This document shows positions 1 to 64,000 of a stretch of 64,000 bases of DNA, one piece after another. Each line of letters starts with the position of its first letter. The stretch's first letter is position 1. The position numbers and the translations under genes were made by a program. The notes under the pieces are model-generated. The model was not told the DNA's origin, searched no databases, and saw only the letters and a list, made by a program, of their open reading frames with translations. The stretch covers positions 1 through 64,000 of the forward strand of contig CALURL010000003.1 of the NCBI GenBank assembly GCA_944323155.1, read 5' to 3'. Source of the DNA: Candidatus Gastranaerophilales bacterium. GTDB taxonomy: Bacteria > Cyanobacteriota > Vampirovibrionia > Gastranaerophilales > Gastranaerophilaceae.

Positions 1-743
1 TTCATTCCTGCATTTGTTATAAGTTCTTCAACATAGTGCGGTAGAATTTTTGCAACAAACGTATAAACTCCGCGGCCATTCATTCTTATTCCTTTAGGTT
101 TTTCTTCATACTGTTCCACAAGCGGACAATTTTTGCCGTCAAAAGACAGTTCAATTAAGTTTCCGTAATTTCCGTCAGCCTTAATATCAATTGCGATTAC
201 ATCATCAATACCGTCTTCGGCCTGAGTAACTACCATTGCACCGGCACCGTCGCCAAACAAAATTGAAGTACTTCTATCAGCCCAGTTTACAAGACGAGAA
301 TTGTTATCTGTTGCGACAATTAAAATATTTTTGTACATTCCTGAAGCAATATATGCTTTAGCAATACTCAAACCATAAATCAAACCTGAGCATGCCGCTG
401 TTATATCAAATGCAGGGATTTGCGCTTTTATTCCCAATCTTTGATGAATATGACAGGCAATTGCTGGATATAAATCAGGAGGAGCTGATGATGCTGCAAC
501 TATTAAATCAATATCATCAGGATTCATTTTAGCTTTTTCCAACGCCTTTTGAGCAGCTTCCAAACCTAAATCTATAGCATTTTGTTCACCTGAAACTACA
601 CGTCTTTCTTTAATTCCGGTACGTGTATATATCCATTCATCTGATGTTTCATATAATTGGGTTAAATCATCATTTGTAATAACTGTTTCAGGTAAACTAT
701 AACCTACCCCCGCAATTCTTAACGGAATTAATTTATCTGTCAT
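1..743 (-). CDS. fabH: 3-oxoacyl-ACP synthase III (FabH), 3' part missing
   Basis: FabH condenses acetyl-CoA with malonyl-ACP to start fatty acid synthesis. The reading frame begins at ATG 743 (MTDKLIPLRIAGVGYSLPET) and runs off the left edge after about 247 codons; the family is usually about 325 residues, so the C-terminal quarter with the His and Asn catalytic residues is outside the window. The nucleophile Cys is visible in DITAACSGLIYGL near residue 112, and the family pattern TSDEWIYTRTGIKERR is present near residue 34. It follows plsX by 6 bases on the same strand, the usual plsX-fabH arrangement. Identification is firm; only completeness is limited. Confidence 0.96.
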   Translation of the reverse strand, partial: MTDKLIPLRIAGVGYSLPETVITNDDLTQLYETSDEWIYTRTGIKERRVVSGEQNAIDLGLEAAQKALEKAKMNPDDIDLIVAASSAPPDLYPAIACHIHQRLGIKAQIPAFDITAACSGLIYGLSIAKAYIASGMYKNILIVATDNNSRLVNWADRSTSILFGDGAGAMVVTQAEDGIDDVIAIDIKADGNYGNLIELSFDGKNCPLVEQYEEKPKGIRMNGRGVYTFVAKILPHYVEELITNAGM

Positions 744-749
744 ATATGC

Positions 750-1808
750 TTATTCCTCATAAAATTTAGCTATTTTTTCATTAACGCCTGTTTCTACAGC
801 GTCTTTTGCGACACGTACAGCATTTTTAATTGCATAAGCTTTACTTCTGCCGTGTGAAATTACTGTAATGCCCTTTACTCCAAGAAGCAAAGCTCCGCCG
901 AATTCTTCATAGTTAATTTTCGTATAAATTCTTTTCATAAAAGGTTTTGCAAGAAGACCAATTACTTTTCCTAGCAAATCAGCCTTAAACTCTTGTTTAA
1001 GCATTCTAAACAGCATTTGAGATGTGCCTTCAGTAACTTTCAGGGCAACGTTTCCAACAAAGCCGTCGCATACTACAACATCGCAAACACTTAAGAAAAT
1101 TTCTTTACCTTCTATGTTACCAACAAAGTTCAATTTTTCCTGATGTTCTTCAAGCAATTTATAAGTCGCCTGTGCAAGTTCATTACCTTTTCCAGCTTCT
1201 TCGCCGATGTTTAAAACACCAACACGCGGATGTTCAATTCCAAGAACATTCTTAGAGAATGTAGAACCCATAATTGCAAATTGATATAACATTTCAGGAG
1301 TACAATTGCTATTAGCACCGCCATCAATAATGACAATCGGCTTTTTAATTGTCGGCAAAGTTACGGCAATTGCAGGTCTGTCAATCCCAGGAATTCTACC
1401 AAGTCCAAACAAACTTGATGCCATTGCAGCACCAGTTGAACCTGCTGCTACTACAGCATCTGAACTTCCTTTTGCAACTGCATCTACTGCCAGCACAATT
1501 GAGGATTTTTTCTTTTTACGAATAGCTTGTCCTGGAGCTTCGCCCATTTCTATAATTTCGTTTGCATGGGTTATTTTTATATCAAGTTTCGATGTATCAA
1601 TTTTTATACGATACTGATGTTTACCGCCTTTACCACAGTCAGAATAAAAACCTTCCTGATTAATTCTATCAAGCTCTTGTTCAATTCGGTCTTGTTTCCC
1701 AACCAGCTCAATTGGTACACCGTATTCTTGTGCTGCCCAAACAGCACCCGCTACTATTTCGTGCGGAGCGTGGTCGCCACCCATTGCATCAATTGCTATT
1801 CTTGTCAT
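750..1808 (-). CDS. plsX: phosphate acyltransferase PlsX
   Basis: PlsX makes acyl-phosphate from acyl-ACP for phospholipid synthesis at the membrane surface. The 352-residue product starts MTRIAIDAMGGDHAPHEIV, the family hallmark, and contains GSTGAAMASSLFGLGRIPGI and ALLLGVKGITVISHG. ATG 1808 has GAGAGGG just upstream. The segment around residues 52-75, rich in Gly, Lys and Tyr, looks like a short insertion relative to typical PlsX (about 330-340 residues). It lies between rpmF and fabH in the classic lipid-ribosome operon DUF177-rpmF-plsX-fabH. Confidence 0.96.
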   Translation of the reverse strand: MTRIAIDAMGGDHAPHEIVAGAVWAAQEYGVPIELVGKQDRIEQELDRINQEGFYSDCGKGGKHQYRIKIDTSKLDIKITHANEIIEMGEAPGQAIRKKKKSSIVLAVDAVAKGSSDAVVAAGSTGAAMASSLFGLGRIPGIDRPAIAVTLPTIKKPIVIIDGGANSNCTPEMLYQFAIMGSTFSKNVLGIEHPRVGVLNIGEEAGKGNELAQATYKLLEEHQEKLNFVGNIEGKEIFLSVCDVVVCDGFVGNVALKVTEGTSQMLFRMLKQEFKADLLGKVIGLLAKPFMKRIYTKINYEEFGGALLLGVKGITVISHGRSKAYAIKNAVRVAKDAVETGVNEKIAKFYEE

Positions 1809-1895
1809 TGTTCCCTCTCAAAGTCTTATTATAATGTAAAAACATCTGGGTTAAATCACCCCGAATAAAATCGGGATGATTTAAAAAGATATTTG

Positions 1896-2222
1896 TTACT
1901 CTTCAGTTGTTTCTTCTTTAGTTTCTTCAACTACTTCAGCTTTAGTTTCTTCTACTGCTGGAACTTCTTCAACTTTTGTTTCAGCTTTTGCAGATTTAGT
2001 TGATTTTTTAGAAACCTTTTTTGTTTCAACAACTGCTTCTTCTTTTCTGTCTTTCAAACTTACAGGTTGTCCTTTATAAGTTCCACATGCTGTGCATACT
2101 GTATGAGTTAATACTGTTGCACCGCAGTTAGGGCATTTTGTTGTTTCTGGTTTTGTTGCTTTCCAGTTGCTTCTTCTGTGTCCTTGTGCGGAATGTCCTG
2201 TTCTTTTCTTTGGTACTGCCAT
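1896..2222 (-). CDS. rpmF: 50S ribosomal protein L32 with long charged C-terminal tail
   Basis: Residues 1-58 are a normal L32: MAVPKKRTGHSAQGHRR start and a CPNC...CTAC zinc ribbon. L32 normally ends near residue 57-60, but this protein continues about 48 residues more in a low-complexity tail of Lys, Glu, Val and Thr that ends EETKEETTEE. The tail is in frame with good coding character and no stop or frameshift. It sits between the DUF177 gene and plsX, as in many bacteria. The tail's role is unknown; it is probably disordered and solvent exposed. Confidence 0.95.
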   Translation of the reverse strand: MAVPKKRTGHSAQGHRRSNWKATKPETTKCPNCGATVLTHTVCTACGTYKGQPVSLKDRKEEAVVETKKVSKKSTKSAKAETKVEEVPAVEETKAEVVEETKEETTEE

Positions 2223-2268
2223 TTTCTTTTTTCCTTTTTATTTGTTACTTAACTACTTATATTTCTAT

Positions 2269-2754
2269 TTATTTGTCTTCTATTTTTATATTTTTGAAGA
2301 CTTCTAGCCGCGGATCGGATAAATTTTCTTCTTTCAAAAATTTATCCCCATTACAATTTATACCACAAACTTTTTTATTTGGTATATTTAATATTACAGA
2401 TTGATACAATAAGTCATAAATATCAATCTCATCTGAACCGTTCAAATCTGTTACGAATTGTCCGTCTTTTATTTCTATTTCCTGCCCGTAATCGTTCATT
2501 AAAGCGTGTTTGGCATAAAGTTCATCAATATCAAAATCTAATTTGTAATCAAATTCTTTTAAACACAAATCACATTCTAATCTTACAATTCCGGAAACTT
2601 TTCCTTTTATTTCAATAAATTCACCTAATGAAGTTATTGTCAAATCTGCTTTTATAGGTCCTTGAGAATTTACTTCTTTTATTTCTTCGTCAAAAGAACA
2701 ATAAAGAGTTTTTTCTGTGGAATTTTCAAGTTCATTAATACTTATTTTATACAT
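2269..2754 (-). CDS. YceD/DUF177 family protein
   Basis: The 161-residue protein has the family's central LECDLCLKEFDYKLDFDIDELY segment and a second Cys pair (CGINCNGD) near residue 135. DUF177 proteins are typically found immediately upstream of rpmF and are linked to 23S rRNA or ribosome maturation in plants and bacteria; that role is family knowledge and cannot be shown here. Its start overlaps the end of the preceding 82-aa gene by 8 bases, which suggests translational coupling in one operon with rpmF, plsX and fabH. Confidence 0.85.
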   Translation of the reverse strand: MYKISINELENSTEKTLYCSFDEEIKEVNSQGPIKADLTITSLGEFIEIKGKVSGIVRLECDLCLKEFDYKLDFDIDELYAKHALMNDYGQEIEIKDGQFVTDLNGSDEIDIYDLLYQSVILNIPNKKVCGINCNGDKFLKEENLSDPRLEVFKNIKIEDK

Positions 2755-2995
2755 ACTGTTCTTCTTGAATGGCTACTGCTGCGATTTGATTTGAGATAAA
2801 AGAAACTTTTTTCAAAGGTCCGAGAGTTTCTTTTTCTATAATAGTTCCGGCGGCACTTTTCATTGCTTGTTGAAGTTCACTGTATAATTCTTCAGTATTT
2901 TCAACATACATGACTAAAGGTGCTGTTGAACCTTTTAGAAAAACGAGAACTGAATATCTTTTTTTTATATTTTGTGCATTAAACTGTTGAGCCAT
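2747..2995 (-). CDS. hypothetical 82-aa protein, first gene of the rpmF-plsX operon
   Basis: I do not recognise this small protein (MAQQFNAQNIKKRYSVLVFL...). It has no membrane segment or metal motif, and alternating strand-like and helical stretches. ATG 2995 has a strong AAGGAG ribosome site and lies about 30 bases downstream of a consensus promoter, so it is clearly expressed. The 8-base overlap with the DUF177 gene places it as promoter-proximal cistron of the ribosomal/lipid operon. Confidence 0.8.
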   Translation of the reverse strand: MAQQFNAQNIKKRYSVLVFLKGSTAPLVMYVENTEELYSELQQAMKSAAGTIIEKETLGPLKKVSFISNQIAAVAIQEEQYV

Positions 2996-3032
2996 TGCGC
3001 ACTCCTTTTTTATTATTACTGCATGTATAAAA

Positions 3033-3061
3033 ATTATAAATTAAAGCACTGGTGTTGTCAA
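3033..3061 (-). promoter_or_regulatory. sigma-70 promoter of the 82aa-DUF177-rpmF-plsX-fabH operon
   Basis: On the minus strand TTGACA (3061-3056), 17 bases, TATAAT (3038-3033): a perfect consensus pair. The transcript would begin near 3026, leaving a leader of about 30 bases with AAGGAG before ATG 2995. Confidence 0.85.
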
Positions 3062-3085
3062 TTTTTAAAAATTTGACATGATATT

Positions 3086-3130
3086 GTTCACTTTTTCTTT
3101 TTGATTGCGAGGCAAAAAGAAAAAGTGAAC
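3086..3130. repeat. perfect 18-bp inverted repeat, part of an intergenic hairpin element
   Basis: Arms 3086-3103 (GTTCACTTTTTCTTTTTG) and 3113-3130 match perfectly around a 9-base loop ATTGCGAGG. Together with the larger hairpin at 3253-3375 it fills the gap between the 82-aa gene and tpiA; base composition here (runs of C and G, CCCCCGAACCCCCG) differs from the flanking genes. It looks like a dispersed non-coding repeat, not a terminator, since no U tract follows on either strand. Confidence 0.7.
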
Positions 3131-3252
3131 CGAAAAAGAAAAACACGCTGTTTGAATTGTTCGAGTTATCAGGGGACACCCCCGAACCCCCGTTTAGGAA
3201 GGTTCGGAAACCTTGATTTCTGATATTGAAAAAGTGTGTTTCTCTTTCTTGT

Positions 3253-3375
3253 CTTGAATTCTTTCTCTCCTTGCTTGACGGCATTAAACGGGCTTCGGGC
3301 AAATTCTATCGTCTTTGCCCATCCGCCCTCTGCCGTCAATGCGCTTTTCGTCGCAAAAAAGAGAAAGAATTCAAG
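3253..3375. repeat. large nested imperfect palindrome (about 123 bp)
   Basis: Outer arms 3253-3268 (CTTGAATTCTTTCTCT) and 3360-3375 are perfect complements (16 bp). Inside, TTGACGGCA 3275-3283 pairs with TGCCGTCAA 3331-3339, GGGC 3290-3293 with GCCC 3325-3328, and GGGCAAA 3297-3303 with TTTGCCC 3314-3320. The nested pairs make one long cruciform or RNA hairpin. I see no convincing gene between 2996 and 3496 on either strand; open frames through this element are by-products of the repeat. It may be a miniature mobile element. Confidence 0.7.
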
Positions 3376-3435
3376 TGCGGGGTAAGGGGTGCAAAAACCC
3401 TTTTACGTTTTAAAGCAGGTATGCTTTATTTGCAA

Positions 3436-3465
3436 TAAAAAAAGAGACCTTGTGGCCTCCTTTTA
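3436..3465 (-). terminator. intrinsic terminator of tpiA
   Basis: Minus-strand hairpin AAAGGAGGCC-ACAA-GGTCTCTTT followed by a T run, about 35 bases past the tpiA stop. Confidence 0.75.
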
Positions 3466-3496
3466 TTAGAAATTTTATTAGAAATATATTTAAAAA

Positions 3497-4291
3497 TTAT
3501 TTCATCAACTTCATAGTCTTTTCAATAATTTCATTTAAACTTTCAGCTTTTAAAGATGCTCCACCAATTAAAGCGCCGTCAATATCTGATTTAGACATTT
3601 GTTCTTCAATTGTTGAAGGTTTTACTGAACCGCCATAAAGAATTCTTATTGAATCAGCAGCTTCAGCACCGGCAACTTCTTTTACTACATTTCTAATCAT
3701 TGCAATTACTCTGTTTGCTTCATCAGCATCACAAGTTTTTCCAGTTCCGATAGCCCAGATTGGTTCGTATGCAATAACTGATTTTGCAACATCTGATGAA
3801 GAAATACCTTCTAATGCAGCCTTAATTTGAGAAGCAATATGAGAATCAGTAACTCCAGCTTCTCTCTGTTCTAAAGTTTCTCCGCAGCAAATAATAGGGA
3901 TTAAGCCGCCTGCTAAAATTGCTTTTGCTTTTTTGTTAATCATTTCATCAGTTTCTGAAAAATACTGTCTTCTTTCTGAGTGACCGATAATTACATAATC
4001 ACAGCCTGCATCTTTCAACATATCAACAGAAATTTCACCTGTATAAGCGCCTGATTTTTCCCAGTGGCAATTTTGTCCGGCAATAGAAATTTTGTTGCCG
4101 CCGCATCCGCAATCACATCTTACTGCTTCTACTGCTGAAATTGATGTAAATACAGGAGCAATTACAATTGTTGGTAATTGTGGAGCTGTGTAATCTTTTA
4201 CAAAATTTTTAATTCCTTCAAAAACTTCTTTTGCTTCTGAACGAAGTAAATTCATTTTCCAGTTTCCTGCAATAATTGGTTTTCTTGACAT
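3497..4291 (-). CDS. tpiA: triose-phosphate isomerase
   Basis: Interconverts glyceraldehyde-3-phosphate and dihydroxyacetone phosphate in glycolysis. The 264 residues carry all family landmarks: GNWKMN with the active-site Lys near residue 12, IIGHSERRQ with the electrophilic His near 102, AYEPIWAIGTGKT with the catalytic Glu near 174, and the phosphate-binding GGSVKP and GALIGGASL. It is slightly longer than the usual 250 because of a Cys/Gly-rich insert near residues 55-65 (RCDCGCGGNK). ATG 4291 has AAAGGAGAG upstream. It is monocistronic, with its own promoter and terminator. Confidence 0.97.
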   Translation of the reverse strand: MSRKPIIAGNWKMNLLRSEAKEVFEGIKNFVKDYTAPQLPTIVIAPVFTSISAVEAVRCDCGCGGNKISIAGQNCHWEKSGAYTGEISVDMLKDAGCDYVIIGHSERRQYFSETDEMINKKAKAILAGGLIPIICCGETLEQREAGVTDSHIASQIKAALEGISSSDVAKSVIAYEPIWAIGTGKTCDADEANRVIAMIRNVVKEVAGAEAADSIRILYGGSVKPSTIEEQMSKSDIDGALIGGASLKAESLNEIIEKTMKLMK

Positions 4292-4328
4292 AATGTTCTC
4301 TCCTTTTTTAAATACAATTTACATGTAC

Positions 4329-4356
4329 ATTATATGAAGAAAAGATTTTATTGCAA
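4329..4356 (-). promoter_or_regulatory. promoter of tpiA
   Basis: Minus strand TTGCAA (4356-4351), 16 bases, TATAAT (4334-4329), about 40 bases upstream of the start codon. Confidence 0.7.
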
Positions 4357-4373
4357 TTAGAAAAAAGTTAGAC

Positions 4374-4401
4374 TTGAAATCACTAGAAAATATGTTATAA
4401 T
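4374..4401 (+). promoter_or_regulatory. promoter of the plus-strand small RNA
   Basis: TTGAAA (4374-4379), 16 bases, TATAAT (4396-4401) with a TGT extended -10. Start would fall near 4408. No plus-strand ORF follows before the terminator at 4487-4513, so it must drive a non-coding RNA. Confidence 0.75.
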
Positions 4402-4407
4402 AAAAAT

Positions 4408-4513
4408 ATAAGGGAATTGGTTCAACTCCCTACAAGCTGAACCAATCTATCACCCTTTAGATTAATGAGGCAATTAATCTTAATAAAAGTCCTAGGGCAA
4501 CTAGGACTTTTTT
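4408..4513 (+). ncRNA. candidate antisense RNA (type I antitoxin-like), about 106 nt
   Basis: The RNA predicted from the promoter at 4374-4401 has a first hairpin (ATTGGTTCA 4416-4424 with TGAACCAAT 4438-4446) and ends in a textbook terminator: AAGTCCTAG 4487-4495, loop GGCAA, CTAGGACTT 4501-4509, then six T. It is fully complementary to the 3' half of the 24-codon hydrophobic ORF on the other strand (4457-4513) and to its 3' untranslated region. That converging layout resembles known type I systems such as par (Fst) and txpA/RatA. The start point is inferred from the promoter; function is inference. Confidence 0.65.
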
Positions 4514-4531
4514 AATTAGTTCCCTGTTCAT
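4457..4531 (-). CDS. 24-aa hydrophobic peptide, candidate type I toxin
   Basis: ATG 4531 is preceded by a near-perfect AAGGAGGT ribosome site with 3 bases between. The peptide begins MNRELIKKVL, continues VALG and ends LLLRLIASLI, then TAA. It has a short charged N-terminus followed by about 16 mostly hydrophobic residues with a single Arg, the profile of membrane-active type I toxins. It has its own consensus promoter (4606-4634) and a leader of about 68 nt in which CCTCC can pair with the GGAGG of the ribosome site. A plus-strand terminator-ended RNA covers its second half. No known family is recognised. It could instead be a leader peptide, but no gene follows on this strand before tpiA's own promoter. 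Confidence 0.65.
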   Translation of the reverse strand: MNRELIKKVLVALGLLLRLIASLI

Positions 4532-4605
4532 CTTACCTCCTTCCACAGCCCTATTACTATCATTAAGGTTGTTGCTGCTGGAGGTTCGGGCTTACCCTTA
4601 CATAA

Positions 4606-4634
4606 ATTTTATATTTACAATCAAAAAAAGTCAA
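4606..4634 (-). promoter_or_regulatory. promoter of the hydrophobic peptide mRNA
   Basis: Minus strand TTGACT (4634-4629), 17 bases, TAAAAT (4611-4606); start near 4599. The leader contains AGCCC and ACCTCC, which can pair with downstream GGGCT and GGAGGT and so could close the ribosome site. The whole interval 4292-4691 holds this locus and no other gene. Confidence 0.7.
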
Positions 4635-4654
4635 TATTCTTAAAAGTCTAACAG

Positions 4655-4685
4655 TTGATTATAGAGAAATTTTTTATGGTAAAAT
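4655..4685 (+). promoter_or_regulatory. promoter of ribE, predicted leaderless
   Basis: TTGATT (4655-4660), 19 bases, extended -10 TGG-TAAAAT (4680-4685). The ATG of ribE lies exactly 6 bases after the -10 box and no ribosome site is present, so transcription should start at or next to the A of the ATG. Confidence 0.55.
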
Positions 4686-4691
4686 AAATTT

Positions 4692-5291
4692 ATGTTTACA
4701 GGGATTGTGGAAGAAATCGGATTAATAAAAAGTTTTGATGGACATAGGCTTGTTGTTGAATGTTCAAAGGTTTTAGACGGCACACAAGTTGGCGATAGTA
4801 TTGCAATTGACGGATGCTGTCAAACCGTTGTGGACATGAATTCAAACACGTTTACTGCTGATGTTAGTTCAGAAACTTTGAGAATTACTAAAGGTTTCAA
4901 AACCGGTGAAGCTGTTAATCTTGAACGCGCCTTGACTCCTAATACCAGAATTGGCGGTCATATTGTTCAAGGTCATGTTGACGGAGTTGCAAAATACATA
5001 GGTGATATGACCTTTGAATTACCGCAAGAACTTGATAAATACATTGTTTATAAAGGTTCAGTAACAGTTAACGGAGTGAGTTTAACTGTATCTAAAAATG
5101 TTAACCAAACCTTCAGCGTTGCAATTATTCCGCATACACTTGATAACACAAATCTTAAATATCTAAAATCAGGAGATTTTGTTAACATTGAAACAGATAT
5201 TATTGGACGATATATTGAAAAATTTTTATCAACGCAGAATAATGTAAGTAATATTAATGAAAACTTTTTGAAAGAGAATGGATTTATTTAA
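4692..5291 (+). CDS. ribE: riboflavin synthase alpha chain
   Basis: Catalyses dismutation of two 6,7-dimethyl-8-ribityllumazine to riboflavin. The 199 residues show the two tandem lumazine-binding repeats: MFTGIVEEIGLI ... GGHIVQGHVDGV in the first half and YKGSVTVNGVSLTV ... DIIGRYIEKF in the second. The gene starts at the first ATG, which is also the predicted transcription start. It is followed after 2 bases by ribBA. No FMN riboswitch is present upstream, so regulation differs from that of Firmicute rib operons. ribD and ribH are not in the window. Confidence 0.96.
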   Translation: MFTGIVEEIGLIKSFDGHRLVVECSKVLDGTQVGDSIAIDGCCQTVVDMNSNTFTADVSSETLRITKGFKTGEAVNLERALTPNTRIGGHIVQGHVDGVAKYIGDMTFELPQELDKYIVYKGSVTVNGVSLTVSKNVNQTFSVAIIPHTLDNTNLKYLKSGDFVNIETDIIGRYIEKFLSTQNNVSNINENFLKENGFI

Positions 5292-5293
5292 TA

Positions 5294-6502
5294 ATGGAAA
5301 ACTTTAAATTTGATACAATTGAAGAAGCGCTGGAAGATTTTAAAAACGGGAAAATGATTATTGTTGCTGATGACGAAGACAGAGAAAATGAAGGCGATTT
5401 AATCTGTTCAGGTCAAATGGTTACCCCTGAAATAATTAAGTTTATGGCTGAGAATGCAAAAGGGCTTATTTGTCTGGCGATTTCTCCAGAAATAGCTGAA
5501 AAAATGGAATTGCCGCAAATGGTAGAACAGAATTCCGAAAGCATGAAAACTGCATTCACAGTTAGCATAGATGCCGCAGAAAAATATGGTGTTACAACAG
5601 GAATTTCAGCATTTGACAGAGCAAAAACAATAGAAGTTTGCCTGGCTCCAGATGCAATACCTTCTGATTTAAGACGTCCCGGACATTTGTTCCCCTGTGT
5701 AGCGAGAAAAGGCGGGGTTTTAACAAGAACAGGACATACTGAAGCGGTTGTTGATCTTGCAAAACTATGCGGACATATTCCTGCAGGCCCGATGTGCGAA
5801 ATTATGGCGGAAGACGGTCATATGGCAAAACGGGATCAACTTTATAAATTTGCAAAAAAACATAATCTTAAATTTATTTCCGTTGCAGATTTAATCGCAT
5901 ACAGATTAAAGTCTGAAAAAATTGTAACACGTGAGGCAGAAGCGAATTTACCAACTCAATTTGGAGAATTTAAAATATATGGCTATGTTAACAACATTAC
6001 AGGTCAAGAATCCGTTGCACTTGTAAAAGATGATGGTTCTGACAGAATTCCGCTTGTTAGAGTTCACAGTGAATGTTTGACCGGTGATATTTTCCACAGC
6101 CTTAAATGTGACTGTAATTATCAGCTTCATAGTGCATTGAAAATGATTAACGACTATGGAAAAGGCGCCCTCGTTTATATGAAAGGCCATGAAGGCAGAG
6201 GTATTGGCATTATCAACAAGATTAAAGCCTATCATCTGCAGGAAGAAGGTCAAGACACAGTAGAAGCAAATGTTTCTCTTGGGTTTAAGCCGGATTTAAG
6301 AGATTACGGTATGGGGGCACAAATTATACGCGATTTAGGTTTTAATAATTTCAACTTGATTACAAATAACCCTAAAAAAATCATCGGTTTGAAGGGTTAC
6401 GGACTAACTGTTCATGATATCGTTAAAATAGAACCTGATATTAATCCGTACAATAAACGTTATATGGAAACAAAAAAGGAAAAAATGCATCATATGATAT
6501 AA
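5294..6502 (+). CDS. ribBA: bifunctional DHBP synthase / GTP cyclohydrolase II
   Basis: Supplies both precursors of riboflavin. Residues 1-205 are 3,4-dihydroxy-2-butanone-4-phosphate synthase (DDEDRENEGDL metal/substrate loop, RPGHLFPCVARKGGVLTRTG, GHTEAVVDLAKL). Residues 207-402 are GTP cyclohydrolase II: zinc ligands in SECLTGDIFHSLKCDC, GHEGRGIGIINKI (Arg/Gly catalytic loop), DLRDYGMGAQIIRDLG and LITNNPKK. The total of 402 residues is normal for RibBA. It is separated by 2 bases from ribE, so the two are cotranscribed; the ribosome site (AAAGAGAATGGA) lies inside the ribE coding end. Confidence 0.97.
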   Translation: MENFKFDTIEEALEDFKNGKMIIVADDEDRENEGDLICSGQMVTPEIIKFMAENAKGLICLAISPEIAEKMELPQMVEQNSESMKTAFTVSIDAAEKYGVTTGISAFDRAKTIEVCLAPDAIPSDLRRPGHLFPCVARKGGVLTRTGHTEAVVDLAKLCGHIPAGPMCEIMAEDGHMAKRDQLYKFAKKHNLKFISVADLIAYRLKSEKIVTREAEANLPTQFGEFKIYGYVNNITGQESVALVKDDGSDRIPLVRVHSECLTGDIFHSLKCDCNYQLHSALKMINDYGKGALVYMKGHEGRGIGIINKIKAYHLQEEGQDTVEANVSLGFKPDLRDYGMGAQIIRDLGFNNFNLITNNPKKIIGLKGYGLTVHDIVKIEPDINPYNKRYMETKKEKMHHMI

Positions 6503-6528
6503 AATGATGTAAAACGGAATTAAGAATT

Positions 6529-7518
6529 ATGAATGACAAAAATTTTGAAGCCAGACTTTTAACATCAGAAGACTATAGGGCATTTGCAAGTGTTTACGAA
6601 GATTTCAGGACGCATGCAATTTCAGACTACAAATTCGAACTGGAACCTTTAGGCTATGACGATTTTATTGAATCTGTTGAAAAAAACTTGATTGATTGTC
6701 TGGTTTTATATGACAATTCAATTCCTGTGGCATTCCTTGTATATACCACTGCAATATCAGAAGCAATTGAACTTAATATTATTCATTCATTTAACAAAGA
6801 AGAAGTTATTGAAAGAAGCAGCTATTTAATTAAAAAATTTCTGGAACTTACAAAATACGAAAGAACAGAAAAAATTGTATGTTACCCGATGCTTGGCACA
6901 CAAAAAACCTTAATCGGCGAAATTGCAAGATACGGATTTAAGTTTGTCGGCATTGCTGTTTTACGTTTTATGATGTCAGGTACAAATTCAAGAGAGATTT
7001 TGAAATTAACACGCTTTTCAGATATTGAATCCTGTTATAAAGTAGTTTCCTGGTCAGATACTTATTTTGATGATGCTGTGGAAATAGTTCAGGAAGCGTT
7101 TGAAACAAGTGCTGATGCGTTATTTGATCCTAGATTTAAATCTTTGGAAGGTACTTACGACATTATCAACAAAATTGTCAAAGATATTTATGCGGAATTT
7201 TTGCCGGAAGCAACCTCTGTTCTTCTATGCAACAATATTCCTGTAGGTTTTTGTTTTATGAACCTTACCGGCGGAAGCATTGCTAATATTCCTATTGTAG
7301 CAATAAAAAAAGAACATCAGGGAAAAGGCTTGTCAAAACATATGCTGAAACATTCTGTTGACACATTAATTGCAATGGCAGACAGCGGCGAAAAACCAAT
7401 TACAGAAGTCAATACAACAACAGAAACAAATAATTTTCAGGCCTTGAAAATGTATCGTCACTTAGGTTTCAAAGAAGATTACAACTATCCGCAGTCATAT
7501 TTACCAATAAAAAAATAG
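6529..7518 (+). CDS. GNAT-family N-acetyltransferase, probably two tandem GNAT folds
   Basis: The 329-residue protein has a clear GNAT core at the C-terminus: KEHQGKGLSKHMLKHSVDTL (acetyl-CoA pyrophosphate loop, residues about 260-285) and TETNNFQALKMYRHLGFKED (motif B, 290-315). The N-terminal half has weaker but similar strand/helix order ending at RYGFKFVGIAVLRF near residue 145, so a degenerate first GNAT domain is likely. Substrate is unknown. It starts 27 bases after ribBA and is probably in the rib operon, though no functional link to riboflavin is evident. Confidence 0.8.
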   Translation: MNDKNFEARLLTSEDYRAFASVYEDFRTHAISDYKFELEPLGYDDFIESVEKNLIDCLVLYDNSIPVAFLVYTTAISEAIELNIIHSFNKEEVIERSSYLIKKFLELTKYERTEKIVCYPMLGTQKTLIGEIARYGFKFVGIAVLRFMMSGTNSREILKLTRFSDIESCYKVVSWSDTYFDDAVEIVQEAFETSADALFDPRFKSLEGTYDIINKIVKDIYAEFLPEATSVLLCNNIPVGFCFMNLTGGSIANIPIVAIKKEHQGKGLSKHMLKHSVDTLIAMADSGEKPITEVNTTTETNNFQALKMYRHLGFKEDYNYPQSYLPIKK

Positions 7519-7528
7519 AAGTAAGTTA

Positions 7529-7750
7529 TTAACCGTTATTTAGGATTTTTTGTGAAACAGAATTGAGGTCATATTCTATGCCTTGTAAAATTTTTGCGAT
7601 AAATCTCAATACAGCACCGATATTTATAGTATCAACTTCGTCAAAAGAGGAACTTGAAAGGCATAACAGAGTCCAGTAAAGATCATTTAACCTGTTAATT
7701 ATGTCTTGAAATTGTTCTATTTCCAGTTCTCTATTGTTTGTTTTTTCCAT
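7529..7750 (-). CDS. hypothetical 73-aa protein, divergent from small HTH-like gene
   Basis: An acidic, largely helical small protein (MEKTNNRELEIEQFQDIINR...) that I do not recognise. ATG 7750 has AAGGA upstream. The presumed promoter (TTGACA, 16 bases, TTATGT) overlaps the right arm of the palindrome at 7769-7806, so expression is probably controlled by whatever binds there, most simply the divergent 72-aa gene product. Confidence 0.65.
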   Translation of the reverse strand: MEKTNNRELEIEQFQDIINRLNDLYWTLLCLSSSSFDEVDTINIGAVLRFIAKILQGIEYDLNSVSQKILNNG

Positions 7751-7768
7751 TATGCGTCCTTAACATTA

Positions 7769-7806
7769 ATTATGTTTAATCATAACATCTTATGATTAAA
7801 CATAAT
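7769..7806. promoter_or_regulatory. perfect 17-bp palindrome between divergent small genes (operator)
   Basis: Arms 7769-7785 (ATTATGTTTAATCATAA) and 7790-7806 are exact inverted copies around CATC. Each arm is itself a half-symmetric TTATG-N6-CATAA site, so this may be two adjacent operator sites. It sits between the start codons at 7750 (minus) and 7848 (plus) and overlaps the likely minus-strand -10 box. Confidence 0.75.
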
Positions 7807-7847
7807 ATGGATTTATATTTTTGTCAACAATAAAATACTAAATTAAC

Positions 7848-8066
7848 ATGTTTAATATGATTAACTTGCGAGAAGAATTAAAACTTATATTAATGCGTGA
7901 AGGTACTTCCATGGCAAAAACTTTACGTGATATGAAAGCGCAGGGTTATAAAGTATCTCAGCCAAGCAATATGTCTAAAAAGGTAAAAACAGAAACAATA
8001 AAATTTAAAGAAGCCAAAGAACTTATTGATTATCTCGGTTATAAACTTACAATTGAACGGAAATAA
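7848..8066 (+). CDS. small HTH-like protein, likely regulator of the divergent pair
   Basis: A basic 72-residue protein (MFNMINLREELKLILMREGT...). The helical segments around residues 16-45 (GTSMAKTLRDMKAQGYKVSQ then PSNMSKKVK) resemble a small Cro/XRE-like helix-turn-helix, followed by a strand-ended tail DYLGYKLTIERK. Assignment to a family is uncertain. An alternative start is ATG 7857. Its placement beside a perfect palindrome supports a DNA-binding, self-regulating role. Such pairs can be toxin-antitoxin or phage-remnant regulators; neither can be shown here. Confidence 0.6.
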   Translation: MFNMINLREELKLILMREGTSMAKTLRDMKAQGYKVSQPSNMSKKVKTETIKFKEAKELIDYLGYKLTIERK

Positions 8067-8097
8067 TTTTTTACTTTTTACGAATAAAAATTTTAAA

Positions 8098-8127
8098 AAG
8101 CAGGAAAGATATTTACTTCCCTGCTTT
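8098..8127 (-). terminator. intrinsic terminator of the AGCS symporter gene
   Basis: Minus strand AAAGCAGGGAAG ... CTTTCCTGCTTTTTAAA; the stem includes the stop codon of the symporter gene. Confidence 0.65.
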
Positions 8128-9684
8128 ACATAAATCATCTTTATCATCAACTGTTGCAGCAACCGGCGCCGGAGTTAACCAATCACGGTTTACAAGTTTG
8201 CCCAATTGATGTTTTATACAATAATCTTTTAAGTCTTTCTTAACTTCAGGAGCCAGAATGTACATCGCAATAATGTTTGGTACTGACATCGCAATCATCA
8301 TTGCATCTGTAATATTAATTACTGAAGTTACGTTCAAAACAGAACCGATAATTATAAAGCCGCAATAAATTAACTGAAATGCAAGACTTCTTTTCTTGCC
8401 TTCACCAAACAAGAAGTTCCAGGATTTTTGTCCGTAATATGCCCAGCTTATGATTGTAGATAAAGCATATAAAAGAACAATACCTGCAAGCAGAGTCGGG
8501 AAGAAAGGCATTACAGAAGATATAGCATCTGATGTCATTTCAATACCAGAAGTGTGTCCGGCGTGAGTTTTGTAAACCCCGGTAATTACAATTGCAAAAG
8601 CTGTTAATGTACACATAAATCCTGTTAAAAACGGATCAAGCAATGCAACAAAACCTTGTGATAAAGGTTCTTCTGTTTTAACAGTAGCATATACAATAGG
8701 CGCAGACCCTGTACCTGCTTCATTTGACTGAACAGAACGTCTCAAGCCCATAATCATTGCAACAAACATTCCGCCATAAATAGATTCCGGACAAAATGCT
8801 TCTTTTACAATAACCCACGCAGCATGCGGGATTAATTTGAAATTACAAACAATTACAGCTAAAGCTGAGAAAAGGTATACAAATATTTTTAATGGAACAA
8901 TTTTTTCAGTAACTTTAACAATATTTTTAATACCGCCAATAACAATCAAGCCGACAACAATAGCCATACCGAGCCCTACAACCCAGTGAAGATTATGCAT
9001 AAAGCCGTTTTCACCACCGCAAACGTTAACAAACTGGTTTGCAGCCTGATTTATTTGAATCATATTTCCGCCTGTGATACCACCGCAAATACAAAGAATC
9101 GCAAAAATTACAGACAAAGGCTGTCCTAACCAGCGTAATTTTTTTCTGGTTAAACCATGCGCCATATAATGCATCGGCCCGCCAGAAATAGAACCGTCAA
9201 GGTTAAATCTTCTGTATTTTACAGCCAGAGCAGCCTCAACAAATTTCAAAGACATACCCAGAATTGATCCGACAATAATCCAAAAAGCCGCTCCAGGGCC
9301 GCCCATAGAAATTGCAATCGCAACACCGGCAATACTTCCTAAACCGATTGTTCCGGAAAGTGCTGTCATAAGCGCCTGAAATGATGAAACTTCTCCAGAG
9401 CCATCGCCGTCTTTTTTAGGTTTTACAAGCAAATCAATTGCATGCTTAAATCCCCATACAGCAATTCCTCTTAAATAAAACGTGAAGAACAAACCCGCTA
9501 ATAAAATCCAGAAGATAATGATAGGAACATCTGTTCCGAAAATATGTACCGGGTGAAAAATTATAGCCGCAACAGCGTCCGATACAGGAGCGATGTTCTT
9601 ATCCATAAAAGCGTCAATACTAAATGCTTGAGCCTGCTGGATGTTAATAATAAGTGTCAAAAGTACAATCAAAAATTTGTTCAT
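8113..9684 (-). CDS. sodium:amino acid (alanine/glycine) symporter, AGCS family
   Basis: Imports alanine or glycine with sodium. The product has about eleven hydrophobic spans and the AGCS signature GLRRSVQSNEAGTGSAP near residue 315, plus GGPGAAFWI near 130 and GGPMHYM near 165. I choose ATG 9684 (MNKFLIVLLTLIINIQQAQA) because AGGAAAG lies 8 bases upstream and the N-terminus then reads as a signal-like segment; an upstream start at 9723 would add 13 unlikely residues. The length (523 residues) fits the longer AGCS members that have an N-terminal extension. Exact substrate is not determined. Confidence 0.93.
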   Translation of the reverse strand: MNKFLIVLLTLIINIQQAQAFSIDAFMDKNIAPVSDAVAAIIFHPVHIFGTDVPIIIFWILLAGLFFTFYLRGIAVWGFKHAIDLLVKPKKDGDGSGEVSSFQALMTALSGTIGLGSIAGVAIAISMGGPGAAFWIIVGSILGMSLKFVEAALAVKYRRFNLDGSISGGPMHYMAHGLTRKKLRWLGQPLSVIFAILCICGGITGGNMIQINQAANQFVNVCGGENGFMHNLHWVVGLGMAIVVGLIVIGGIKNIVKVTEKIVPLKIFVYLFSALAVIVCNFKLIPHAAWVIVKEAFCPESIYGGMFVAMIMGLRRSVQSNEAGTGSAPIVYATVKTEEPLSQGFVALLDPFLTGFMCTLTAFAIVITGVYKTHAGHTSGIEMTSDAISSVMPFFPTLLAGIVLLYALSTIISWAYYGQKSWNFLFGEGKKRSLAFQLIYCGFIIIGSVLNVTSVINITDAMMIAMSVPNIIAMYILAPEVKKDLKDYCIKHQLGKLVNRDWLTPAPVAATVDDKDDLCKAGK

Positions 9685-9790
9685 TAAATTCTTTCCTTTC
9701 GGGTTAATCCTCTGTTGGGGCAAATATCTAAGCCTATAACAAAAATTCTACACACCAACTATTATTTTTTATACTATCAGAAACATGCTT

Positions 9791-10873
9791 TTACGGTGTC
9801 AAATCTTTACAAAATCTTAAAATTTGTTGCAAATATTCTTTACAGCATTTGTCGGAAGTGTAGTTTTGAATAGTCTGAAAACTATTGTAAGATAAGATTT
9901 TCAAACTGTCATCATCCATATTTTTTATATTAAGGAGTATTTTTCTTATTTCATTTGAAATCGGAAAGGTTAAAAAACCGTTTTCACCATTTTTGATAAT
10001 TCCTGCAATACCGTCGTCTTTTGTACAGACTGTAATACACCCCTGTGACATAGCTTCTAAATACACCATTCCAAAGGTTTCACCGATGCTTGGAAGAATG
10101 AAAACATCACCATCACGCATTTTTTCAAGAACTTTATCATGCGAAAGCCGGCCTGTAAATTTTACATTTTTATCAAGTTTCTCCAAACTTTTTCTTATTT
10201 TTCCATCCCCTATTACTGTCAGCTCAAAACCTTCAAGCCCTTTGCAGGCTTCTATAACTTTGTCAATATTTTTCCTTTTCTTAAAATTCGCACAGGTTAA
10301 AACTTTGATTTTACCACGGTTTTGGCATGGTATACGCTGAATAATTTCGGCTTTATCAATTCCTGACGGTGCCACAAAAGTTTTAGGTTCAAACTCCGGA
10401 AAAAGTTTTATTAATTTTTCTCTTATTACATACGACCGGCAGGAAATAGCTTTTGCGTTATATAATGCAGTTTTCAGACGTTTTCGAAAATGAATTGAAT
10501 AAAAAGGCTTTGTCAAAACTTCCAGATCAGAATTATGCACACCTGCAACAAAAGGCAATCCTAATTTGTCAGCGAATAAAATTCCTGAAGGCATATGGGC
10601 GACAACTATGTCATAATCAAGCTTACAAGAAAATTTCCGTTTAACATCAAACCAGAAAGGTGTCCAGTAATTTATATTTAAAACATCATTGTACTGTCCT
10701 GTTTTGTAAAACGGTTTTGAGCGTAAAAAAGAATTCAAAATAAAATTAGGTTTAATAACATCTACATCAATACCATCTGTACGCCATCCTTTAACAAAAT
10801 CATAAAGAGTTCTTGGAGTAGTTGTTTCAGTCTCTTTCACCGGATACAAATCTGTTATAAACAAAATTTTCAT
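9791..10873 (-). CDS. glycosyltransferase family 4 (GT-B fold)
   Basis: A 360-residue GT-B enzyme: N-terminal Rossmann half (MKILFITDLYPV, residues 1-170) and a GT4/GT1 C-terminal half with KVLTCANFKKRKNID near 197 and the nucleotide-sugar motif GETFGMVYLEAMSQG near 262-276 (the EX7E pattern). It probably adds a sugar to a cell-surface glycan or glycolipid; acceptor unknown. The start codon ATG 10873 is preceded by TATAAT (10885-10880) at exactly 6 bases with no ribosome site, so the mRNA is predicted leaderless. It stands alone between the symporter and a lineage-specific gene. Confidence 0.92.
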   Translation of the reverse strand: MKILFITDLYPVKETETTTPRTLYDFVKGWRTDGIDVDVIKPNFILNSFLRSKPFYKTGQYNDVLNINYWTPFWFDVKRKFSCKLDYDIVVAHMPSGILFADKLGLPFVAGVHNSDLEVLTKPFYSIHFRKRLKTALYNAKAISCRSYVIREKLIKLFPEFEPKTFVAPSGIDKAEIIQRIPCQNRGKIKVLTCANFKKRKNIDKVIEACKGLEGFELTVIGDGKIRKSLEKLDKNVKFTGRLSHDKVLEKMRDGDVFILPSIGETFGMVYLEAMSQGCITVCTKDDGIAGIIKNGENGFLTFPISNEIRKILLNIKNMDDDSLKILSYNSFQTIQNYTSDKCCKEYLQQILRFCKDLTP

Positions 10874-10890
10874 AAAAAAATTATAACATA

Positions 10891-10916
10891 TAAAAAAGCA
10901 CCCGTATAAGGGTGCC
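10891..10916 (-). terminator. intrinsic terminator of the 241-aa gene
   Basis: Minus strand GGCACCC-TTATA-CGGGTGC followed by TTTTTTA; it lies directly before the promoter of the GT4 gene. Confidence 0.8.
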
Positions 10917-10946
10917 AGTTAATAAATGATTCCTTTAAAATAATTA

Positions 10947-11672
10947 TTATGCATTATATCTCTTTGCCATTTCTCTAAACTGAGGGTCTGTCAAAATCTT
11001 CATATAGTATTCATCTGAATTTAGTCTATCTCTTATTGATTTAAACTTCCATGCTTCTTCACTAGATAACTCATTCGCTTTTACTTTTTTTTCAAATTTA
11101 TTTGACACCGGAATATCTTTTAATTTTTCCAGCTTCATTTTTTCTAAAGTTCTATCAGTATTGGTTCGATAAATACCATTAAATGCATCTCTGATTTCTG
11201 CACGTTTTCTTAATAACTCAAGACGTGTCTTAGGCGTATCTTCAACAATACCAAGCATATCATCGATTGCTTTTTGAGTTGGCATAGATTTTGCACAAGA
11301 ACCGCCTGAATAAATTAATTTTACCGGTTCATGTTTAAATGCTGCAAGTGCGTCTGCGGCACGTTTTTTATCAAAATATCCTGTTGCATCTTTAACTTGG
11401 CCTCTTGTAACACCGGTAATTTCCTCAATCTTTTGAAGTGTTGGTACACTTTCATGCGTAACCTGTGATGTTCTTGAGAATGCATCTTTTGCTTCCTGCA
11501 TTCTTAAAATTCTTCCCGGGGTATTTGTTTCAATTTTTGACCAAATACTACTTTGCGCCGGAATTTCAACCTGTCTTGCAGCACTTTGTACATTACCTGA
11601 ACGTAATACATTTGCAGCCTTTGTGTGTGATAAATAAGCTGCGGCTTTTGTAAAAATTCTTCCAATTCCCAT
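10947..11672 (-). CDS. hypothetical 241-aa helical protein
   Basis: I do not recognise this protein. It begins MGIGRIFTKAAAYLSHTKAA, is mostly charged helix, has no clear membrane span, and contains one GGSCAKS segment near residue 128. ATG 11672 is preceded by AGGAAAGGAC-like sequence. It has its own terminator. It may be a lineage-specific structural or scaffold protein like the two membrane-anchored proteins at 15-17 kb, but no direct similarity to them is obvious. Confidence 0.75.
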   Translation of the reverse strand: MGIGRIFTKAAAYLSHTKAANVLRSGNVQSAARQVEIPAQSSIWSKIETNTPGRILRMQEAKDAFSRTSQVTHESVPTLQKIEEITGVTRGQVKDATGYFDKKRAADALAAFKHEPVKLIYSGGSCAKSMPTQKAIDDMLGIVEDTPKTRLELLRKRAEIRDAFNGIYRTNTDRTLEKMKLEKLKDIPVSNKFEKKVKANELSSEEAWKFKSIRDRLNSDEYYMKILTDPQFREMAKRYNA

Positions 11673-11769
11673 TTTTTGTCCTTTCCTGCTCTTTTGAGCT
11701 TTTAATTATTTTCCCTTACTCCTTCTAAAAAAACATTCTGGCAAAATAATTGCTACACGGGCATCACAT

Positions 11770-11789
11770 CCTATCCTATCCTATCCTAT
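11770..11789. repeat. (CCTAT)4 microsatellite
   Basis: Four exact copies of a 5-base unit in the gap between divergent genes (11673-11940), about 100 bases upstream of the GH57 promoter. A 5-base unit does not affect a reading frame here, but could change promoter spacing or factor binding if it varies. Confidence 0.85.
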
Positions 11790-11886
11790 GAGGCATTATA
11801 TTTGGATCTTAGCTATTTTAAAATTCGAGTTTACATTTTGTTACAATTTATGTACCACTTCACAATTAAGTTAAAATTTAATGTGA

Positions 11887-11914
11887 TTTACATTTGCAAA
11901 TTCAATGGTATAAT
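11887..11914 (+). promoter_or_regulatory. promoter of the GH57 gene
   Basis: TTTACA (11887-11892), 16 bases, extended -10 TGG-TATAAT (11909-11914), 27 bases upstream of the start codon. Confidence 0.7.
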
Positions 11915-11940
11915 AAATTTAGAGTAGCAGGTATTTTTTT

Positions 11941-14187
11941 ATGATGAGCCAAACAAAAAAGTTATCCATAGCATTCTATTGGCATATGCACCAGCCTGTA
12001 TATCAGCTTTCGCCAAATGGTGATTATTTAATGCCATGGACAAGATTACACGCTGTTAAAGATTACCTTGATATGGTAACTATTCTCGATAAACATCCTA
12101 AAATTAAACTGAATTTTAACCTTGTGCCTATTCTGCTTGATGAATTAATTGATTATGGAGAAAGAGGGCTGCATGATATTCATTCAAGGCTTTCTATTAT
12201 GGATATAAAGGATTTGAATGATGATGATAAAGAATTTATTATAAATAACTTTTTTGATGCAAATTATCAGTCAATGATTCTGCCACATCCAGAATACAAC
12301 AGGCTTTATCAAAAATATCAATCAAGCCAGGATGATGATGTTAATATGTTTTCAGATCAAGAATATTCTGATCTTCTTGCCTTGTTTAACCTTGTATGGT
12401 TCGACCCTACACACAAACAGCATTATCCGGAATTAAGAAAACTTTTAAAAAAAGAAAAAAATTATACTCTTGATGACAGAAAAAAAATTATAGAAATTCA
12501 ACGCGATATTATAAGAAAAATTATCCCAACTTACAGAAAATACCTTAATGAAGGACGTATTGAAATAACTACAAGTCCTTATTATCATCCAATATTACCG
12601 ATTCTGCTTGACATAAAAAGTATTAAAAAAGGACCCTCTGATGATTTGCCGTCAAATTTAAAAATGGATTTGGACGCGAAAATGCAAACAGAATTGGCAT
12701 TGCAGCGTATTGATATGTTATTTGGCAAACGTCCTAAAGGGATTTGGCCATCCGAACACTGCGTAAGCTCGAAAACCCTCAATATGCTCAGCGAACTCGG
12801 AGTTAAATGGACAATTTCTGATGAGGGAATTCTTTCTAACTCCATTAATTGCGAATTCGTCAGAGATTTTAAGGGATATCTTGAAGATCCTTACCACCTT
12901 TTAAAATCATACAAATACACAACAAAAACTCCGGAAAATTCAAGCATAAAAATAATTTTCAGAAGTGCTATGCTTCCAAACTTAATCAGTTTTGAATACC
13001 CGAACCATGACCCGGTTGCGGCGGCGAATGATTTATACGATAGATTTAAGGTTATTCAGAGCAAGCTCCTATCATCCCCTGACGAAAATCATCTTGTGAC
13101 AATTGCTATGGACGGTGAAAACTGTTGGGAAAATTACAGCGCTGACGGAGAAACTTTTTTAACTACACTTTACAACCTGATTGAAGAAGATGCTTCTTTG
13201 GAAACAGTTTTGATAAGCGATTATCTTGAAAAGGATACCCCAAAACCTTTAAACAAAATTTCATCAGGTTCCTGGATTAACAGGAATTTTAAACTATGGA
13301 TTAATGAGCCGCTCAAAAACCTTGCCTGGAATTATTTAAAACAGGTAAGAGATGATTTTTGCAAATATGTAAAAGCAAATCCGCTAAATCCAAATATAGA
13401 ACTTGCAAGACGGGAACTTTTTATTTGCGAAGGCAGTGACTGGTTCTGGTGGTATGGTGAGCCAAATGATTCCGGACGCGATAATATTTTTGATTATATT
13501 TTCAGAGAACATTTAAAAAACATTTATATATATTTAGGGCTAGAAATTCCGCAATATTTGGATATTCCGTTAATCTCGGCAATTACAAAACCTTCCAGAT
13601 ACCCAAAAGGCGAATTCACCCCGCACATTGACGGAAAAGAAGATGATGATGAAGACTGGATTAACGCCGGATGTATTTATATTCCGGACGGGCCGGTTCT
13701 TAAAGAAAATAAATTCTATGACAAAATTTGTTTTGGCTACGACAAGGATAATTTGTATTTAAGATTTTATATAAATGAATTCCTGAAAGATTCACCTGTA
13801 CTGAAAAAACAGGTTAATCAAATGTATATTTATATGAGAAACCAGAACAGAAAACAAGCTTTGTCGCCAATTAGGGTTATACAAAAACAAGAAGCAATCC
13901 TGCCAATTTCAAAAGAAAAATTCCACAACGAAATACAAATTTCAGTACACGATAATGAAATTAATCTTGTAAGACTTGTTCAGGCAATACCTAACAATCT
14001 ATGGACAATAAAGTCCTCCAAAACAATTACTGCTGTTTTTGAAAACGTTGTTGATGTAAAAATTCCATTTGAAACAATTGATATACAAGAAGGCGAGACT
14101 CTTGAATTTCTATTTGTTAATGCAAACTACGGTATGGTTGATTTTTACCTGCCGAATGAAATGCTTTTAACTATCAAGCGGCTGTGA
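11941..14187 (+). CDS. glycoside hydrolase family 57 (alpha-amylase/amylopullulanase-like)
   Basis: GH57 enzymes cleave or rearrange alpha-glucans. The 748-residue protein has the family N-terminus FYWHMHQP (about residue 12-18), the conserved region 3 with likely nucleophile Glu in GIWPSEHC near 270, and DGENCWENY near 390, the pullulanase-type motif. A FICEGSDWFWWYGEP segment near 495 begins the C-terminal part that is common in this subgroup. No signal peptide is seen, so it probably acts on intracellular glycogen. The start may be ATG 11941 or 11944. No other glycogen gene lies nearby. Confidence 0.9.
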   Translation: MMSQTKKLSIAFYWHMHQPVYQLSPNGDYLMPWTRLHAVKDYLDMVTILDKHPKIKLNFNLVPILLDELIDYGERGLHDIHSRLSIMDIKDLNDDDKEFIINNFFDANYQSMILPHPEYNRLYQKYQSSQDDDVNMFSDQEYSDLLALFNLVWFDPTHKQHYPELRKLLKKEKNYTLDDRKKIIEIQRDIIRKIIPTYRKYLNEGRIEITTSPYYHPILPILLDIKSIKKGPSDDLPSNLKMDLDAKMQTELALQRIDMLFGKRPKGIWPSEHCVSSKTLNMLSELGVKWTISDEGILSNSINCEFVRDFKGYLEDPYHLLKSYKYTTKTPENSSIKIIFRSAMLPNLISFEYPNHDPVAAANDLYDRFKVIQSKLLSSPDENHLVTIAMDGENCWENYSADGETFLTTLYNLIEEDASLETVLISDYLEKDTPKPLNKISSGSWINRNFKLWINEPLKNLAWNYLKQVRDDFCKYVKANPLNPNIELARRELFICEGSDWFWWYGEPNDSGRDNIFDYIFREHLKNIYIYLGLEIPQYLDIPLISAITKPSRYPKGEFTPHIDGKEDDDEDWINAGCIYIPDGPVLKENKFYDKICFGYDKDNLYLRFYINEFLKDSPVLKKQVNQMYIYMRNQNRKQALSPIRVIQKQEAILPISKEKFHNEIQISVHDNEINLVRLVQAIPNNLWTIKSSKTITAVFENVVDVKIPFETIDIQEGETLEFLFVNANYGMVDFYLPNEMLLTIKRL

Positions 14188-14254
14188 ATACATGTAACAA
14201 ATTCTTAAAAATACCGGCGAAATCATAAAGTTTTTTAATTGTTCAACGTTATTC

Positions 14255-14455
14255 ATGTTAAAGAAACCAAAGGTAAGAAAAATGACATTTGACTATGATG
14301 CAAATAAACCAAAAGGACTTCCAAAACTTCCGGACAATTACTGGAAAAACCAGGAAAAGCCGGAGGAAAATTCTGATGTAAACACAATTTTTGACAAAAA
14401 CCTGAAAGCATCATTGGAAGATGTTTCTGTTTTCCGCAAAAATAAAAAAGAATAA
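14255..14455 (+). CDS. hypothetical 66-aa basic protein
   Basis: A small, charged, probably disordered protein (MLKKPKVRKMTFDYDANKPK...) downstream of the GH57 gene on the same strand. It has no recognised domain and a weak ribosome site. It ends 6 bases before the convergent TPR gene. Confidence 0.55.
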   Translation: MLKKPKVRKMTFDYDANKPKGLPKLPDNYWKNQEKPEENSDVNTIFDKNLKASLEDVSVFRKNKKE

Positions 14456-14461
14456 GGCAGT

Positions 14462-14953
14462 TTATTTCAAGTATTTTTGTTGAATTAATTTTTTCAATGC
14501 CTTTGAATATACTCCCTGCGGTTCAATTTCCAGAGCTTTATCAAGAGATTGTATTGCGCCTTTATAATCTTTCAATTTTTTCTTTATAACAGCCGCATAA
14601 TAATGAGCATCAACAAATTTTGGACTTAATTCAGCAGCTTTGTTCAAATCCTCAAGTGCTTTTTTCAAATCATCGTCATCCAAATTCTCCCCTGCAAGAA
14701 CTGCCTGCGCACGATTGTAATATGCATCAGTCATCGAAGCGTCTTTTTCTATTGCCATTGTATAATTTTCAAAAGCATCTTCAAGTTGATTTTGCATATG
14801 AAAAATTATTCCCTTTGAAAAATATGCAAGAGCATAATTAGGATTTAATTCAACAGCCTTGTCCAATGCCTCTAATGCTTCATCATAATTGCCGGAATTA
14901 GTCTCTGAAATTCCTAAGTTTGTATAATATTTGTAATCCTTTTCTTCTGACAT
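14462..14953 (-). CDS. TPR-repeat protein
   Basis: The 163 residues are nearly all tetratricopeptide repeats, about four units, each with the 34-residue pattern (NLGISETNSGNYDEALEALD, AYFSKGIIFHMQNQLEDAFE, AHYYAAVIKKKLKDYKGAIQ). It lacks a signal peptide, so it is cytoplasmic and should mediate protein-protein contacts; partner unknown. ATG 14953 has GGAGAG upstream. Confidence 0.88.
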   Translation of the reverse strand: MSEEKDYKYYTNLGISETNSGNYDEALEALDKAVELNPNYALAYFSKGIIFHMQNQLEDAFENYTMAIEKDASMTDAYYNRAQAVLAGENLDDDDLKKALEDLNKAAELSPKFVDAHYYAAVIKKKLKDYKGAIQSLDKALEIEPQGVYSKALKKLIQQKYLK

Positions 14954-15010
14954 TTATCTCTCCGTTTTCTTTGATAATATCTGAAAATCTTCAACATTAC
15001 AATATAATAA

Positions 15011-15042
15011 AAAAAGAACCTTTATTGAATAAGGTTCTTTTT
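15011..15042 (-). terminator. intrinsic terminator of the 313-aa gene
   Basis: A perfect 12-bp stem AAAAAGAACCTT (15011-15022) and AAGGTTCTTTTT (15031-15042) with T-rich ends on both strands; positioned 40-70 bases beyond the stop at 15082. Confidence 0.8.
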
Positions 15043-15081
15043 TATATGATAGTGTAAAAAATATTTTAATCGTTAGATTTA

Positions 15082-16023
15082 TTAAACTTCTTCGTTATCT
15101 TTGATAGCATCAGCCTTAGCTTCGCATTCAGGGCAATCGCAATCTTTTTCAATTACGGCAGGTTTACCCATAACTTTTGCAGTCACAAAGCTTGTTAAAC
15201 CAAGAATTCCTCCACCTGCAGCGCCCCATTTTACGGCAGAAGTTGTTTTGAAATTACGAATTGCTTTTTTGACGAGTTTGGAGAAATTTTTTGTATCTTC
15301 ATCTACATTTTTAGGAAGTTCACGCATTTTTTTACCGGCTATATCGTATACCGATTCAAACCAGTTAATAATATTATTTTTTAAGGCAATAGGATACTCT
15401 GCTGCGTTTCTTTTTGCTGCATTAATATTTTGTTTAATTAGCATAACATTATTGCCAAATTCTTCTTTGGTATATTTAGCAACAGCTTCATCTACATTTC
15501 CATCTGTAACTTCGATATCAAAAAGTTTATAATTATCTTTAAGAATTTTTCGTAATTCTTCTAAAGTTCCTCCTTTTTTAGGGACTTCAATTTTTGCAAA
15601 AGCTTTTGCTCTTTTTTCTGCTGCTTGAAGACTACAGCCTTCTATTTGTTGCAACTTAGCTTTTCTATCTTCTTCACTATACATTTTCTTTGCATAGTCG
15701 ATAATACTTTCTTTAGAAGGTTTATCACCAAGTTTTTCATCAATAGTCTCTTTAATATTTTGTTTAATTGTATTATCTTTAATATCTTCTAAATTACCTG
15801 TTTCAGACAATTTTTTCCAGGCGTCATATAAGCGATTAATTGTTTTTTTATCATCTCTTACATCTTCCTTTGCAAGAGATTTGATAAAAGCATCTCTTGG
15901 TTCATCGCCTTCTAAAATATTAGCGGATTTCCAGCCATAAGCTCCGCCTGCTGCAGCTCCTGCAGCGATTGCTGTTCCGGTAACTATTGCGGTACGATTA
16001 TTGTTTACACTATCAACTGCCAT
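15082..16023 (-). CDS. lineage-specific membrane-anchored protein with Cys-rich tail
   Basis: I do not recognise a named family. The 313-residue protein has an N-terminal hydrophobic glycine/alanine segment (IVTGTAIAAGAAAGGAYGW, about 13-32), a long charged helical middle, a second hydrophobic segment (WGAAGGGILGLTSFVTAKVM, about 266-287), then CDCPECEAKAD. The adjacent 281-aa gene has the same layout and a related N-terminal part (anchor, then a KFINSMAEQFAKEDMEEVKN-type helix against DAFIKSLAKEDVRDDKKTIN here). They are probably paralogues from tandem duplication. The four Cys residues near the end may bind metal or form disulfides. Confidence 0.75.
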   Translation of the reverse strand: MAVDSVNNNRTAIVTGTAIAAGAAAGGAYGWKSANILEGDEPRDAFIKSLAKEDVRDDKKTINRLYDAWKKLSETGNLEDIKDNTIKQNIKETIDEKLGDKPSKESIIDYAKKMYSEEDRKAKLQQIEGCSLQAAEKRAKAFAKIEVPKKGGTLEELRKILKDNYKLFDIEVTDGNVDEAVAKYTKEEFGNNVMLIKQNINAAKRNAAEYPIALKNNIINWFESVYDIAGKKMRELPKNVDEDTKNFSKLVKKAIRNFKTTSAVKWGAAGGGILGLTSFVTAKVMGKPAVIEKDCDCPECEAKADAIKDNEEV

Positions 16024-16120
16024 AAATTTTTCCTTTTTATTTTTACTAACAACTGTTATAAAGTTCGTGAATAAATTTACTTGCTAATTTTAGCATAAAT
16101 TATTAAAAAATATTAAAATA

Positions 16121-16966
16121 TTAAGACTTTCTTCCAAAGAACCAAGCTGATAATAAAGCACCGCCTGCTATTGCAAGTGCAGCGATTCCGCCGTATTTTG
16201 CAGAATTTTTAAGTCTTGCTCCGGTTGATGCAAATTTATCGGAAACTTTTTTTACATATTCATGCATTTCTTTTGGAGACTCTTCTGAAACAGCCTTAAA
16301 TTTCTTTGCCTTTCTATCATAAACATTATCTATATAACGTGCAATAAAATCCTCATTTTTATGCTCAGCTATGTCTAAATCAAGCTTTTTGCTTGCTATA
16401 TCTAAATCATTATGAATTATAGATAATAACAAAACTTGTTTATCAGGAATTCTAATCGTTTTGCCGTTACGTGTAATCTCTTTTGTCACTTCTTTAAGCG
16501 TATCTTCATCAGCAAGCACACCTGCATTAAGCATACCGTTAAAATATTTTACCGGTTCTTCTTTCATGTATCTGCCTACAGCTTTTTTAAGAGTTTCGCC
16601 TTCTTCCGGATAAATTCCTACATATTCAGCATTTTCCATCAAAAATTTATACATTGATTTATAACTTGCTTTAGGATTCTCTTCAGAAAACATTGAATTA
16701 AAATCTTTAAAAACTTTTTCTATATTCTTTACTTCTTCCATATCCTCCTTGGCAAATTGTTCTGCCATAGAATTTATGAATTTGTCAGTATAAAAGCCTT
16801 CACGTGTAACCAGCGGATTTTTCAAATAAGTATAACCCCCGACACCTACAAAGCCAACTCCGGCAGAACCGGTTGCAAATATCAAGGCATCTTTTCTATT
16901 ATTATTCGAAGAAGCACGTTTTTGTTGAGTAACAACGGGATTAGATATATTATTTACAGATGGCAT
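16121..16966 (-). CDS. lineage-specific membrane-anchored protein, paralogue of the 313-aa gene
   Basis: The 281 residues begin with a polar Asn/Ser-rich stretch, then a glycine-rich hydrophobic segment (ALIFATGSAGVGFVGVGGYT, about 28-48), a charged helical middle, and a C-terminal span (GGIAALAIAGGALLSAWFFG) that ends with RKS. It lacks the Cys-rich tail of its neighbour. ATG 16966 has AGGTG upstream. Both proteins would place a helical domain between two membrane anchors; function unknown. Confidence 0.75.
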   Translation of the reverse strand: MPSVNNISNPVVTQQKRASSNNNRKDALIFATGSAGVGFVGVGGYTYLKNPLVTREGFYTDKFINSMAEQFAKEDMEEVKNIEKVFKDFNSMFSEENPKASYKSMYKFLMENAEYVGIYPEEGETLKKAVGRYMKEEPVKYFNGMLNAGVLADEDTLKEVTKEITRNGKTIRIPDKQVLLLSIIHNDLDIASKKLDLDIAEHKNEDFIARYIDNVYDRKAKKFKAVSEESPKEMHEYVKKVSDKFASTGARLKNSAKYGGIAALAIAGGALLSAWFFGRKS

Positions 16967-17065
16967 AATTCACCTACAATTTTTCACACATGAATATTAA
17001 GTCACAACATAACAAAAAATTGCATGATTAATTATGATATGTAAATTTAATTTTACAAAACTTTT

Positions 17066-17085
17066 GTTGGGGTAGAAACCCCAAC
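17066..17085. repeat. REP hairpin 1
   Basis: GTTGGGGT-AGAA-ACCCCAAC, a perfect 8-bp stem, 8 bases past the stop of the RAYT gene. The flank CTTTT/ACTTACAA is shared with the copy at 17647. Confidence 0.85.
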
Positions 17086-17092
17086 TTACAAA

Positions 17093-17620
17093 CTATTCAA
17101 AATCTAAATCTTTAATATTTTTTATATCTTCTGCACTTCCCCAATCATTTTCATATAGCCCTTGTTTTACAAATTTGTGAAAAGATGAATATTGCCAGTC
17201 TTTTACATTTTTTACAAGTCCGTGTTTTACAGGATTGTAGTGAATATAATCAATTTGATTATTTAATTCTTCTTCTGATGTAATTGTGTGTTCAAAAAAT
17301 CTGCGCTGGAATATACCTTTTTCACCTTTGTTAACATATCCGTAAGTTGGGGTTTCTACCCCAACATTATTATTAGAAAAATAATATTTTATTGATGTGA
17401 TAATTTTAGGATATTCTTCAATATTTTCAGGATTTAATATTAAATGAATATGTTCAGGTAAAACACAAATTGCAACAATTTCAAATTTAAAAAACTGTTT
17501 TGCGTTTTTAAACGAATGTCTTAAAAGTGCTATGTTATTGACAAATATACTTTTTCTATTGTAAGCAATAATAATTAAATGTACATAACTGTTTGGAATA
17601 AAAACTCGTCTGTAGTTCAT
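17093..17620 (-). CDS. REP-associated tyrosine transposase (RAYT, IS200-like TnpA)
   Basis: A 175-residue Y1-type HUH enzyme: the metal-binding PEHIHLIL (HUH motif, near residue 56-63) and the catalytic Tyr in IDYIHYNPVKHGLV near residue 140, with KGIFQRRFFEHTI between. RAYT proteins nick and join REP hairpins and usually exist as one domesticated copy per genome. Here REP hairpins flank the gene on both sides, and one lies inside the frame, encoding VGVETPTYG in the variable loop between YYF and KGEKG. The start ATG 17620 has TAGGAAA upstream. The frame is intact. Confidence 0.88.
   Translation of the reverse strand: MNYRRVFIPNSYVHLIIIAYNRKSIFVNNIALLRHSFKNAKQFFKFEIVAICVLPEHIHLILNPENIEEYPKIITSIKYYFSNNNVGVETPTYGYVNKGEKGIFQRRFFEHTITSEEELNNQIDYIHYNPVKHGLVKNVKDWQYSSFHKFVKQGLYENDWGSAEDIKNIKDLDFE
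17346..17365. repeat. REP hairpin inside the RAYT coding frame
   Basis: GTTGGGGT-TTCT-ACCCCAAC, the exact reverse complement of the flanking copies, with the shared flank GTAAGTTGGGG. It is translated as VGVETPTYG without breaking the frame (20 bases plus flanks inserted or accommodated in a variable loop). Confidence 0.85.
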
Positions 17621-17646
17621 TTTCCTATTTTACATTAAATATTTTT

Positions 17647-17666
17647 GTTGGGGTAGAAACCCCAAC
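17647..17666. repeat. REP hairpin 2
   Basis: GTTGGGGT-AGAA-ACCCCAAC, identical to 17066-17085 and in the same orientation, upstream of the RAYT start codon. Confidence 0.85.
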
Positions 17667-17681
17667 TTACAACTTAATGTT

Positions 17682-17701
17682 GTTGGGCAAGTATGCCCAA
17701 C
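17682..17701. repeat. REP variant hairpin
   Basis: GTTGGGCA-AGTA-TGCCCAAC, a perfect 8-bp stem that keeps the GTTGGG...CCCAAC frame but differs in the middle. Only 15 bases separate it from the previous REP, giving a BIME-like pair. Confidence 0.75.
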
Positions 17702-17726
17702 CGACAGCCTACAATCATATATAAGC

Positions 17727-18164
17727 TTATTTGCCTGTAGAGCCAAAACCGCCTGCACCGCGAACAGTTTCGGTCAATTCAACTTCAACCTTAATTTCTG
17801 CCTGCTCAACCCTTGCTATAATCATTTGTGCAATTCTTTCGTCCGGCTGAATTGTGTAAGTTTCGTTAGAAAGATTTACCACAGGAACACAAACTTCGCC
17901 TCTATAATCTTCATCAATAGTACCAACGCAGTTTATCAGGGTAATTCCGTGTTTAATAGACAAACCTGAACGCGGTCTAACCTGAGCTTCATAACCATGT
18001 TCAAGTTCGATTTTTAAGCCGGTCGGAACAAGAGCTCTTTCAAGCGGTTTCAGAGTAATAGGTTCTGAAATTGCTGCGCACAAATCCATTCCGGCAGCGC
18101 CTTCAGTTTTATATTCCGGCAAAAATTTATTATGTGCTAATCTTTGAATTTTTAAAACTGTCAT
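17727..18164 (-). CDS. dut: dUTP diphosphatase
   Basis: Hydrolyses dUTP to dUMP, supplying dTMP synthesis and keeping uracil out of DNA. The 145-residue trimeric-type enzyme has all five motifs: [32 protein letters not shown] with the catalytic Asp, RIAQMII and the C-terminal [14 protein letters not shown] 18164 follows GGAGGTT. It is monocistronic between REP elements and tRNA-Arg. Confidence 0.97.
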
Positions 18165-18189
18165 ACAACCTCCTAATCAATAATAAAAA

Positions 18190-18215
18190 ATAAAAGAGGC
18201 AAATTATGCCTCTTA
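18190..18215 (-). terminator. terminator downstream of tRNA-Arg
   Basis: Minus strand AAGAGGCA-TAATT-TGCCTCTT followed by TTATTTTTTATT. Confidence 0.75.
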
Positions 18216-18227
18216 TTTGTTTAAATT

Positions 18228-18301
<74 letters not shown>

Positions 18302-18394
18302 GGATCCAGAGGGTTTAGACAAGTGTTTGGTTTCTTGGGGTACCTGTATAATCCCTCATAAGTTTTATCCTACCATGAAAATTTTTGATTGCAA

Positions 18395-19276
18395 CTACTT
18401 TTTATAAATAGTTAATACAGGTATAAAATTAAACAATTTATAATTTACCATATCGAGTTCATGGTGAATTTTTAAGAATTCAATACCGAGAAATTTGACG
18501 TATGAAGAATAACTGTTTTTAATCTCTATGTTATATTTTTCTGCGAATTTACTATAATAATTCATTGCCCAAATATGATCACATAAATGTTTTTCTGTTT
18601 TTTGTCGTGTTGTCGACAAACTGTTAGTTTTATTATAATAATACTTTGTCCCTTTTCCAGGAATTGCTAGAACACAACTCATATAATTTATTACATTCAG
18701 CAGAAACTCAACGTCTTCAAAATATCTGCCTTCCGTAAATAATATATTTGAATCCTTTAACTTGGAAGTTTTGTATATTTTGTTCCATATTGAAAAATTT
18801 TTAGGCACACCGATTGCATCTATTTTTTCCTGCGTAGAATAGACGAGTTTTCTTTTTTTGTATGTAATATAACCTTTCCCGTCAGGATAACTCACTGCAT
18901 CTGTACATACAACATCATAAATACCTTTCGAGGCATTGTACAACTTTTCAAAAAAATCTAAATCCACCCAATCGTCCGCGTCAACAAAACCTATATATTC
19001 CCCACGCGCCATTTTTAAACCTAAATTTCTTGCCGCAGATTGCCCTTTATTTTCAGTACTGATAATTTTCAGCTTAGAGGGGGGGGGGGGGGAAGATGTT
19101 TGCTGGATGTACGTTTTCAGGATTTCTAAAGATTTATCTGTAGACCCGTCATTTATACAAATTATTTCTATATCTTTTAATGTCTGGTTTAACAAACTTT
19201 CCAAACATCTTGATAAAAACTTCTCAACATTATAAACAGGTACAATTACAGAAACTTTTATAGAATTCTCTTCCAT
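18395..19276 (-). CDS. glycosyltransferase family 2, probably phase-variable
   Basis: A 293-residue GT-A enzyme: SVIVPVYNVEKFLSRCLESL start, CINDGSTDKS, ENKGQSAARNLGL, and the DXD-type metal motif FVDADDWVD near residue 103. It should transfer a sugar to a surface glycan. Codons about 62-66 (SSPPPPS) are encoded by an uninterrupted run of 14 C (14 G on the plus strand, 19079-19092), in an otherwise AT-rich gene, at a surface loop between the GT-A core strands. Tract changes of 1-2 bases would truncate the protein after about 65 residues. The current length keeps it in frame. Start ATG 19276 with CTGGAG upstream. Confidence 0.9.
   Translation of the reverse strand: MEENSIKVSVIVPVYNVEKFLSRCLESLLNQTLKDIEIICINDGSTDKSLEILKTYIQQTSSPPPPSKLKIISTENKGQSAARNLGLKMARGEYIGFVDADDWVDLDFFEKLYNASKGIYDVVCTDAVSYPDGKGYITYKKRKLVYSTQEKIDAIGVPKNFSIWNKIYKTSKLKDSNILFTEGRYFEDVEFLLNVINYMSCVLAIPGKGTKYYYNKTNSLSTTRQKTEKHLCDHIWAMNYYSKFAEKYNIEIKNSYSSYVKFLGIEFLKIHHELDMVNYKLFNFIPVLTIYKK
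19079..19092. repeat. G14/C14 homopolymer tract in GT2 coding sequence
   Basis: Fourteen consecutive G on the plus strand within the GT2 gene. This is long enough for slipped-strand mispairing and is typical of contingency genes for surface sugars. Confidence 0.9.
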
Positions 19277-19348
19277 TACATACTCCAGAATTATTACTTT
19301 GCTATATTGTAAAAAAAATAAAAAAAATTATCAATAGCTTTTTAGAGA

Positions 19349-19376
19349 TTTGTTAATAATTTTTTTTATCGTATAA
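19349..19376 (+). promoter_or_regulatory. promoter of alaS
   Basis: TTGTTA (19349-19354), 16 bases, TATAAT (19371-19376), 38 bases upstream of ATG 19415 that has AAGGGA. Confidence 0.7.
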
Positions 19377-19414
19377 TTTTTACAGAAAGAATAAAAATTT
19401 AAGGGAAAAAGATT

Positions 19415-22021
19415 ATGCTAACCGGAAATGAAATTAGAAAATTATATTTGGATTATTTTAAAAATAAACATCAGCACACAGTAGTAGAAAGTTCAAGCCT
19501 TGTACCTGATAATCCGACTGTTTTATTAACAACAGCAGGGATGTTGCAATTTTTGCCGATATTTTTAGGAATTATAAAATCACCTTATGATCCGGCACGC
19601 GCTACTTCATGCCAAAAATGTGCAAGAGCCGGTGGCAAAGATTCTGATATAGAAAATGTTGGAAGAACTCCGCGTCATCATACTTTTTTCGAAATGTTAG
19701 GCAATTTTTCTTTTGGAGATTATTATAAAAAAGAAATTATTCCCTGGGCATGGGAGTTCGTTACAGAAGTATTAAAATTAGACAAAGACAGATTATGGAT
19801 AACTATCTTTGAAACAGATGACGAAGCTTACGAAATCTGGAGAAGCGTTGGCGTTCCTGCAGAAAGAATTAAGCGCAAAGGTAAAAAAGATAATTTCTGG
19901 GGACCTCCTGGGGCATCAGGTTCTTGCGGACCTTGCTCTGAAATTCACTATGACTTAGGTGAGCAATACAAATGCAATGACCCGAGAGGCTGCGGAATTG
20001 ATACCTGCGAATGCGACAGATGGGTTGAAATTTGGAATCTTGTATTCACAGAACTTTATCAGGATGAAGAAGGCAACCAATCACCGCTTGAAAGTAAAAA
20101 CGTTGATACAGGAATGGGTTTGGAACGTATTACAATGGTTTGTCAGGGCGTGGCTTCAACTTTTGAAACCGACCTTTTAAGACCTATTATGGATAAGGTT
20201 TCTGAAATGAGCGGAGTTCCGTACAAAAAATCAGAAAAAACTGATATTTCTTTGAGAATAATTACAGACCACGCAAGATGCGTTACATTCTTAATTTCTG
20301 ACGGTGTTATCCCGGGCAATGAAGGAAGAAGCTACGTTTTGAGAATGATTTTGCGACGCGCATTAAGACATGGAAAAATCCTTGGAATGGATTTGCCTTT
20401 CTTATACAAACTCGTAGATGTAGTTGTTGAAAATTACGGAGAAGCTTATCCGGATTTGGTTAAAAACAAAGCCAAAATTATTGATACAATTAAAAAAGAA
20501 GAAGAACGTTTTGCAAAAACTCTTGACAGAGGTTATAAAATGCTCGATGAATTTATCGAAGCTAAAAAAGATATTGACGGTGAAAGTGCCTTCAAACTTT
20601 ACGATACATATGGTTTTCCATTTGAACTTACAAAAGAAATCGCTCAGGAAAACGGTTTGAATGTTGATGAAGCAGGATATAAAGCAGCAATGCAAGAACA
20701 AAAAGACCGTGCAAAAGCTGCAACTGCAAAAATCAGCGTTACAGGCGATATTAAATACGCTAAAGTTGAAGATGAAGTAGGTTCTACAGAATTTACAGGC
20801 TATACAGAAAACGAATGTGATGCCAAAATTCTTGCAACAATAGAAGGTGACGGATACACAGATATAGTCCTTGATAAAACTCCATTCTATGCAGAATGCG
20901 GCGGCCAGGTAGGTGACAGTGGTTTTATTGAAAACGAAAATCTTAAAGCAGAAGTATTAACAACTTTTAAAGTTAACAAATTATTTGTACACCGCTCAAA
21001 AGTTGTTAATGGAGAAATTACAATCGGCGAAAAAGTTCACGCAAAAATAGACGTTGCGAAAAGAGAAGAAATCAGACTTCATCACTCATCAGCTCACTTA
21101 CTTCAAGCCGCTTTAACAAAAGTTTTAGGCAATGAAGTTAAGCAGGCAGGGTCTCAGGTTGAAGAAATGAGAATGCGTTTTGACTTCACATTCTCACGCG
21201 CAATGACTCAGGATGAAATTTTCAAAGTTGAAAATATCGTAAACAACTGGATTTCAGAAGGTTTACCTGTAATAACCAGAGAAATGGATATTGAGCAGGC
21301 AAAATTAACTGGTGCTGTTGCGCTGTTCGGAGAAAAATACGATGATATCGTAAGAGTTGTCTCAATGGGAGATGACAGTAACTGTGTATCAAAAGAATTC
21401 TGTGCTGGAACACATGCCCGCAATACACGTGATTTGAGACTTTTCAAAATTATCTCAGAAGGAGCTATCGCAGCCGGCACAAGACGTATTGAAGCAGTTG
21501 TTTCAAAAGCCGCTTTTGAATATATGAACGAAAAAGTTAAAGAAATGGACAAACTTTCTCAAATGTTCAAAGTGCATTCCAATGAAGTTATTGAACGTAT
21601 AGAAAAACTTCAGGAAGAAAATAAGGAACTTCAAAAAGAATTAACCCAAGCTAAAGAAGAAAATGCCCGGGCAAAATTTGCAACATTCCTTTCAAAAGCT
21701 CAGGATATTCAAGGCGGAAAGCTCTTTATTTCAAAAGTTGAAAACTTTGACGGCAATGCCATTAAAACAGGGATTGAATTTATGGCACAAAAGTTTGGAG
21801 ACAGTATTATTGTATTGGCATCTGAAAAAACAGTTGCTGCAAAAGTATCTGATAACTTTGTAAAACAAGGTATTAATGCCGGCAAAATAGTCGGAGAAAT
21901 TGCACGTGCTACAGGAGCTAACGGCGGCGGACGCCCGAATTTTGCCCAGGGTGGTATAAAAGACGCCTCTAAACTCGATGAAATTCTCGAAAAAATTGAA
22001 AAAGATTTGAAAAATAACTAA
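19415..22021 (+). CDS. alaS: alanine-tRNA ligase
   Basis: Charges tRNA-Ala and edits mischarged Ser/Gly. The 868 residues contain the class II core (HTFFEMLGNFSFGDYYKK; GMGLERITMV; RRALRHGKILG), the editing site with HHSSAHLL near 556 and CAGTHARN near 665, a coiled-coil segment (IEKLQEENKELQKELTQAKE, about 730-755) and the DHHA1 C-Ala end with GGGRPNFAQGG. Length is normal. A 79-aa gene follows after 16 bases on the same strand. Confidence 0.98.
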   Translation: MLTGNEIRKLYLDYFKNKHQHTVVESSSLVPDNPTVLLTTAGMLQFLPIFLGIIKSPYDPARATSCQKCARAGGKDSDIENVGRTPRHHTFFEMLGNFSFGDYYKKEIIPWAWEFVTEVLKLDKDRLWITIFETDDEAYEIWRSVGVPAERIKRKGKKDNFWGPPGASGSCGPCSEIHYDLGEQYKCNDPRGCGIDTCECDRWVEIWNLVFTELYQDEEGNQSPLESKNVDTGMGLERITMVCQGVASTFETDLLRPIMDKVSEMSGVPYKKSEKTDISLRIITDHARCVTFLISDGVIPGNEGRSYVLRMILRRALRHGKILGMDLPFLYKLVDVVVENYGEAYPDLVKNKAKIIDTIKKEEERFAKTLDRGYKMLDEFIEAKKDIDGESAFKLYDTYGFPFELTKEIAQENGLNVDEAGYKAAMQEQKDRAKAATAKISVTGDIKYAKVEDEVGSTEFTGYTENECDAKILATIEGDGYTDIVLDKTPFYAECGGQVGDSGFIENENLKAEVLTTFKVNKLFVHRSKVVNGEITIGEKVHAKIDVAKREEIRLHHSSAHLLQAALTKVLGNEVKQAGSQVEEMRMRFDFTFSRAMTQDEIFKVENIVNNWISEGLPVITREMDIEQAKLTGAVALFGEKYDDIVRVVSMGDDSNCVSKEFCAGTHARNTRDLRLFKIISEGAIAAGTRRIEAVVSKAAFEYMNEKVKEMDKLSQMFKVHSNEVIERIEKLQEENKELQKELTQAKEENARAKFATFLSKAQDIQGGKLFISKVENFDGNAIKTGIEFMAQKFGDSIIVLASEKTVAAKVSDNFVKQGINAGKIVGEIARATGANGGGRPNFAQGGIKDASKLDEILEKIEKDLKNN

Positions 22022-22037
22022 CGAAAGGATATGTGAT

Positions 22038-22277
22038 ATGAAACCGTATTTTAATTTACTAAACAAATTTGGACAACCAACATTAGAATGGGCAAAAAAT
22101 ATTAAACCGTCAAAACCGCTTAGCATGAATAGTATTGATGACTTCAATAAGTATTTTGACAAAAAACTTTTCAAAAATAACAGCAAACTTGAAAAAACTC
22201 CAAAACAAGATACTTTTATTACAAATGAAGCTGATAGTTTGACAAATTTATTTCAAAATAGACAAATAGTTGACTAG
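22038..22277 (+). CDS. hypothetical 79-aa protein after alaS
   Basis: A small hydrophilic protein (MKPYFNLLNKFGQPTLEWAK...) with no recognised domain. AAAGGA lies 8 bases before ATG 22038, and the gene is 16 bases after alaS, so it is likely cotranscribed. Confidence 0.65.
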   Translation: MKPYFNLLNKFGQPTLEWAKNIKPSKPLSMNSIDDFNKYFDKKLFKNNSKLEKTPKQDTFITNEADSLTNLFQNRQIVD

Positions 22278-22300
22278 TCAATTAGCTAATGTGTAGTTTT

Positions 22301-22338
22301 TTCCCTCTTATTACAATAATCTTGGCAATAAGAGGGAA
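22301..22338 (+). promoter_or_regulatory. 12-bp inverted repeat that covers the esterase ribosome site
   Basis: TTCCCTCTTATT (22301-22312) and AATAAGAGGGAA (22327-22338) pair perfectly around a 14-base loop. The right arm contains AGAGGGA, the ribosome site 7 bases before ATG 22345, so the hairpin would hide it. It could also act as a weak terminator for the alaS transcript. Confidence 0.6.
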
Positions 22339-22344
22339 TTTAAT

Positions 22345-23313
22345 ATGCATAATAAACCGACATCAAAAAATCCAAATCTTACTCAAACGACTAAAGCTTT
22401 TATCGACAAACTTACAAAAAATGCAGGTAAACCGCTTTATGAGATGACACCTGATGAAGCACGGGAATTCTTAGAAAATTTGCAGGGTGAATATTATATT
22501 AATATTGAATCAGATGTCAAAGATATGGAAATTCATAATGAAAATGAGTCTATAGATTTAAGGATATTTAAGCCTGTAAATATACAGCATAAACTACCTG
22601 CTATTTTATATATTCATGGCGGCGGATGGATATTGGGCGGAAAAAATTCATGGGACAGGTTTCTCAGACAACTGGCAAATTGTACAAACTCCACAGTAAT
22701 CTTTCCGCAATATTCACTTTCTCCGGAAGTTCATTATCCAAAGGCTCTTGATCAAATTTATGCAACATATAAATATATCCAAAATCACTCTGAAGAATTA
22801 AATATTGATAAAAATAAAATAGTAATCGCAGGAGATAGCGCAGGCGGCAATATAGCAACAGTAACAACTATGAAAGTAATAAAAGAAAATATTCAAAAAC
22901 CTATATTTCAATTATTATTTTACCCCGTTACAGATGCTGAAATGAAAACCGAATCATATAATGATTTTGCAGATGGACCATGGCTTACTAAAAAAGCAAT
23001 GGAGTGGTTTTGGGATGCATACGAACCAGACAAAAACAAACGAAAAATTTCTTACATTTCACCTATAAACGCTGATTTAGAAGAATTACAAAACATGCCT
23101 GAAACACTAATTATTACAGATGAAAACGATGTTTTACGGGATGAAGGAGAAGCTTATGCAAAAAAACTTGATGAAGCCGGGGTTAAAGTTACAAGTGTCC
23201 GGATAAACGGAACCTTCCATGATTTTATAGTTCTAAATTCATTGTGTAATACAGAACCCGCTAAGACTGCTTTTTTATTAGCAAGTGAAAAATTAAAACT
23301 TGTTTTAAAATAA
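22345..23313 (+). CDS. alpha/beta-hydrolase, HSL-type esterase/lipase
   Basis: A 322-residue hydrolase of the hormone-sensitive-lipase group: oxyanion loop YIHGGGWILGG near residue 91, nucleophile Ser in AGDSAGGN near 165, acid residue in the ITDENDVLRDEG segment near 260 and His in NGTFHDF near 291. It has no signal peptide, so it acts inside the cell on short acyl or acetyl esters. The translation start may be controlled by the hairpin immediately upstream. Confidence 0.9.
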   Translation: MHNKPTSKNPNLTQTTKAFIDKLTKNAGKPLYEMTPDEAREFLENLQGEYYINIESDVKDMEIHNENESIDLRIFKPVNIQHKLPAILYIHGGGWILGGKNSWDRFLRQLANCTNSTVIFPQYSLSPEVHYPKALDQIYATYKYIQNHSEELNIDKNKIVIAGDSAGGNIATVTTMKVIKENIQKPIFQLLFYPVTDAEMKTESYNDFADGPWLTKKAMEWFWDAYEPDKNKRKISYISPINADLEELQNMPETLIITDENDVLRDEGEAYAKKLDEAGVKVTSVRINGTFHDFIVLNSLCNTEPAKTAFLLASEKLKLVLK

Positions 23314-23314
23314 T

Positions 23315-23340
23315 AAAAGAGGCATTCACCTGCCTCTTTT
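23315..23340 (+). terminator. bidirectional terminator between convergent genes
   Basis: Perfect 10-bp stem AAAAGAGGCA (23315-23324) and TGCCTCTTTT (23331-23340). Works for the esterase (plus) and for the 146-aa gene and giant gene (minus). Confidence 0.8.
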
Positions 23341-23344
23341 AAAC

Positions 23345-23785
23345 TTATAAAGCTCTTAAATCTTTTGAAAGAGATTTAACCTTAGCGAGAACTTTTTTGT
23401 TAAGTTCAGCTGATGATAAAGTTTTCATAATCTCTTCTTTTGTTCCTCTTTTAATAATACTTGCGGCTTCTTCGCCATAAGGTCCGACAACAACAGCCTC
23501 AAGCCAGCGTGCTGTATTATAATCCGGTGTTGTTTCTTTGAGTTCCATTGGCAATGAACGAACACGAAGTATTACTTCTCTGGCAAAATAACTGTTATCT
23601 TTATTATCAAAACGTTCAGTAACAGACGCAAAACTTCCGTATTCAGGAACTTCTCTTTCTGCACGCATTGCCAGTTTTTCTAAAATTTTATCTGTTGAAA
23701 TATCAAAAGAAAACTGTTCTTTTTTCATTTTGTTAGTTCCTTCAATTTTAAGATTGTTATTTTTCATCCGGTTAATTTTATCCAT
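23345..23785 (-). CDS. hypothetical 146-aa protein downstream of the giant gene
   Basis: I do not recognise this soluble protein. It starts 55 bases after the stop of the giant RelA/SpoT-HD gene on the same strand and shares its terminator, so the two are probably one operon. GAGG lies 5 bases before ATG 23785. Segments such as DISTDKILEKLAMRAEREVPEYGSF suggest a small alpha/beta fold. If the giant protein is a toxin-like effector, this gene is the natural candidate for an immunity or chaperone partner; that is speculation from position only. Confidence 0.7.
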   Translation of the reverse strand: MDKINRMKNNNLKIEGTNKMKKEQFSFDISTDKILEKLAMRAEREVPEYGSFASVTERFDNKDNSYFAREVILRVRSLPMELKETTPDYNTARWLEAVVVGPYGEEAASIIKRGTKEEIMKTLSSAELNKKVLAKVKSLSKDLRAL

Positions 23786-23840
23786 TTAAACCTCTTTGTT
23801 TTATTATACAATAATTTTTGTCTGAATACCAGTATTTGTC

Positions 23841-26800
23841 TTACAAATTACCTGAAGGTTTCATAAGAATTATCGGGAGATTGTATTTTTGTGCGAATTC
23901 TAAAAACTCTTTCGGACAATTCTCAAGTTTTTCTACTTTTGCGACAAGTCCTTTTATGCGCGGATTCAACGATACAATTTCGCTATGAAAACTGCCATTA
24001 AATAATTCATCGCGAGACTTATCAAGACTAGATACAAGATCCTCAGCTTTTATAACTTTATTATTAATTCTTATATCTTTAATTTGATTTGTATATTTTT
24101 TAGACAATAAATATTTTGTAAGCTGAGCATATTCATCGTCGCTAATTTCAATGCCTTTTTCTTTCAAATCAGCTATCAGGTTATCTTTAACATAACTTCT
24201 TTTTTTACCGTCGGAAAATAGCAATTCTTTAAAATCACCTATATCTTTTTGTGTTCCTGAACCGAGATTTTCATAATAAGCTTTTGAAATATTAGCCTGA
24301 TCCGTATCAAATATAAATCCGAATTTTCTACCAACGTATGTTCTATTGTTAGACGTACTGATAAGTGATGTTGACCAGCCGCTTTGATTTAGGGGATTGT
24401 TTAGCAATACATAAACAGATTCCATCCTGCTAAACTCTGGGTCAGTCATATGTACAGTAAATCTTGCATTATCTCTTGTTACACCAGGTGCAAAACCATA
24501 TTTTGACAAGTCTTCTTCATTATCTAATTGAGATAAATTCAATACTTTTAATTGTGTTTCTTTATTGCCGATTTTTACAGATTGTGTCGGGAAAAGTTTA
24601 CCGTTTTGAACAAACTGTGTATCAAGAACAATGTTTGCTTTTGAGTATAAATTTTTCATTTCATCTTCAACTGCTTTAAATTTATTATCCATAAATGTAT
24701 CGAATTCAGCAGCATTTGATGTTTTTGAAAGGGATAGATGAAAATCATCATTTACACTTGCAAAATCTGCTTTTGCCAAAATTTCATAAATTTTAAAATC
24801 TTCAGGGCGGCGGCATCTAACAGCAACATCTTGAGCAGTTGCTTTTCCTGTATTATATGCTTCAAACCAATGATGATTGTCTATAATATCAATTATTCTG
24901 TGTTTAACTCTATCCGGAAATTCAAATTTATCCAGAACAGACATTGCATAGTCTGCACTTAAAGCTGCATGACCTTTATCTATAATACCGCCTCTTTTGC
25001 CAGTATCATGCAGCAAAGCAGCGAATTTAACAATTGTTTTATCCACATCTGATAATGTATTGTATAATGGGTCATTCATAGCAGTTTGCAAAACTTTCAT
25101 GGTATGAATATCAACAGAATATGCATGGGTTCCATGTTGTTTTTTACCAATAATTGAAGTAAATTCAGGCAAACCTTTCACAAGTCCGTCTAATACAGCC
25201 TTAGCGAATTTGTCATCAAGCATAACTTCATTATTCAAAGTGAATTTATTAATTTCTTGTAAAATCTTTTCTGCGGCTATTTTTGACTTTTTAGAAACAT
25301 TTTGATTTTCAAATGGTTTGTTGTTCAAAAGTCCATCATAACCTGCTTCACCTTTTTCAAGGCCAAAGTGGTTTAATAATAGGTTACGCTCTGATTCCGG
25401 CACACTCTCAATAATCTCATTAATAGCTTTATTAAAATCATCTCTTGAATATTTTAAAGGAATGCCTTCTTTACCGAATTGTGTAAAGTCATATTCCTTC
25501 AGAACTTTTTCTGTATTACTGTTATTATTTGCAAGAATTTCAGTGACAAATTTTAATTGTTGAGCTTTTGGAGTATCTACATTCGGACGTCTTTCTCCAA
25601 GAGAAACAGCCAGTTTCGATTGAATATCATTTATGTTTATATTTGATTTAATCAAGTTATTTTTTAAATCTTCGTCAAATTGCATCAGCATATTTAAGCA
25701 TCCAATCCTTTTATCCAGAGCTTCTTTAGAAATCATATCAGGTTTGTCGGCAATTTCTGCTAAAACATTTATATTTCCCGCTTCTTGAGGATTTTCTATT
25801 GCTTTTGCAAAATATGAAAAGGCTGCATCATTTGATTTCGCAAGTAAAGATATTATATTTTCATTATTAGATAATTTCAAGATGTTACGTTTTTTGATAT
25901 TGGCTATAGCTTTATCATCCAATTTGGATATTTTGACTACAGCTTCCATAGGAAAACTATAATCAGAAATCTGGCTTGCTAATTCCTTGTCTTGAAAAAT
26001 TGTTTTGTCAAATCTTTCAAATTCGTCATCAGTCAAAGATGAAAGGAGTTTTATATCTTTTACATCTAGAGAATTCTGCAGGTCTTTAATATTATCCTCA
26101 AATCTTACGTGCAAATTATTCCAGTCAGATTCCGGCATATTAGTCAATTCTATTACTTCACTAGACCTAAGTAGTCCGTTTTTAGCAATAATTTCTTTGG
26201 CTCTTTTAAGCTCCTCACCTTCAAGATTTGTCAGCATCCTAATATCATAACTGCGGAATCTTACAGCATCTAAATCATTTTTCATTAATACAAGTTCTTT
26301 TGCAAAATCAAATTTGTCATCAGGGTATCTTGCAATATCTACAAGTACAGAACCGCTTAGCTGCTTTGATTTTCGGGCTTCAATATATATCAAATCATTA
26401 ATCCTGTCATACTCAGCATCAGACAATCCTGCAAGCTGCATAATATCAGTGTCCATCAAATTTTGACCGGAGATATTACCTAATACTCTGTTTTTATTCC
26501 TTGTAAGATTTCTTTTCTCAACATTTGCCCATTGCTCATCAGACATGCCTATTAGTCCATCTATATAAGTTCCGTACAATCTTGCTTTAACTAAATTCCT
26601 ATCGGAAACAGTTTTGAAATCTTCATCAGACATTTGTGCAAGTTCAACTATTCCACGAGAATTTTCGTATGAAAAATCAGGATACTCCATTAGTTTACGT
26701 TCAGCTATTTTATCAATGTCTATATCACTTAACGAAAATAAATGAAAATTTTCATTTATTTCATTTAAGTTCATATCAGGTAATTTGTTAATCCAATTCA

Positions 26801-29800
26801 GTACAAAATCTGTTTGTTTTTGTGATTTTATATATTGAACATAGATTGTTAAATCTAGTGCTGTGTCTGTATCTAAATTATCTTTACTTTTTAATATCTT
26901 CGTAAGAAAATCAGCCTGTGCATCATTTGTAAGATTGTTGTATCCTGCAAGATTAAAGAGTAAATTGCCTAATTTAGGCTTATAATTTTCTGCAACAAAT
27001 TTGTACTGAATATCATTGTAAAGTTTATCTGAATTTAAATAAATATCATCAACAGTCATGCCAGAATCTAATAATTTATTCAACATTTTATCAAAAGCTT
27101 GAGATTTGTTTTTGCTTGCCAGATTTATTGCAGTGTTAATATCATCTGTCTTGCTAAATATTTTAAGCGCAGTTTCAACACTGTAATCATCTTTTACATT
27201 CTCAAAAAGTCTTTGTTCCAAATACGGATATTTTATTTTTTTATCTATTACTGTATCGATTAATTTAATTTGAGAATCCGTCTCAACAAGCTCAAGTCTT
27301 CTTGTTAATGCATAAAAATCATTCCCGAGTTTGTCGGAATTTTCAGCCATAACTTTCAATTTTGATTTAAGATATTCTGCTTTTGCAGGAGTGTCTGCAA
27401 GCGACAGTGCTTCTGCTTCGGCAAAAGATGGTTTTCTGTTCAAAATTTTCTCATAATCAGGATCTTTATAAACATCCATTACTTTATCAAAGCTTTTTCG
27501 CCCTTCGTTTAAAGCAATTTCTGCCGTGTTATAGCCTCTTATAATATTTTCAACATCTTCTATATCAATTTTAGGATTAACTTCTGCAAATCTGAAAATT
27601 TTATTCAAAACTTCAGTATCATAGTCAGCATTTGGGTTTACCTGACCATATTTGTCAAGCTTAGTATTCTTTAGATAAAACTTCCTGTCTTCATCAGACA
27701 AAGAGGATAACTTGTCACTATGCAGAAATTCATATACAACATCGCCTTTCTCAGATGTTGAAGATTTATTGACAAGTTTATCGTACATATTAAGAGCTTC
27801 TTCTTGAGAAATTTTACCATTTTTCAGTTCATCTGAGACTTTATGCAAGTTTTCAAGATTTTCTGCGCTTAACCGTTTATCAAATTTCAAAGGCAAAATA
27901 GGGGCGCTGCTTTCAAAACCAAGTTCAAGTTTTCTCAGATGTTCATAATGCGCTGTCAGGTAATTATTGTATTCATCAAAATCATCAGCACTTAATCCTT
28001 TTACAATATTTTCAATTGGAGAATAAAGTTCTTTTAGGATTTCTCTTCCGCCTGTAACATCTTTATTCTCTCTAATATCGTATGGAACATGTTCACATTC
28101 GGCAAATTCATTTACCTTTGAGCCGCGTAACTGCCATTCATAAGTAGCCCCGTCTTTTGTTGTAAAGTTCATCTGTAATGCAGTATAACCTGAGGCTCTG
28201 ACTTTTGTCGTTTTAGAGCCTACATCCAAATCAATATCATGTTTTGCTGCCAAATCTCTTAGATATGCAACTTGTTTATCGGAAAAATATGGAATTCCGT
28301 CTTTACCCATATAATTTGATATTTTTATAGCATTAATCGGGGATGTTCCATTTGCTTGCTGCAAAATGATATTTTCTACAGATTTTACATATTGTTCTGA
28401 CTGCATTTCTGCTGCAAGTCTAATGGCTTTTTGCGGATCGGTTTTATAAAGCTCAACAAGTTCTGGATACTGTTTGTAATCAAAATCTTCCATTCTTGTT
28501 CTTGTCCCAACCATATCTCTTACACTGTCAACAGCATCTTCAAATGAGGCAGGATATTTTGGATCAAGCATTGCATTTTTAATCTTGTCATAAATACTTT
28601 GTTCACTTTTTGCTCTATGAGTCATGGTTGATTCGTTACCAAGACCCAATTTATGCATTGTTGAGACTATTGAAGATTCAATATTAACTGCCTTGTCATG
28701 AATTTGTTTTGCAGTATTTCGAACCTGCTGTTCCGCTTCTATAGGCAAATGAGCTTCAACAGATTTATTCCTACTAACTTTAACCTGTTCTTGAGATGAA
28801 GTTTTATTCAAATCAATTGCTGAAATATCCTCAGACAAATTAGATTTTTTCACCCGTAATTTCCCTGCAGAAATGTCATCCATGGTTTTTAAAATATTTA
28901 CAGCGTCGTCTTTTGTGACACCGTATTCTTTGAATGCATCCTGAATATATTTTACTTTTGTTTCTGTGTTCAAATGTTTAAACTGTTTTTGCAAAACACC
29001 GCCTGACAGCGCAAAACCAACAGACATTAACCAATCCTGCTTTGTAACATCTCCGTTATCCATTAACTGATTTACAAAATATGTGCTTGAAATATCAAGC
29101 GCTGTTTCACTTGAAACCTGTAATGCTTTTGCTAAATTATCAATTTTTTTGAAACTCTGTACAATGTCTTTTGGAAATTTAACAGGGTTAGCCTTAACCA
29201 TTGCAGAAATCTCATCGGCTGATTTTCCGGCTTTTTTCAGTGTACTTACCAATGCTTTTGTTTTGTACATTGCAGCGCCTTGTTCTGCAAGTTTGCTTAC
29301 ACCTGCACCAACTGTCATGTATACTGAATTTTCAAGAACTTCTTTACCCCAGGCTTCCCATTCTTGTGAATTCATACCGTTTTCTGAGGTTAATTGTTCT
29401 AAAAGCTCTGTTGGACGTAATGTTAGATTTGCCATTACAAAAGGAGATGCTGCCTGTTGAACTTTTTGCATTGTCTGTGCAGCTTTTACGGCTTTTTTGG
29501 ATTTATCAACCATTCCTAAAGTTTTCACTGCTTTGCCGACTGTTGCAGAATTCTTCAATGCAACTGAACCTTTTAAAAGCCAGCCGCTTGTTGCCGCAGC
29601 CCCGCCAGGTACCAGCATTAATGCCATTGAGGCAATATCTAATCCGGCTTCAATATTTGCAACTCCCTGTTGTTGAGCATTGACATAATTATCAGCAAGA
29701 ATTTTTAAATCTTTTTTGCCAAAGGCTTTTGAAAAACTTGTTTCATATTCCTTTTGATATTTTTCGAGACTTTGCTGAGTTAAACGTGACATATCTTCTG

Positions 29801-30818
29801 CTGTTGCATTTTCATTATATTTAATTCCCAATGCAGTCGCTAAAGATTTATCCAAACGCATTCCAACCTCTTGGGCAATTACCTTAAAAGGAGCGGTCGC
29901 CGGAACATCTTCACCTTTTGAAGTTGTACGCATTAATACAGGCTCTCCGTTTGAATTTGTTTCAAAACGTAAGTTTTGACCAAATTTGCTGATATAAGGA
30001 TTATCTTTATTTTTTGTTTCAATATCTTTTAAAACAGCATTCATGTCTTCAAGTTTTGTAACACCAGACATTTTGAATGCTTTAACTATAGCCGCAGAAG
30101 ACTGTTCAGGATTAAATTGAGACATTGGATTATCAGCAATAGCTTTAAACTCATCTTTTATATCGGAAATCATATTAACAACTGTTTTTACACGCGCGAA
30201 TTGTTGTGATTTTTCCTTACAGTCATTTATTGCCTGCTCATTAAACTCAACTCCTCTGCGTTTTTTGAACATTTCTTCAAAGGATGTTGAAACAGTTTCG
30301 CCCGTAAATAAATTGTCATAAACTGCTTCCCCGCGGGATGCACGTTCTAAAAGTTTTATATCTTCCTGTGTAGATTTAATCTCATTTTTTACAGTTGATT
30401 TTGCTAAATCTTTATTGAAAGTTTCCTGCCATAGATTAACAGTGGATGATAAAACTCCTGCTTCTTTGTCTCTTTCGGTTACAATGTCATTTGCCTGTCC
30501 TGTTACAGTTTTTAGAAAATCAATTGCACTTGTCTGAACTTCTGTCGGTTCAATTTTTTCAGAAGATTTAGGTGTTTTTTCTATAGAAATCCCTTTTTGT
30601 TTGTCTAAATTTAAACCAATAGAAAATACCGGAGAATTCTCTAACATTTTTTTATTTGATGCTGAAAGGCTTTCAAAACCAGGATAAATTTTTCCGGTCT
30701 TTTTCATTTCTTTTTGCATTATAGATGCAACAGCTTCGTCAGACAAAACAAAACCAAGGTTATTCTTAACCCTATACTCGTTTATAGCTTTTAATTGTTG
30801 TAAACTATATTCTGACAT
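23841..30818 (-). CDS. giant protein (2,325 aa) with RelA/SpoT-type synthetase and HD domains
   Basis: Residues about 725-915 match the alarmone synthetase fold: HRAKSEQSIYDKI (735-746; compare R-x-K-x3-S-I-x2-K of RelA and small alarmone synthetases), VRDMVGTR with the metal Asp 768, SGYTALQ (876-882), and YEWQLRG...EFAECEH (893-910) with Glu 894 in place of the EIQIRT Glu. Residues about 1890-2035 are an HD domain: His 1905, His-Asp 1937-1938 in FAALLHDTGKRGG, and a later NHHWFEA. Between them (about 1355-1655) lie degenerate repeats of about 40 residues with SDEDFxxVxxRNL-like units. The N-terminal 700 residues include hydrophobic helices near 390-430. The C-terminal 250 residues are unassigned. 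Canonical Rel/SpoT has HD first, then synthetase, so this order is reversed. I choose ATG 30818 (MSEYSLQQLKAI) with AAAGG upstream, not TTG 30851. Confidence 0.85.
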   Translation of the reverse strand: MSEYSLQQLKAINEYRVKNNLGFVLSDEAVASIMQKEMKKTGKIYPGFESLSASNKKMLENSPVFSIGLNLDKQKGISIEKTPKSSEKIEPTEVQTSAIDFLKTVTGQANDIVTERDKEAGVLSSTVNLWQETFNKDLAKSTVKNEIKSTQEDIKLLERASRGEAVYDNLFTGETVSTSFEEMFKKRRGVEFNEQAINDCKEKSQQFARVKTVVNMISDIKDEFKAIADNPMSQFNPEQSSAAIVKAFKMSGVTKLEDMNAVLKDIETKNKDNPYISKFGQNLRFETNSNGEPVLMRTTSKGEDVPATAPFKVIAQEVGMRLDKSLATALGIKYNENATAEDMSRLTQQSLEKYQKEYETSFSKAFGKKDLKILADNYVNAQQQGVANIEAGLDIASMALMLVPGGAAATSGWLLKGSVALKNSATVGKAVKTLGMVDKSKKAVKAAQTMQKVQQAASPFVMANLTLRPTELLEQLTSENGMNSQEWEAWGKEVLENSVYMTVGAGVSKLAEQGAAMYKTKALVSTLKKAGKSADEISAMVKANPVKFPKDIVQSFKKIDNLAKALQVSSETALDISSTYFVNQLMDNGDVTKQDWLMSVGFALSGGVLQKQFKHLNTETKVKYIQDAFKEYGVTKDDAVNILKTMDDISAGKLRVKKSNLSEDISAIDLNKTSSQEQVKVSRNKSVEAHLPIEAEQQVRNTAKQIHDKAVNIESSIVSTMHKLGLGNESTMTHRAKSEQSIYDKIKNAMLDPKYPASFEDAVDSVRDMVGTRTRMEDFDYKQYPELVELYKTDPQKAIRLAAEMQSEQYVKSVENIILQQANGTSPINAIKISNYMGKDGIPYFSDKQVAYLRDLAAKHDIDLDVGSKTTKVRASGYTALQMNFTTKDGATYEWQLRGSKVNEFAECEHVPYDIRENKDVTGGREILKELYSPIENIVKGLSADDFDEYNNYLTAHYEHLRKLELGFESSAPILPLKFDKRLSAENLENLHKVSDELKNGKISQEEALNMYDKLVNKSSTSEKGDVVYEFLHSDKLSSLSDEDRKFYLKNTKLDKYGQVNPNADYDTEVLNKIFRFAEVNPKIDIEDVENIIRGYNTAEIALNEGRKSFDKVMDVYKDPDYEKILNRKPSFAEAEALSLADTPAKAEYLKSKLKVMAENSDKLGNDFYALTRRLELVETDSQIKLIDTVIDKKIKYPYLEQRLFENVKDDYSVETALKIFSKTDDINTAINLASKNKSQAFDKMLNKLLDSGMTVDDIYLNSDKLYNDIQYKFVAENYKPKLGNLLFNLAGYNNLTNDAQADFLTKILKSKDNLDTDTALDLTIYVQYIKSQKQTDFVLNWINKLPDMNLNEINENFHLFSLSDIDIDKIAERKLMEYPDFSYENSRGIVELAQMSDEDFKTVSDRNLVKARLYGTYIDGLIGMSDEQWANVEKRNLTRNKNRVLGNISGQNLMDTDIMQLAGLSDAEYDRINDLIYIEARKSKQLSGSVLVDIARYPDDKFDFAKELVLMKNDLDAVRFRSYDIRMLTNLEGEELKRAKEIIAKNGLLRSSEVIELTNMPESDWNNLHVRFEDNIKDLQNSLDVKDIKLLSSLTDDEFERFDKTIFQDKELASQISDYSFPMEAVVKISKLDDKAIANIKKRNILKLSNNENIISLLAKSNDAAFSYFAKAIENPQEAGNINVLAEIADKPDMISKEALDKRIGCLNMLMQFDEDLKNNLIKSNININDIQSKLAVSLGERRPNVDTPKAQQLKFVTEILANNNSNTEKVLKEYDFTQFGKEGIPLKYSRDDFNKAINEIIESVPESERNLLLNHFGLEKGEAGYDGLLNNKPFENQNVSKKSKIAAEKILQEINKFTLNNEVMLDDKFAKAVLDGLVKGLPEFTSIIGKKQHGTHAYSVDIHTMKVLQTAMNDPLYNTLSDVDKTIVKFAALLHDTGKRGGIIDKGHAALSADYAMSVLDKFEFPDRVKHRIIDIIDNHHWFEAYNTGKATAQDVAVRCRRPEDFKIYEILAKADFASVNDDFHLSLSKTSNAAEFDTFMDNKFKAVEDEMKNLYSKANIVLDTQFVQNGKLFPTQSVKIGNKETQLKVLNLSQLDNEEDLSKYGFAPGVTRDNARFTVHMTDPEFSRMESVYVLLNNPLNQSGWSTSLISTSNNRTYVGRKFGFIFDTDQANISKAYYENLGSGTQKDIGDFKELLFSDGKKRSYVKDNLIADLKEKGIEISDDEYAQLTKYLLSKKYTNQIKDIRINNKVIKAEDLVSSLDKSRDELFNGSFHSEIVSLNPRIKGLVAKVEKLENCPKEFLEFAQKYNLPIILMKPSGNL

Positions 30819-30981
30819 TAACACGTAACCTTTCAGAGATATTATCGGCAAAGAGCATTTATTTCTTTAAACTTTGTAAAAATATATTACGAAGTTACGA
30901 CAAGAGCAATTTGAGATAAAAGTTTTTTTGTGTTTTCATGGTAGTAGAAAAATATACAGTTACCACCTAGAGAGAAAATTA

Positions 30982-32547
30982 ATGACACAAAAATTAGAGA
31001 ATAAAGAATGGCACCCGACCATTAACCCCTGGATAACAATGATTCCTGTAATGCTTACAGTATTTATGTTTGCGCTTGATGAAACAATTTCTAACGTAGC
31101 ATTACCTTATATGGCTGGAACTTTTTCCATAAGCCACAACGAATCAACCTGGATTATTACAAGTTATCTTGTTGCAAGCGGTATTGTTATTCCTGCAGTT
31201 GATTTCTTTTCAAAATTGATGGGAAGAAAAACATATTTTCTTGTAAGTGTATTAATTTTTACAATAGCCTCAATGTTATGCGGATTGTCGACTTCAATGC
31301 CGATGATATTATTTTCGCGTATTTTACAGGGTATTGGCGGCGGCGGAATTATGCCAATTTCACAGGCAATTATCTTCGAAATTTTTCCAAAAGAAAAACG
31401 TGCAGGAGCTATGGCAGTATTTGGCTTAGGTGTAGTAATGGCTCCTATTATGGGGCCTGCGCTTGGCGGCTGGCTTACTGAAACCTGGTCTTGGCCGTAT
31501 ATTTACTTTATTAACATCCCTATCGGAGTTATTGCTCTTAATCTCGTAAAAAAATATGTGGAAGATCCTCCTTATGCAAGAAAACAAAAAAATGTTACAA
31601 TGGATTATTCAGGATTTTTCTTTCTTGCAGTTTGGCTTTTAACTTTACAGATAGTTCTTGACAAAGGGAATGATGCTGACTGGTTCGGGGCTGCATGGAT
31701 CTGTAAATTATTTGCTATTTCTATAATGTCATTTTTAGCATTTATCACTATTCAGATAAAAAAAGAAAAACCTTTAATTGATTTATCTGTCTTGAAAGAC
31801 AGTAATTTTCTTTTCGGAACAATAACATTAATCGTACTTATGGGCGTAATGATGGCATCTGCTGCGATTTTACCTTCAATGCTGCAAAACTTAATGGGTT
31901 ATACATCATTTTTAAGCGGCTTGTCAATGGTTCCAAGAGGCGGAGGCTGCTTTTTAGCAACTATTATATGCGGAGCTTTGACAACAAAATTAGGATTTAA
32001 ACCAATAATTGTTACAGGCCTGATAATATTAGGTATTGGCGGGTTAATGTTCGGAGAAATTAATACTCAGATTGCGCTTGCAAATATTGCTTTTCCAAAC
32101 TTTGTTTTTGGATTGGGAATGATAATGGCAATGGTTCCTACAATGAACATGTCTTGCAGTACTCTTACAAATGAACAGCAGACAAATGCAGCCGGTGTTC
32201 AAAACTTGTTAAAAAATACAGGTGCAGCTATTGGAACATCTATTGCAACAACGATGATTTCACGATTTTCACAGGTTCACCAGCATATGATGGTCGGACA
32301 TTTGAATTTTTCAAATGATGTTTATGCTGCAAAATTAAATTCCATGGCTGCGACTTTTGCAGCAAATACAGATATGGCAACGGCAACAAATATGGCCGGC
32401 GCACAGTTATACAGGCAATTAGTACAACAGGCAACACTTTGGGGTTATGTTGAAACTTTCAGATACTTTGCTGTTGCGGCAATTTTTATTATTCCGCTTA
32501 TTCTGCTTGCCGGCAACAAATCTAAGGGCAAGAACAATCCGGCTTAG
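30982..32547 (+). CDS. MFS multidrug exporter, EmrB/QacA (DHA2) family
   Basis: A 521-residue, about 14-span membrane transporter. The family patterns FALDETISNVALPYMAG (span 1, motif D1), SYLVASGIVIPAVDFFSKLMGRK (loop 2-3 motif A), and GIGGGGIMPISQAII with GPALGGWLTETWSWPYIYFI (motif C, antiporter) are present. It should expel drugs or other lipophilic compounds by proton antiport. I start at ATG 30982 (MTQKLENKEW) because an upstream TTG would add residues with no family support. No EmrA-type partner is nearby. Its 3' end overlaps a convergent gene by 26 bases. Confidence 0.93.
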   Translation: MTQKLENKEWHPTINPWITMIPVMLTVFMFALDETISNVALPYMAGTFSISHNESTWIITSYLVASGIVIPAVDFFSKLMGRKTYFLVSVLIFTIASMLCGLSTSMPMILFSRILQGIGGGGIMPISQAIIFEIFPKEKRAGAMAVFGLGVVMAPIMGPALGGWLTETWSWPYIYFINIPIGVIALNLVKKYVEDPPYARKQKNVTMDYSGFFFLAVWLLTLQIVLDKGNDADWFGAAWICKLFAISIMSFLAFITIQIKKEKPLIDLSVLKDSNFLFGTITLIVLMGVMMASAAILPSMLQNLMGYTSFLSGLSMVPRGGGCFLATIICGALTTKLGFKPIIVTGLIILGIGGLMFGEINTQIALANIAFPNFVFGLGMIMAMVPTMNMSCSTLTNEQQTNAAGVQNLLKNTGAAIGTSIATTMISRFSQVHQHMMVGHLNFSNDVYAAKLNSMAATFAANTDMATATNMAGAQLYRQLVQQATLWGYVETFRYFAVAAIFIIPLILLAGNKSKGKNNPA

Positions 32548-33274
32548 ACAGTGCTAAATTTTCACATAGAATAATTGTAATATTTTCACCTTCTTTAGCA
32601 TGATACTTCAAACCGGGTGTTATAAGCCCTGTAATCAATCCGACTGTAGTACCTACAGGAATACCTATTGCATAACCAACACCGAGTTTTGCAGGGTTTG
32701 GGATGAAGGCAAAACCGGTACCGGCACCGGCTCCGACTATACCAAGCCCTAAAGTATAGGCAGTTAATTTCCCCGCAGTATGCCAGCCGTCTTCTTTCAA
32801 AGAAGAATCCTTTGTACAAGGTTTAGCAGACATGGCAAATGTTGAGCCATCAGGGAAAATAATACATTCAAAATTCAAATAAACTCGTGCATTTTTATTA
32901 GGCACTCTCTCTTTTTCAATTCTAATAATCGTAGCAACAACTTTTGAACACGCTGGAATAAGCAAAGTACCTTCTTGAGTATAAATAGCACCAGGAACTT
33001 CAAAATTTACTCTATCCCCTGCTTTAACGCATTCCGATTTGAATTTACATAAAAAAGCAACTTTAAAAGCGTTACCTTTGCAGATAATATTTCTCAAATT
33101 TGTAATAGCAACAAGATTTGATGCAGCACCTTTCTCACAGAACATATGTTCATAATGCTGAATCTGTTCATTTGAGTCATTACAAGTATTGCTTCCGCTA
33201 TATGTATAATCTTCCTGTGCGGAAACAGCCATTCCAAAAATTAAGAAAAATATTAAAAAGACTAATTTTTTCAT
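32522..33274 (-). CDS. hypothetical exported protein, convergent with the MFS gene
   Basis: Starts MKKLVFLIFFLIFGMAVSAQ, a clear signal peptide with likely cleavage after Ala-Gln region (VSA/QED). The mature part has several Cys residues, a beta-rich domain (GDRVNFEVPGAIYTQEGTLL), and a glycine-rich hydrophobic stretch (LGLGIVGAGAGTGFAFIPN and GYAIGIPVGTTVGLITGLIT) that may insert in a membrane. I do not recognise the family. ATG 33274 is preferred over TTG 33295. It ends in CSCP. Confidence 0.75.
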   Translation of the reverse strand: MKKLVFLIFFLIFGMAVSAQEDYTYSGSNTCNDSNEQIQHYEHMFCEKGAASNLVAITNLRNIICKGNAFKVAFLCKFKSECVKAGDRVNFEVPGAIYTQEGTLLIPACSKVVATIIRIEKERVPNKNARVYLNFECIIFPDGSTFAMSAKPCTKDSSLKEDGWHTAGKLTAYTLGLGIVGAGAGTGFAFIPNPAKLGVGYAIGIPVGTTVGLITGLITPGLKYHAKEGENITIILCENLALSKPDCSCP

Positions 33275-33397
33275 AGCAAAAATAATATTTGCCAAATTAT
33301 AAAATTAATCAATTAGACAAAAATATATTAATCGAATTAATATTACATATTTTAAAATTTAAATAATTATGCTAATCTATAAACGAAAGGAATATAA

Positions 33398-34252
33398 ATG
33401 CAAAATAATGAAAATTTTTCAAAATGTATAGAAATGCATCTGATTAATGGAAATCCAGATAGTCTTGTCGTTGCAGAATTATCTAACTGGGATACAGCAG
33501 CTATAAGAATTCCAAGAAATGAGATAAATGCATGTAAAGATGACCATATCACAAAACCTGGTGTTTATTTTTTAATATGCAAAGAAAATGATAATTCTCT
33601 AAAAGTCTATATTGGAGAGACAAACAATATTAAAACAAGACTAAAAAAGCATATCAAGGATTACGATAACAAAAAAGAAGATTATTATTGGATAGAAGCC
33701 ATTGCATTTGTTAATCAACACCTTTCAAAAGACAAAACTTCATATCTTGAAATGGAATTCGTAAGAATTGCTAAAGAATGCAAAAGAGCAAAAATTCTTA
33801 CCAAAAATACTAACAAAAATGTTGTCATAAAAGACTCAATAAAAAATTCACTACAGGAATTTATCTTTAATGCAAAAATTGTCTTGAATATGCTAGGCTA
33901 TAAAATTTTGCAGCCTGTAATTAGCGATAATATAAAAACTAAAAATGATGTATACTTCCATCTAAAAGGTAGAAAGGCTGACGCAGCTGCAGTTATTACC
34001 AATGAAGGTTTTGTTGTATTAAAAGGTTCAACTATTTCAAAAGAAGTTACTAAAAGCTTTTTAAAAGATAATCGAAATAAAAAACGTCAGATGCTTTTTG
34101 ATGAGAAAATTATTAAAGATTTCAAATTCACTAAGGACTATATATTTAATTCACCGTCAGAAGCTGCAAGTATTTTAAACGGGAATTCAACAAATGGTCA
34201 ACGCGTATGGTTAAATAAAGACGGAAAATCTTTTGGTTCATTAAATAATTAA
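33398..34252 (+). CDS. GIY-YIG nuclease family protein with DUF4357-like C-terminus
   Basis: Residues about 55-130 form a GIY-YIG domain (GVYFLICK ... VYIGETNNIKTRLKKHIKDY), with the Arg in IKTRLKKH and Glu in LEMEFVRI as likely catalytic residues. The C-terminal 60 residues (SPSEAASILNGNSTNGQRVW then NKDGKSFGSL) match the DUF4357 type seen in stand-alone GIY-YIG proteins. These proteins are often found near mobile or defence genes, but no restriction-modification partner is here. AAAGGA lies before ATG 33398. It overlaps the convergent dehydrogenase gene by 4 bases. Confidence 0.85.
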   Translation: MQNNENFSKCIEMHLINGNPDSLVVAELSNWDTAAIRIPRNEINACKDDHITKPGVYFLICKENDNSLKVYIGETNNIKTRLKKHIKDYDNKKEDYYWIEAIAFVNQHLSKDKTSYLEMEFVRIAKECKRAKILTKNTNKNVVIKDSIKNSLQEFIFNAKIVLNMLGYKILQPVISDNIKTKNDVYFHLKGRKADAAAVITNEGFVVLKGSTISKEVTKSFLKDNRNKKRQMLFDEKIIKDFKFTKDYIFNSPSEAASILNGNSTNGQRVWLNKDGKSFGSLNN

Positions 34253-35295
34253 TACGTTAAGGCGACTTTTATACATCCATTTTTTTTGTTGGCAAAAACG
34301 TTGTAAGCTTCAGAGATTTTGTCAAAAGGAAACTTATGTGTAATCATAAAGTTTGTTGAGATTTTTCCTTTGCTGATAAGTTTTACCAATTTGTCACAAT
34401 GATTAGCATCAACACCGCCTGTTTTGAAAACAAGATTTTTGCCATACATATCAGGAAGCGGCAGACTTTGTGGCTCCTCATACATTGCAACAACTGCAAT
34501 AATTGCGTTTGGACGTGCGATTTTCCATGCAGTTTGAAGAGTATCTTTGCCGCCAGCCGCTTCTATAACAGAATCTGCACCGCGCCCGCCGGTTAATCTT
34601 TTAATCTCTTTTTCAATATCTACTTTATTCGGGTTTAAAAATTCATCAGCTATTTTTTGTTTTCGTGCAATCTCAAGTCTTGAATTATCTATATCAATTG
34701 CTATAACCTTTGATGCACCAAAAACTTTAGCACTCATCATTGCGCAATACCCGACCGGCCCTGAACCTAAAACAGCAACAGTATCGCCTTCTTTAATCTC
34801 ACAAAGTTCAGCTCCCCAATAGCCGCTTGCAAGAACATCTCCGACAAATAAAGCATCCTCATATGATACATTTTCCGGTAACTTTGTTAAACCAGTATCT
34901 GCTAAAGGTACTCTGACAAATTCTGACTGACAGCCGTTTTCTGTACAGCCAATCTTCCAGCCGCCGTTTTCACAATTATTTATAAAGCCGCGTTTACAAA
35001 AAAAGCATTCTCCACAAAATGTTTCAACATTAACGGCAACTCTATCACCTATTTTAACATTTTTTATTGCATTACCAAGCTTTACAACTTCACCAGTGAA
35101 CTCATGCCCAAGAATTGTCTCAGGTTTTGCCTTTGGCACAAAACCTTTGATAATATGCAAATCACTTGTACAAATAGATGACATTTTAACTTTTATTATT
35201 GCATCTCTATCATCCAAAATTTGAGGTACAGGTCTATCTTCTATATTGGCGGTACCGTCCTTATGCCATACATAACCCTTCATCGTACTTTCCAT
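34249..35295 (-). CDS. zinc-dependent alcohol dehydrogenase (MDR family)
   Basis: A 348-residue medium-chain dehydrogenase. Catalytic zinc ligands: Cys 42 in SSICTSDLH and His-Glu 64-65 in LGHEFTGE. Structural zinc: CGECFFCKRGFINNC near 93-107. Cofactor site: VAVLGSGPVGYCAMM near 170 and IAIDIDNSRLEIA. Likely oxidises or reduces a small alcohol in fermentation. ATG 35295 has GGAGGG 6 bases upstream. Substrate cannot be read from sequence. Confidence 0.93.
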   Translation of the reverse strand: MESTMKGYVWHKDGTANIEDRPVPQILDDRDAIIKVKMSSICTSDLHIIKGFVPKAKPETILGHEFTGEVVKLGNAIKNVKIGDRVAVNVETFCGECFFCKRGFINNCENGGWKIGCTENGCQSEFVRVPLADTGLTKLPENVSYEDALFVGDVLASGYWGAELCEIKEGDTVAVLGSGPVGYCAMMSAKVFGASKVIAIDIDNSRLEIARKQKIADEFLNPNKVDIEKEIKRLTGGRGADSVIEAAGGKDTLQTAWKIARPNAIIAVVAMYEEPQSLPLPDMYGKNLVFKTGGVDANHCDKLVKLISKGKISTNFMITHKFPFDKISEAYNVFANKKNGCIKVALTY

Positions 35296-35334
35296 ATAAA
35301 ACCCTCCAGTTACAACAATTATACATTAAAATAA

Positions 35335-35363
35335 GAAAAATGCCGGAATAATTTCATCCGGCA
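35335..35363 (-). terminator. terminator downstream of the membrane protein gene
   Basis: Minus strand TGCCGGA-TGAAATTA-TTCCGGCA followed by TTTTTC. Confidence 0.8.
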
Positions 35364-35391
35364 CTTTCCTTTAAAAAATTTTAGATTAATA

Positions 35392-35739
35392 CTAATCTTT
35401 TTCGTTTAAAGTAACCATGTTAATTACAAGACCCAAGAACGACAGAACTATTGAGCCTAAAAATGCGCTCAAGAATCCCGCTACGCTAAATCCCGGTGCA
35501 AAATACCCCGCAAGCATTAACAACAAAGCATTTATAACTAACCCGAAAAGTCCAAGCGTAATAATATTTATCGGTAAAGTTACAAATACAATCAAAGGTC
35601 TGATAAAAATGTTTATCAAAGCAATAATAACAGTTACAAGCATTGCGCTTTGAAAATTATCAACATCAATACCAGGAACCAGCCAGGCAACAAATATTAT
35701 TGCCAGAGCAAATAACAACCATCTTACTAATAATACCAT
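35392..35739 (-). CDS. phage holin family 4-type (YvlD-like) membrane protein
   Basis: A 115-residue protein with four hydrophobic spans and the family core NIFIRPLIVFVTLPINIITLG followed by LGLFGLVINALLLMLAGYF. Despite its name, this chromosomal family is not evidence of a prophage and no other phage gene is near. I start at ATG 35739 (MVLLVRWLLFALAI), which has AAGGGA 6 bases upstream; the longer frame to 35844 has no support. Confidence 0.85.
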   Translation of the reverse strand: MVLLVRWLLFALAIIFVAWLVPGIDVDNFQSAMLVTVIIALINIFIRPLIVFVTLPINIITLGLFGLVINALLLMLAGYFAPGFSVAGFLSAFLGSIVLSFLGLVINMVTLNEKD

Positions 35740-35898
35740 AATTTTTCCCTTTTCTTTATTACATTTATATTTTAAATACACTAAATACAATTTTAATTCC
35801 CTAAACGGATAATAACACAAGAAAAAATTTAGACTAAATGACAAACAAAAAAGATTGTTATATAATAATTTTTGTCAAAAATAAGAAAGAGGTTTTTC

Positions 35899-36303
35899 AT
35901 GAAAGAGAATATTTTAATTGCTTTAGTAGTAATTTTACTTGGAACAATGTTAGTTCAAATTTCAACACAAAACTCAAATAACAGATACAATGTTGTCTCA
36001 GCAGGAAATATGCTTACAGTTCTTGTTGACAAAAAAACAGGTGAAACCTGGAGAAATTGTGTATGTAATGAGAAATCACCAATTCCTGGTTGCTGGGAAA
36101 AGATGCGTGTAGTAAATCCAGAAACAGAATTACAGCCGATTGGAGAAGCTAAACTTACTAAAAAATTCCAAAAAGAAGCTGAAAAAATTAAAAAACAGCA
36201 AGAAAAATTAGAAAAAATGCAAACAAAACAAGAAATGCCAAATAACACAACAGTTATTGCTCCTAAGCAAAACGAAACTGACAAAGATAAAAAATCAAAA
36301 TAA
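35899..36303 (+). CDS. hypothetical membrane-anchored protein with coiled-coil tail
   Basis: Starts MKENILIALVVILLGTMLVQ, a single N-terminal anchor. The next 60 residues contain NMLTVLVDKKTGETWRNCVC, a short beta motif often seen in proteins that read a hydrolysed or computed tag, and the C-terminus is a Lys/Glu/Gln coiled coil (KEAEKIKKQQEKLEKMQTKQ). Family unknown. AAGAGG lies upstream of ATG 35899. Confidence 0.72.
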   Translation: MKENILIALVVILLGTMLVQISTQNSNNRYNVVSAGNMLTVLVDKKTGETWRNCVCNEKSPIPGCWEKMRVVNPETELQPIGEAKLTKKFQKEAEKIKKQQEKLEKMQTKQEMPNNTTVIAPKQNETDKDKKSK

Positions 36304-36319
36304 CACGGTTAGTATTTAG

Positions 36320-36490
36320 TGCTACGCACGTAGATATCTGTATCAATATTCATGAGACTTTAAAGTTTTTGGTCAGGGGTGCTACGCACGTAGGTACTCT
36401 GTATCAATATTCATGAGACTTTAAAGTTTTTGGTCAGGGGTGCTACGCACGTAGTTACCTGTGTCAATATTTGAGAGACTTAAAAAAATT
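36320..36490. repeat. three tandem ~60-bp repeats with CTACGCACGTAG core
   Basis: The 14-base core TGCTACGCACGTAG starts at 36320, 36380 and 36441 (periods 60 and 61). Units 1 and 2 share the following ATCAATATTCATGAGACTTT and AAAGTTTTTGGTCAGGGG segments; unit 3 is diverged. The core is a dyad (CTACG-CA-CGTAG), so it could be a protein-binding site. There is no gene in 36304-36613; the interval holds these repeats, a REP and a long inverted repeat. Confidence 0.85.
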
Positions 36491-36494
36491 GTAA

Positions 36495-36514
36495 GTTGGG
36501 GTTTCCACCCCAAC
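36495..36514. repeat. REP hairpin, distant copy
   Basis: GTTGGGGT-TTCC-ACCCCAAC with the flank GTAAG/AACAAG, the same element as at 17 kb with one loop change. Confidence 0.8.
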
Positions 36515-36517
36515 AAG

Positions 36518-36560
36518 TACAACAAATCCCCTCTCCTGATGGGAGAGGGGATTTGTTGTA
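36518..36560. repeat. perfect 19-bp inverted repeat
   Basis: Arms 36518-36536 (TACAACAAATCCCCTCTCC) and 36542-36560 are exact complements around TGATG. The GC-rich tip (CCCTCTCC/GGAGAGGG) contrasts with the local AT richness. No U tract follows, so it is a repeat element, not a normal terminator. Confidence 0.8.
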
Positions 36561-36613
36561 TGTGTTGTGCATACCTGCGCTGTACAAAGTTCTAACGCCT
36601 TAATTAACCTTAT

Positions 36614-36964
36614 CTATTTTTTATCGTCAACTTCTATCAAGTGCCAGCCAAATTCTGTTTTTACAGGTTCTGATACCTGACCAACAGGAAGGTTAAAGGC
36701 CGCATCTTCAAAAGGTCTTACCATCTGTCCACGTCCAAAATATCCTAGGTCGCCGCCGTTTTTGCCAGACGGACAAAGTGAATACTTCTGGGCGTAATAC
36801 GTGAAACTGCCGCCATCATCTATTGCTTTCTTTATCTGAATAGCCTCTGCTTCAGAATTAACCAGAATATGACGCGCTTTTACGTAGTTGTAACTTTCTT
36901 CCGCAAATGCTGTTGATGTTAACAAAATTAGTATTGCTAAAGTTGAAAATATTTTTTTTATCAT
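36614..36964 (-). CDS. exported parvulin-type peptidyl-prolyl isomerase
   Basis: Signal peptide MIKKIFSTLAILILLTSTAFA followed directly by one parvulin domain: VKARHILVNSEAEA, GSFTYYAQKYSLCPSGKNGG, DLGYFGRGQMVRPFEDAAF, FGWHLIEVDD. At 116 residues it is a single minimal domain without the SurA/PrsA chaperone arms. It should help fold exported proteins in the periplasm. ATG 36964 follows AAGGTGG. Confidence 0.93.
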   Translation of the reverse strand: MIKKIFSTLAILILLTSTAFAEESYNYVKARHILVNSEAEAIQIKKAIDDGGSFTYYAQKYSLCPSGKNGGDLGYFGRGQMVRPFEDAAFNLPVGQVSEPVKTEFGWHLIEVDDKK

Positions 36965-37011
36965 AAACCCACCTTACATTAAATTTTTCAATTTATTTAT
37001 TCCACTGTTGT

Positions 37012-37677
37012 CTAATTTATTCTAATCTGATTTCTGCCGTTTTCTTTTGCCTTATAAAGCAATTTATCCGCAGCGTCAAAAAGTTCACACGGATTAGAAA
37101 TATCTTCGCTCAATTCACTTACGCCTACACTTATTGTAACAGATATTTTTTCCCCGTTAAATTTAAAAATTGATTCCTCAAACGCTTTTCTCAGTCTCTC
37201 CATTGGAATAAAAGCATTTTCCTTTGACGTTTCTGGCAAAATTACTGCAAATTCTTCACCGCCGTAGCGGAAATACAAATCTGTTATTCTGAAATTATTC
37301 GAAATTAAATACGCTGCTTCTTTCAAAATATAATCACCGCAGCTATGCCCGTAAGTATCGTTTACTTTTTTAAAAAAGTCTATATCTATTATTGCAAAAC
37401 TGAGTTTGCTATTATATCTTTTCGCTCTGGAAAATTCACGTTCAAAGGAACTTTCAAAATGCCTTCTGTTATAAAGTCCGGTCAGTGCATCAGTTAATGA
37501 AATATGCTTTGTCTGTTTATACATAAAATTAATCTTTTTTATAACATCGGTTTTGTTAGCGTCAGGAATATCAAAACTTTCGATAATATTTTGAATATTC
37601 TGTTGAATTTCATCCAGAACATCCGCCGGAATTTCAAAACCGTCACTCACTTTGTTGTTAAAAATTTCATCTTGCAT
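37012..37677 (-). CDS. diguanylate cyclase (GGDEF domain)
   Basis: Makes cyclic di-GMP from two GTP. The C-terminal 165 residues are a complete GGDEF domain: DALTGLYNRRHF near 60, DIDFFKKVNDTYGHSCGD near 100 and RYGGEEFAVILPE near 140. RITD lies five residues before GGEEF, which fits the RxxD product-inhibition I-site. The N-terminal 55 residues are helical with no sensor domain. I start at ATG 37677 with AAAGGTGG upstream. It is divergent from the HD-domain gene at 37764. Confidence 0.93.
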   Translation of the reverse strand: MQDEIFNNKVSDGFEIPADVLDEIQQNIQNIIESFDIPDANKTDVIKKINFMYKQTKHISLTDALTGLYNRRHFESSFEREFSRAKRYNSKLSFAIIDIDFFKKVNDTYGHSCGDYILKEAAYLISNNFRITDLYFRYGGEEFAVILPETSKENAFIPMERLRKAFEESIFKFNGEKISVTISVGVSELSEDISNPCELFDAADKLLYKAKENGRNQIRIN

Positions 37678-37763
37678 TTTTGCTATAACCACCTTTTATA
37701 TATAAATTAATTATACCAGAAAATTTTGCAACTAGTTTGTTTTTTTGTTAATCTGTTTACGGA

Positions 37764-38351
37764 ATGGCACAGGACGCAAAAACAATCTTAATACAAAGTA
37801 AACAAGATATTACTCATGCTAATGAAGTAAGACGTTTTTCTATGATGATATTTGATGAGGTTTGCGAAAAACTTCATTCAATGCCCGACAGACACAGGCA
37901 ATATCTTGAAGCAGCAAGCCTTTTGCATGACATTGGATATTCCATAGAAGCAAATAATCATAACAAACATAGTATGCATATAATTATTGAGAATGGTATT
38001 GAAGGTTTTAACAGCCATGAATGCCAGATAATAGGCTGTATATGCAGATATCACAGAGGGAGTCTTCCTAAAAAACAAGAACATGAAGTTTATAAAGATT
38101 TAGAAAAACAAGAACGCAAAACAGTTAAACGTCTTGGAGGAATTCTAAAATTATCTGACGGGCTGGGAAGAGGACATATTAACTTTATTAAAAAAGTTAA
38201 TATTAACTATGACACCGAAAATAATATTGTGGAATTTCTTTTAACTCCAGCAACCCCAAATTTTCATCCTGATATAAGCGGAGCCGCACGCAAACGTGAT
38301 TTGTTTGAAATAGGTTTTAAATGCCAGAGCGTCTTAAAGTTTTGCAAATAA
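37764..38351 (+). CDS. HD-domain phosphohydrolase
   Basis: A 195-residue protein with HD-superfamily metal residues: His in ITHANEVRRFS near 17, His-Asp in ASLLHDIGYS near 53, His in KHSMHIII near 73 and CRYHRGSLP near 97, Asp in LKLSDGLGRG near 137. The order and spacing resemble the HD domain found at the C-terminus of Ppx/GppA exopolyphosphatases, so a polyphosphate or (p)ppGpp-related nucleotide substrate is possible. It is divergent from the diguanylate cyclase gene. No strong ribosome site is visible. Confidence 0.85.
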   Translation: MAQDAKTILIQSKQDITHANEVRRFSMMIFDEVCEKLHSMPDRHRQYLEAASLLHDIGYSIEANNHNKHSMHIIIENGIEGFNSHECQIIGCICRYHRGSLPKKQEHEVYKDLEKQERKTVKRLGGILKLSDGLGRGHINFIKKVNINYDTENNIVEFLLTPATPNFHPDISGAARKRDLFEIGFKCQSVLKFCK

Positions 38352-38479
38352 AGAATTTAACCGATTGTAAATTTTTTGTTACAAACAACATAAAATTGTA
38401 ACATTTCTTCATGAAAAATACTTTATATATATAGGGAAAATAAAAAAGGGGTTTACGAACATAACAAATTCGTAAAGTT

Positions 38480-38782
38480 ATGGTGAACAAAATGTCATTC
38501 GATGTAAATGTATTGAGTACAAAACCTGTAATCAAAGCAGCTGCATCTATGCAAAATGACGGCGGCGGCGGAAATTTAGGCTACATGGCTCAAGGCGAAA
38601 GAGAAGAAGAACAAAAACAACATCTTCAAAATAATGAAAGCATCTTTTCTCACAAACCTGAAATAGATACTTTTATGTACGAAAAGGATTTCAGAATTCC
38701 TGAAGAAACAGAAAAATTTTCACTTATAAAGTTCATAATCGAAGTTGCAAACTCTATAAAATCTTTGTTTATAAAAAAATAA
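38480..38782 (+). CDS. hypothetical 100-aa protein
   Basis: Unrecognised small hydrophilic protein with a glycine run near residue 30 (NDGGGGNLGYMAQGE) and a C-terminal amphipathic helix (FSLIKFIIEVANSIKSLFIK). Start could be ATG 38480 or 38492. The upstream region has a small inverted repeat TTTACGAA-N7-AATTCGTAAA. It ends in its own terminator. Confidence 0.65.
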   Translation: MVNKMSFDVNVLSTKPVIKAAASMQNDGGGGNLGYMAQGEREEEQKQHLQNNESIFSHKPEIDTFMYEKDFRIPEETEKFSLIKFIIEVANSIKSLFIKK

Positions 38783-38810
38783 ATCCACCTAAAATCCAGG
38801 TGGATTTTTT
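38781..38810 (+). terminator. intrinsic terminator of the 100-aa gene
   Basis: AAATCCACCT-AAAATCC-AGGTGGATTT followed by TTTT; overlaps the stop codon. Confidence 0.85.
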
Positions 38811-38844
38811 ATAAAAAAAATTCTGTTTGTGCTACGATTATAAT

Positions 38845-40122
38845 ATGAATAAAAATAAGGAAAAAATTAAAATTGGTTTAATTGGCCTAGGTACAGTAGG
38901 TTCAGGTGTTTATAAGACATTACAGAGCTTTGACAATGTTGAAATAACAAAAATTGCAGTGCGGAATTTAAACAAACCACGTAATATTAAAGGTTTAGAT
39001 AATTCAATCTTAACTGATGATGCATATCAGGTTGTTAATGATCCGGATATCCAGATTGTTGTTGAATTGGCAGGAGGATTAGATCCGGCTTATGATTTAA
39101 TTACAACGGCAATCAAAAACGGCAAACATATAGTTACTGCAAATAAAGAACTTCTTGCCAAACGCGGTGAAGAATTATTTAATATTGCAGAAGAACATAA
39201 CAGAGTTGTTTTGTATGAAGCAGCAATTGCAGGCGGAATTCCAATTATCATGCCGGTTAAAACAATTCTTGCAGGCAACAGCATAAATAAAATTGAAGCA
39301 ATTTTAAACGGAACAACAAATTACATTTTAACAAAGATGGATGTAGAAGGTGCTTCTTATGAACAAGTATTGAAAGAAGCTCAAGAACTTGGTTATGCAG
39401 AAGCCGATCCTACAGGCGATGTTGAAGGCTATGACGCTGCATACAAAATTGCGACACTTGCAACAATTACTTTCCACAAAAGGATTAAAATAGAAAAAGT
39501 TTATCGCGAAGGGATTACAAAGATTCGTGCAGAGGATATGAAAGCTGCTAACGATTTAGGCTACAAAATTAAACTGATAGCCTCAGCATATCTTGATAAA
39601 CAAGGCAGGGCAGATGTAAGAGTTCATCCAATGCTTGTTTCTAAAAAAGCAACACTTGCCCATATTGATTATGTGACCAATGCAGTTTCCTTAAGCGGGC
39701 ACCCTGTGGGTAATGTAACCTTATCAGGTCCGGGAGCTGGCGAATTTCCGACTGCAAGTTCAGTTGTCGGTGATATTTTGGCTATTTCTGCGGAATTAGG
39801 CAAAACAGAATATCTTCTTCCAATGATGAGATGCCAGCACCATAAAACTGCTGAAACTATTGACATTACAGATACTGAAAATAAATATTACCTATCAATA
39901 AATGCTAAAAATAACAAAGGAGTTATAGGCAAAATAGGTATTATTTGTGCAGATAACAACATAAGCTTACAAAGCATAGTTCAACGCGGTGTTTGTGATA
40001 ACAATACCGCTGATATCACAGTAATTACAGAACTTGCACGCGAAAAAGACATTCAAAACGCAATTAGACAAATTGAACAGGATGGCAACAAAGTCAACAG
40101 CCTTATCAGAGTGCAGGTGTAA
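38845..40122 (+). CDS. hom: homoserine dehydrogenase
   Basis: Reduces aspartate semialdehyde to homoserine for threonine and methionine. NAD(P) site GLIGLGTVGSGVYK (about 11-24), substrate site with EILNGTTNYIL-like EAILNGTTNYILTKM and ADPTGDVEGYDAAYK near 190, and a C-terminal ACT domain (YYLSINAKNNKGVIGKIGII, about 345-425) for threonine feedback. I start at ATG 38845 (MNKNKEKIK); it has no clear ribosome site, and TATAAT lies directly before the ATG. thrC follows after 20 bases; thrB is not in the window. Confidence 0.96.
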   Translation: MNKNKEKIKIGLIGLGTVGSGVYKTLQSFDNVEITKIAVRNLNKPRNIKGLDNSILTDDAYQVVNDPDIQIVVELAGGLDPAYDLITTAIKNGKHIVTANKELLAKRGEELFNIAEEHNRVVLYEAAIAGGIPIIMPVKTILAGNSINKIEAILNGTTNYILTKMDVEGASYEQVLKEAQELGYAEADPTGDVEGYDAAYKIATLATITFHKRIKIEKVYREGITKIRAEDMKAANDLGYKIKLIASAYLDKQGRADVRVHPMLVSKKATLAHIDYVTNAVSLSGHPVGNVTLSGPGAGEFPTASSVVGDILAISAELGKTEYLLPMMRCQHHKTAETIDITDTENKYYLSINAKNNKGVIGKIGIICADNNISLQSIVQRGVCDNNTADITVITELAREKDIQNAIRQIEQDGNKVNSLIRVQV

Positions 40123-40142
40123 AAATAAAAGGATAAAATATT

Positions 40143-41195
40143 ATGTACTATCAGGGATTAATTAACACATTCAGAGAATATCTTCCGGTAACAGATAAAA
40201 CTCCAATTATAACTTTAAATGAAGGGAATACTCCTTTGATTAAAGCTGATAATTTAGCTAAAAAAATTGGAATTGATGCAGATATTTATTTAAAATTTGA
40301 AGGCTCAAATCCAACAGGCAGTTTTAAAGACCGCGGCATGACAATGGCAGTTTCAAAAGCAAAAGAAGCCGGCTCCGGCGCTATAATTTGTGCATCTACC
40401 GGTAACACTTCTGCATCAGCTGCAGCCTATGGCGCAAAAGCCGGCATGAAAACTTTTGTACTTATCCCGGATGGATATATCGCACTTGGAAAACTTTCTC
40501 AAGCAATGATGTACGGGGCAGAGATTATTGCAATTCAAGGGAATTTTGATGTTGCACTTGAAATGGTAAGAAAAATTTCTGAACAATACCCGATTACGCT
40601 TGTAAATTCAGTTAACCCGTATAGAATTGAAGGTCAAAAAACAGGAGCTTTTGAAATCTGTAACGCCTTAGGACAAGCTCCTGATTATCACTTTATCCCT
40701 GTCGGAAATGCCGGTAATATAACAGCTTACTGGAAAGGTTACAAAGAGTGGCATACGCTAGGCAAAATTCCTGCTTTACCTAAAATGATGGGCTTTGAAG
40801 CAGAAGGAGCGGCTGCAATTGTCAAAGGTGAAAGGATTATGAATCCGGAAACTCTTGCAACAGCAATTCGTATCGGAAACCCGGCAAGCTGGAAGCAGGC
40901 AGAAGCCGCAAGAGATGAAAGCAATGGAATGATTAATTTTGTAACCGATGAAGAAATCGTAAAAGCTTATAAACTTATAGCCTCAACCGAAGGAATTCTT
41001 GCAGAGCCTGCAAGCGCCGCCTCTGTTGCAGGGCTAATTAAGGTTAAAGATACAATAAAACAAGGTGCAAAAATTGTTTGTATTTTGACAGGAAATGGTT
41101 TGAAAGATCCTGATAATGCTATTAAATATTCAAATTCTGATGTCAAAAAAACGTCGTCAGATATGAAAGATATTCTAAAGGCAATGAATATATAA
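40143..41195 (+). CDS. thrC: threonine synthase
   Basis: Converts O-phosphohomoserine to threonine with PLP. The 350-residue, short bacterial-type enzyme has the PLP Lys in [11 protein letters not shown] near residue 60, the phosphate loop GNAGN near 182, and [19 protein letters not shown] near 83. AAAGGA lies before ATG 40143. It forms an operon with hom and ends at a strong terminator. Confidence 0.97.
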
Positions 41196-41220
41196 AAAAG
41201 AGCCAATAGGCTCTTTTTTT
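41194..41220 (+). terminator. intrinsic terminator of hom-thrC
   Basis: AAAAAGAGCC-AATA-GGCTCTTTTTTT, immediately after the thrC stop codon. Confidence 0.9.
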
Positions 41221-41245
41221 TACTCTTAATAATAAACATTTTAAT

Positions 41246-41821
41246 TTACAAATCCTCTGTAATAATTCCGCCGGAACCTCTGTCAATCTGACGCTTAATA
41301 GGTTTTTCATTAATATCATACCAGGTTGTCATAGTTCCGCGCTGGACAAATTTTTCAATTTGTTCGCCGTTTTCATTATATCTAATTGTTGTTTTAATTT
41401 CCTCTGGGGATTCTAAAGTTTCTTCCTGAGAAATTTTTCCATTATCATGATATTCATAAACCTTTTCAATTTGTCTAATCATTTTATTATCTTTGTCATA
41501 CACATTAGTCAGTTCATCAGTTTTTACCCTGAATTCATCATAATGATGAACAAGCTCAATATTTGCCCTTCTTATATAATCCTGTCTTAAGACATCTCTT
41601 GTATCATAAAAATTCCCGATAACAGTGCAATCAGGACAAACTTCAATAACTGATGTACCGAATTCACTTTTTTCTTCAGTAACTTTCGTTCCATCAGGTT
41701 TGACATAAGTTTTCTTTGCAGGTGCCAAATTTTGCTGAGGCGATTTTCCTTTTATCGTTTGCTGCAAAAAACCAAATGGTTTAGGTTTATTTTGTTCTTT
41801 ATTACTTTCATTTTCAGGCAT
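41246..41821 (-). CDS. hypothetical 191-aa protein with MORN-like repeats
   Basis: The N-terminal 70 residues are polar and disordered. The C-terminal part has repeating strand pairs (VYEYHDNGKISQEETLESPE, TIRYNENGEQIEKFVQRGTM, WYDINEKPIKRQID) that resemble the YxxNGxxxxE-type repeats of MORN-like or YD-like proteins. I start at MPENESNKEQ (ATG 41821). A TTGTCA box lies upstream. Function unknown. Confidence 0.7.
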   Translation of the reverse strand: MPENESNKEQNKPKPFGFLQQTIKGKSPQQNLAPAKKTYVKPDGTKVTEEKSEFGTSVIEVCPDCTVIGNFYDTRDVLRQDYIRRANIELVHHYDEFRVKTDELTNVYDKDNKMIRQIEKVYEYHDNGKISQEETLESPEEIKTTIRYNENGEQIEKFVQRGTMTTWYDINEKPIKRQIDRGSGGIITEDL

Positions 41822-41895
41822 AGTATTTAAAAATACGGCACAAATTGACAATTACTTTAAAAAAATCATTCATTCGTATTAGTTGGAATTTATGT

Positions 41896-41901
41896 TATAA
41901 T
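41896..41901 (+). promoter_or_regulatory. -10 box of the TPR gene, predicted leaderless
   Basis: Extended TGT-TATAAT, then exactly 6 bases, then ATG 41908; no ribosome site. Confidence 0.55.
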
Positions 41902-41907
41902 TCAATT

Positions 41908-42819
41908 ATGAAACGAATATTATTTCTGTTCTTAATCCTATTACTGTTTAACTGTCAGGTCAAAGCAAATGAACTTACTGAAGATTACTTTGATATTGCG
42001 GTGAATTATTCTATTGAAGGGAATTACAATGAGGCAGAAGTTTATTTAAACAAAATTTTATCAATTGAACCGGACAACGAACTTGCAAAAAATTTAAAAG
42101 CTGCAATTGAAAGGACGCAAAAACCTAAAAGTCCTTCATATATATCATCGCACAACAGCAATGTACGGCAGGCTGAAGACTATAAAATGCAAGGGAATAA
42201 AGATAAAGAATTATCAACACTTTTAGACGCAGCCAGCAAAAATTCAAACGATTACTGGGCAAGTTACTATCTTGCAGAATTTTACAGAAAAAATAAAGAT
42301 TATGGTAATGCTTTAACATATTATCAAAAAACCTTAAACTCAAAACCCACATTTACACAATGTTATCTTGACATGGCAATAATAAATTTCGAAAATAAGT
42401 CATATAACCTTGCCATACAAAATATCAACAAATACCTTGAAACAAATCCTAAATCAGATACAGCTTATGCCCTGCGGGCAAAAATTAATCTAAGTTCAGG
42501 TAATCTTGATTTGGCCGAACAAGATATTAAACAAGCAATGCAGCTTAACAATGATATAAGTTATAACCTGATTAATGCAAAAATTTTGTATTATAAAAAA
42601 GATTACAAAAACTCACGCAAAAACTTTGAAATTTTATCAAATAGCACTAAAACGTCAGAAGTTTACAAATACATAGGCTTATGCGATTATGAATTAGGAA
42701 ACTACGCAAATGCTTTGTTAAATCTTGATAAAGCAATCATACTCTCTGATGACGACAAAACATTAGATTTGAAATATAATGAAATAAAGAAAAAGTTGGA
42801 AACAAAAAATGAGACATAA
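41908..42819 (+). CDS. exported TPR-repeat protein
   Basis: Signal-like start MKRILFLFLILLLFNCQVKA (a Cys is present but the lipobox is imperfect). The 303 residues contain about seven tetratricopeptide units, e.g. YSIEGNYNEAEVYLNKILSI, FYRKNKDYGNALTYYQKTLN and GLCDYELGNYANALLNLDKA. It should be a periplasmic or outer-membrane-attached scaffold. The following phosphoesterase gene begins 85 bases later. Confidence 0.88.
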   Translation: MKRILFLFLILLLFNCQVKANELTEDYFDIAVNYSIEGNYNEAEVYLNKILSIEPDNELAKNLKAAIERTQKPKSPSYISSHNSNVRQAEDYKMQGNKDKELSTLLDAASKNSNDYWASYYLAEFYRKNKDYGNALTYYQKTLNSKPTFTQCYLDMAIINFENKSYNLAIQNINKYLETNPKSDTAYALRAKINLSSGNLDLAEQDIKQAMQLNNDISYNLINAKILYYKKDYKNSRKNFEILSNSTKTSEVYKYIGLCDYELGNYANALLNLDKAIILSDDDKTLDLKYNEIKKKLETKNET

Positions 42820-42904
42820 AAAGCCACATTCAACAAGCCGTAATATAGAAAATAGCAGACATTATCATATTAAGAAAAAAAGAATTGTAAAAAAGGAAAG
42901 TTTT

Positions 42905-43849
42905 ATGACAAAATTAAAAAACTGGTCAATATCAATACTTCTTGCGGCAGGAATGTTATGGGGACTTCAATGTTACAGTGCCTCAAGCTTGAAATTTGCC
43001 CAGGTTAGTGATGTGCACTTTTTTACAGGAGAAACAAATACAACATTTAAACTTACAGCAGAATCTTCCAAACTTCTCGATGATGCAATTGAACAAATAA
43101 ATACCACTCCTAATATTTCATTTGTAATGTTTACCGGCGATCAGATAGACAAAGCATTTGAAAAAGAGTTAAGCGCATTTTTGCCGCATGCAGAAAAACT
43201 TAAAATGCCGTGGTACTTTGCTTTTGGTAACCATGATACAATGTTAGACGGCTACCTTACGCCATTAACCTACATGGAACTTGTAAAAAAACATAATCCA
43301 AATTTCATTTATGACAAACCATATTACAGTTTTGTTCCGCAAAAAGGCTATAAGGCAATCGTCCTTGACACAATTATCCGCGACAGATTAACCTCAAACG
43401 GACAAATAAGTAAAGAACAGTTAAATTGGCTTGATAATGAAATAAAAAATTCGCCTAAAGATGTGATTTTAATATTTATGCACGTTCCAATAGTTGAACC
43501 ATATAGCAGTCCGGGGCATAGATTGCTTAATGCAAATGAAGTTGAAGAAGTTTTAAATAAATATAAAAATCCAATAGCTGTTTTTCAAGGGCACTACCAT
43601 GGAGCCATGATTAAACAAAAAGATAATATTGTTTATATAAGCACACCTGCTCTGGTTTCATATCCAAACGCATTCAGAATAATTAATATAACTAATGGAA
43701 AAAATAAAGTAACTCTTGATATTCAAATGAAAGAGACAGGATTGAAAAATTTACAAAAACTTGCTAAATTAATGGTATTCGCATCATCAGTTTATACAGG
43801 TGATGAAGATGACCAGAATGCCGTAATAACAATTAAAAAGAAAAGATAA
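42905..43849 (+). CDS. exported calcineurin-type metallophosphoesterase
   Basis: Signal segment WSISILLAAGMLWGLQCYSA, then the five metallophosphoesterase blocks: SDVHF, GDQIDK, GNHDTML, FMHVPIVEP and GHYHGAM. The dimetal site is complete. Substrate could be a periplasmic phosphodiester or lipid phosphate. I start at ATG 42905 (MTKLKNWS) because AAGGAAAG lies just upstream; a longer frame to 42809 would overlap the TPR gene and hide the signal peptide. It lies in a cluster with the MBL-fold gene. Confidence 0.92.
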   Translation: MTKLKNWSISILLAAGMLWGLQCYSASSLKFAQVSDVHFFTGETNTTFKLTAESSKLLDDAIEQINTTPNISFVMFTGDQIDKAFEKELSAFLPHAEKLKMPWYFAFGNHDTMLDGYLTPLTYMELVKKHNPNFIYDKPYYSFVPQKGYKAIVLDTIIRDRLTSNGQISKEQLNWLDNEIKNSPKDVILIFMHVPIVEPYSSPGHRLLNANEVEEVLNKYKNPIAVFQGHYHGAMIKQKDNIVYISTPALVSYPNAFRIINITNGKNKVTLDIQMKETGLKNLQKLAKLMVFASSVYTGDEDDQNAVITIKKKR

Positions 43850-43859
43850 GAGGAAAAAA

Positions 43860-44789
43860 ATGAGTGAATTTAAGGTAAAATTCAGAGGTGTCAGAGGCAG
43901 CTACCCGATAGCACATAAAGACTTCCTGCAATACGGCGGCAATACAGCCTGTGTTGAAGTAAACGTTAACGGGCATTTAATAATCCTTGATGCAGGAACA
44001 GGATTAATAGACTTAGGTAACGAACTCTTGGAGAAATATATTTCATCAGGTTTATCAACTGAAGAAAGAACACCAGTAAAAGCTACTGTTTTAATATCAC
44101 ACATTCATCAAGATCATATTCAAGGCTTCACCTTCTTCCGTCCGCTGCATATTCCTTCTACCAATCTGAATGTTTACGGCAATGTTAATTATAATGAAAC
44201 ACTTTCTGATGAACTGGCAAGCCTCCTGTTCGGAAAATCTTTTCCTCTGGACCTCGGTGATATAGCAGGAAATTTAAATATTAATGACATAAGCGATACC
44301 GAAGCAATAATTTTACGTCACGACAGTGCACCTATAATTAAAAGAATAGAAAAAGCTCAGGATGCAACACCTGAAAATGATGATGTTGTAATCACATGTT
44401 ATCGTTCATACGCCCATCCGCAGGAAGGTGTTTTAATATACAAAATTGCATACAAAGATAAAGTTATGGTATATGCAACAGACAAAGAAAGTTACCTTGG
44501 CGGAGATAAAAAATTAACAAACTTTGCACGCGGATGTGACCTTTTAATCCATGATGCGCAATATACTACAGAAGACTATGCAAGCCCGATAACTCCAAAA
44601 CAAGGTTACGGACATTCAACATTTGAAATGGCTGTGGAAGCACAAAAACAGGCAAACGCTAAAAAATTAGTATTCTTCCACTATGACCCTGACTATGATG
44701 ACAACAAGTTAAATATCATTAAAGAACATTATAAAGCTAATGATGAAAAAGTCATTTTAGCATACGAAGGTCTGGAAATCGAACTTTAA
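43860..44789 (+). CDS. MBL-fold metallohydrolase
   Basis: A 309-residue metallo-beta-lactamase-fold enzyme with LISHIHQDHIQGF (HxHxDH) near residue 82, early GGNTACVEV, and late metal ligands in LIHDAQYT and GHSTFEMAVEA. It belongs to the PhnP / cAMP-phosphodiesterase-like branch (RGVRGSYP start). A phosphodiester is the probable substrate. AGAGGA lies before the ATG; it follows the phosphoesterase gene by 10 bases and is probably cotranscribed with it. Confidence 0.9.
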   Translation: MSEFKVKFRGVRGSYPIAHKDFLQYGGNTACVEVNVNGHLIILDAGTGLIDLGNELLEKYISSGLSTEERTPVKATVLISHIHQDHIQGFTFFRPLHIPSTNLNVYGNVNYNETLSDELASLLFGKSFPLDLGDIAGNLNINDISDTEAIILRHDSAPIIKRIEKAQDATPENDDVVITCYRSYAHPQEGVLIYKIAYKDKVMVYATDKESYLGGDKKLTNFARGCDLLIHDAQYTTEDYASPITPKQGYGHSTFEMAVEAQKQANAKKLVFFHYDPDYDDNKLNIIKEHYKANDEKVILAYEGLEIEL

Positions 44790-44824
44790 GCAATGTATTA
44801 CCTTGTAATACAATGTAAAACATT

Positions 44825-45379
44825 ATGAAAAAGTTATTAACATTATCTTTAATATGTTTAAGCTTTATAACATCAGGTTACAAAAAGCCTGATGTCTATA
44901 AAATTGATGCTACCAAAAACGGTTATATTCATAATAACCGCGGACTTATGTATATGAGTGAAAGGTGTTATTACGCAGCAATTCAGGAATTTAAAATTGC
45001 AATAAGTCTTAATCCGGATACACAAGCAACATCTGTATATTACAATAATATCGGTGATGCATATATGAAAATAGGTTATCCGGATTATGCACAGGACGCC
45101 TATGAAAGAGCAATTCATCAATATAGTCTAAATTTTCAATATTACCAGGATCTTGCAAAGTGTTACAAGGCGCTTAATATAATACCTTCAAAAATTCGTG
45201 AATACAGCAGCAGAGAAAATCCGCTTAACCGTGTTATGCTTGGACTTTTATATATTGAAAGCGGAGATTTAAAGCGCGGGATAATAATTCTCGACGAATT
45301 CGCAATGTCAGAACCAGATCTATTAATAACACGTTCAATTAAAGAATATTTACGCGAGAAAACTAAAGAATTATACTAA
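44825..45379 (+). CDS. exported TPR-repeat protein
   Basis: Signal-like MKKLLTLSLICLSFITSG, then about three TPR units (GLMYMSERCYYAAIQEFKIA; NIGDAYMKIGYPDYAQDAYE; LGLLYIESGDLKRGIIILDE). 184 residues. It closes the TPR / phosphoesterase / MBL cluster and overlaps the convergent nucleotidyltransferase gene by 9 bases. Confidence 0.85.
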   Translation: MKKLLTLSLICLSFITSGYKKPDVYKIDATKNGYIHNNRGLMYMSERCYYAAIQEFKIAISLNPDTQATSVYYNNIGDAYMKIGYPDYAQDAYERAIHQYSLNFQYYQDLAKCYKALNIIPSKIREYSSRENPLNRVMLGLLYIESGDLKRGIIILDEFAMSEPDLLITRSIKEYLREKTKELY

Positions 45380-46456
45380 ATTTTTTAATACAAATTCAAT
45401 TTCTTGCTCTTTTGTCCAATTTGGATTTGAGAGTTTTTTCTCCAAAACCTCATCAAAAATTACAGAATATCTTGGAGATGGTAAAATTCCTATTTCTCGT
45501 AAATCATTTCCGGTTATTTCCATTTTTATATTACGTAAATCGGCAAGATAATGTTTTGCACCAGCCTCATCCAAAAGAATTGCATACAAAAGAACAGTTT
45601 CTAAACGTACATTTTCAAAAGCTTTATAAAGTTCAAAATCAGATTTTACAATCTTTTTCGGGACATCATCAAGAATTTTTTGTTCGACTTTTGTCAAAGG
45701 CAGACGCGACAAATCTTTTAAAACTCCAACATAAACAAGCCAGATATGTTCAACCGGATATTTATTTATTAAATCTTCGATATTTATTTCAGGCAGCACA
45801 ATTTCATCAGGAGTCACAAGTTTGTATATTTTTTCGTTAATAAATTTATCAAATGCTTGTTGAGAATTTAAATTAAAAGTTTCAATGAGTTCTTTTTTCA
45901 CCCGTTTATAACTCATATCATAATTTATATTTTGCAGATATTTGTTTTGCAAAAATTTCGTATGCTCTTCAAGTTCAAATCCGAAACGTACAGAGAACTT
46001 TAAACCTCTAATAATTCTTGTAGGATCATCAACAAAACTTTCATCATGCAAAACTCTAAGCTTTTTATTTTTCAAATCCTCAAGCCCGCCTGTATAATCA
46101 ACAATTTCACCGGTTGTAACTGATTTTGCAAGAGCATTAACCGTAAAATCACGGCGCAAAACATCTTCTCTCAATGAACATCCAATTTTTGTAACAACAG
46201 GCAAATGCCCTTTTCTAGGATATTCTTCCGAGCGTGTTGATGCAAAATCAACTTCACGTCCGCCGACATTTACACGAACAGTTCCAAAATCTGGGTTCTC
46301 CTGAATTACCTCACCAAACTTTGAACAATACTCAATAGCATTCCCCACATATGTTATATCAATATCGAATGCTTCCTTGCCAAGGAGAATGTCTCTTACA
46401 ATCCCGCCTATAAAAAACAGTTTGTTTGAAGTATCCTTTATATTGATGATGTTCAT
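45371..46456 (-). CDS. CCA tRNA nucleotidyltransferase / poly(A) polymerase family
   Basis: Class II nucleotidyltransferase: FFIGGIVRDILLGKEAFDID with the DxD metal pair near residue 30, VDDPTRIIRGLKFSVRFGFE near 140, and helical C-terminal domain. The tRNA-Arg in this window lacks CCA, consistent with a need for this enzyme. I start at ATG 46456 (MNIINIKD); TAAAAT lies 7 bases upstream with no ribosome site, so the mRNA may be leaderless. A longer frame to 46525 has poor support. CCA-adding versus A-adding activity cannot be separated by eye. Confidence 0.9.
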   Translation of the reverse strand: MNIINIKDTSNKLFFIGGIVRDILLGKEAFDIDITYVGNAIEYCSKFGEVIQENPDFGTVRVNVGGREVDFASTRSEEYPRKGHLPVVTKIGCSLREDVLRRDFTVNALAKSVTTGEIVDYTGGLEDLKNKKLRVLHDESFVDDPTRIIRGLKFSVRFGFELEEHTKFLQNKYLQNINYDMSYKRVKKELIETFNLNSQQAFDKFINEKIYKLVTPDEIVLPEINIEDLINKYPVEHIWLVYVGVLKDLSRLPLTKVEQKILDDVPKKIVKSDFELYKAFENVRLETVLLYAILLDEAGAKHYLADLRNIKMEITGNDLREIGILPSPRYSVIFDEVLEKKLSNPNWTKEQEIEFVLKNLV

Positions 46457-46558
46457 GTTATGGATTTTAGCGTAAAATACAAGAATAGTAAAGTTAAGTG
46501 TAAAATATAAAAGAAAATATTTCACTATTCACACATCATTCTTCATTAAGAGGTAAAT

Positions 46559-49500
46559 ATGCTACAGGAAGCGACAAAAGCAATTAATTCAGCATTCAAT
46601 AACAGTTTCATAAAAAAACTAAGCCAGTATCTTCATGACTGTGTACGCGAAGAAGTAAAAAGTTCAACATTCAGAAACCTCAAAGGCGACAAAGACAACA
46701 AATGGATTTTCCTGAAAGGGGAAGAAGAACTTTTTTCAAAAGGTTGTGAATACGTATCATTAGACGGAAGTGATCCGAAATTAACAGAATTGATGATACA
46801 AAGCGATTTAGGCCAGAAGGATAAATATTTAATTTACGGTTACTTATTCTTAGTTGGCAAAAGCAACAAATCAAAAAAACATAATGAATTCTTAACTCCG
46901 CTTCTTTATATGCCATGCAAACTTGAACGAAACGGAGTGAATATTAATTGCCTTCCGCTTGATGAAGTTCTATCACTCAATACAGGCGCACTGGCCGCTT
47001 TAATGCGCAAAAATGATGATGAAGATGAAGTTGATTTACTTCTTGAAGGGATTCTTGATGTAGTCCCGGATCTTCCGATTACGCAGGAAAAACTCGACAT
47101 ATTTCTTACAACTCTGAAATCACTTGTTCCGGAAATCGAAATTTCTTCTAATAAAGAGGATTACGCAGAAGAAGATAATATTTCTAAAACACCTGCAAAA
47201 GATTTTTACAAAGAAAATATCAACGGTGAAAATCTGGACGAAATAATTGAAGAAGAAACAGAACACGAAAAACAAAAAGTTAAACTTGAAAAAATCACAG
47301 TAACTTACCAAAGCGCGATAATTTTAACCAAACGCCCATCAGTTACAGCAGGTGTCTTGCATGAACTCACACAAATCGCAGAAAAACCATCAGGAATTTA
47401 TAGAGAAACAGCATTAAGCATAATTAATGAAGAATACGCTCAAAGTAAAGAAAAATCAGTTCCGATAAAAGACATGAATAAAATCTCAGACTTTTATCCA
47501 ATAACTCCGCTTTCTTTGAGTGATTCACAATTGCAGGTAATAAAAAACATTGATAACAGTAAATTCATTGCAGTGCAAGGCCCTCCTGGAACAGGTAAAT
47601 CTCAGACTATCGTAAACCTTGTGGCTCACCTTGTCGCAAACGGGAAAACAGTTCTGGTGGCTTCGCGCATGGATAAAGCTGTCGATGTTGTAGCCGAACG
47701 CCTTAATGAGCTTGGCGCAAGCCATATGGCTCTGCGTGCCGGAAGATTAAACTATCAAAGACAATTAAGCAATGAACTTGATAATCTTCTTGCGCAGCCT
47801 CAAGAACTCGATGAGGATGTTGAAAATATCGTTTTTGTCGACACAAAAGACATGAAAGATCACCTTGACATGCTTAAAAATATGGAAAATAAATCCGAAA
47901 AGATTATTAAGCTTGAAAAGGATTGGCACGACAAATTACAGGAAGTTGAAGAACAGGAAAAAATCTTAGGCAAACCTGAATTTATCAAAACAACTTTGAA
48001 AAAAGGAGAAATTGATATAGTTTCAGGAATAATTAAAGTTCTTGAAACTAACATGGAAAAAGCAGGATTTTTGTCAAAAATTGCGAACTTCACAAGTTTA
48101 GGACAGTTGAAAAAAATTCTAAAGCTGAAAGATTTTGACGTAACTTATGAAAACCTCGGACGCTTAAAAGAAGAATTAATGTTTGCAAACCTCAATTTCA
48201 ACCTAAGAAGCATTGAGGCAGAAATTCAAAAAACAGGCAATCTTCATGTTCTGTCAGAGCAGATCCGTCAGATGAAGAAAAAACAAAAAACTCTTGCAAC
48301 TAATATTCTAAAAAATAAGCGTAGAGAAGCGTTAAAGGGCTTGTTGAGAGATGAAAACAAACGCAGAAGATTAAAAGTCCATGCAAAATCTCTGGTAACA
48401 AACAGAAAACGTTTACAAACCAACATATTAGAAGAAGAAGATTTCAAACCTTTATTGGAAGCTTTTCCATGCTGGTGTGTAACAACTTATGCAGTATCAG
48501 ATTCACTGCCTCTAAAACCCGGAATGTTTGATGTTGCAATCATTGATGAAGCTTCACAATGTGATATTGCAAGCTGTTTTCCGATTATGTTCCGTGCCAA
48601 AAAAGCGGTTATTGTAGGAGATGACAAACAACTTCCTCACCTTTCATTCCTTGAAAAAGCAAAAGAACAATCCTTCCTGAGCCAGTACGGAATTCCTGAT
48701 AAATATCAATTAATGTGGCGTTTCAGGACAAATTCTATGTTTGATCTTGCAGATTACTATTCAATGAATTCAGTAATGCTAGACGAACATTTTAGAAGTT
48801 TACCGCCAATAATTAATTTTTCAAACCATGAATTCTACAATGACAGAATAAGAGTTATGCGAAAAGACTTCAACACAGACAAAATTCTTGAACTTGTACA
48901 GGTAGCAGACGGAAAAGTTGATTTTGATGCGACAAGAAACTTGCCCGAAATCGAAGCTGTTGTAAAAAAATTACACGAAATTGTTATAGAAGATGAAAGA
49001 AAAAATCCTGACAATCCTGTTTCTATCGGAATAATTTCACCGTTTCGCGCTCAGGTAGAACAGTTGAAAGTATCTGTTTCAAAAGTTCTATCAGACCATA
49101 TGATTAAAAAACATCAGATAGAAATAGGTACCGCACACACATTTCAGGGTGATGAACGAGATATAATGCTTATTTCATGGGCATTTGCAGACAACAGCTT
49201 TACTCAAAGCTTAACTTTCCTTCAAAAAGCAAACTTGTTCAATGTTGCAATAACACGCGGAAGAAATAAAGTTATAAATTTCATCTCACGCAATCCGTAC
49301 GATCTTCCTGACGGACATTTCAGAAATTATATATCATACATTCAAGAGTATCAAAACCGTCAGCAAGCAATGCTTTCCGGTGATATTGACGAGAATTCAT
49401 ACAAGAACAATCTTGAACGTGAAGTTGCAGAACAAATAAGAAATCTTGAGCATCAAGTTCAAGCAGGCGTTGATATTGCAGGCTTAAGCGCAGATTTGCT

Positions 49501-49681
49501 TGTTGATAAGAAATTTGTCATTGAAATTGATGGTGTTGAAGACAAATTCCATGACCGCGTTTCAAACATGAAAAAGCAGGCAATACTTGAACGCTGCGGA
49601 TTTAAGGTTAAGAGAATCACCTTCCGAGAATGGCAGTATTCACCAAAAGCCTGTCTTGATAGAGTACTTGTTGAAGATTAG
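46559..49681 (+). CDS. SF1 (Upf1-like) helicase with C-terminal nuclease domain
   Basis: A 1,040-residue protein. Residues 1-320 are an acidic N-terminal domain; Walker A in VQGPPGTGKSQTIVNLV near 338; a helical insertion of about 250 residues; Walker B in VAIIDEASQCD near 660; GDDKQLPHLSF (Q-motif III); HTFQGDERDIMLISWAF near 860 and NLFNVAITRGRNK near 895 (motifs V and VI). Residues about 945-1040 (ADLLVDKKFVIEIDG then ILERCGFKVKRITFREW) match a Vsr/PD-(D/E)XK-type nuclease. Such helicase-nucleases are often DNA repair or defence proteins. It is a single gene with AGAGGT before the ATG. Confidence 0.9.
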   Translation: MLQEATKAINSAFNNSFIKKLSQYLHDCVREEVKSSTFRNLKGDKDNKWIFLKGEEELFSKGCEYVSLDGSDPKLTELMIQSDLGQKDKYLIYGYLFLVGKSNKSKKHNEFLTPLLYMPCKLERNGVNINCLPLDEVLSLNTGALAALMRKNDDEDEVDLLLEGILDVVPDLPITQEKLDIFLTTLKSLVPEIEISSNKEDYAEEDNISKTPAKDFYKENINGENLDEIIEEETEHEKQKVKLEKITVTYQSAIILTKRPSVTAGVLHELTQIAEKPSGIYRETALSIINEEYAQSKEKSVPIKDMNKISDFYPITPLSLSDSQLQVIKNIDNSKFIAVQGPPGTGKSQTIVNLVAHLVANGKTVLVASRMDKAVDVVAERLNELGASHMALRAGRLNYQRQLSNELDNLLAQPQELDEDVENIVFVDTKDMKDHLDMLKNMENKSEKIIKLEKDWHDKLQEVEEQEKILGKPEFIKTTLKKGEIDIVSGIIKVLETNMEKAGFLSKIANFTSLGQLKKILKLKDFDVTYENLGRLKEELMFANLNFNLRSIEAEIQKTGNLHVLSEQIRQMKKKQKTLATNILKNKRREALKGLLRDENKRRRLKVHAKSLVTNRKRLQTNILEEEDFKPLLEAFPCWCVTTYAVSDSLPLKPGMFDVAIIDEASQCDIASCFPIMFRAKKAVIVGDDKQLPHLSFLEKAKEQSFLSQYGIPDKYQLMWRFRTNSMFDLADYYSMNSVMLDEHFRSLPPIINFSNHEFYNDRIRVMRKDFNTDKILELVQVADGKVDFDATRNLPEIEAVVKKLHEIVIEDERKNPDNPVSIGIISPFRAQVEQLKVSVSKVLSDHMIKKHQIEIGTAHTFQGDERDIMLISWAFADNSFTQSLTFLQKANLFNVAITRGRNKVINFISRNPYDLPDGHFRNYISYIQEYQNRQQAMLSGDIDENSYKNNLEREVAEQIRNLEHQVQAGVDIAGLSADLLVDKKFVIEIDGVEDKFHDRVSNMKKQAILERCGFKVKRITFREWQYSPKACLDRVLVED

Positions 49682-49706
49682 TAGTTTTTATTTCGATTTT
49701 ATAAAT

Positions 49707-49742
49707 AAAACCTTCAAGAAATAAATGTATCTTGAAGGTTTT
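49707..49742 (+). terminator. bidirectional terminator, helicase / prepilin
   Basis: Perfect 12-bp stem AAAACCTTCAAG (49707-49718) and CTTGAAGGTTTT (49731-49742); it lies between convergent genes. Confidence 0.75.
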
Positions 49743-49769
49743 ATAATTTATCATTTATATAAAAATAAA

Positions 49770-50557
49770 CTACCACGGATAATCATCTAAAAATTCCCAG
49801 CCGTCAGCCATAACTTTACCACCGCAAGAACGAGCATTCTCTGTATCATTTTTAATTACATCCTTTGTACAGTATTTCGGACTACCAAACCCTTTTATAA
49901 CTCCTCTTGTTATATCAATCTCAAATTGAAAAACATCTTTTCCTATCGTATTAGGGTTTTTGGGGCCATTGACATCTATTGATAACAATTGCAATTTCAA
50001 ATTTAGACTTTCAGCATCTGGTGCAGCATTATATGGCCGGATATAAGCGTAAGTCCCATCACCATATATAAAGCCGGGAACATTACTATATTGACCATAA
50101 TGATTATTAGCATCATTATCATGAGCAATCATTTTGTAGCCTTTCGTATTACTATCATAACCGCATTCTTGCATTGTCTTACACACTTTAATTACTTTTA
50201 AATATGGCTGCCAATATGTTTGAAAGTATTTCAAATTATCTTCATATGAGCTTGATACAGTAGTTGTAACCCAATTTGAAGATTGTTCATTATCATATTG
50301 TGATTTCAAAAGAGCCTGAGCAAAAGTTGAATAAGCTTTTTTTAGCTGTGCAGAAGTTTGTTTTTTCTGATAATTCACAATAACAGACGGCAAAGTCATA
50401 GCCGCGACAATACCAATAATCCCAAGAGTAATCAAAACTTCAGCTATAGTAAATGCAGAATGTACATTTTTAAAATCATAAGGATACCCGAAACCCTTGT
50501 CAGGAGCTAGAAAATCGCCCCCCCCCCGCTGTTGCGTTTTTTGATAAATTGTATCAT
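49770..50557 (-). pseudogene. type IV pilin-like prepilin gene, out of frame at a G10 tract (phase-OFF)
   Basis: The helix AFTIAEVLITLGIIGIVAAM and following 210 residues to WEFLDDYPW are a complete type IV pilin/pseudopilin-like protein. Its only good start, ATG 50557 with AAAGGGA 5 bases upstream, opens MIQFIKKRNS and then meets ten G (50518-50527 on plus as C). With ten the frame hits TAG seven codons later; with 8 or 11 it reads GGGGDFLAPDKGFGYPYDFK and joins the prepilin frame (262 aa with 11). No ATG start exists inside the helix. So the gene is either phase-variable and currently off, a fresh pseudogene, or a homopolymer sequencing error. Confidence 0.8.
50518..50527. repeat. C10/G10 homopolymer in the prepilin leader
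   Basis: Ten consecutive C on the plus strand (G on the coding strand) inside the leader peptide coding region of the prepilin gene. Length mod 3 decides whether the prepilin is made. Confidence 0.88.
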
Positions 50558-50716
50558 AAAATTCCCTTTCTTAATAGTTTAACAAGGTTATTATATAGTA
50601 TAAACCTTAAAAATTCAAAGTATTTTATTTTTTGCAATAATTTTCTAAAAAATCTTCAAATCTGCATTTGTTTGTCCTATTATAGAGATATACTAGAATA
50701 GTGGGGGATATTAATA

Positions 50717-51670
50717 ATGGCAAAAAACAGAATTGGAATAGATGTTGGCGGAACTAATGTCAAAATAGCGTTGGTTAATGACAAGGGAGAAATAATTTAT
50801 TCAAACTCGGTTCCGACCCGTGCAGAAATGGGTTATGAATATACTGTTAACAATATAAAACAGGCTATTCATGATCTACTTAAAGAAACTAAACTTTCAA
50901 CAAAAGATATTGAAGGTATTGGTTTTGGTTTTCCAGGGCAGGTTGATTACAAGGCAGGAATTGTCAGAAATGCGCCGAATATCCCTGGCTGGGTCGAAGT
51001 TCCTATTGCAAAACTTATTGAAGATGAATTCAAAATTCCTACACGCGTTGACAATGACGTAAGATGTGCGGCTTTAGGAGAACTTAATTACGGTGCAGGA
51101 AAAGGCTGTGAAAATTTAATTTGTATTACAGTTGGAACAGGTATCGGTTCAGGTTTGATAGTCAACGGAAAGCTTGTAAGAGGAGCCTCTAACGCCGCCG
51201 GTGAAATCGGTCATATAAAATTACAAATCAATGACGGCCCAATATGCGGCTGCGGCGATACAGGATGTCTTGAAGCTTTTGCATCAGGCCCCTCAATTGT
51301 TGCAATGGCAGAAGATTACATAAGAGGCGGCAAATCTACTAAATTCCGCGAAATGGCAAATGGCGGAGCGATAACTCCTTATATAGTCTGCGAAGCTGCT
51401 AAAGCAGGTGATCCTGTTGCTCAAAGAATTTTTACAATAATGGGTGAATACATTGGCGTTGGAATGGCAAGTGTAGTAAACCTTCTTAACCCTGAAAAAA
51501 TCATCGTAGGCGGCGGTGTTGCAGACGCAGGTGATTTATTATTACAGCCTTTAACGGAAACTTTGAAAAAACGTGCAATGAAAATTGCAGGCTCAGCAGT
51601 TGAAGTTGTTCCGGCTCAACTTGGAAACACTGCAGGAGTTATAGGCGCAAGCTTATTGATAGAAAGCTAA
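50717..51670 (+). CDS. ROK-family glucokinase
   Basis: Phosphorylates glucose or a related hexose. The 317 residues show the ATP site IGIDVGGTNVKIALV, sugar-binding RNAPNIPGW and VDNDVRCAALGE, GTGIGSGLIVNG, and the ROK zinc motif CGCGDTGCLEAFASG near residue 175. ATG 50717 has GTGGGGGA upstream, with TTGTCC, 16 bases and TAGAAT before it. Terminator follows. Confidence 0.94.
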   Translation: MAKNRIGIDVGGTNVKIALVNDKGEIIYSNSVPTRAEMGYEYTVNNIKQAIHDLLKETKLSTKDIEGIGFGFPGQVDYKAGIVRNAPNIPGWVEVPIAKLIEDEFKIPTRVDNDVRCAALGELNYGAGKGCENLICITVGTGIGSGLIVNGKLVRGASNAAGEIGHIKLQINDGPICGCGDTGCLEAFASGPSIVAMAEDYIRGGKSTKFREMANGGAITPYIVCEAAKAGDPVAQRIFTIMGEYIGVGMASVVNLLNPEKIIVGGGVADAGDLLLQPLTETLKKRAMKIAGSAVEVVPAQLGNTAGVIGASLLIES

Positions 51671-51691
51671 AATTACTATAAAATTTCATAA

Positions 51692-51724
51692 AAAATAGCC
51701 TGAAAATTGATTTCAGGCTATTTT
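51692..51724 (+). terminator. bidirectional terminator
   Basis: AAAATAGCCTGAAA (51692-51705) and TTTCAGGCTATTTT (51711-51724), a perfect 14-bp stem with T-rich flanks, between convergent genes. Confidence 0.88.
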
Positions 51725-51730
51725 TATTTT

Positions 51731-52009
51731 CTACATCTCGCGTATTCTATAATTCCAGTTTAACGGAGCTTCCTCAACAATCAAACCTTTAATGTTATCA
51801 AACCAGGCACAAATTTCTGCAACATCTTTATTGTATCTTGTTGCCAGTGAAACAGCGGCATTTTTCTTTTCCTGATCCGGAAACATAATCTTTGTTCCGC
51901 CAACCAAAAATACGTAATTTAGTTTCTGACCCTTCTCATAAACTTCTCTGGAAACCAAAATGCTGTCTTTGTCAAAATTTACATTTCCAATAGTTACTTT
52001 TTCGGTCAT
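51731..52009 (-). CDS. hypothetical 92-aa protein
   Basis: Small soluble alpha/beta protein (MTEKVTIGNVNFDKDSILVS...), no recognised family, no Cys cluster beyond one Cys in AEICAWFD. GGAG lies before ATG 52009. It is divergent from holA. Confidence 0.65.
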   Translation of the reverse strand: MTEKVTIGNVNFDKDSILVSREVYEKGQKLNYVFLVGGTKIMFPDQEKKNAAVSLATRYNKDVAEICAWFDNIKGLIVEEAPLNWNYRIREM

Positions 52010-52149
52010 AGTGCAATCTCCTTATTAAATATCCTAATCAATCATTTAATAAATTAGCTTATATATATTAAGTACACTTTTAACCACAAACTAACACATG
52101 TAAAAATAATCGTAACATTTCATTACAAATTAAAAAAATAATTTTATTA

Positions 52150-52155
52150 TATAAT
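52150..52155 (+). promoter_or_regulatory. -10 box of holA, predicted leaderless
   Basis: TATAAT, 6 bases, ATG 52162; no ribosome site and no clear -35 box. Confidence 0.5.
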
Positions 52156-52161
52156 CAAATT

Positions 52162-53118
52162 ATGGCAGTGTATTTTTTCTACGGTGAAGAAGATTTTAAT
52201 ATTGAAAAAGAGGTTGAGAAACTGAAAAAAAGTCTCGACAAAAATTTTCTTGAAATGAGTTTCAAAACATATAATAATCCAAAATTTGTGGATTTAATTG
52301 CGATTCTTCGTACACAACCTATGATGTTTGGCAAAATGCTTATTATAATAAACTGCCTTGATTATTTTTCTAAAACATTTGAAGATAAAGAAATTAAACA
52401 AATCGCAGAAGCTCTTGAAAATAACAACGATAATCTAGATATTGTTTTTGTTGCAGAACTTCCAAGAGGAGAAGGCAAAAAACTTGACAGCCGTAAAAAA
52501 TTTTTTAAAACACTTTCAAAGTATAATGCCAGAGAATTCCCGACAATTCCGACATATAAAGTCGCTGACCTTGAAGACTGGATAAAAAAACAAGGAAAAT
52601 CAAAAGATATTAAATTTGAACCAGATGCCTTAACCGCAATTATTTCTCAGATTGGAAACAACTTAAGGCAAATCGATGCAGAACTTGATAAATTAAAACT
52701 TTTCGCATACCCAAAAGATTTAATTACCGCCCAAATGGTTAAAGAAATTTGTATATCAAATGAGGATTTGTTTGCGTTTTCGGACTTTCTTATGGAAAAC
52801 CAGAAAGACAAAGCGCTTTTGGAATACAGAAGATTACTTGATAAAAAATATCCGCTTGAAATTCTAGCAACATTGCAGACAATGCTCAGACGCTGGATAA
52901 TCCTGAAAGCAAAAGCGCAGGAGTGCACATCTTTTGAACTTGCAAAACTTACAGGCATGCATGAATATGTCGTTAAATTGAATTTGCAAAAACTAAAAAA
53001 AACAAACCTTAAAGATCTTGTAAAACTAAAACAAAATCTTACAGAAGCAGAATATAAAATAAAATCAGGACAGGCATTCGATGTAGAAGAAGAGGTGGAA
53101 AATGCATTATTTAAGTGA
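52162..53118 (+). CDS. holA: DNA polymerase III subunit delta
   Basis: Clamp-loader subunit that opens the beta clamp. The 318-residue protein follows the HolA/YqeN pattern: AVYFFYGEEDFNIEKEVEKL start, YKVADLEDWIKKQGK near 130, a DAELDKLKLFAY segment near 172 and the C-terminal collar helices. The next gene, holB, begins 17 bases before its stop. Confidence 0.88.
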   Translation: MAVYFFYGEEDFNIEKEVEKLKKSLDKNFLEMSFKTYNNPKFVDLIAILRTQPMMFGKMLIIINCLDYFSKTFEDKEIKQIAEALENNNDNLDIVFVAELPRGEGKKLDSRKKFFKTLSKYNAREFPTIPTYKVADLEDWIKKQGKSKDIKFEPDALTAIISQIGNNLRQIDAELDKLKLFAYPKDLITAQMVKEICISNEDLFAFSDFLMENQKDKALLEYRRLLDKKYPLEILATLQTMLRRWIILKAKAQECTSFELAKLTGMHEYVVKLNLQKLKKTNLKDLVKLKQNLTEAEYKIKSGQAFDVEEEVENALFK

Positions 53119-53968
53119 AAAATATCCATTTCTGATGAAATATTTTAATAATGGAATACATAGTTCTGATAAAAACATTGCTCACTGTATATTATTTTAC
53201 GGTTCAGATTTGCAGGCACAATATGATTTGGCGCTGGAAATTGCAAGAATGTTAAATTGCACAGGAACTCATACACCTGACTGCCAGTGTCTTAACTGCA
53301 GCTGGATTAGAGAAAACAAACATCCGGCAGTATTAACAATTTCCAAAGTTGATAACAAACCTTCTGATGATACATCTAAAACAGTTATTTCAATTGATCA
53401 GGCAAGAATGATTAAAAATGAACTTCTTGTAACCTCAGAATATCACAGGGTTTTAATCTTCTGCGACAAAGATAAAGAAGGAAATATTTGCGGATTAAAC
53501 CAGCAGAATTTTCAAGCTGACGCGGCAAATGCGTTATTGAAAACTTTTGAAGAACCTCCGTCACAAACAACATTCTTCTTTTTAACAAAAGATAAATCAG
53601 ATATGATTACAACAGTAGTGTCACGTGCACAATGCTTCTTTGTACCGTCAAAACAGGATGATATCAGAGATTTTTCGCTTGTAAAAGAAACTATGGACGG
53701 GTATCTTGAACTTGAACGCTCTGAAGTTTTAGATTTGAATAATAAAATTCTTGAGCTCACAAAAGAACATGATCCGGAAGAAATTTTTACCCAAATCCAA
53801 AATTACATGGATGCACTTTTAAAACATAGTATAAATAATCCGGCTGTGAAACTAAAACTTATAAAAGATTTGAAATCAACCGAAATGGCAAAAAAACAAT
53901 TCCGTCTGAATATGAATATTCAAACGATAGTCGAAAACCTTTGCTATGATTTAATTTTAAACAATTAA
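53102..53968 (+). CDS. holB: DNA polymerase III subunit delta'
   Basis: Clamp-loader subunit. HCILFYGSDLQAQYDLALEI starts the AAA+ fold but, as is normal for delta', without a working Walker A. Zinc module C...C-x-C-x2-C in LNCTGTHTPDCQCLNCSW, ANALLKTFEEPPSQTTFFFL near 140 and the sensor SRAQCF (SRC-type) near 178. 288 residues. It overlaps holA by 17 bases, so the two subunits are made together. Confidence 0.87.
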   Translation: MHYLSEKYPFLMKYFNNGIHSSDKNIAHCILFYGSDLQAQYDLALEIARMLNCTGTHTPDCQCLNCSWIRENKHPAVLTISKVDNKPSDDTSKTVISIDQARMIKNELLVTSEYHRVLIFCDKDKEGNICGLNQQNFQADAANALLKTFEEPPSQTTFFFLTKDKSDMITTVVSRAQCFFVPSKQDDIRDFSLVKETMDGYLELERSEVLDLNNKILELTKEHDPEEIFTQIQNYMDALLKHSINNPAVKLKLIKDLKSTEMAKKQFRLNMNIQTIVENLCYDLILNN

Positions 53969-54195
53969 CTTTCTGTATTTGTTTCAAAATCAAAAAATTT
54001 TTCAATCGGAACATCAAGGGCTTTAGCATTCTTTTCTAAAGTTTTGAATTGGTATTCTTTTTTCCTTTCTTCAATTTCTGTAAGAACTCTTTCCTGTCTG
54101 TGCAAAATTTTTGCAAGCTCAGAACAGCTCAAGCCTTTTTGAGTTCTATAATATTTTATATTCCGTCCAAGTTTTTGAAATTCTTCTTTTTCCAT
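53965..54195 (-). CDS. XRE-family transcription regulator
   Basis: A 76-residue helix-turn-helix protein (MEKEEFQKLGRNIKYYRTQK then LSCSELAKILHRQERVLTEI). GGGAGGTT lies 3 bases before ATG 54195; a longer frame to 54318 has no support. It is divergent from the histidine kinase gene with 96 bases between, so it may regulate it. Confidence 0.85.
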   Translation of the reverse strand: MEKEEFQKLGRNIKYYRTQKGLSCSELAKILHRQERVLTEIEERKKEYQFKTLEKNAKALDVPIEKFFDFETNTES

Positions 54196-54256
54196 AATAA
54201 CCTCCCAACAATATTGTGGAATAATTTCATAGAATTTCAAATTTGATTTAACAAAA

Positions 54257-54285
54257 TTGCCAGCTTCGATTGAACAGAATATAAT
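54257..54285 (+). promoter_or_regulatory. promoter of the histidine kinase gene, predicted leaderless
   Basis: TTGCCA (54257-54262), 17 bases, TATAAT (54280-54285), then 6 bases and ATG 54292 without a ribosome site. This is the clearest leaderless promoter in the window. Confidence 0.7.
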
Positions 54286-54291
54286 ATTGAT

Positions 54292-55950
54292 ATGAAAAAG
54301 TTCGATTTTTTCAGGCAATTTAGAGATGCCGTTTTAATAGTCAATAAAAAAGGTGATGTCGTTTATAGAAACCATACATTTAAAAGATGGTTTAAAGATT
54401 TTGTCGATATACGAAAACTTTCTCATAACACAAGTTTCGACATATGTCCGCTTGCAAGTTATAATGTTGAAGTTTATTCACCGATATACCATGCAGTTAT
54501 TTCTAAAGAAAACTTTTTTGCCTGCATTTCTTATCAGTCTAATCTAAACAGAATCTTTTACTATGATTTAACTGCAATTAAAAAAGGCAACTACACAATT
54601 ATATTTTTCAGCGACGTAAGCGCACAAAACAAACTCAATGATATTTACAAAGAAAACGAAAAGTTAAAAGAAAAATATCGTAACCTGCTTGATGAAAATG
54701 AAGACTTACAAAAAATTAAACAGAAAGCACAGAGTCAAGCTATCCGTATTGCACTCATAAACAAAGTTTCCAACATTATACGAGAAAGCATTGACATATC
54801 GCAAATTCTTCAATCTACACTAAAAGAACTGATGATAATGTTTGGTGCTTATAAAGCTTATTATGCAAAAGCAGAAAAAGACGGTTTTACTATTCAAGAG
54901 ATTTCAGGCAACAAAAAACATAAACATACAAAAACTATTCAATTCGATGAAAAAACATCTAAAACTATTGAAGCAAAAGAAATTTCAGTATCTAATTGCC
55001 TCATAGAATATCTTGGAGCACAACCATTTAAACAATCGGTTCTTCGTATTATAGTTCCAATACATCATATGCAAAACCTAATGGGAGTCATAGTTTTGCT
55101 AAGCTATCAAAAAAGAGAACTCAATGAAGAAATCGAAATTCTAGAAGCAATATCCTCTCAGCTTTCCAACGCTATAACACGCGCAGAACTTTATCAAAAA
55201 AATATTCAAACAGTAAAAGAACTTCAAAAAGCATTAAAAGAATTAAAAGAAACACAAATTCAACTAATTAATTCCGAAAAAATGGCATCGCTCGGTCAGC
55301 TTGTAGCAGGAGTTGCACACGAAATAAATACCCCTGTTGCATCAATAAAATCCAACAACGGAATAGTCGCAAAACTATTGCCGCAAGTGCAGGACAGCGA
55401 TTTGAAAGATATGCTTACAGAGATAAATAACATAGATAAAGAAGCTGTTGAAAGAATAAGCAACATTGTAACAAGTTTGAAAAAATTTGTCCGGCTCGAT
55501 GAAGCAGAATTGCAGGAAGCGGACATAAATAAAGAACTAGATTTGACTCTTGATTTAATCAGACACGAAACAAAAAACCGAATAGAAATAATAAAAAATT
55601 ACGGCAAAATTCCAGCTATACGCTGCTTTCCGAATATGCTGAATCAAGTATTTACAAACATTCTAATTAATGCTTGCCAAGCAATTGAAGGTAAAGGAAC
55701 TATAAAAATTACAACTGAATATAAAAAGAATAAACTAATAATTAAGATAAAAGACAGCGGCAAAGGAATACCGCAAAATGAGCTCAACAAGATATTTTCA
55801 GCCGGATATACTACAAAAGGAGTAGGCGTTGGAACAGGACTTGGTTTAGCAATTTGTTCCAAAATAATTGAAAAGCATAAAGGTGAAATTACTGTAAACA
55901 GTGAGGTTGGGCATGGCAGCGAGTTTGTTATTACTATCTGTGGTGAGTAA
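54292..55950 (+). CDS. sensor histidine kinase (PAS-like, GAF, HisKA, HATPase)
   Basis: The 552 residues have an N-terminal PAS-like sensor (about 10-115), a coiled coil (NEKLKEKYRNLLDENEDLQK), a GAF domain (about 165-300), the phosphoacceptor His in VAGVAHEINTPVASIKSNN near 341, and a full HATPase: NILINACQAIEG (N box), KDSGKGIPQNEL (G1), GVGTGLGLAICSKII (G2). It has no membrane span, so it senses something in the cytoplasm. No response regulator is adjacent; the divergent XRE gene is not one. Confidence 0.93.
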   Translation: MKKFDFFRQFRDAVLIVNKKGDVVYRNHTFKRWFKDFVDIRKLSHNTSFDICPLASYNVEVYSPIYHAVISKENFFACISYQSNLNRIFYYDLTAIKKGNYTIIFFSDVSAQNKLNDIYKENEKLKEKYRNLLDENEDLQKIKQKAQSQAIRIALINKVSNIIRESIDISQILQSTLKELMIMFGAYKAYYAKAEKDGFTIQEISGNKKHKHTKTIQFDEKTSKTIEAKEISVSNCLIEYLGAQPFKQSVLRIIVPIHHMQNLMGVIVLLSYQKRELNEEIEILEAISSQLSNAITRAELYQKNIQTVKELQKALKELKETQIQLINSEKMASLGQLVAGVAHEINTPVASIKSNNGIVAKLLPQVQDSDLKDMLTEINNIDKEAVERISNIVTSLKKFVRLDEAELQEADINKELDLTLDLIRHETKNRIEIIKNYGKIPAIRCFPNMLNQVFTNILINACQAIEGKGTIKITTEYKKNKLIIKIKDSGKGIPQNELNKIFSAGYTTKGVGVGTGLGLAICSKIIEKHKGEITVNSEVGHGSEFVITICGE

Positions 55951-56285
55951 TATTTGTTAAGTTTTGTTACATATTTGGTTAATATATTATTGAAACACAT
56001 CCTTTTTTAAAAAAACAATCATCACATGAAAAAAAATAATACATCTAACCCAAGAATTGATGAAAAAAATATGCTATATTAATAGTATAAAGTGTGAGTG
56101 TTACCCTTAAAAATTTAAAATAAATACCACCCACAGTAAGGAACATCATTTTGAAACATTTCAAAAGATATTTTGTAAACAAAAATTAATAAAAGTTAGT
56201 AGAAAAGGCAATATTATATTCTAAAATTTTTTTATAAATACATAAGGTGTGTAGAATATATTATTGTAGCGTCGGAGGAAAGTAG
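55951..56285. other. 335-bp intergenic stretch, no gene seen
   Basis: AT-rich sequence between the kinase and the HEAT-repeat gene. I see no ORF with a ribosome site and no clear hairpin. It probably holds the HEAT gene promoter (a TAGAAT box near 56250) and perhaps an mRNA leader. Confidence 0.5.
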
Positions 56286-57143
56286 ATGACAATTAGTGTG
56301 AACAGCAAGAAAAAACAAGTTAAAAAATCTTTTGATGAGTTATTAATGGATCTTAGAACAAGTAATTCAGAAAAAGTTAGATATAACGCGGCACGTATTC
56401 TTGGTGAAATGGGCGACTCTAAAGCAGTTGAACCACTTATTGAAGTTTTAAAACACGACAAAAACGGTTCTGTTAGATTATATGCAGCCCGTGCTCTTGG
56501 TGAACTTGGCGATTCTAAAGCAACAACTCACTTGATTGAATCTTTACGTGAAGATAGAAACGTTGACGTAAGAGTTCGTGCGGCACGTGCACTCGGCCGT
56601 TTGGGCGGCGAAATTGTTGTTGAACCTCTTGTTGAGGCTCTTAATGATGAAAACCCTCAAGTTTGTATCACTGCAACTGATGCGTTAATTGAAATTGGTG
56701 ATGTTGCAACTGATGCTTTGATTGCTTCTTTAGACCACGAAAAAGTTAATGTTCGCTGCGATGCAACACGCGCTTTGGGCGAAATCGGAAACAAAAAAGC
56801 TGTTGATAAAGTTATTAATATGCTTTATGACGAATGGGTTAACGTTAGAATTTACGCAGTTACTTCATTAGGTAAACTAAATGATACAAAAGCAGTTCCT
56901 GCATTGATTGACGTTATGAAAAACCGTAACGAAAATGAACTTGTTAGAGCCGGTGCTGCTGCAGCTTTAGGTGTTCTTAGAGACCAAAGAGCATTACTTC
57001 CATTAAGAGAATTGATTATGGAAGCTGAAGAACTCGGTGAATTGGAAGACACTGCTTTGAAATCTTTCAAAAAGATTATGGCAGCCAACTGGCAGTCAAT
57101 TCCTGGAGCTACTGCTCAAAAGAAACCGGTTGCTACATTCTAG
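56286..57143 (+). CDS. HEAT-repeat protein (PBS lyase HEAT-like)
   Basis: Eight or so 31-residue HEAT units (KAVEPLIEVLKHDKNGSVRL-type with YAARALGELGDSKA), 285 residues, almost the whole protein. The family is named for cyanobacterial phycobilin lyases, but here no bilin gene is present and a general scaffold role is more likely. CGGAGGAAAG precedes ATG 56286, a very strong ribosome site, and codon usage looks well adapted, so it is probably abundant. Terminator follows. Confidence 0.9.
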   Translation: MTISVNSKKKQVKKSFDELLMDLRTSNSEKVRYNAARILGEMGDSKAVEPLIEVLKHDKNGSVRLYAARALGELGDSKATTHLIESLREDRNVDVRVRAARALGRLGGEIVVEPLVEALNDENPQVCITATDALIEIGDVATDALIASLDHEKVNVRCDATRALGEIGNKKAVDKVINMLYDEWVNVRIYAVTSLGKLNDTKAVPALIDVMKNRNENELVRAGAAAALGVLRDQRALLPLRELIMEAEELGELEDTALKSFKKIMAANWQSIPGATAQKKPVATF

Positions 57144-57167
57144 GATGCAAAGAAAACAAAAAGGATT

Positions 57168-57200
57168 AAAAAACACCTCTTTAATACAAGAGGTGTTTTT
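57168..57200 (+). terminator. terminator of the HEAT gene
   Basis: AAAACACCTCT-TTAATACA-AGAGGTGTTTTT. Confidence 0.85.
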
Positions 57201-57236
57201 ATATTAAAACTTATATTTTCAAATAGATTTTAAAGT

Positions 57237-58022
57237 TTACTTGAAATAGTATTCAATTTCAGCAGACAAATCAAGTTTTTTAGCAGTCTTTCTAAAAATT
57301 CTTGACTTAAGCCCCATTTTTGCAAGTCTATACTTAAGGCTCACTGCTAAAACTCCAAAACCATATTTACAAGAACGTATAAAATTGATTGATGAAGCCT
57401 CTTTAAAATATTTTGTAGGACAAGAAATTTCGCCTATTTTATAATTATTATAAAATAACAAAGCAATGATTTCATTATCAAAAATAAAATCATCATCGCA
57501 CTCAGCCAAAGGCAAACTTTCCAAAACTTCTCTTGTAAAACCTCTAAATCCGGTATGATATTCTGTTAAATTTTCTCCGGTAAGGAGATTTTCAAACCAA
57601 GTTAAAAATTTATTTGCAATGAATTTGTAAAGCGGCATACCGCCTTTCAAAGCAGAATTTCCTAACATACGCGAAGCCAGCACTGCGTCATACTGCCCGA
57701 AAGCCATCATACAAACTATTGCCGGAATTAATTTAGGAGTATATTGATAATCCGGATGCAGCATCACAACGATGTCTGCTCCGGATTTCAAAGCTGCTTT
57801 ATAACATGATTTTTGATTGCCGCCGTAACCTTTATTTTCCTTGTGAACAATCGTTGTTATATTTAACTCTTTTGATATGAGTTTTGTATTATCTTGAGAA
57901 TTATCGTCAACAAGGATAACTTCATCGACAAAATCTTTATAAATTTCATCGTAGGTTTGTTTTAAGGTTTTTTCTGCGTTATACGCAGGCATTATTACAA
58001 CGACTTTTTTATTATTAATCAT
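57237..58022 (-). CDS. glycosyltransferase family 2, DPM1-like
   Basis: A 261-residue GT-A enzyme of the dolichyl/undecaprenyl-phosphate mannosyltransferase type: VVIMPAYNAEKTLKQTYDEI, LVDDNSQDNT, MLHPDYQYTPKLIP (DXD-like DPD/HPDYQ near 92), and TGFRGFTREVLESL near 157. It lacks C-terminal membrane spans, like short DPM1 forms. It likely loads a sugar onto a lipid carrier. Starts 17 bases after the hpf stop on the same strand. Confidence 0.9.
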   Translation of the reverse strand: MINNKKVVVIMPAYNAEKTLKQTYDEIYKDFVDEVILVDDNSQDNTKLISKELNITTIVHKENKGYGGNQKSCYKAALKSGADIVVMLHPDYQYTPKLIPAIVCMMAFGQYDAVLASRMLGNSALKGGMPLYKFIANKFLTWFENLLTGENLTEYHTGFRGFTREVLESLPLAECDDDFIFDNEIIALLFYNNYKIGEISCPTKYFKEASSINFIRSCKYGFGVLAVSLKYRLAKMGLKSRIFRKTAKKLDLSAEIEYYFK

Positions 58023-58039
58023 GTGTTTTTAGATATAAC

Positions 58040-58405
58040 TTACTCAGTTTCAACTGTTTCTGCTTCTTCAGGGGCATTATCAGTTCTGATTGAAGACTTG
58101 TCTGTTCCTAAACTTTTATCTTTGAATTTTTTGACCTGTCTGTCAAGCTTATCAGCAAGCAAGTCAATACTTTCATACATAGAATCAGCTGCTTCTTCAC
58201 AACGAACAACACCGCCGGTACTCAATTTGCAATTAACTTCAGCCACGTGCTTTCCTGATGCTGCGGGGTTTTTAATAACTGATAAAACTACATCAATACC
58301 TTGAATTTGGTCATAGTGGTTTGCAACCTTGCCTAGTTTTTCTTTTACATAAGCCTTAATTGCATCAGTAATTTCAATGTTTCTTCCGTTAACGTAGATG
58401 TGCAT
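58040..58405 (-). CDS. hpf: ribosome hibernation promoting factor (short HPF/RaiA)
   Basis: The 121-residue protein has the HPF start MHIYVNGRNIEITDAIKAYV and the CEEAADSMYESIDLLADKLD segment near 75. It binds the 30S decoding centre and stalls ribosomes in poor conditions. Only the N-terminal domain is present (short type), followed by an acidic tail. AGGAGGT precedes ATG 58405. It is followed by a GT2 gene in the same operon. Confidence 0.94.
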   Translation of the reverse strand: MHIYVNGRNIEITDAIKAYVKEKLGKVANHYDQIQGIDVVLSVIKNPAASGKHVAEVNCKLSTGGVVRCEEAADSMYESIDLLADKLDRQVKKFKDKSLGTDKSSIRTDNAPEEAETVETE

Positions 58406-58469
58406 TTATACCTCCTATAATACTGCTTATATAGTATAACACAATAACGGAAATTTTTAAAGGGTCAAA

Positions 58470-58784
58470 TTAGTCTTCAATAATGAATTGTTGTAATTCA
58501 ACGTTAGGAGTACCAATAACTCTTACCAATTCTAATACAGAAGCTTTCATTTGGCATTTTTGAGAAGAACCGCTAAAGAAATCTCTATAGAAACAGCCTT
58601 CACAATTACATCCTCTTTTGTAACATTCCAAAGCAGTTGGTGTCCATCTTCTTACTGCGACAGCTCTGCCCATATCCCTACTTCTAAACAATTTATATAA
58701 TCTCCACTTATTTACTATCTTACCCAAGTATGGCAAACCAAACAGATAAATCTGTTCTAATCCCCTTTTTGGAAAGGTTTTCAC
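58470..58784 (-). CDS. Cys-rich conserved hypothetical protein
   Basis: The 104-residue protein has a C-terminal half with RRWTPTALECYKRGCNCEGC and then a Cys in SSQKCQMKASVLELVRVIG: a C-x4-C-x-C-x2-C set plus a fifth Cys, which could bind zinc or an Fe-S cluster. A WTPTALECY...VLELVRxxG layout seems shared with short proteins in other anaerobes, but I cannot name the family. It has a strong promoter (58810-58837). Confidence 0.72.
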   Translation of the reverse strand: MKTFPKRGLEQIYLFGLPYLGKIVNKWRLYKLFRSRDMGRAVAVRRWTPTALECYKRGCNCEGCFYRDFFSGSSQKCQMKASVLELVRVIGTPNVELQQFIIED

Positions 58785-58809
58785 CCCTCACATGCCAGTC
58801 CTTAATTCC

Positions 58810-58837
58810 ATTATAAAAAATAAGGGGATTTTTTCAA
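58810..58837 (-). promoter_or_regulatory. promoter of the Cys-rich gene
   Basis: Minus strand TTGAAA (58837-58832), 16 bases, TATAAT (58815-58810); start near 58803. Confidence 0.7.
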
Positions 58838-58956
58838 GGGCACGACATGAGAATATTAACATTTGTAACAACCAGTCCAATTCCGGTATTATTAAGCTTT
58901 TTCAAAAGTCAATCATGCTGAAGATAACACTCTAACATGCTTCTCAGGATTTTAAC

Positions 58957-58989
58957 CATGAAAAACCATGCTTGGAGCATGATTTCATG
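58957..58989. repeat. imperfect inverted repeat downstream of mntP
   Basis: CATGAAA...CCATGC-TTGGA-GCATG...TTTCATG. It lies 78-110 bases past the mntP stop and may end the DUF4127-mntP message, though no U tract follows. The gap 58785-59066 otherwise holds only the Cys-rich gene promoter. Confidence 0.5.
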
Positions 58990-59066
58990 ATTTATGTTTA
59001 TATAAACTTTTGTAAACATTTGGTAAAAACTTTATTTTTGGCATGCCGCAAAATCAAAATATACTT

Positions 59067-59609
59067 TTATAGCAAGGATTTTACGGCTAAAGCAATTAAA
59101 ATTAAACCGCCGGAAATTTCTAAATATTTTGAAGGAAATTTTTTAAAAAAATTCCCGCCCCAAAAACCGCTCATTGACATAAAAAATGAAGCTAGACCAA
59201 TTATTATAGCTGGAACAATTAAGCTTGTTCCCGTAAAATTTAAACTAGCACCGGCTGCAAGAGCATCAATACTTGTCGCAATCCCAAGTCCCAAAAGACA
59301 TTTAAAATCAAAACAGCAAATTCCTTCCTCATCTTTTTCATTAAAGGCCTCGAATATAAATTTCAAACCTAAAATCGCAAAGATAGCAAATACAATCCAC
59401 CTGCTAAAAGGTTCAACATACTTGCTTATTATATCCGCTGCAACATAACCAATACAAGGCATAACCCCTTGAGAAATTCCCATGGTTAACGCGAGTGCAA
59501 GAGAATTTTTCAAGCGGTTATGGGTAAAAATTAACCCTTGTGAAAAAGATACAACAAGGCAATCAATACCTAATGCAAACGCAAGAAATACTATTTCGAC
59601 TATATTCAA
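59067..59609 (-). CDS. mntP: manganese efflux pump MntP family
   Basis: A 180-residue, six-span membrane protein: MNIVEIVFLAFALGIDCLVV (span 1, charged Asp) and GLGIATSIDALAAGASL (span 4, second repeat). This matches MntP (DUF204), which exports Mn2+. The start is TTG 59609; it overlaps the stop TGA of the DUF4127 gene as TTGA, with GAGGTGA 7 bases upstream, so translation is coupled. No Mn-responsive yybP-ykoY riboswitch is seen. Confidence 0.88.
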   Translation of the reverse strand: MNIVEIVFLAFALGIDCLVVSFSQGLIFTHNRLKNSLALALTMGISQGVMPCIGYVAADIISKYVEPFSRWIVFAIFAILGLKFIFEAFNEKDEEGICCFDFKCLLGLGIATSIDALAAGASLNFTGTSLIVPAIIIGLASFFMSMSGFWGGNFFKKFPSKYLEISGGLILIALAVKSLL

Positions 59610-61018
59610 TTTAAATTCACCTCTATTTCAAAAAGTCTGTTCCATGGGAAATTATAACTCACTTTTGCCTGAGTATCCAAAAGAGAAAAGACTTTAGCTT
59701 CATAAGGTTTCATTTTAATTGACACTTCATCAATATCCGGTTTTGATAACTCTTGCCGAACATTTGCCTGATATGCCCAATCGTCAAGAAAACGAATAAT
59801 TTGTAAGTTTTTAAAATGCCGGTCGGAATAAGTATTTAATTGGCGACAACTTGAGTAAAATTTTACAACAGCAGCGCAGATAAGACTTCCCAAAGAATTT
59901 GCAGAAGTATTCCAAGCAGAATATCCATAGAAATTATCACCTAAGCCGGCTTCAAAAAGTTTATTAACAAAAGCATTATCTGCGCCATTTGCAAATCTTA
60001 CATCAGCAATCATATAAGGTTTATCAGGGCGTTTCCAATTACCATTATAGACATCTGTAGGAACCTTCATAACGATTTCGCCCTGTCTTTCCTTAAAATT
60101 ATTCACATACAATAAAATATCAGCCTCAGAAGGCTCGCACAGTTCGCATCCTGCAAGTTCCAACTGTCCTTTAACAGAGTTTTCTATGGAAACATCTTCG
60201 TAATTTGAAATTAGATTTTTATACTCTGGTTCTAAAAATACAGGAGCGACTTTCAATCTTGATTTTTCAGATAAAATGCCGCCTGCAAAAGCATCAGAAA
60301 CCGCTCTTGCTAAAAGAGTAAGTGGAATTTCATCCGCACCAGTTTTTACAAAACCGCCTAAAGTTTTTAACTCATTTGCTTCAATTACATTAAGTCCATA
60401 CTCGGCACAATCATCTTTTGAAAAAATTAGGGTTTCAAATAACCCATTTTTACAAGCATTAATAGTACTGCCTTTTTGCCATTCAAGATAGATTTTATTT
60501 ATTTCAAAGTTTCTTTTTCGTGTTGCAAGGTAATCGGATAGAATTTCCTCCGGAATATCAGAATGTTTACAATTTTCTGCGCCAAATTTGTGAAGATTAT
60601 ATGAGTATTCAAAAATCTTTTTACCCCATTTGTTCCAATATTCTTTTTCTTCCTCATTAACATTGTTATTAGAAATTCGCATAATGCTTGAAAAGGCATA
60701 AATTTTAGCATTCTTTTTTTCAAGAATTTCACGCAACTTGTATATACGTTCTTTTATTTTTTCAAAAGAGTCCGGACATCTTCTGGACGATATCAGTCCG
60801 CCGTATGCAACCGTATCAAGAGGAAGAATTACAGCGTCAATATCTTTCAAATCTTTCAGCCATTCGAAAAGCTTTTCTGTATCGGCATATTTTGTTAAAT
60901 CTCCAAGCCAGTCTCTTTCAGGCATATAAAGATTTATACTATCATTAATATCTGCAATCTGTTTTGGTAATGTATAACATACCGGCCTATTGTCAATTGG
61001 TACAAATGCTATGTTCAT
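59606..61018 (-). CDS. DUF4127 family protein
   Basis: A 470-residue soluble protein. MNIAFVPIDNRPVCYTLPKQ and LPLDTVAYGGLISSRR match DUF4127 (no assigned function). The TATAAT box at 61030-61025 is 6 bases before ATG 61018, and no ribosome site exists, so the mRNA is predicted leaderless; a longer frame to 61039 would overlap that box. It is in an operon with mntP, which suggests a metal-linked or envelope role, but that is only context. Confidence 0.85.
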   Translation of the reverse strand: MNIAFVPIDNRPVCYTLPKQIADINDSINLYMPERDWLGDLTKYADTEKLFEWLKDLKDIDAVILPLDTVAYGGLISSRRCPDSFEKIKERIYKLREILEKKNAKIYAFSSIMRISNNNVNEEEKEYWNKWGKKIFEYSYNLHKFGAENCKHSDIPEEILSDYLATRKRNFEINKIYLEWQKGSTINACKNGLFETLIFSKDDCAEYGLNVIEANELKTLGGFVKTGADEIPLTLLARAVSDAFAGGILSEKSRLKVAPVFLEPEYKNLISNYEDVSIENSVKGQLELAGCELCEPSEADILLYVNNFKERQGEIVMKVPTDVYNGNWKRPDKPYMIADVRFANGADNAFVNKLFEAGLGDNFYGYSAWNTSANSLGSLICAAVVKFYSSCRQLNTYSDRHFKNLQIIRFLDDWAYQANVRQELSKPDIDEVSIKMKPYEAKVFSLLDTQAKVSYNFPWNRLFEIEVNLN

Positions 61019-61024
61019 AACTTT

Positions 61025-61030
61025 ATTATA
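61025..61030 (-). promoter_or_regulatory. -10 box of DUF4127-mntP, predicted leaderless
   Basis: Minus strand TTGCTT (61052-61047), 16 bases, TATAAT (61030-61025), then AAAGTT and ATG. Confidence 0.6.
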
Positions 61031-61066
61031 TGTTATCATTTAATTTAAGCAAAAAGGTAACAAATT

Positions 61067-61735
61067 ATGACGCTTGATAAATCACCGCAAAAGATAAAAC
61101 AAATGTTTAATACAATCGCAAAACATTATGATTTTATGAACAATATTATTTCATTTGGAACACACAATTTTATAAAATATTTAAGCATTAAAAATTTAGA
61201 AATACATCCTCATGATAGTATTTTAGATATGTGCTGCGGAACAGGGGATTTGTCATTGGCAGCAAAAAATATACAGCCATTAGCATGTATAACAGGAATT
61301 GATTTTTCATACAATATGTTAAAATTTGCAAGTTCAAAGTCTAAAGATATAAAATTTATCCAAGGTGATGTAATAAATCTTCCGTTTGAAGATAATTCTT
61401 TTGATTTTGTGACAATAGGTTTCGGACTGAGGAATGTTTCACAACCAGAAAAAGCTGTTGAAGAAGCTTATCGAGTTTTGCGTCCGGAAGGGAAATTTCT
61501 TCATCTTGATTTTGGCAGAAAAAATATTATAAGCAAAATTTTTGATGTAGTCGTATTGGCAGCTGTAAAAATACTTGGCGGTGACAAAAAATCTTATGAA
61601 TATTTGATTAATTCAAAGAAAATATTTCCTCTTCCGCAAGAAATGATAGAAGATTTTGAGCGTAAAGGTTTTAGATTAATTCAAAGAAAGGATTATATGT
61701 TCGGCGTAATCTCATGCCAGATATTAAAAAAATAA
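61067..61735 (+). CDS. ubiE: demethylmenaquinone methyltransferase (UbiE/COQ5 family)
   Basis: A 222-residue SAM-dependent methyltransferase: FNTIAKHYDFMNNIISFGTH start, DMCCGTGDLSLAAKN (SAM loop) near 55, and VTIGFGLRNVSQPEKAVEEA near 115. It methylates the quinone ring in menaquinone synthesis, so the organism probably makes some menaquinone, or keeps the enzyme. AAAGG precedes ATG 61067. It is divergent from the DUF4127 gene with only 48 bases between. Confidence 0.95.
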   Translation: MTLDKSPQKIKQMFNTIAKHYDFMNNIISFGTHNFIKYLSIKNLEIHPHDSILDMCCGTGDLSLAAKNIQPLACITGIDFSYNMLKFASSKSKDIKFIQGDVINLPFEDNSFDFVTIGFGLRNVSQPEKAVEEAYRVLRPEGKFLHLDFGRKNIISKIFDVVVLAAVKILGGDKKSYEYLINSKKIFPLPQEMIEDFERKGFRLIQRKDYMFGVISCQILKK

Positions 61736-61742
61736 TTAATAA

Positions 61743-62765
61743 TTAATAATTTATATTTTCACTTTTTCCCTTAATACAGTCTCTTATTGATCTGAAGGTT
61801 TCTGATAATATATAATCTATTGCTTCTTGAGAGGCATACGCAATATGCGGAGTAATAATTGCATTATCCATATTTACCAATTGTTTAATAGCTTCTTGTT
61901 CCTCTACACAATCAAGCGGAATATCATTTTTCAGCGCATGACATTTAAAGTTAATATCTTCGCAAGCAACAACATCTAGTGCAAGTCCTGCAAGTTTTCC
62001 TATCATAAGAGCATTATATGCAGCATGTGTATCAACAACTTCACCAGCAGAGGTATTTACAAAATAAGCCCCATCCTTCATCAATTTAAATTCTCTCTCG
62101 GAAAACATATGATAATTGTCTCCAGTATAAGGAACGTGTAAAGAAATAACATCAGATTTTGAGATTAAATCATACAAATCAATATATTCTATATTAATAT
62201 CTTTTATTAACTCTCTTTTTGGATAAATATCATATGCAAATACTTTCATGCCGAAAAATTTAGCTGCCTTACAAACACTTGACCCAATAGCGCCAGTGCC
62301 AACAACCCCAAGAGTAAGACTCGATAAATCATGTCCGGTTAAAATTGTAATATCACATTTGGAAGTATCTGCTAAATATTTTGAAGCAGGAATAATTTTT
62401 CGCAGTAAGGCAAAAATTAATGTAATCGTATATTGAGCAACTGTTTTTGAACTGTAACCTTTTATGTTAATTACAGAAATATTTCTTGCATTTGCAGCAG
62501 CCTGAGAAATATGGTTATAGGCCGTTGAACGTGTACTTATTATTCTTAAATTCTTAAATTTACTAATCACATTAGCAGTGACTCTTGAGGTTGTAAAAAC
62601 ACTAATAACACTTGTATTATCCAATTTATCAAATGACAAATTTTCAACTGTTTCATCATTTAGGCTTTCACGATAAAAAGTTATGTTAAAATGCTCCAAC
62701 TCATGTTCCCTAAAAAAATTTCTCTCACTATCGCGGTAGTCAAAAACCAACATATTTATTGTCAT
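61743..62765 (-). CDS. D-isomer 2-hydroxyacid dehydrogenase with missing catalytic Arg
   Basis: The 340-residue enzyme has the NAD site LGVVGTGAIGSSVCKAAKFF, the LHVPYTGDNYHMFSE loop, the ALDVVACEDINF segment and the catalytic His in IITPHIAYAS. The family motif NTxRGxxVD reads NTSAGEVVD here, so the Arg that binds the substrate carboxylate is Ala. The overall shape is LdhA-like D-lactate dehydrogenase. It may use a different substrate or be inactive. AAAGGAG precedes ATG 62765. Confidence 0.87.
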   Translation of the reverse strand: MTINMLVFDYRDSERNFFREHELEHFNITFYRESLNDETVENLSFDKLDNTSVISVFTTSRVTANVISKFKNLRIISTRSTAYNHISQAAANARNISVINIKGYSSKTVAQYTITLIFALLRKIIPASKYLADTSKCDITILTGHDLSSLTLGVVGTGAIGSSVCKAAKFFGMKVFAYDIYPKRELIKDINIEYIDLYDLISKSDVISLHVPYTGDNYHMFSEREFKLMKDGAYFVNTSAGEVVDTHAAYNALMIGKLAGLALDVVACEDINFKCHALKNDIPLDCVEEQEAIKQLVNMDNAIITPHIAYASQEAIDYILSETFRSIRDCIKGKSENINY

Positions 62766-62936
62766 TACCCGAATTCTCCTTTAAAAACATATACATTATT
62801 AATTAAACAGCCGTTTAATCTATTACACAAAAGTACAGGCTTTCTGTTTAATAAATTAAACTCTAGCATAATGAAATACAGCTCAAAAACATTTATTCTA
62901 AAAATATGAAAATCACAACATAAAACAACTAGAATA

Positions 62937-63300
62937 TGAAGTTTTCGTATCCCAAAGCCGAATCTGCCATGATATTTTTGGTCGCGAGTCCTCATACGAG
63001 GGCAGTTGCAAACGTAGTTTACAACGAATTATCAGCCCGCCTTGTATGTCACAGATATAGTTAAAAACTTTAATGTGAGATAAGGGTTTTGCAATATTTT
63101 GCACGTATGGATAAGATTAAGCTTTTAAGCTTGTAACACCGCGAAATTAGCGGCGGGATTCGAACGGCTGCCGGACAGAAAGCCACATTGCTGCAACTTT
63201 TTGTAAGATGGCGGTCGATACAAAGCCCGCTTATATATAGAATAAAGCGGCGCAAATAAGACGTAACGTGTATGAATAGTGGCACGTTACGTCTTTTTAT
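62937..63300 (+). ncRNA. unassigned structured RNA candidate (about 360 nt)
   Basis: The 546-bp gap 62766-63311 has no convincing gene. Its right two thirds are rich in pairable segments: CATAC...GGGC with GCCC...GTATG (62993-63048) closing GTTGCAAAC-GTA-GTTTACAAC; TCACA/TGTGA (63049-63079); TGCAA-TATT-TTGCA; AAGCT/AGCTT; CCGC-GAAATTA-GCGG (63139-63153); CCCGCTT/AAGCGG (63227-63249), then a 13-bp terminator stem. GC is above that of the flanks. It does not match RNase P, tmRNA, 6S or SRP consensus by eye. The 5' end and strand are uncertain. Confidence 0.45.
63258..63298 (+). terminator. strong intrinsic terminator
   Basis: AAGACGTAACGTG (63258-63270) and CACGTTACGTCTT (63283-63295), perfect, then TTT. 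On the plus strand it ends the candidate RNA; on the minus strand it may also end the OppD/DppD message. Confidence 0.85.
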
Positions 63301-63311
63301 TTATCATCATT

Positions 63312-64000
63312 CTATTTATGTAAAAAACAAACACAAAAATGTTCACGTCCGACTTCATAAGATTCAGGAAGTTGTTTAATGCAAATATCCATACACTTAT
63401 CACATCTTGGATGAAATCTACAGCCTGAAATAGCCTGCTGAATAGATGGCGGCTGTCCGCTAATTGCCAGAAGCTTTTCACCGCGTTTAGAAGGCAAAGA
63501 ACGCAATAATGCCAGAGTGTATGGATGTTTTGGATGTTTAAAAAATTCATCTGCCTTAGCGCTTTCAACTATACGCCCTGCATACATAACAGATACGTAA
63601 TCAGCGTTTTCTGATACTAAAGCCAAATCATGCGTAATTAAAAGAATTGCCGTATTCATACGCGTTTTTATATCGTTTAACAAGTTCATAATCTGAGCCT
63701 GAATAGTAACATCAAGAGCAGTTGTCGGCTCATCAGCAATAAGTATTTCAGCCTTACACGCAAGCGCCATGGCAATAATGGCTCTCTGTTTCATCCCGCC
63801 GGAAAATTCATGAGGATAAGATTTCATTCTCTCGTCAGCACAGGGAATTTGTACCATTTCCAATGCTTCTACTGCCTTTTTATAAGCTTCTGCCCCTTGC
63901 AATCCTTGATGAATTTTAATTACCTCTAACAACTGATCGCCTATTGTATATAAAGGGTTCAATGATGTCATAGGATCTTGCGGAATTAAAGCGATTTTCG
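63312..64000 (-). CDS. oligopeptide/dipeptide ABC transporter ATP-binding protein, 5' part missing
   Basis: OppD/DppD-type ATPase that powers peptide import. The frame continues through the right edge: KIALIPQDPMTSLNPLYTIG is the Q-loop, so the Walker A part is outside. Present are the signature FSGGMKQRAIIAMAL, Walker B EILIADEPTTALDV, the switch His in LLITHDLAL, and the C-terminal HPRCDKCMDICIKQLPE cluster that is typical of OppD/DppD (Fe-S or zinc type). The ATG at 63971 is inside the Q-loop and is not the start. Partner genes lie beyond the window. Confidence 0.94.
   Translation of the reverse strand, partial: KIALIPQDPMTSLNPLYTIGDQLLEVIKIHQGLQGAEAYKKAVEALEMVQIPCADERMKSYPHEFSGGMKQRAIIAMALACKAEILIADEPTTALDVTIQAQIMNLLNDIKTRMNTAILLITHDLALVSENADYVSVMYAGRIVESAKADEFFKHPKHPYTLALLRSLPSKRGEKLLAISGQPPSIQQAISGCRFHPRCDKCMDICIKQLPESYEVGREHFCVCFLHK

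What the first reader, a model, noticed from the sequence alone, without database searches (positions are those of the whole stretch)
23841..30818. Giant protein with RelA/SpoT-type synthetase and HD domain in reversed order
A 2,325-residue protein has R-x-K-x3-SI-x2-K, the metal Asp, GYTALQ and YEWQLR...ECEH blocks of alarmone synthetases (residues 725-915), then repeats, then an HD domain (1890-2035). Classical Rel has HD before synthetase and is a third of this size. The key catalytic residues look intact, so it may make and/or destroy an alarmone or related nucleotide in a scaffold or effector setting. I know of no described system with this layout.
Basis: partly seen in the sequence, partly recalled or inferred. 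Interest (0 to 1): 0.87.

Follow-up and report, generated by a model that had tools for sequence, protein, structure and literature searches.

The report
Giant effector-like protein with alarmone-synthetase module
A gut bacterium related to cyanobacteria makes a giant mosaic protein that carries an enzyme module of the kind that makes bacterial stress nucleotides, and a small neighbouring gene follows this module from one giant protein to the next just as an antidote follows its toxin.

Summary
In detail: a 2,325-residue ORF on the minus strand (23841-30818) carries a real RelA/SpoT-type synthetase module and a real HD module. The reading as a "reversed" Rel does not hold. In Candidatus Gastranaerophilales these modules shuffle independently between 320- and 4,355-residue proteins. 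The synthetase module usually sits near the C-terminus; seven catalytic residues are invariant in 95/95 distinct copies; its closest solved structure is an exported alarmone synthetase. The HD module resembles CCA-adding-enzyme HD domains, not the Rel hydrolase, and occurs without the synthetase and in either order. Its family (no consistent Pfam match, no PDB match) lies directly downstream of 91 of 103 synthetase-module ORFs and in none of 17 loci with only HD/C-terminal modules, including two whose N-terminal 660 residues are 58-60% identical to ours. In an independent scan of 59 genomes, 20 of 21 family members sit beside a synthetase module. Best reading: a polymorphic-toxin-like effector with a pyrophosphokinase toxin module and a new candidate immunity family. 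Substrate, toxicity and delivery route are untested. New variant of a known kind.

The parts
23841..30818 (-). giant ORF, 2,325 aa (ORF open to TTG at 30851)
30597..30818 (-). N-terminal helical segment plus G-[IVL]-[ST]-[IVL]-E-[KR] motif, shared in pattern by otherwise different giant carriers; candidate export signal (inferred)
   Evidence: only one copy in own genome
28842..30818 (-). N-terminal carrier module, 58-60% identical to L032/L033 proteins that lack the synthetase module
27768..28748 (-). RelA/SpoT-type synthetase module (P0001 residues 702-1028)
28080..28616 (-). catalytic block of the synthetase module, RxKxxxSI to EHVPYD
25593..27686 (-). alpha-helical region with degenerate about 34-residue repeats
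24666..25574 (-). HD metal-dependent phosphohydrolase-like module
23859..24623 (-). C-terminal alpha/beta module with invariant His, S-x-S, SG and NE; no known family (ART-like arrangement suspected, unproven)
23345..23785 (-). 146-aa partner gene, candidate immunity protein, 55 nt downstream, own Shine-Dalgarno-like sequence
23314..23341 (-). intrinsic-terminator-like hairpin closing the two-gene unit

Best explanation
This is a polymorphic-toxin-like effector of Candidatus Gastranaerophilales. A giant mosaic carrier protein holds a RelA/SpoT-type pyrophosphokinase module that acts as a toxin, and the small gene 55 nt downstream encodes its cognate immunity protein. Shown: fold and invariant active site of the synthetase module, shuffling of modules, tight linkage of the small gene to that module and not to the carrier or the HD module, and an operon-like layout. 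Inferred: the module moves pyrophosphate from ATP to a 3' hydroxyl of a purine nucleotide (giving (p)ppApp or (p)ppGpp) or of tRNA and so stops growth of the cell it enters; the partner binds and blocks the enzyme in the producer. The HD and C-terminal modules are accessory catalytic or effector modules. Export, perhaps through the flagellum-derived type III apparatus kept by these often aflagellate bacteria, is conjecture.
For: Synthetase identity: Pfam on relatives over cut-off, 19/23 members, PDB profile hits to GTP pyrophosphokinases, AF2 pLDDT 92 with Foldseek top hit 8vx3 (exported alarmone synthetase SaEAS), then RelP and CapRel, seven catalytic residues invariant in 95/95 modules. Effector layout: the module ends within 60 residues of the C-terminus in 55 of 85 distinct pairs, on many unrelated carriers. 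Immunity: partner family downstream, same strand, of 91 of 103 synthetase ORFs (median gap 43 nt) and absent from all 17 loci with only HD/C-terminal modules, including L032/L033 with a closely similar N-terminus; an unbiased scan of 59 genomes places 20 of 21 partners beside a synthetase module; a single copy in the own genome, here; module and partner co-diverge, Mantel r 0.82, 0 of 2000 permutations; downstream ORFs of HD-only carriers show no shared family. A terminator-like hairpin follows the partner gene. A normal 754-aa Rel exists elsewhere in the genome, so housekeeping alarmone control is covered.
Against: No toxicity, neutralisation or enzymatic data. In this protein the synthetase module is internal, followed by about 1,300 residues, unlike a classical C-terminal toxin tip. 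No known export domain was recognised and no T4SS VirB4 in the genome. The partner has no homology to known immunity families, so it could be a chaperone or regulator. Co-divergence can also arise from shared vertical descent. Twelve synthetase ORFs lack a recognisable partner; some lie at contig ends, others have only a divergent ORF downstream.
Confidence: 0.7

Rival explanations
1. Intracellular toxin-antitoxin or anti-phage unit: the giant protein stays in the cell, its long arms sense infection or stress, and the downstream protein is an antitoxin holding the toxSAS-like module inactive.
For: toxSAS toxins with cognate antitoxins exist (PMC11782079); CapRel, which fuses sensor and toxin, is among the Foldseek hits; no known secretion domain.
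Against: Module shuffling across many unrelated giant carriers and the usual C-terminal position are typical of effectors; no consistent PADLOC match; chromosomal setting among housekeeping genes, no phage or plasmid relatives of the module.
Confidence: 0.17
2. The downstream protein is a secretion or folding chaperone for the synthetase module rather than an inhibitor of it.
For: Small proteins encoded beside large effectors are often chaperones (general knowledge); the genome has a flagellum-type III export apparatus.
Against: Type III chaperones bind effector N-termini (general knowledge); here carriers with a similar N-terminus but no synthetase module lack the gene, while unrelated N-termini with the module have it. 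The partner in the window is basic (pI 9.3), unlike typical acidic type III chaperones.
Confidence: 0.13
3. A bifunctional alarmone enzyme: the synthetase makes and the HD module destroys the same nucleotide within one scaffold.
For: Both modules keep their metal and substrate residues and co-occur in 12 of 103 synthetase ORFs, several of them full length (L102, L104, L116, L129).
Against: HD is not of Rel type and is closest to CCA-adding-enzyme HD; it is absent from most synthetase carriers, occurs without the synthetase, and is degenerate in L032/L033.
Confidence: 0.06
4. Catalytically dead scaffold: synthetase and HD folds retained only for nucleotide sensing.
For: GYxxxH of Rel/SAS is GYTALQ here, so one active-site position differs from guanosine-type enzymes.
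Against: Invariance of seven catalytic residues in 95 of 95 modules and a linked partner family are hard to explain without activity; Apk2 toxins also depart from SxH at this site and are active (PMC12226406).
Confidence: 0.05

Closest known systems
Exported alarmone synthetases (EAS; SaEAS, VpEAS, AaEAS; PMC12691689)
   Same: SYNTH fold (top Foldseek hit 8vx3), presumed export setting, outside Rel regulation
   Different: no Sec, WXG/LXG, MuF, PAAR/Rhs or DUF4157 match found here; giant multi-module carrier; SaEAS has no immunity gene whereas this module has a linked partner
toxSAS polymorphic toxins Tas1/Apk1 (T6SS) and Apk2 (MuF) with immunity proteins (PMC12226406, PMC11782079)
   Same: RelA/SpoT-type toxin domain, small adjacent partner gene, swapping of carriers
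   Different: partner family shows no similarity to Tis1 or pZFD antitoxins in the PDB search; carriers unrelated; module internal in this protein; substrate unknown
XopAD/SKWP giant type III effectors of plant pathogens with RelA/SpoT domains (PMC3482391, PMC12691689)
   Same: over 2,000 residues, RelA/SpoT-like domain; very weak NCBIfam matches of 4 of 23 module sequences
   Different: no family-level match; adds HD and a third module; has a linked candidate immunity gene; different phylum and habitat
Bifunctional Rel/SpoT
   Same: a synthetase and an HD domain in one chain
   Different: HD of another type, order not fixed, no TGS/ACT found, three times the size; the genome has its own normal Rel

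Membership tests
RelA/SpoT-type synthetase (PF04607 superfamily) | catalytic residues RxKxxxS, metal Asp, GY, ExQxR, EH | tested here: met
   invariant or nearly so in 95 distinct modules
RelA/SpoT-type synthetase (PF04607 superfamily) | Pfam score over the curated cut-off | tested here: inconclusive
   window module 23.1 bits against 27; several direct relatives over it
RelA/SpoT-type synthetase (PF04607 superfamily) | synthetase fold | tested here: met
   AF2 pLDDT 92; Foldseek best hits are alarmone synthetases, E 2.8e-4, probability 1.00, TMt 0.56
Bifunctional Rel/SpoT | Rel-type HD hydrolase with HDxxED, N-terminal to synthetase, plus TGS/ACT | tested here: not met
   HD reads HDTGKR, lies C-terminal, best matches CCA-adding-enzyme HD; no TGS/ACT/HD_4 in the Pfam scan
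toxSAS / polymorphic toxin with RelA-type toxin domain | toxin domain swapped between carriers | tested here: met
toxSAS / polymorphic toxin with RelA-type toxin domain | cognate immunity gene directly downstream, tracking the toxin domain | tested here: met
   91/103 ORFs against 0/17 loci; 20/21 in an independent scan. That it confers immunity is not tested
toxSAS / polymorphic toxin with RelA-type toxin domain | recognised trafficking domain | tested here: not met
   no such Pfam or NCBIfam match in the whole protein
toxSAS / polymorphic toxin with RelA-type toxin domain | toxicity and pyrophosphokinase activity | not testable with these tools
   needs expression and enzyme assay
Known toxSAS immunity families (Tis1, pZFD antitoxins) | sequence relation of the partner | tested here: not met
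   no PDB match up to E 10; no Pfam family matched by more than one of 38 members
HD superfamily phosphohydrolase | H...HD...H...HH...D metal ligands and fold | tested here: met
   substrate unknown
ADP-ribosyltransferase-like (C-terminal module) | strand-borne H/R, S-T-S and E, and ART fold | tested here: inconclusive
   invariant H, S-x-S and NE on predicted strands in the right order, but no PDB or Pfam match

The most novel reading that the evidence does not exclude
Gastranaerophilales wage interbacterial (or host-directed) conflict with giant multi-enzyme effectors, here a pyrophosphokinase, an HD phosphohydrolase and a third unknown catalytic module in one chain, exported by a second, flagellum-derived type III apparatus that nearly all members keep even without flagella, and guarded by a new immunity family specific to the pyrophosphokinase module.
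Probability: 0.15. Interest if true: 0.85.

Novelty: new variant of a known kind. Interest (0 to 1): 0.62.

Why it matters
It adds a large, widespread family of probable alarmone-synthetase effectors with a previously undescribed candidate immunity family, in an uncultured order of non-photosynthetic gut relatives of cyanobacteria for which I found no described effector or toxin system. The pair can be tested directly in laboratory E. coli. The substrate of a GYTxxQ-type synthetase (ATP, GTP or tRNA) is open and would extend the rules of toxSAS specificity.

Tried and rejected
Phage or plasmid origin: no relatives of the synthetase module in phages, plasmids or viral contigs, housekeeping neighbours. 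Reversed Rel: rejected by HD type and variable order. An immunity gene for the HD/C-terminal modules: no family shared among downstream ORFs. T4SS export: no VirB4. Correlation of module presence with the type III apparatus: uninformative because FHIPEP is in 57 of 59 genomes. A common N-terminal signal elsewhere in the own genome: the profile finds only this protein. Fold of the C-terminal module by profile search: nothing, and Foldseek of the joint model was dominated by the HD part. Searches of contig collections with the broad alignments A1 and A4 failed for lack of conserved stretches.

Full report
OBSERVATION. The ORF exists on the minus strand at 23841-30851; an ATG at 30818 with an upstream AAAGG gives the 2,325 residues of the finding. 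Residue numbers below are from that ATG. The synthetase blocks (R735-x-K737, D768, GY878TALQ, E894-W-Q896-L-R898, E909-H910) and HD ligands are present. The setting is chromosomal: alaS, dut and a tRNA-Arg on one side, a transporter and, further on, threonine-biosynthesis genes on the other (gene names are my reading of the translations). The 1.79-Mb genome belongs with Candidatus Gastranaerophilales (Melainabacteria), judged by the titles of the records carrying the closest relatives.

THE SYNTHETASE MODULE IS REAL. The whole protein does not hit RelA_SpoT in Pfam, but the module alone does weakly (23.1 bits, cut-off 27), 19 of 23 relatives do, and several are over the cut-off. A profile of 23 modules against the PDB gives GTP pyrophosphokinases as its significant hits, best E 5.6e-07. 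AlphaFold2 gives pLDDT 92.1; Foldseek's best match is 8vx3, the exported alarmone synthetase of Streptomyces albidoflavus, then RelP and CapRel, with FaRel2 and Tas1 lower. TM-scores are moderate (TMt 0.56 at best); the module has a long insert between the metal Asp and GY. Across 95 distinct modules R735, K737, D768, Y878, E894, Q896 and H910 are invariant.

THE HD MODULE IS REAL BUT NOT OF REL TYPE. Pfam HD is over cut-off for the isolated module (24.2 against 22 bits) and hits 16 of 19 members. The model (pLDDT 90.6, pTM 0.89) and the profile point to HD of the CCA-adding/poly(A) polymerase type and, more weakly, Cas3 and cyclic-nucleotide phosphodiesterases. The HDxxED of Rel hydrolases is absent (HDTGKR).

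MODULES SHUFFLE. Blast of the protein against ORFs of relatives shows modules moving independently: an N-terminal carrier (58-60% identical over 660 residues in L032 and L033, which have no synthetase), the synthetase module, the HD module (alone in 350-450-residue proteins of several genomes) and a C-terminal module. The combination of the window (synthetase, then HD and C-terminal module) recurs in L102, L103/L035, L104, L106, L116 and, more distantly, L117, L119, L120 and L129. L149 has the HD/C-terminal part first and the synthetase last. Order therefore carries no message. In 55 of 85 distinct cases with a partner gene the synthetase module ends within 60 residues of the C-terminus, 11 lie at 61-300 residues, and 19 (this protein among them) further inside.

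THE PARTNER GENE. The 146-residue ORF at 23345-23785, 55 nt downstream and with its own AGAGG, belongs to a family with the motif RAEREVPEYGxF. Its members lie directly downstream, on the same strand, of 91 of 103 synthetase-module ORFs (median gap 43 nt in 85 distinct pairs). They are absent from all 17 loci with HD/C-terminal modules but no synthetase, L032 and L033 included. In an independent profile scan of 59 genomes, 20 of 21 partners sit beside a synthetase module; the exception is G015:C2. Module and partner co-diverge (Mantel r 0.82, 0 of 2000 permutations), with the caveat of shared descent. A terminator-like hairpin follows the partner gene, so the two genes look like one unit. The family has no consistent Pfam match and no PDB match, so it is not recognisably related in sequence to Tis1 or to pZFD antitoxins of solved structure. 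Downstream ORFs of HD-only carriers share no family; of the modules examined, only the synthetase behaves like a toxin with an antidote.

MECHANISM. Shown: fold, intact active site, shuffling, linkage. Inferred: pyrophosphate transfer from ATP to a nucleotide or tRNA 3' hydroxyl, toxic to the recipient cell, blocked by the partner in the producer. This is how Tas1/Apk1, Apk2 and the tRNA-targeting toxSAS work (PMC12226406, PMC11782079). The acceptor cannot be read from the sequence: the GYxSxH of guanosine enzymes is GYTxxQ here; Apk2 also departs from SxH there, but swapping its motifs did not change its specificity (PMC12226406).

DELIVERY IS UNKNOWN. No known trafficking domain was recognised; no VirB4; no flagellin. 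The genome does have FlhA-, FliH-, FliF- and FliE-like genes in one cluster. FHIPEP proteins in the order fall by score into a class of about 850-890 bits in part of the genomes and a second class of about 670-740 bits in nearly all of them, the own genome having only the second. That fits reports of partial flagellar gene sets in Gastranaerophilales (PMC4040986). Several giant carriers share a helical N-terminus followed by G-x-[ST]-x-E-[KR]. A type III route is thus possible but not shown.

COMPARISON. RelA/SpoT toxin domains in T7SS polymorphic toxins, MuF prophage toxins and giant XopAD type III effectors were recognised in 2012 (PMC3482391); about 600 exported alarmone synthetases were reported in 2025 (PMC12691689). 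What is new here is the order-wide set of giant carriers in Gastranaerophilales, a partner family of no known kind, and the combination with HD and an unassigned third module. I file it as a new variant of a known kind that works like a toxSAS/EAS effector; its enzymatic activity and toxicity are untested.

Noticed in passing
L183 (own genome C5:55000-74000) 8646-14594; G000:C4:7736-8779: FlhA/FliH/FliF/FliE-like cluster in a genome without flagellin; a second, lower-scoring class of FHIPEP is kept by nearly all of 59 Gastranaerophilales-related genomes, plus a third FHIPEP-fragment type of about 490 aa
   Followed up: partly
23859-24623 and alignment A5: C-terminal module with invariant His, S-x-S, SG and NE on predicted strands, ART-like in order but matching no known family
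   Followed up: partly
30597-30818 and N-termini of L032-L039, L101, L121, L129: Recurring N-terminal helical segment plus G-[IVL]-[ST]-[IVL]-E-[KR] motif in otherwise different giant proteins, possible export tag
   Followed up: partly
L032:8450-10081, L033:3002-4642: Proteins with a closely similar N-terminus to the window protein carry an HD module whose metal ligands are lost
   Followed up: no
L178 630-1367: A related synthetase module in a Massilia mucilaginosa contig, with a different 130-aa ORF 78 nt downstream
   Followed up: no
G016:C31, G035:C3, G041:C4, G046:C3:230006, G014:C74 and others: Separate group of 350-400-residue RelA_SpoT-domain proteins in several relatives, with no partner-family member found beside them
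   Followed up: no
G015:C2:84666-85046: Orphan member of the partner family, not next to a detected synthetase module
   Followed up: no
17093-17620: REP-associated tyrosine-transposase-like ORF (from reading the translation)
   Followed up: no
37012-38351: GGDEF-domain ORF next to a divergently oriented stand-alone HD-domain ORF (from reading the translations)
   Followed up: no
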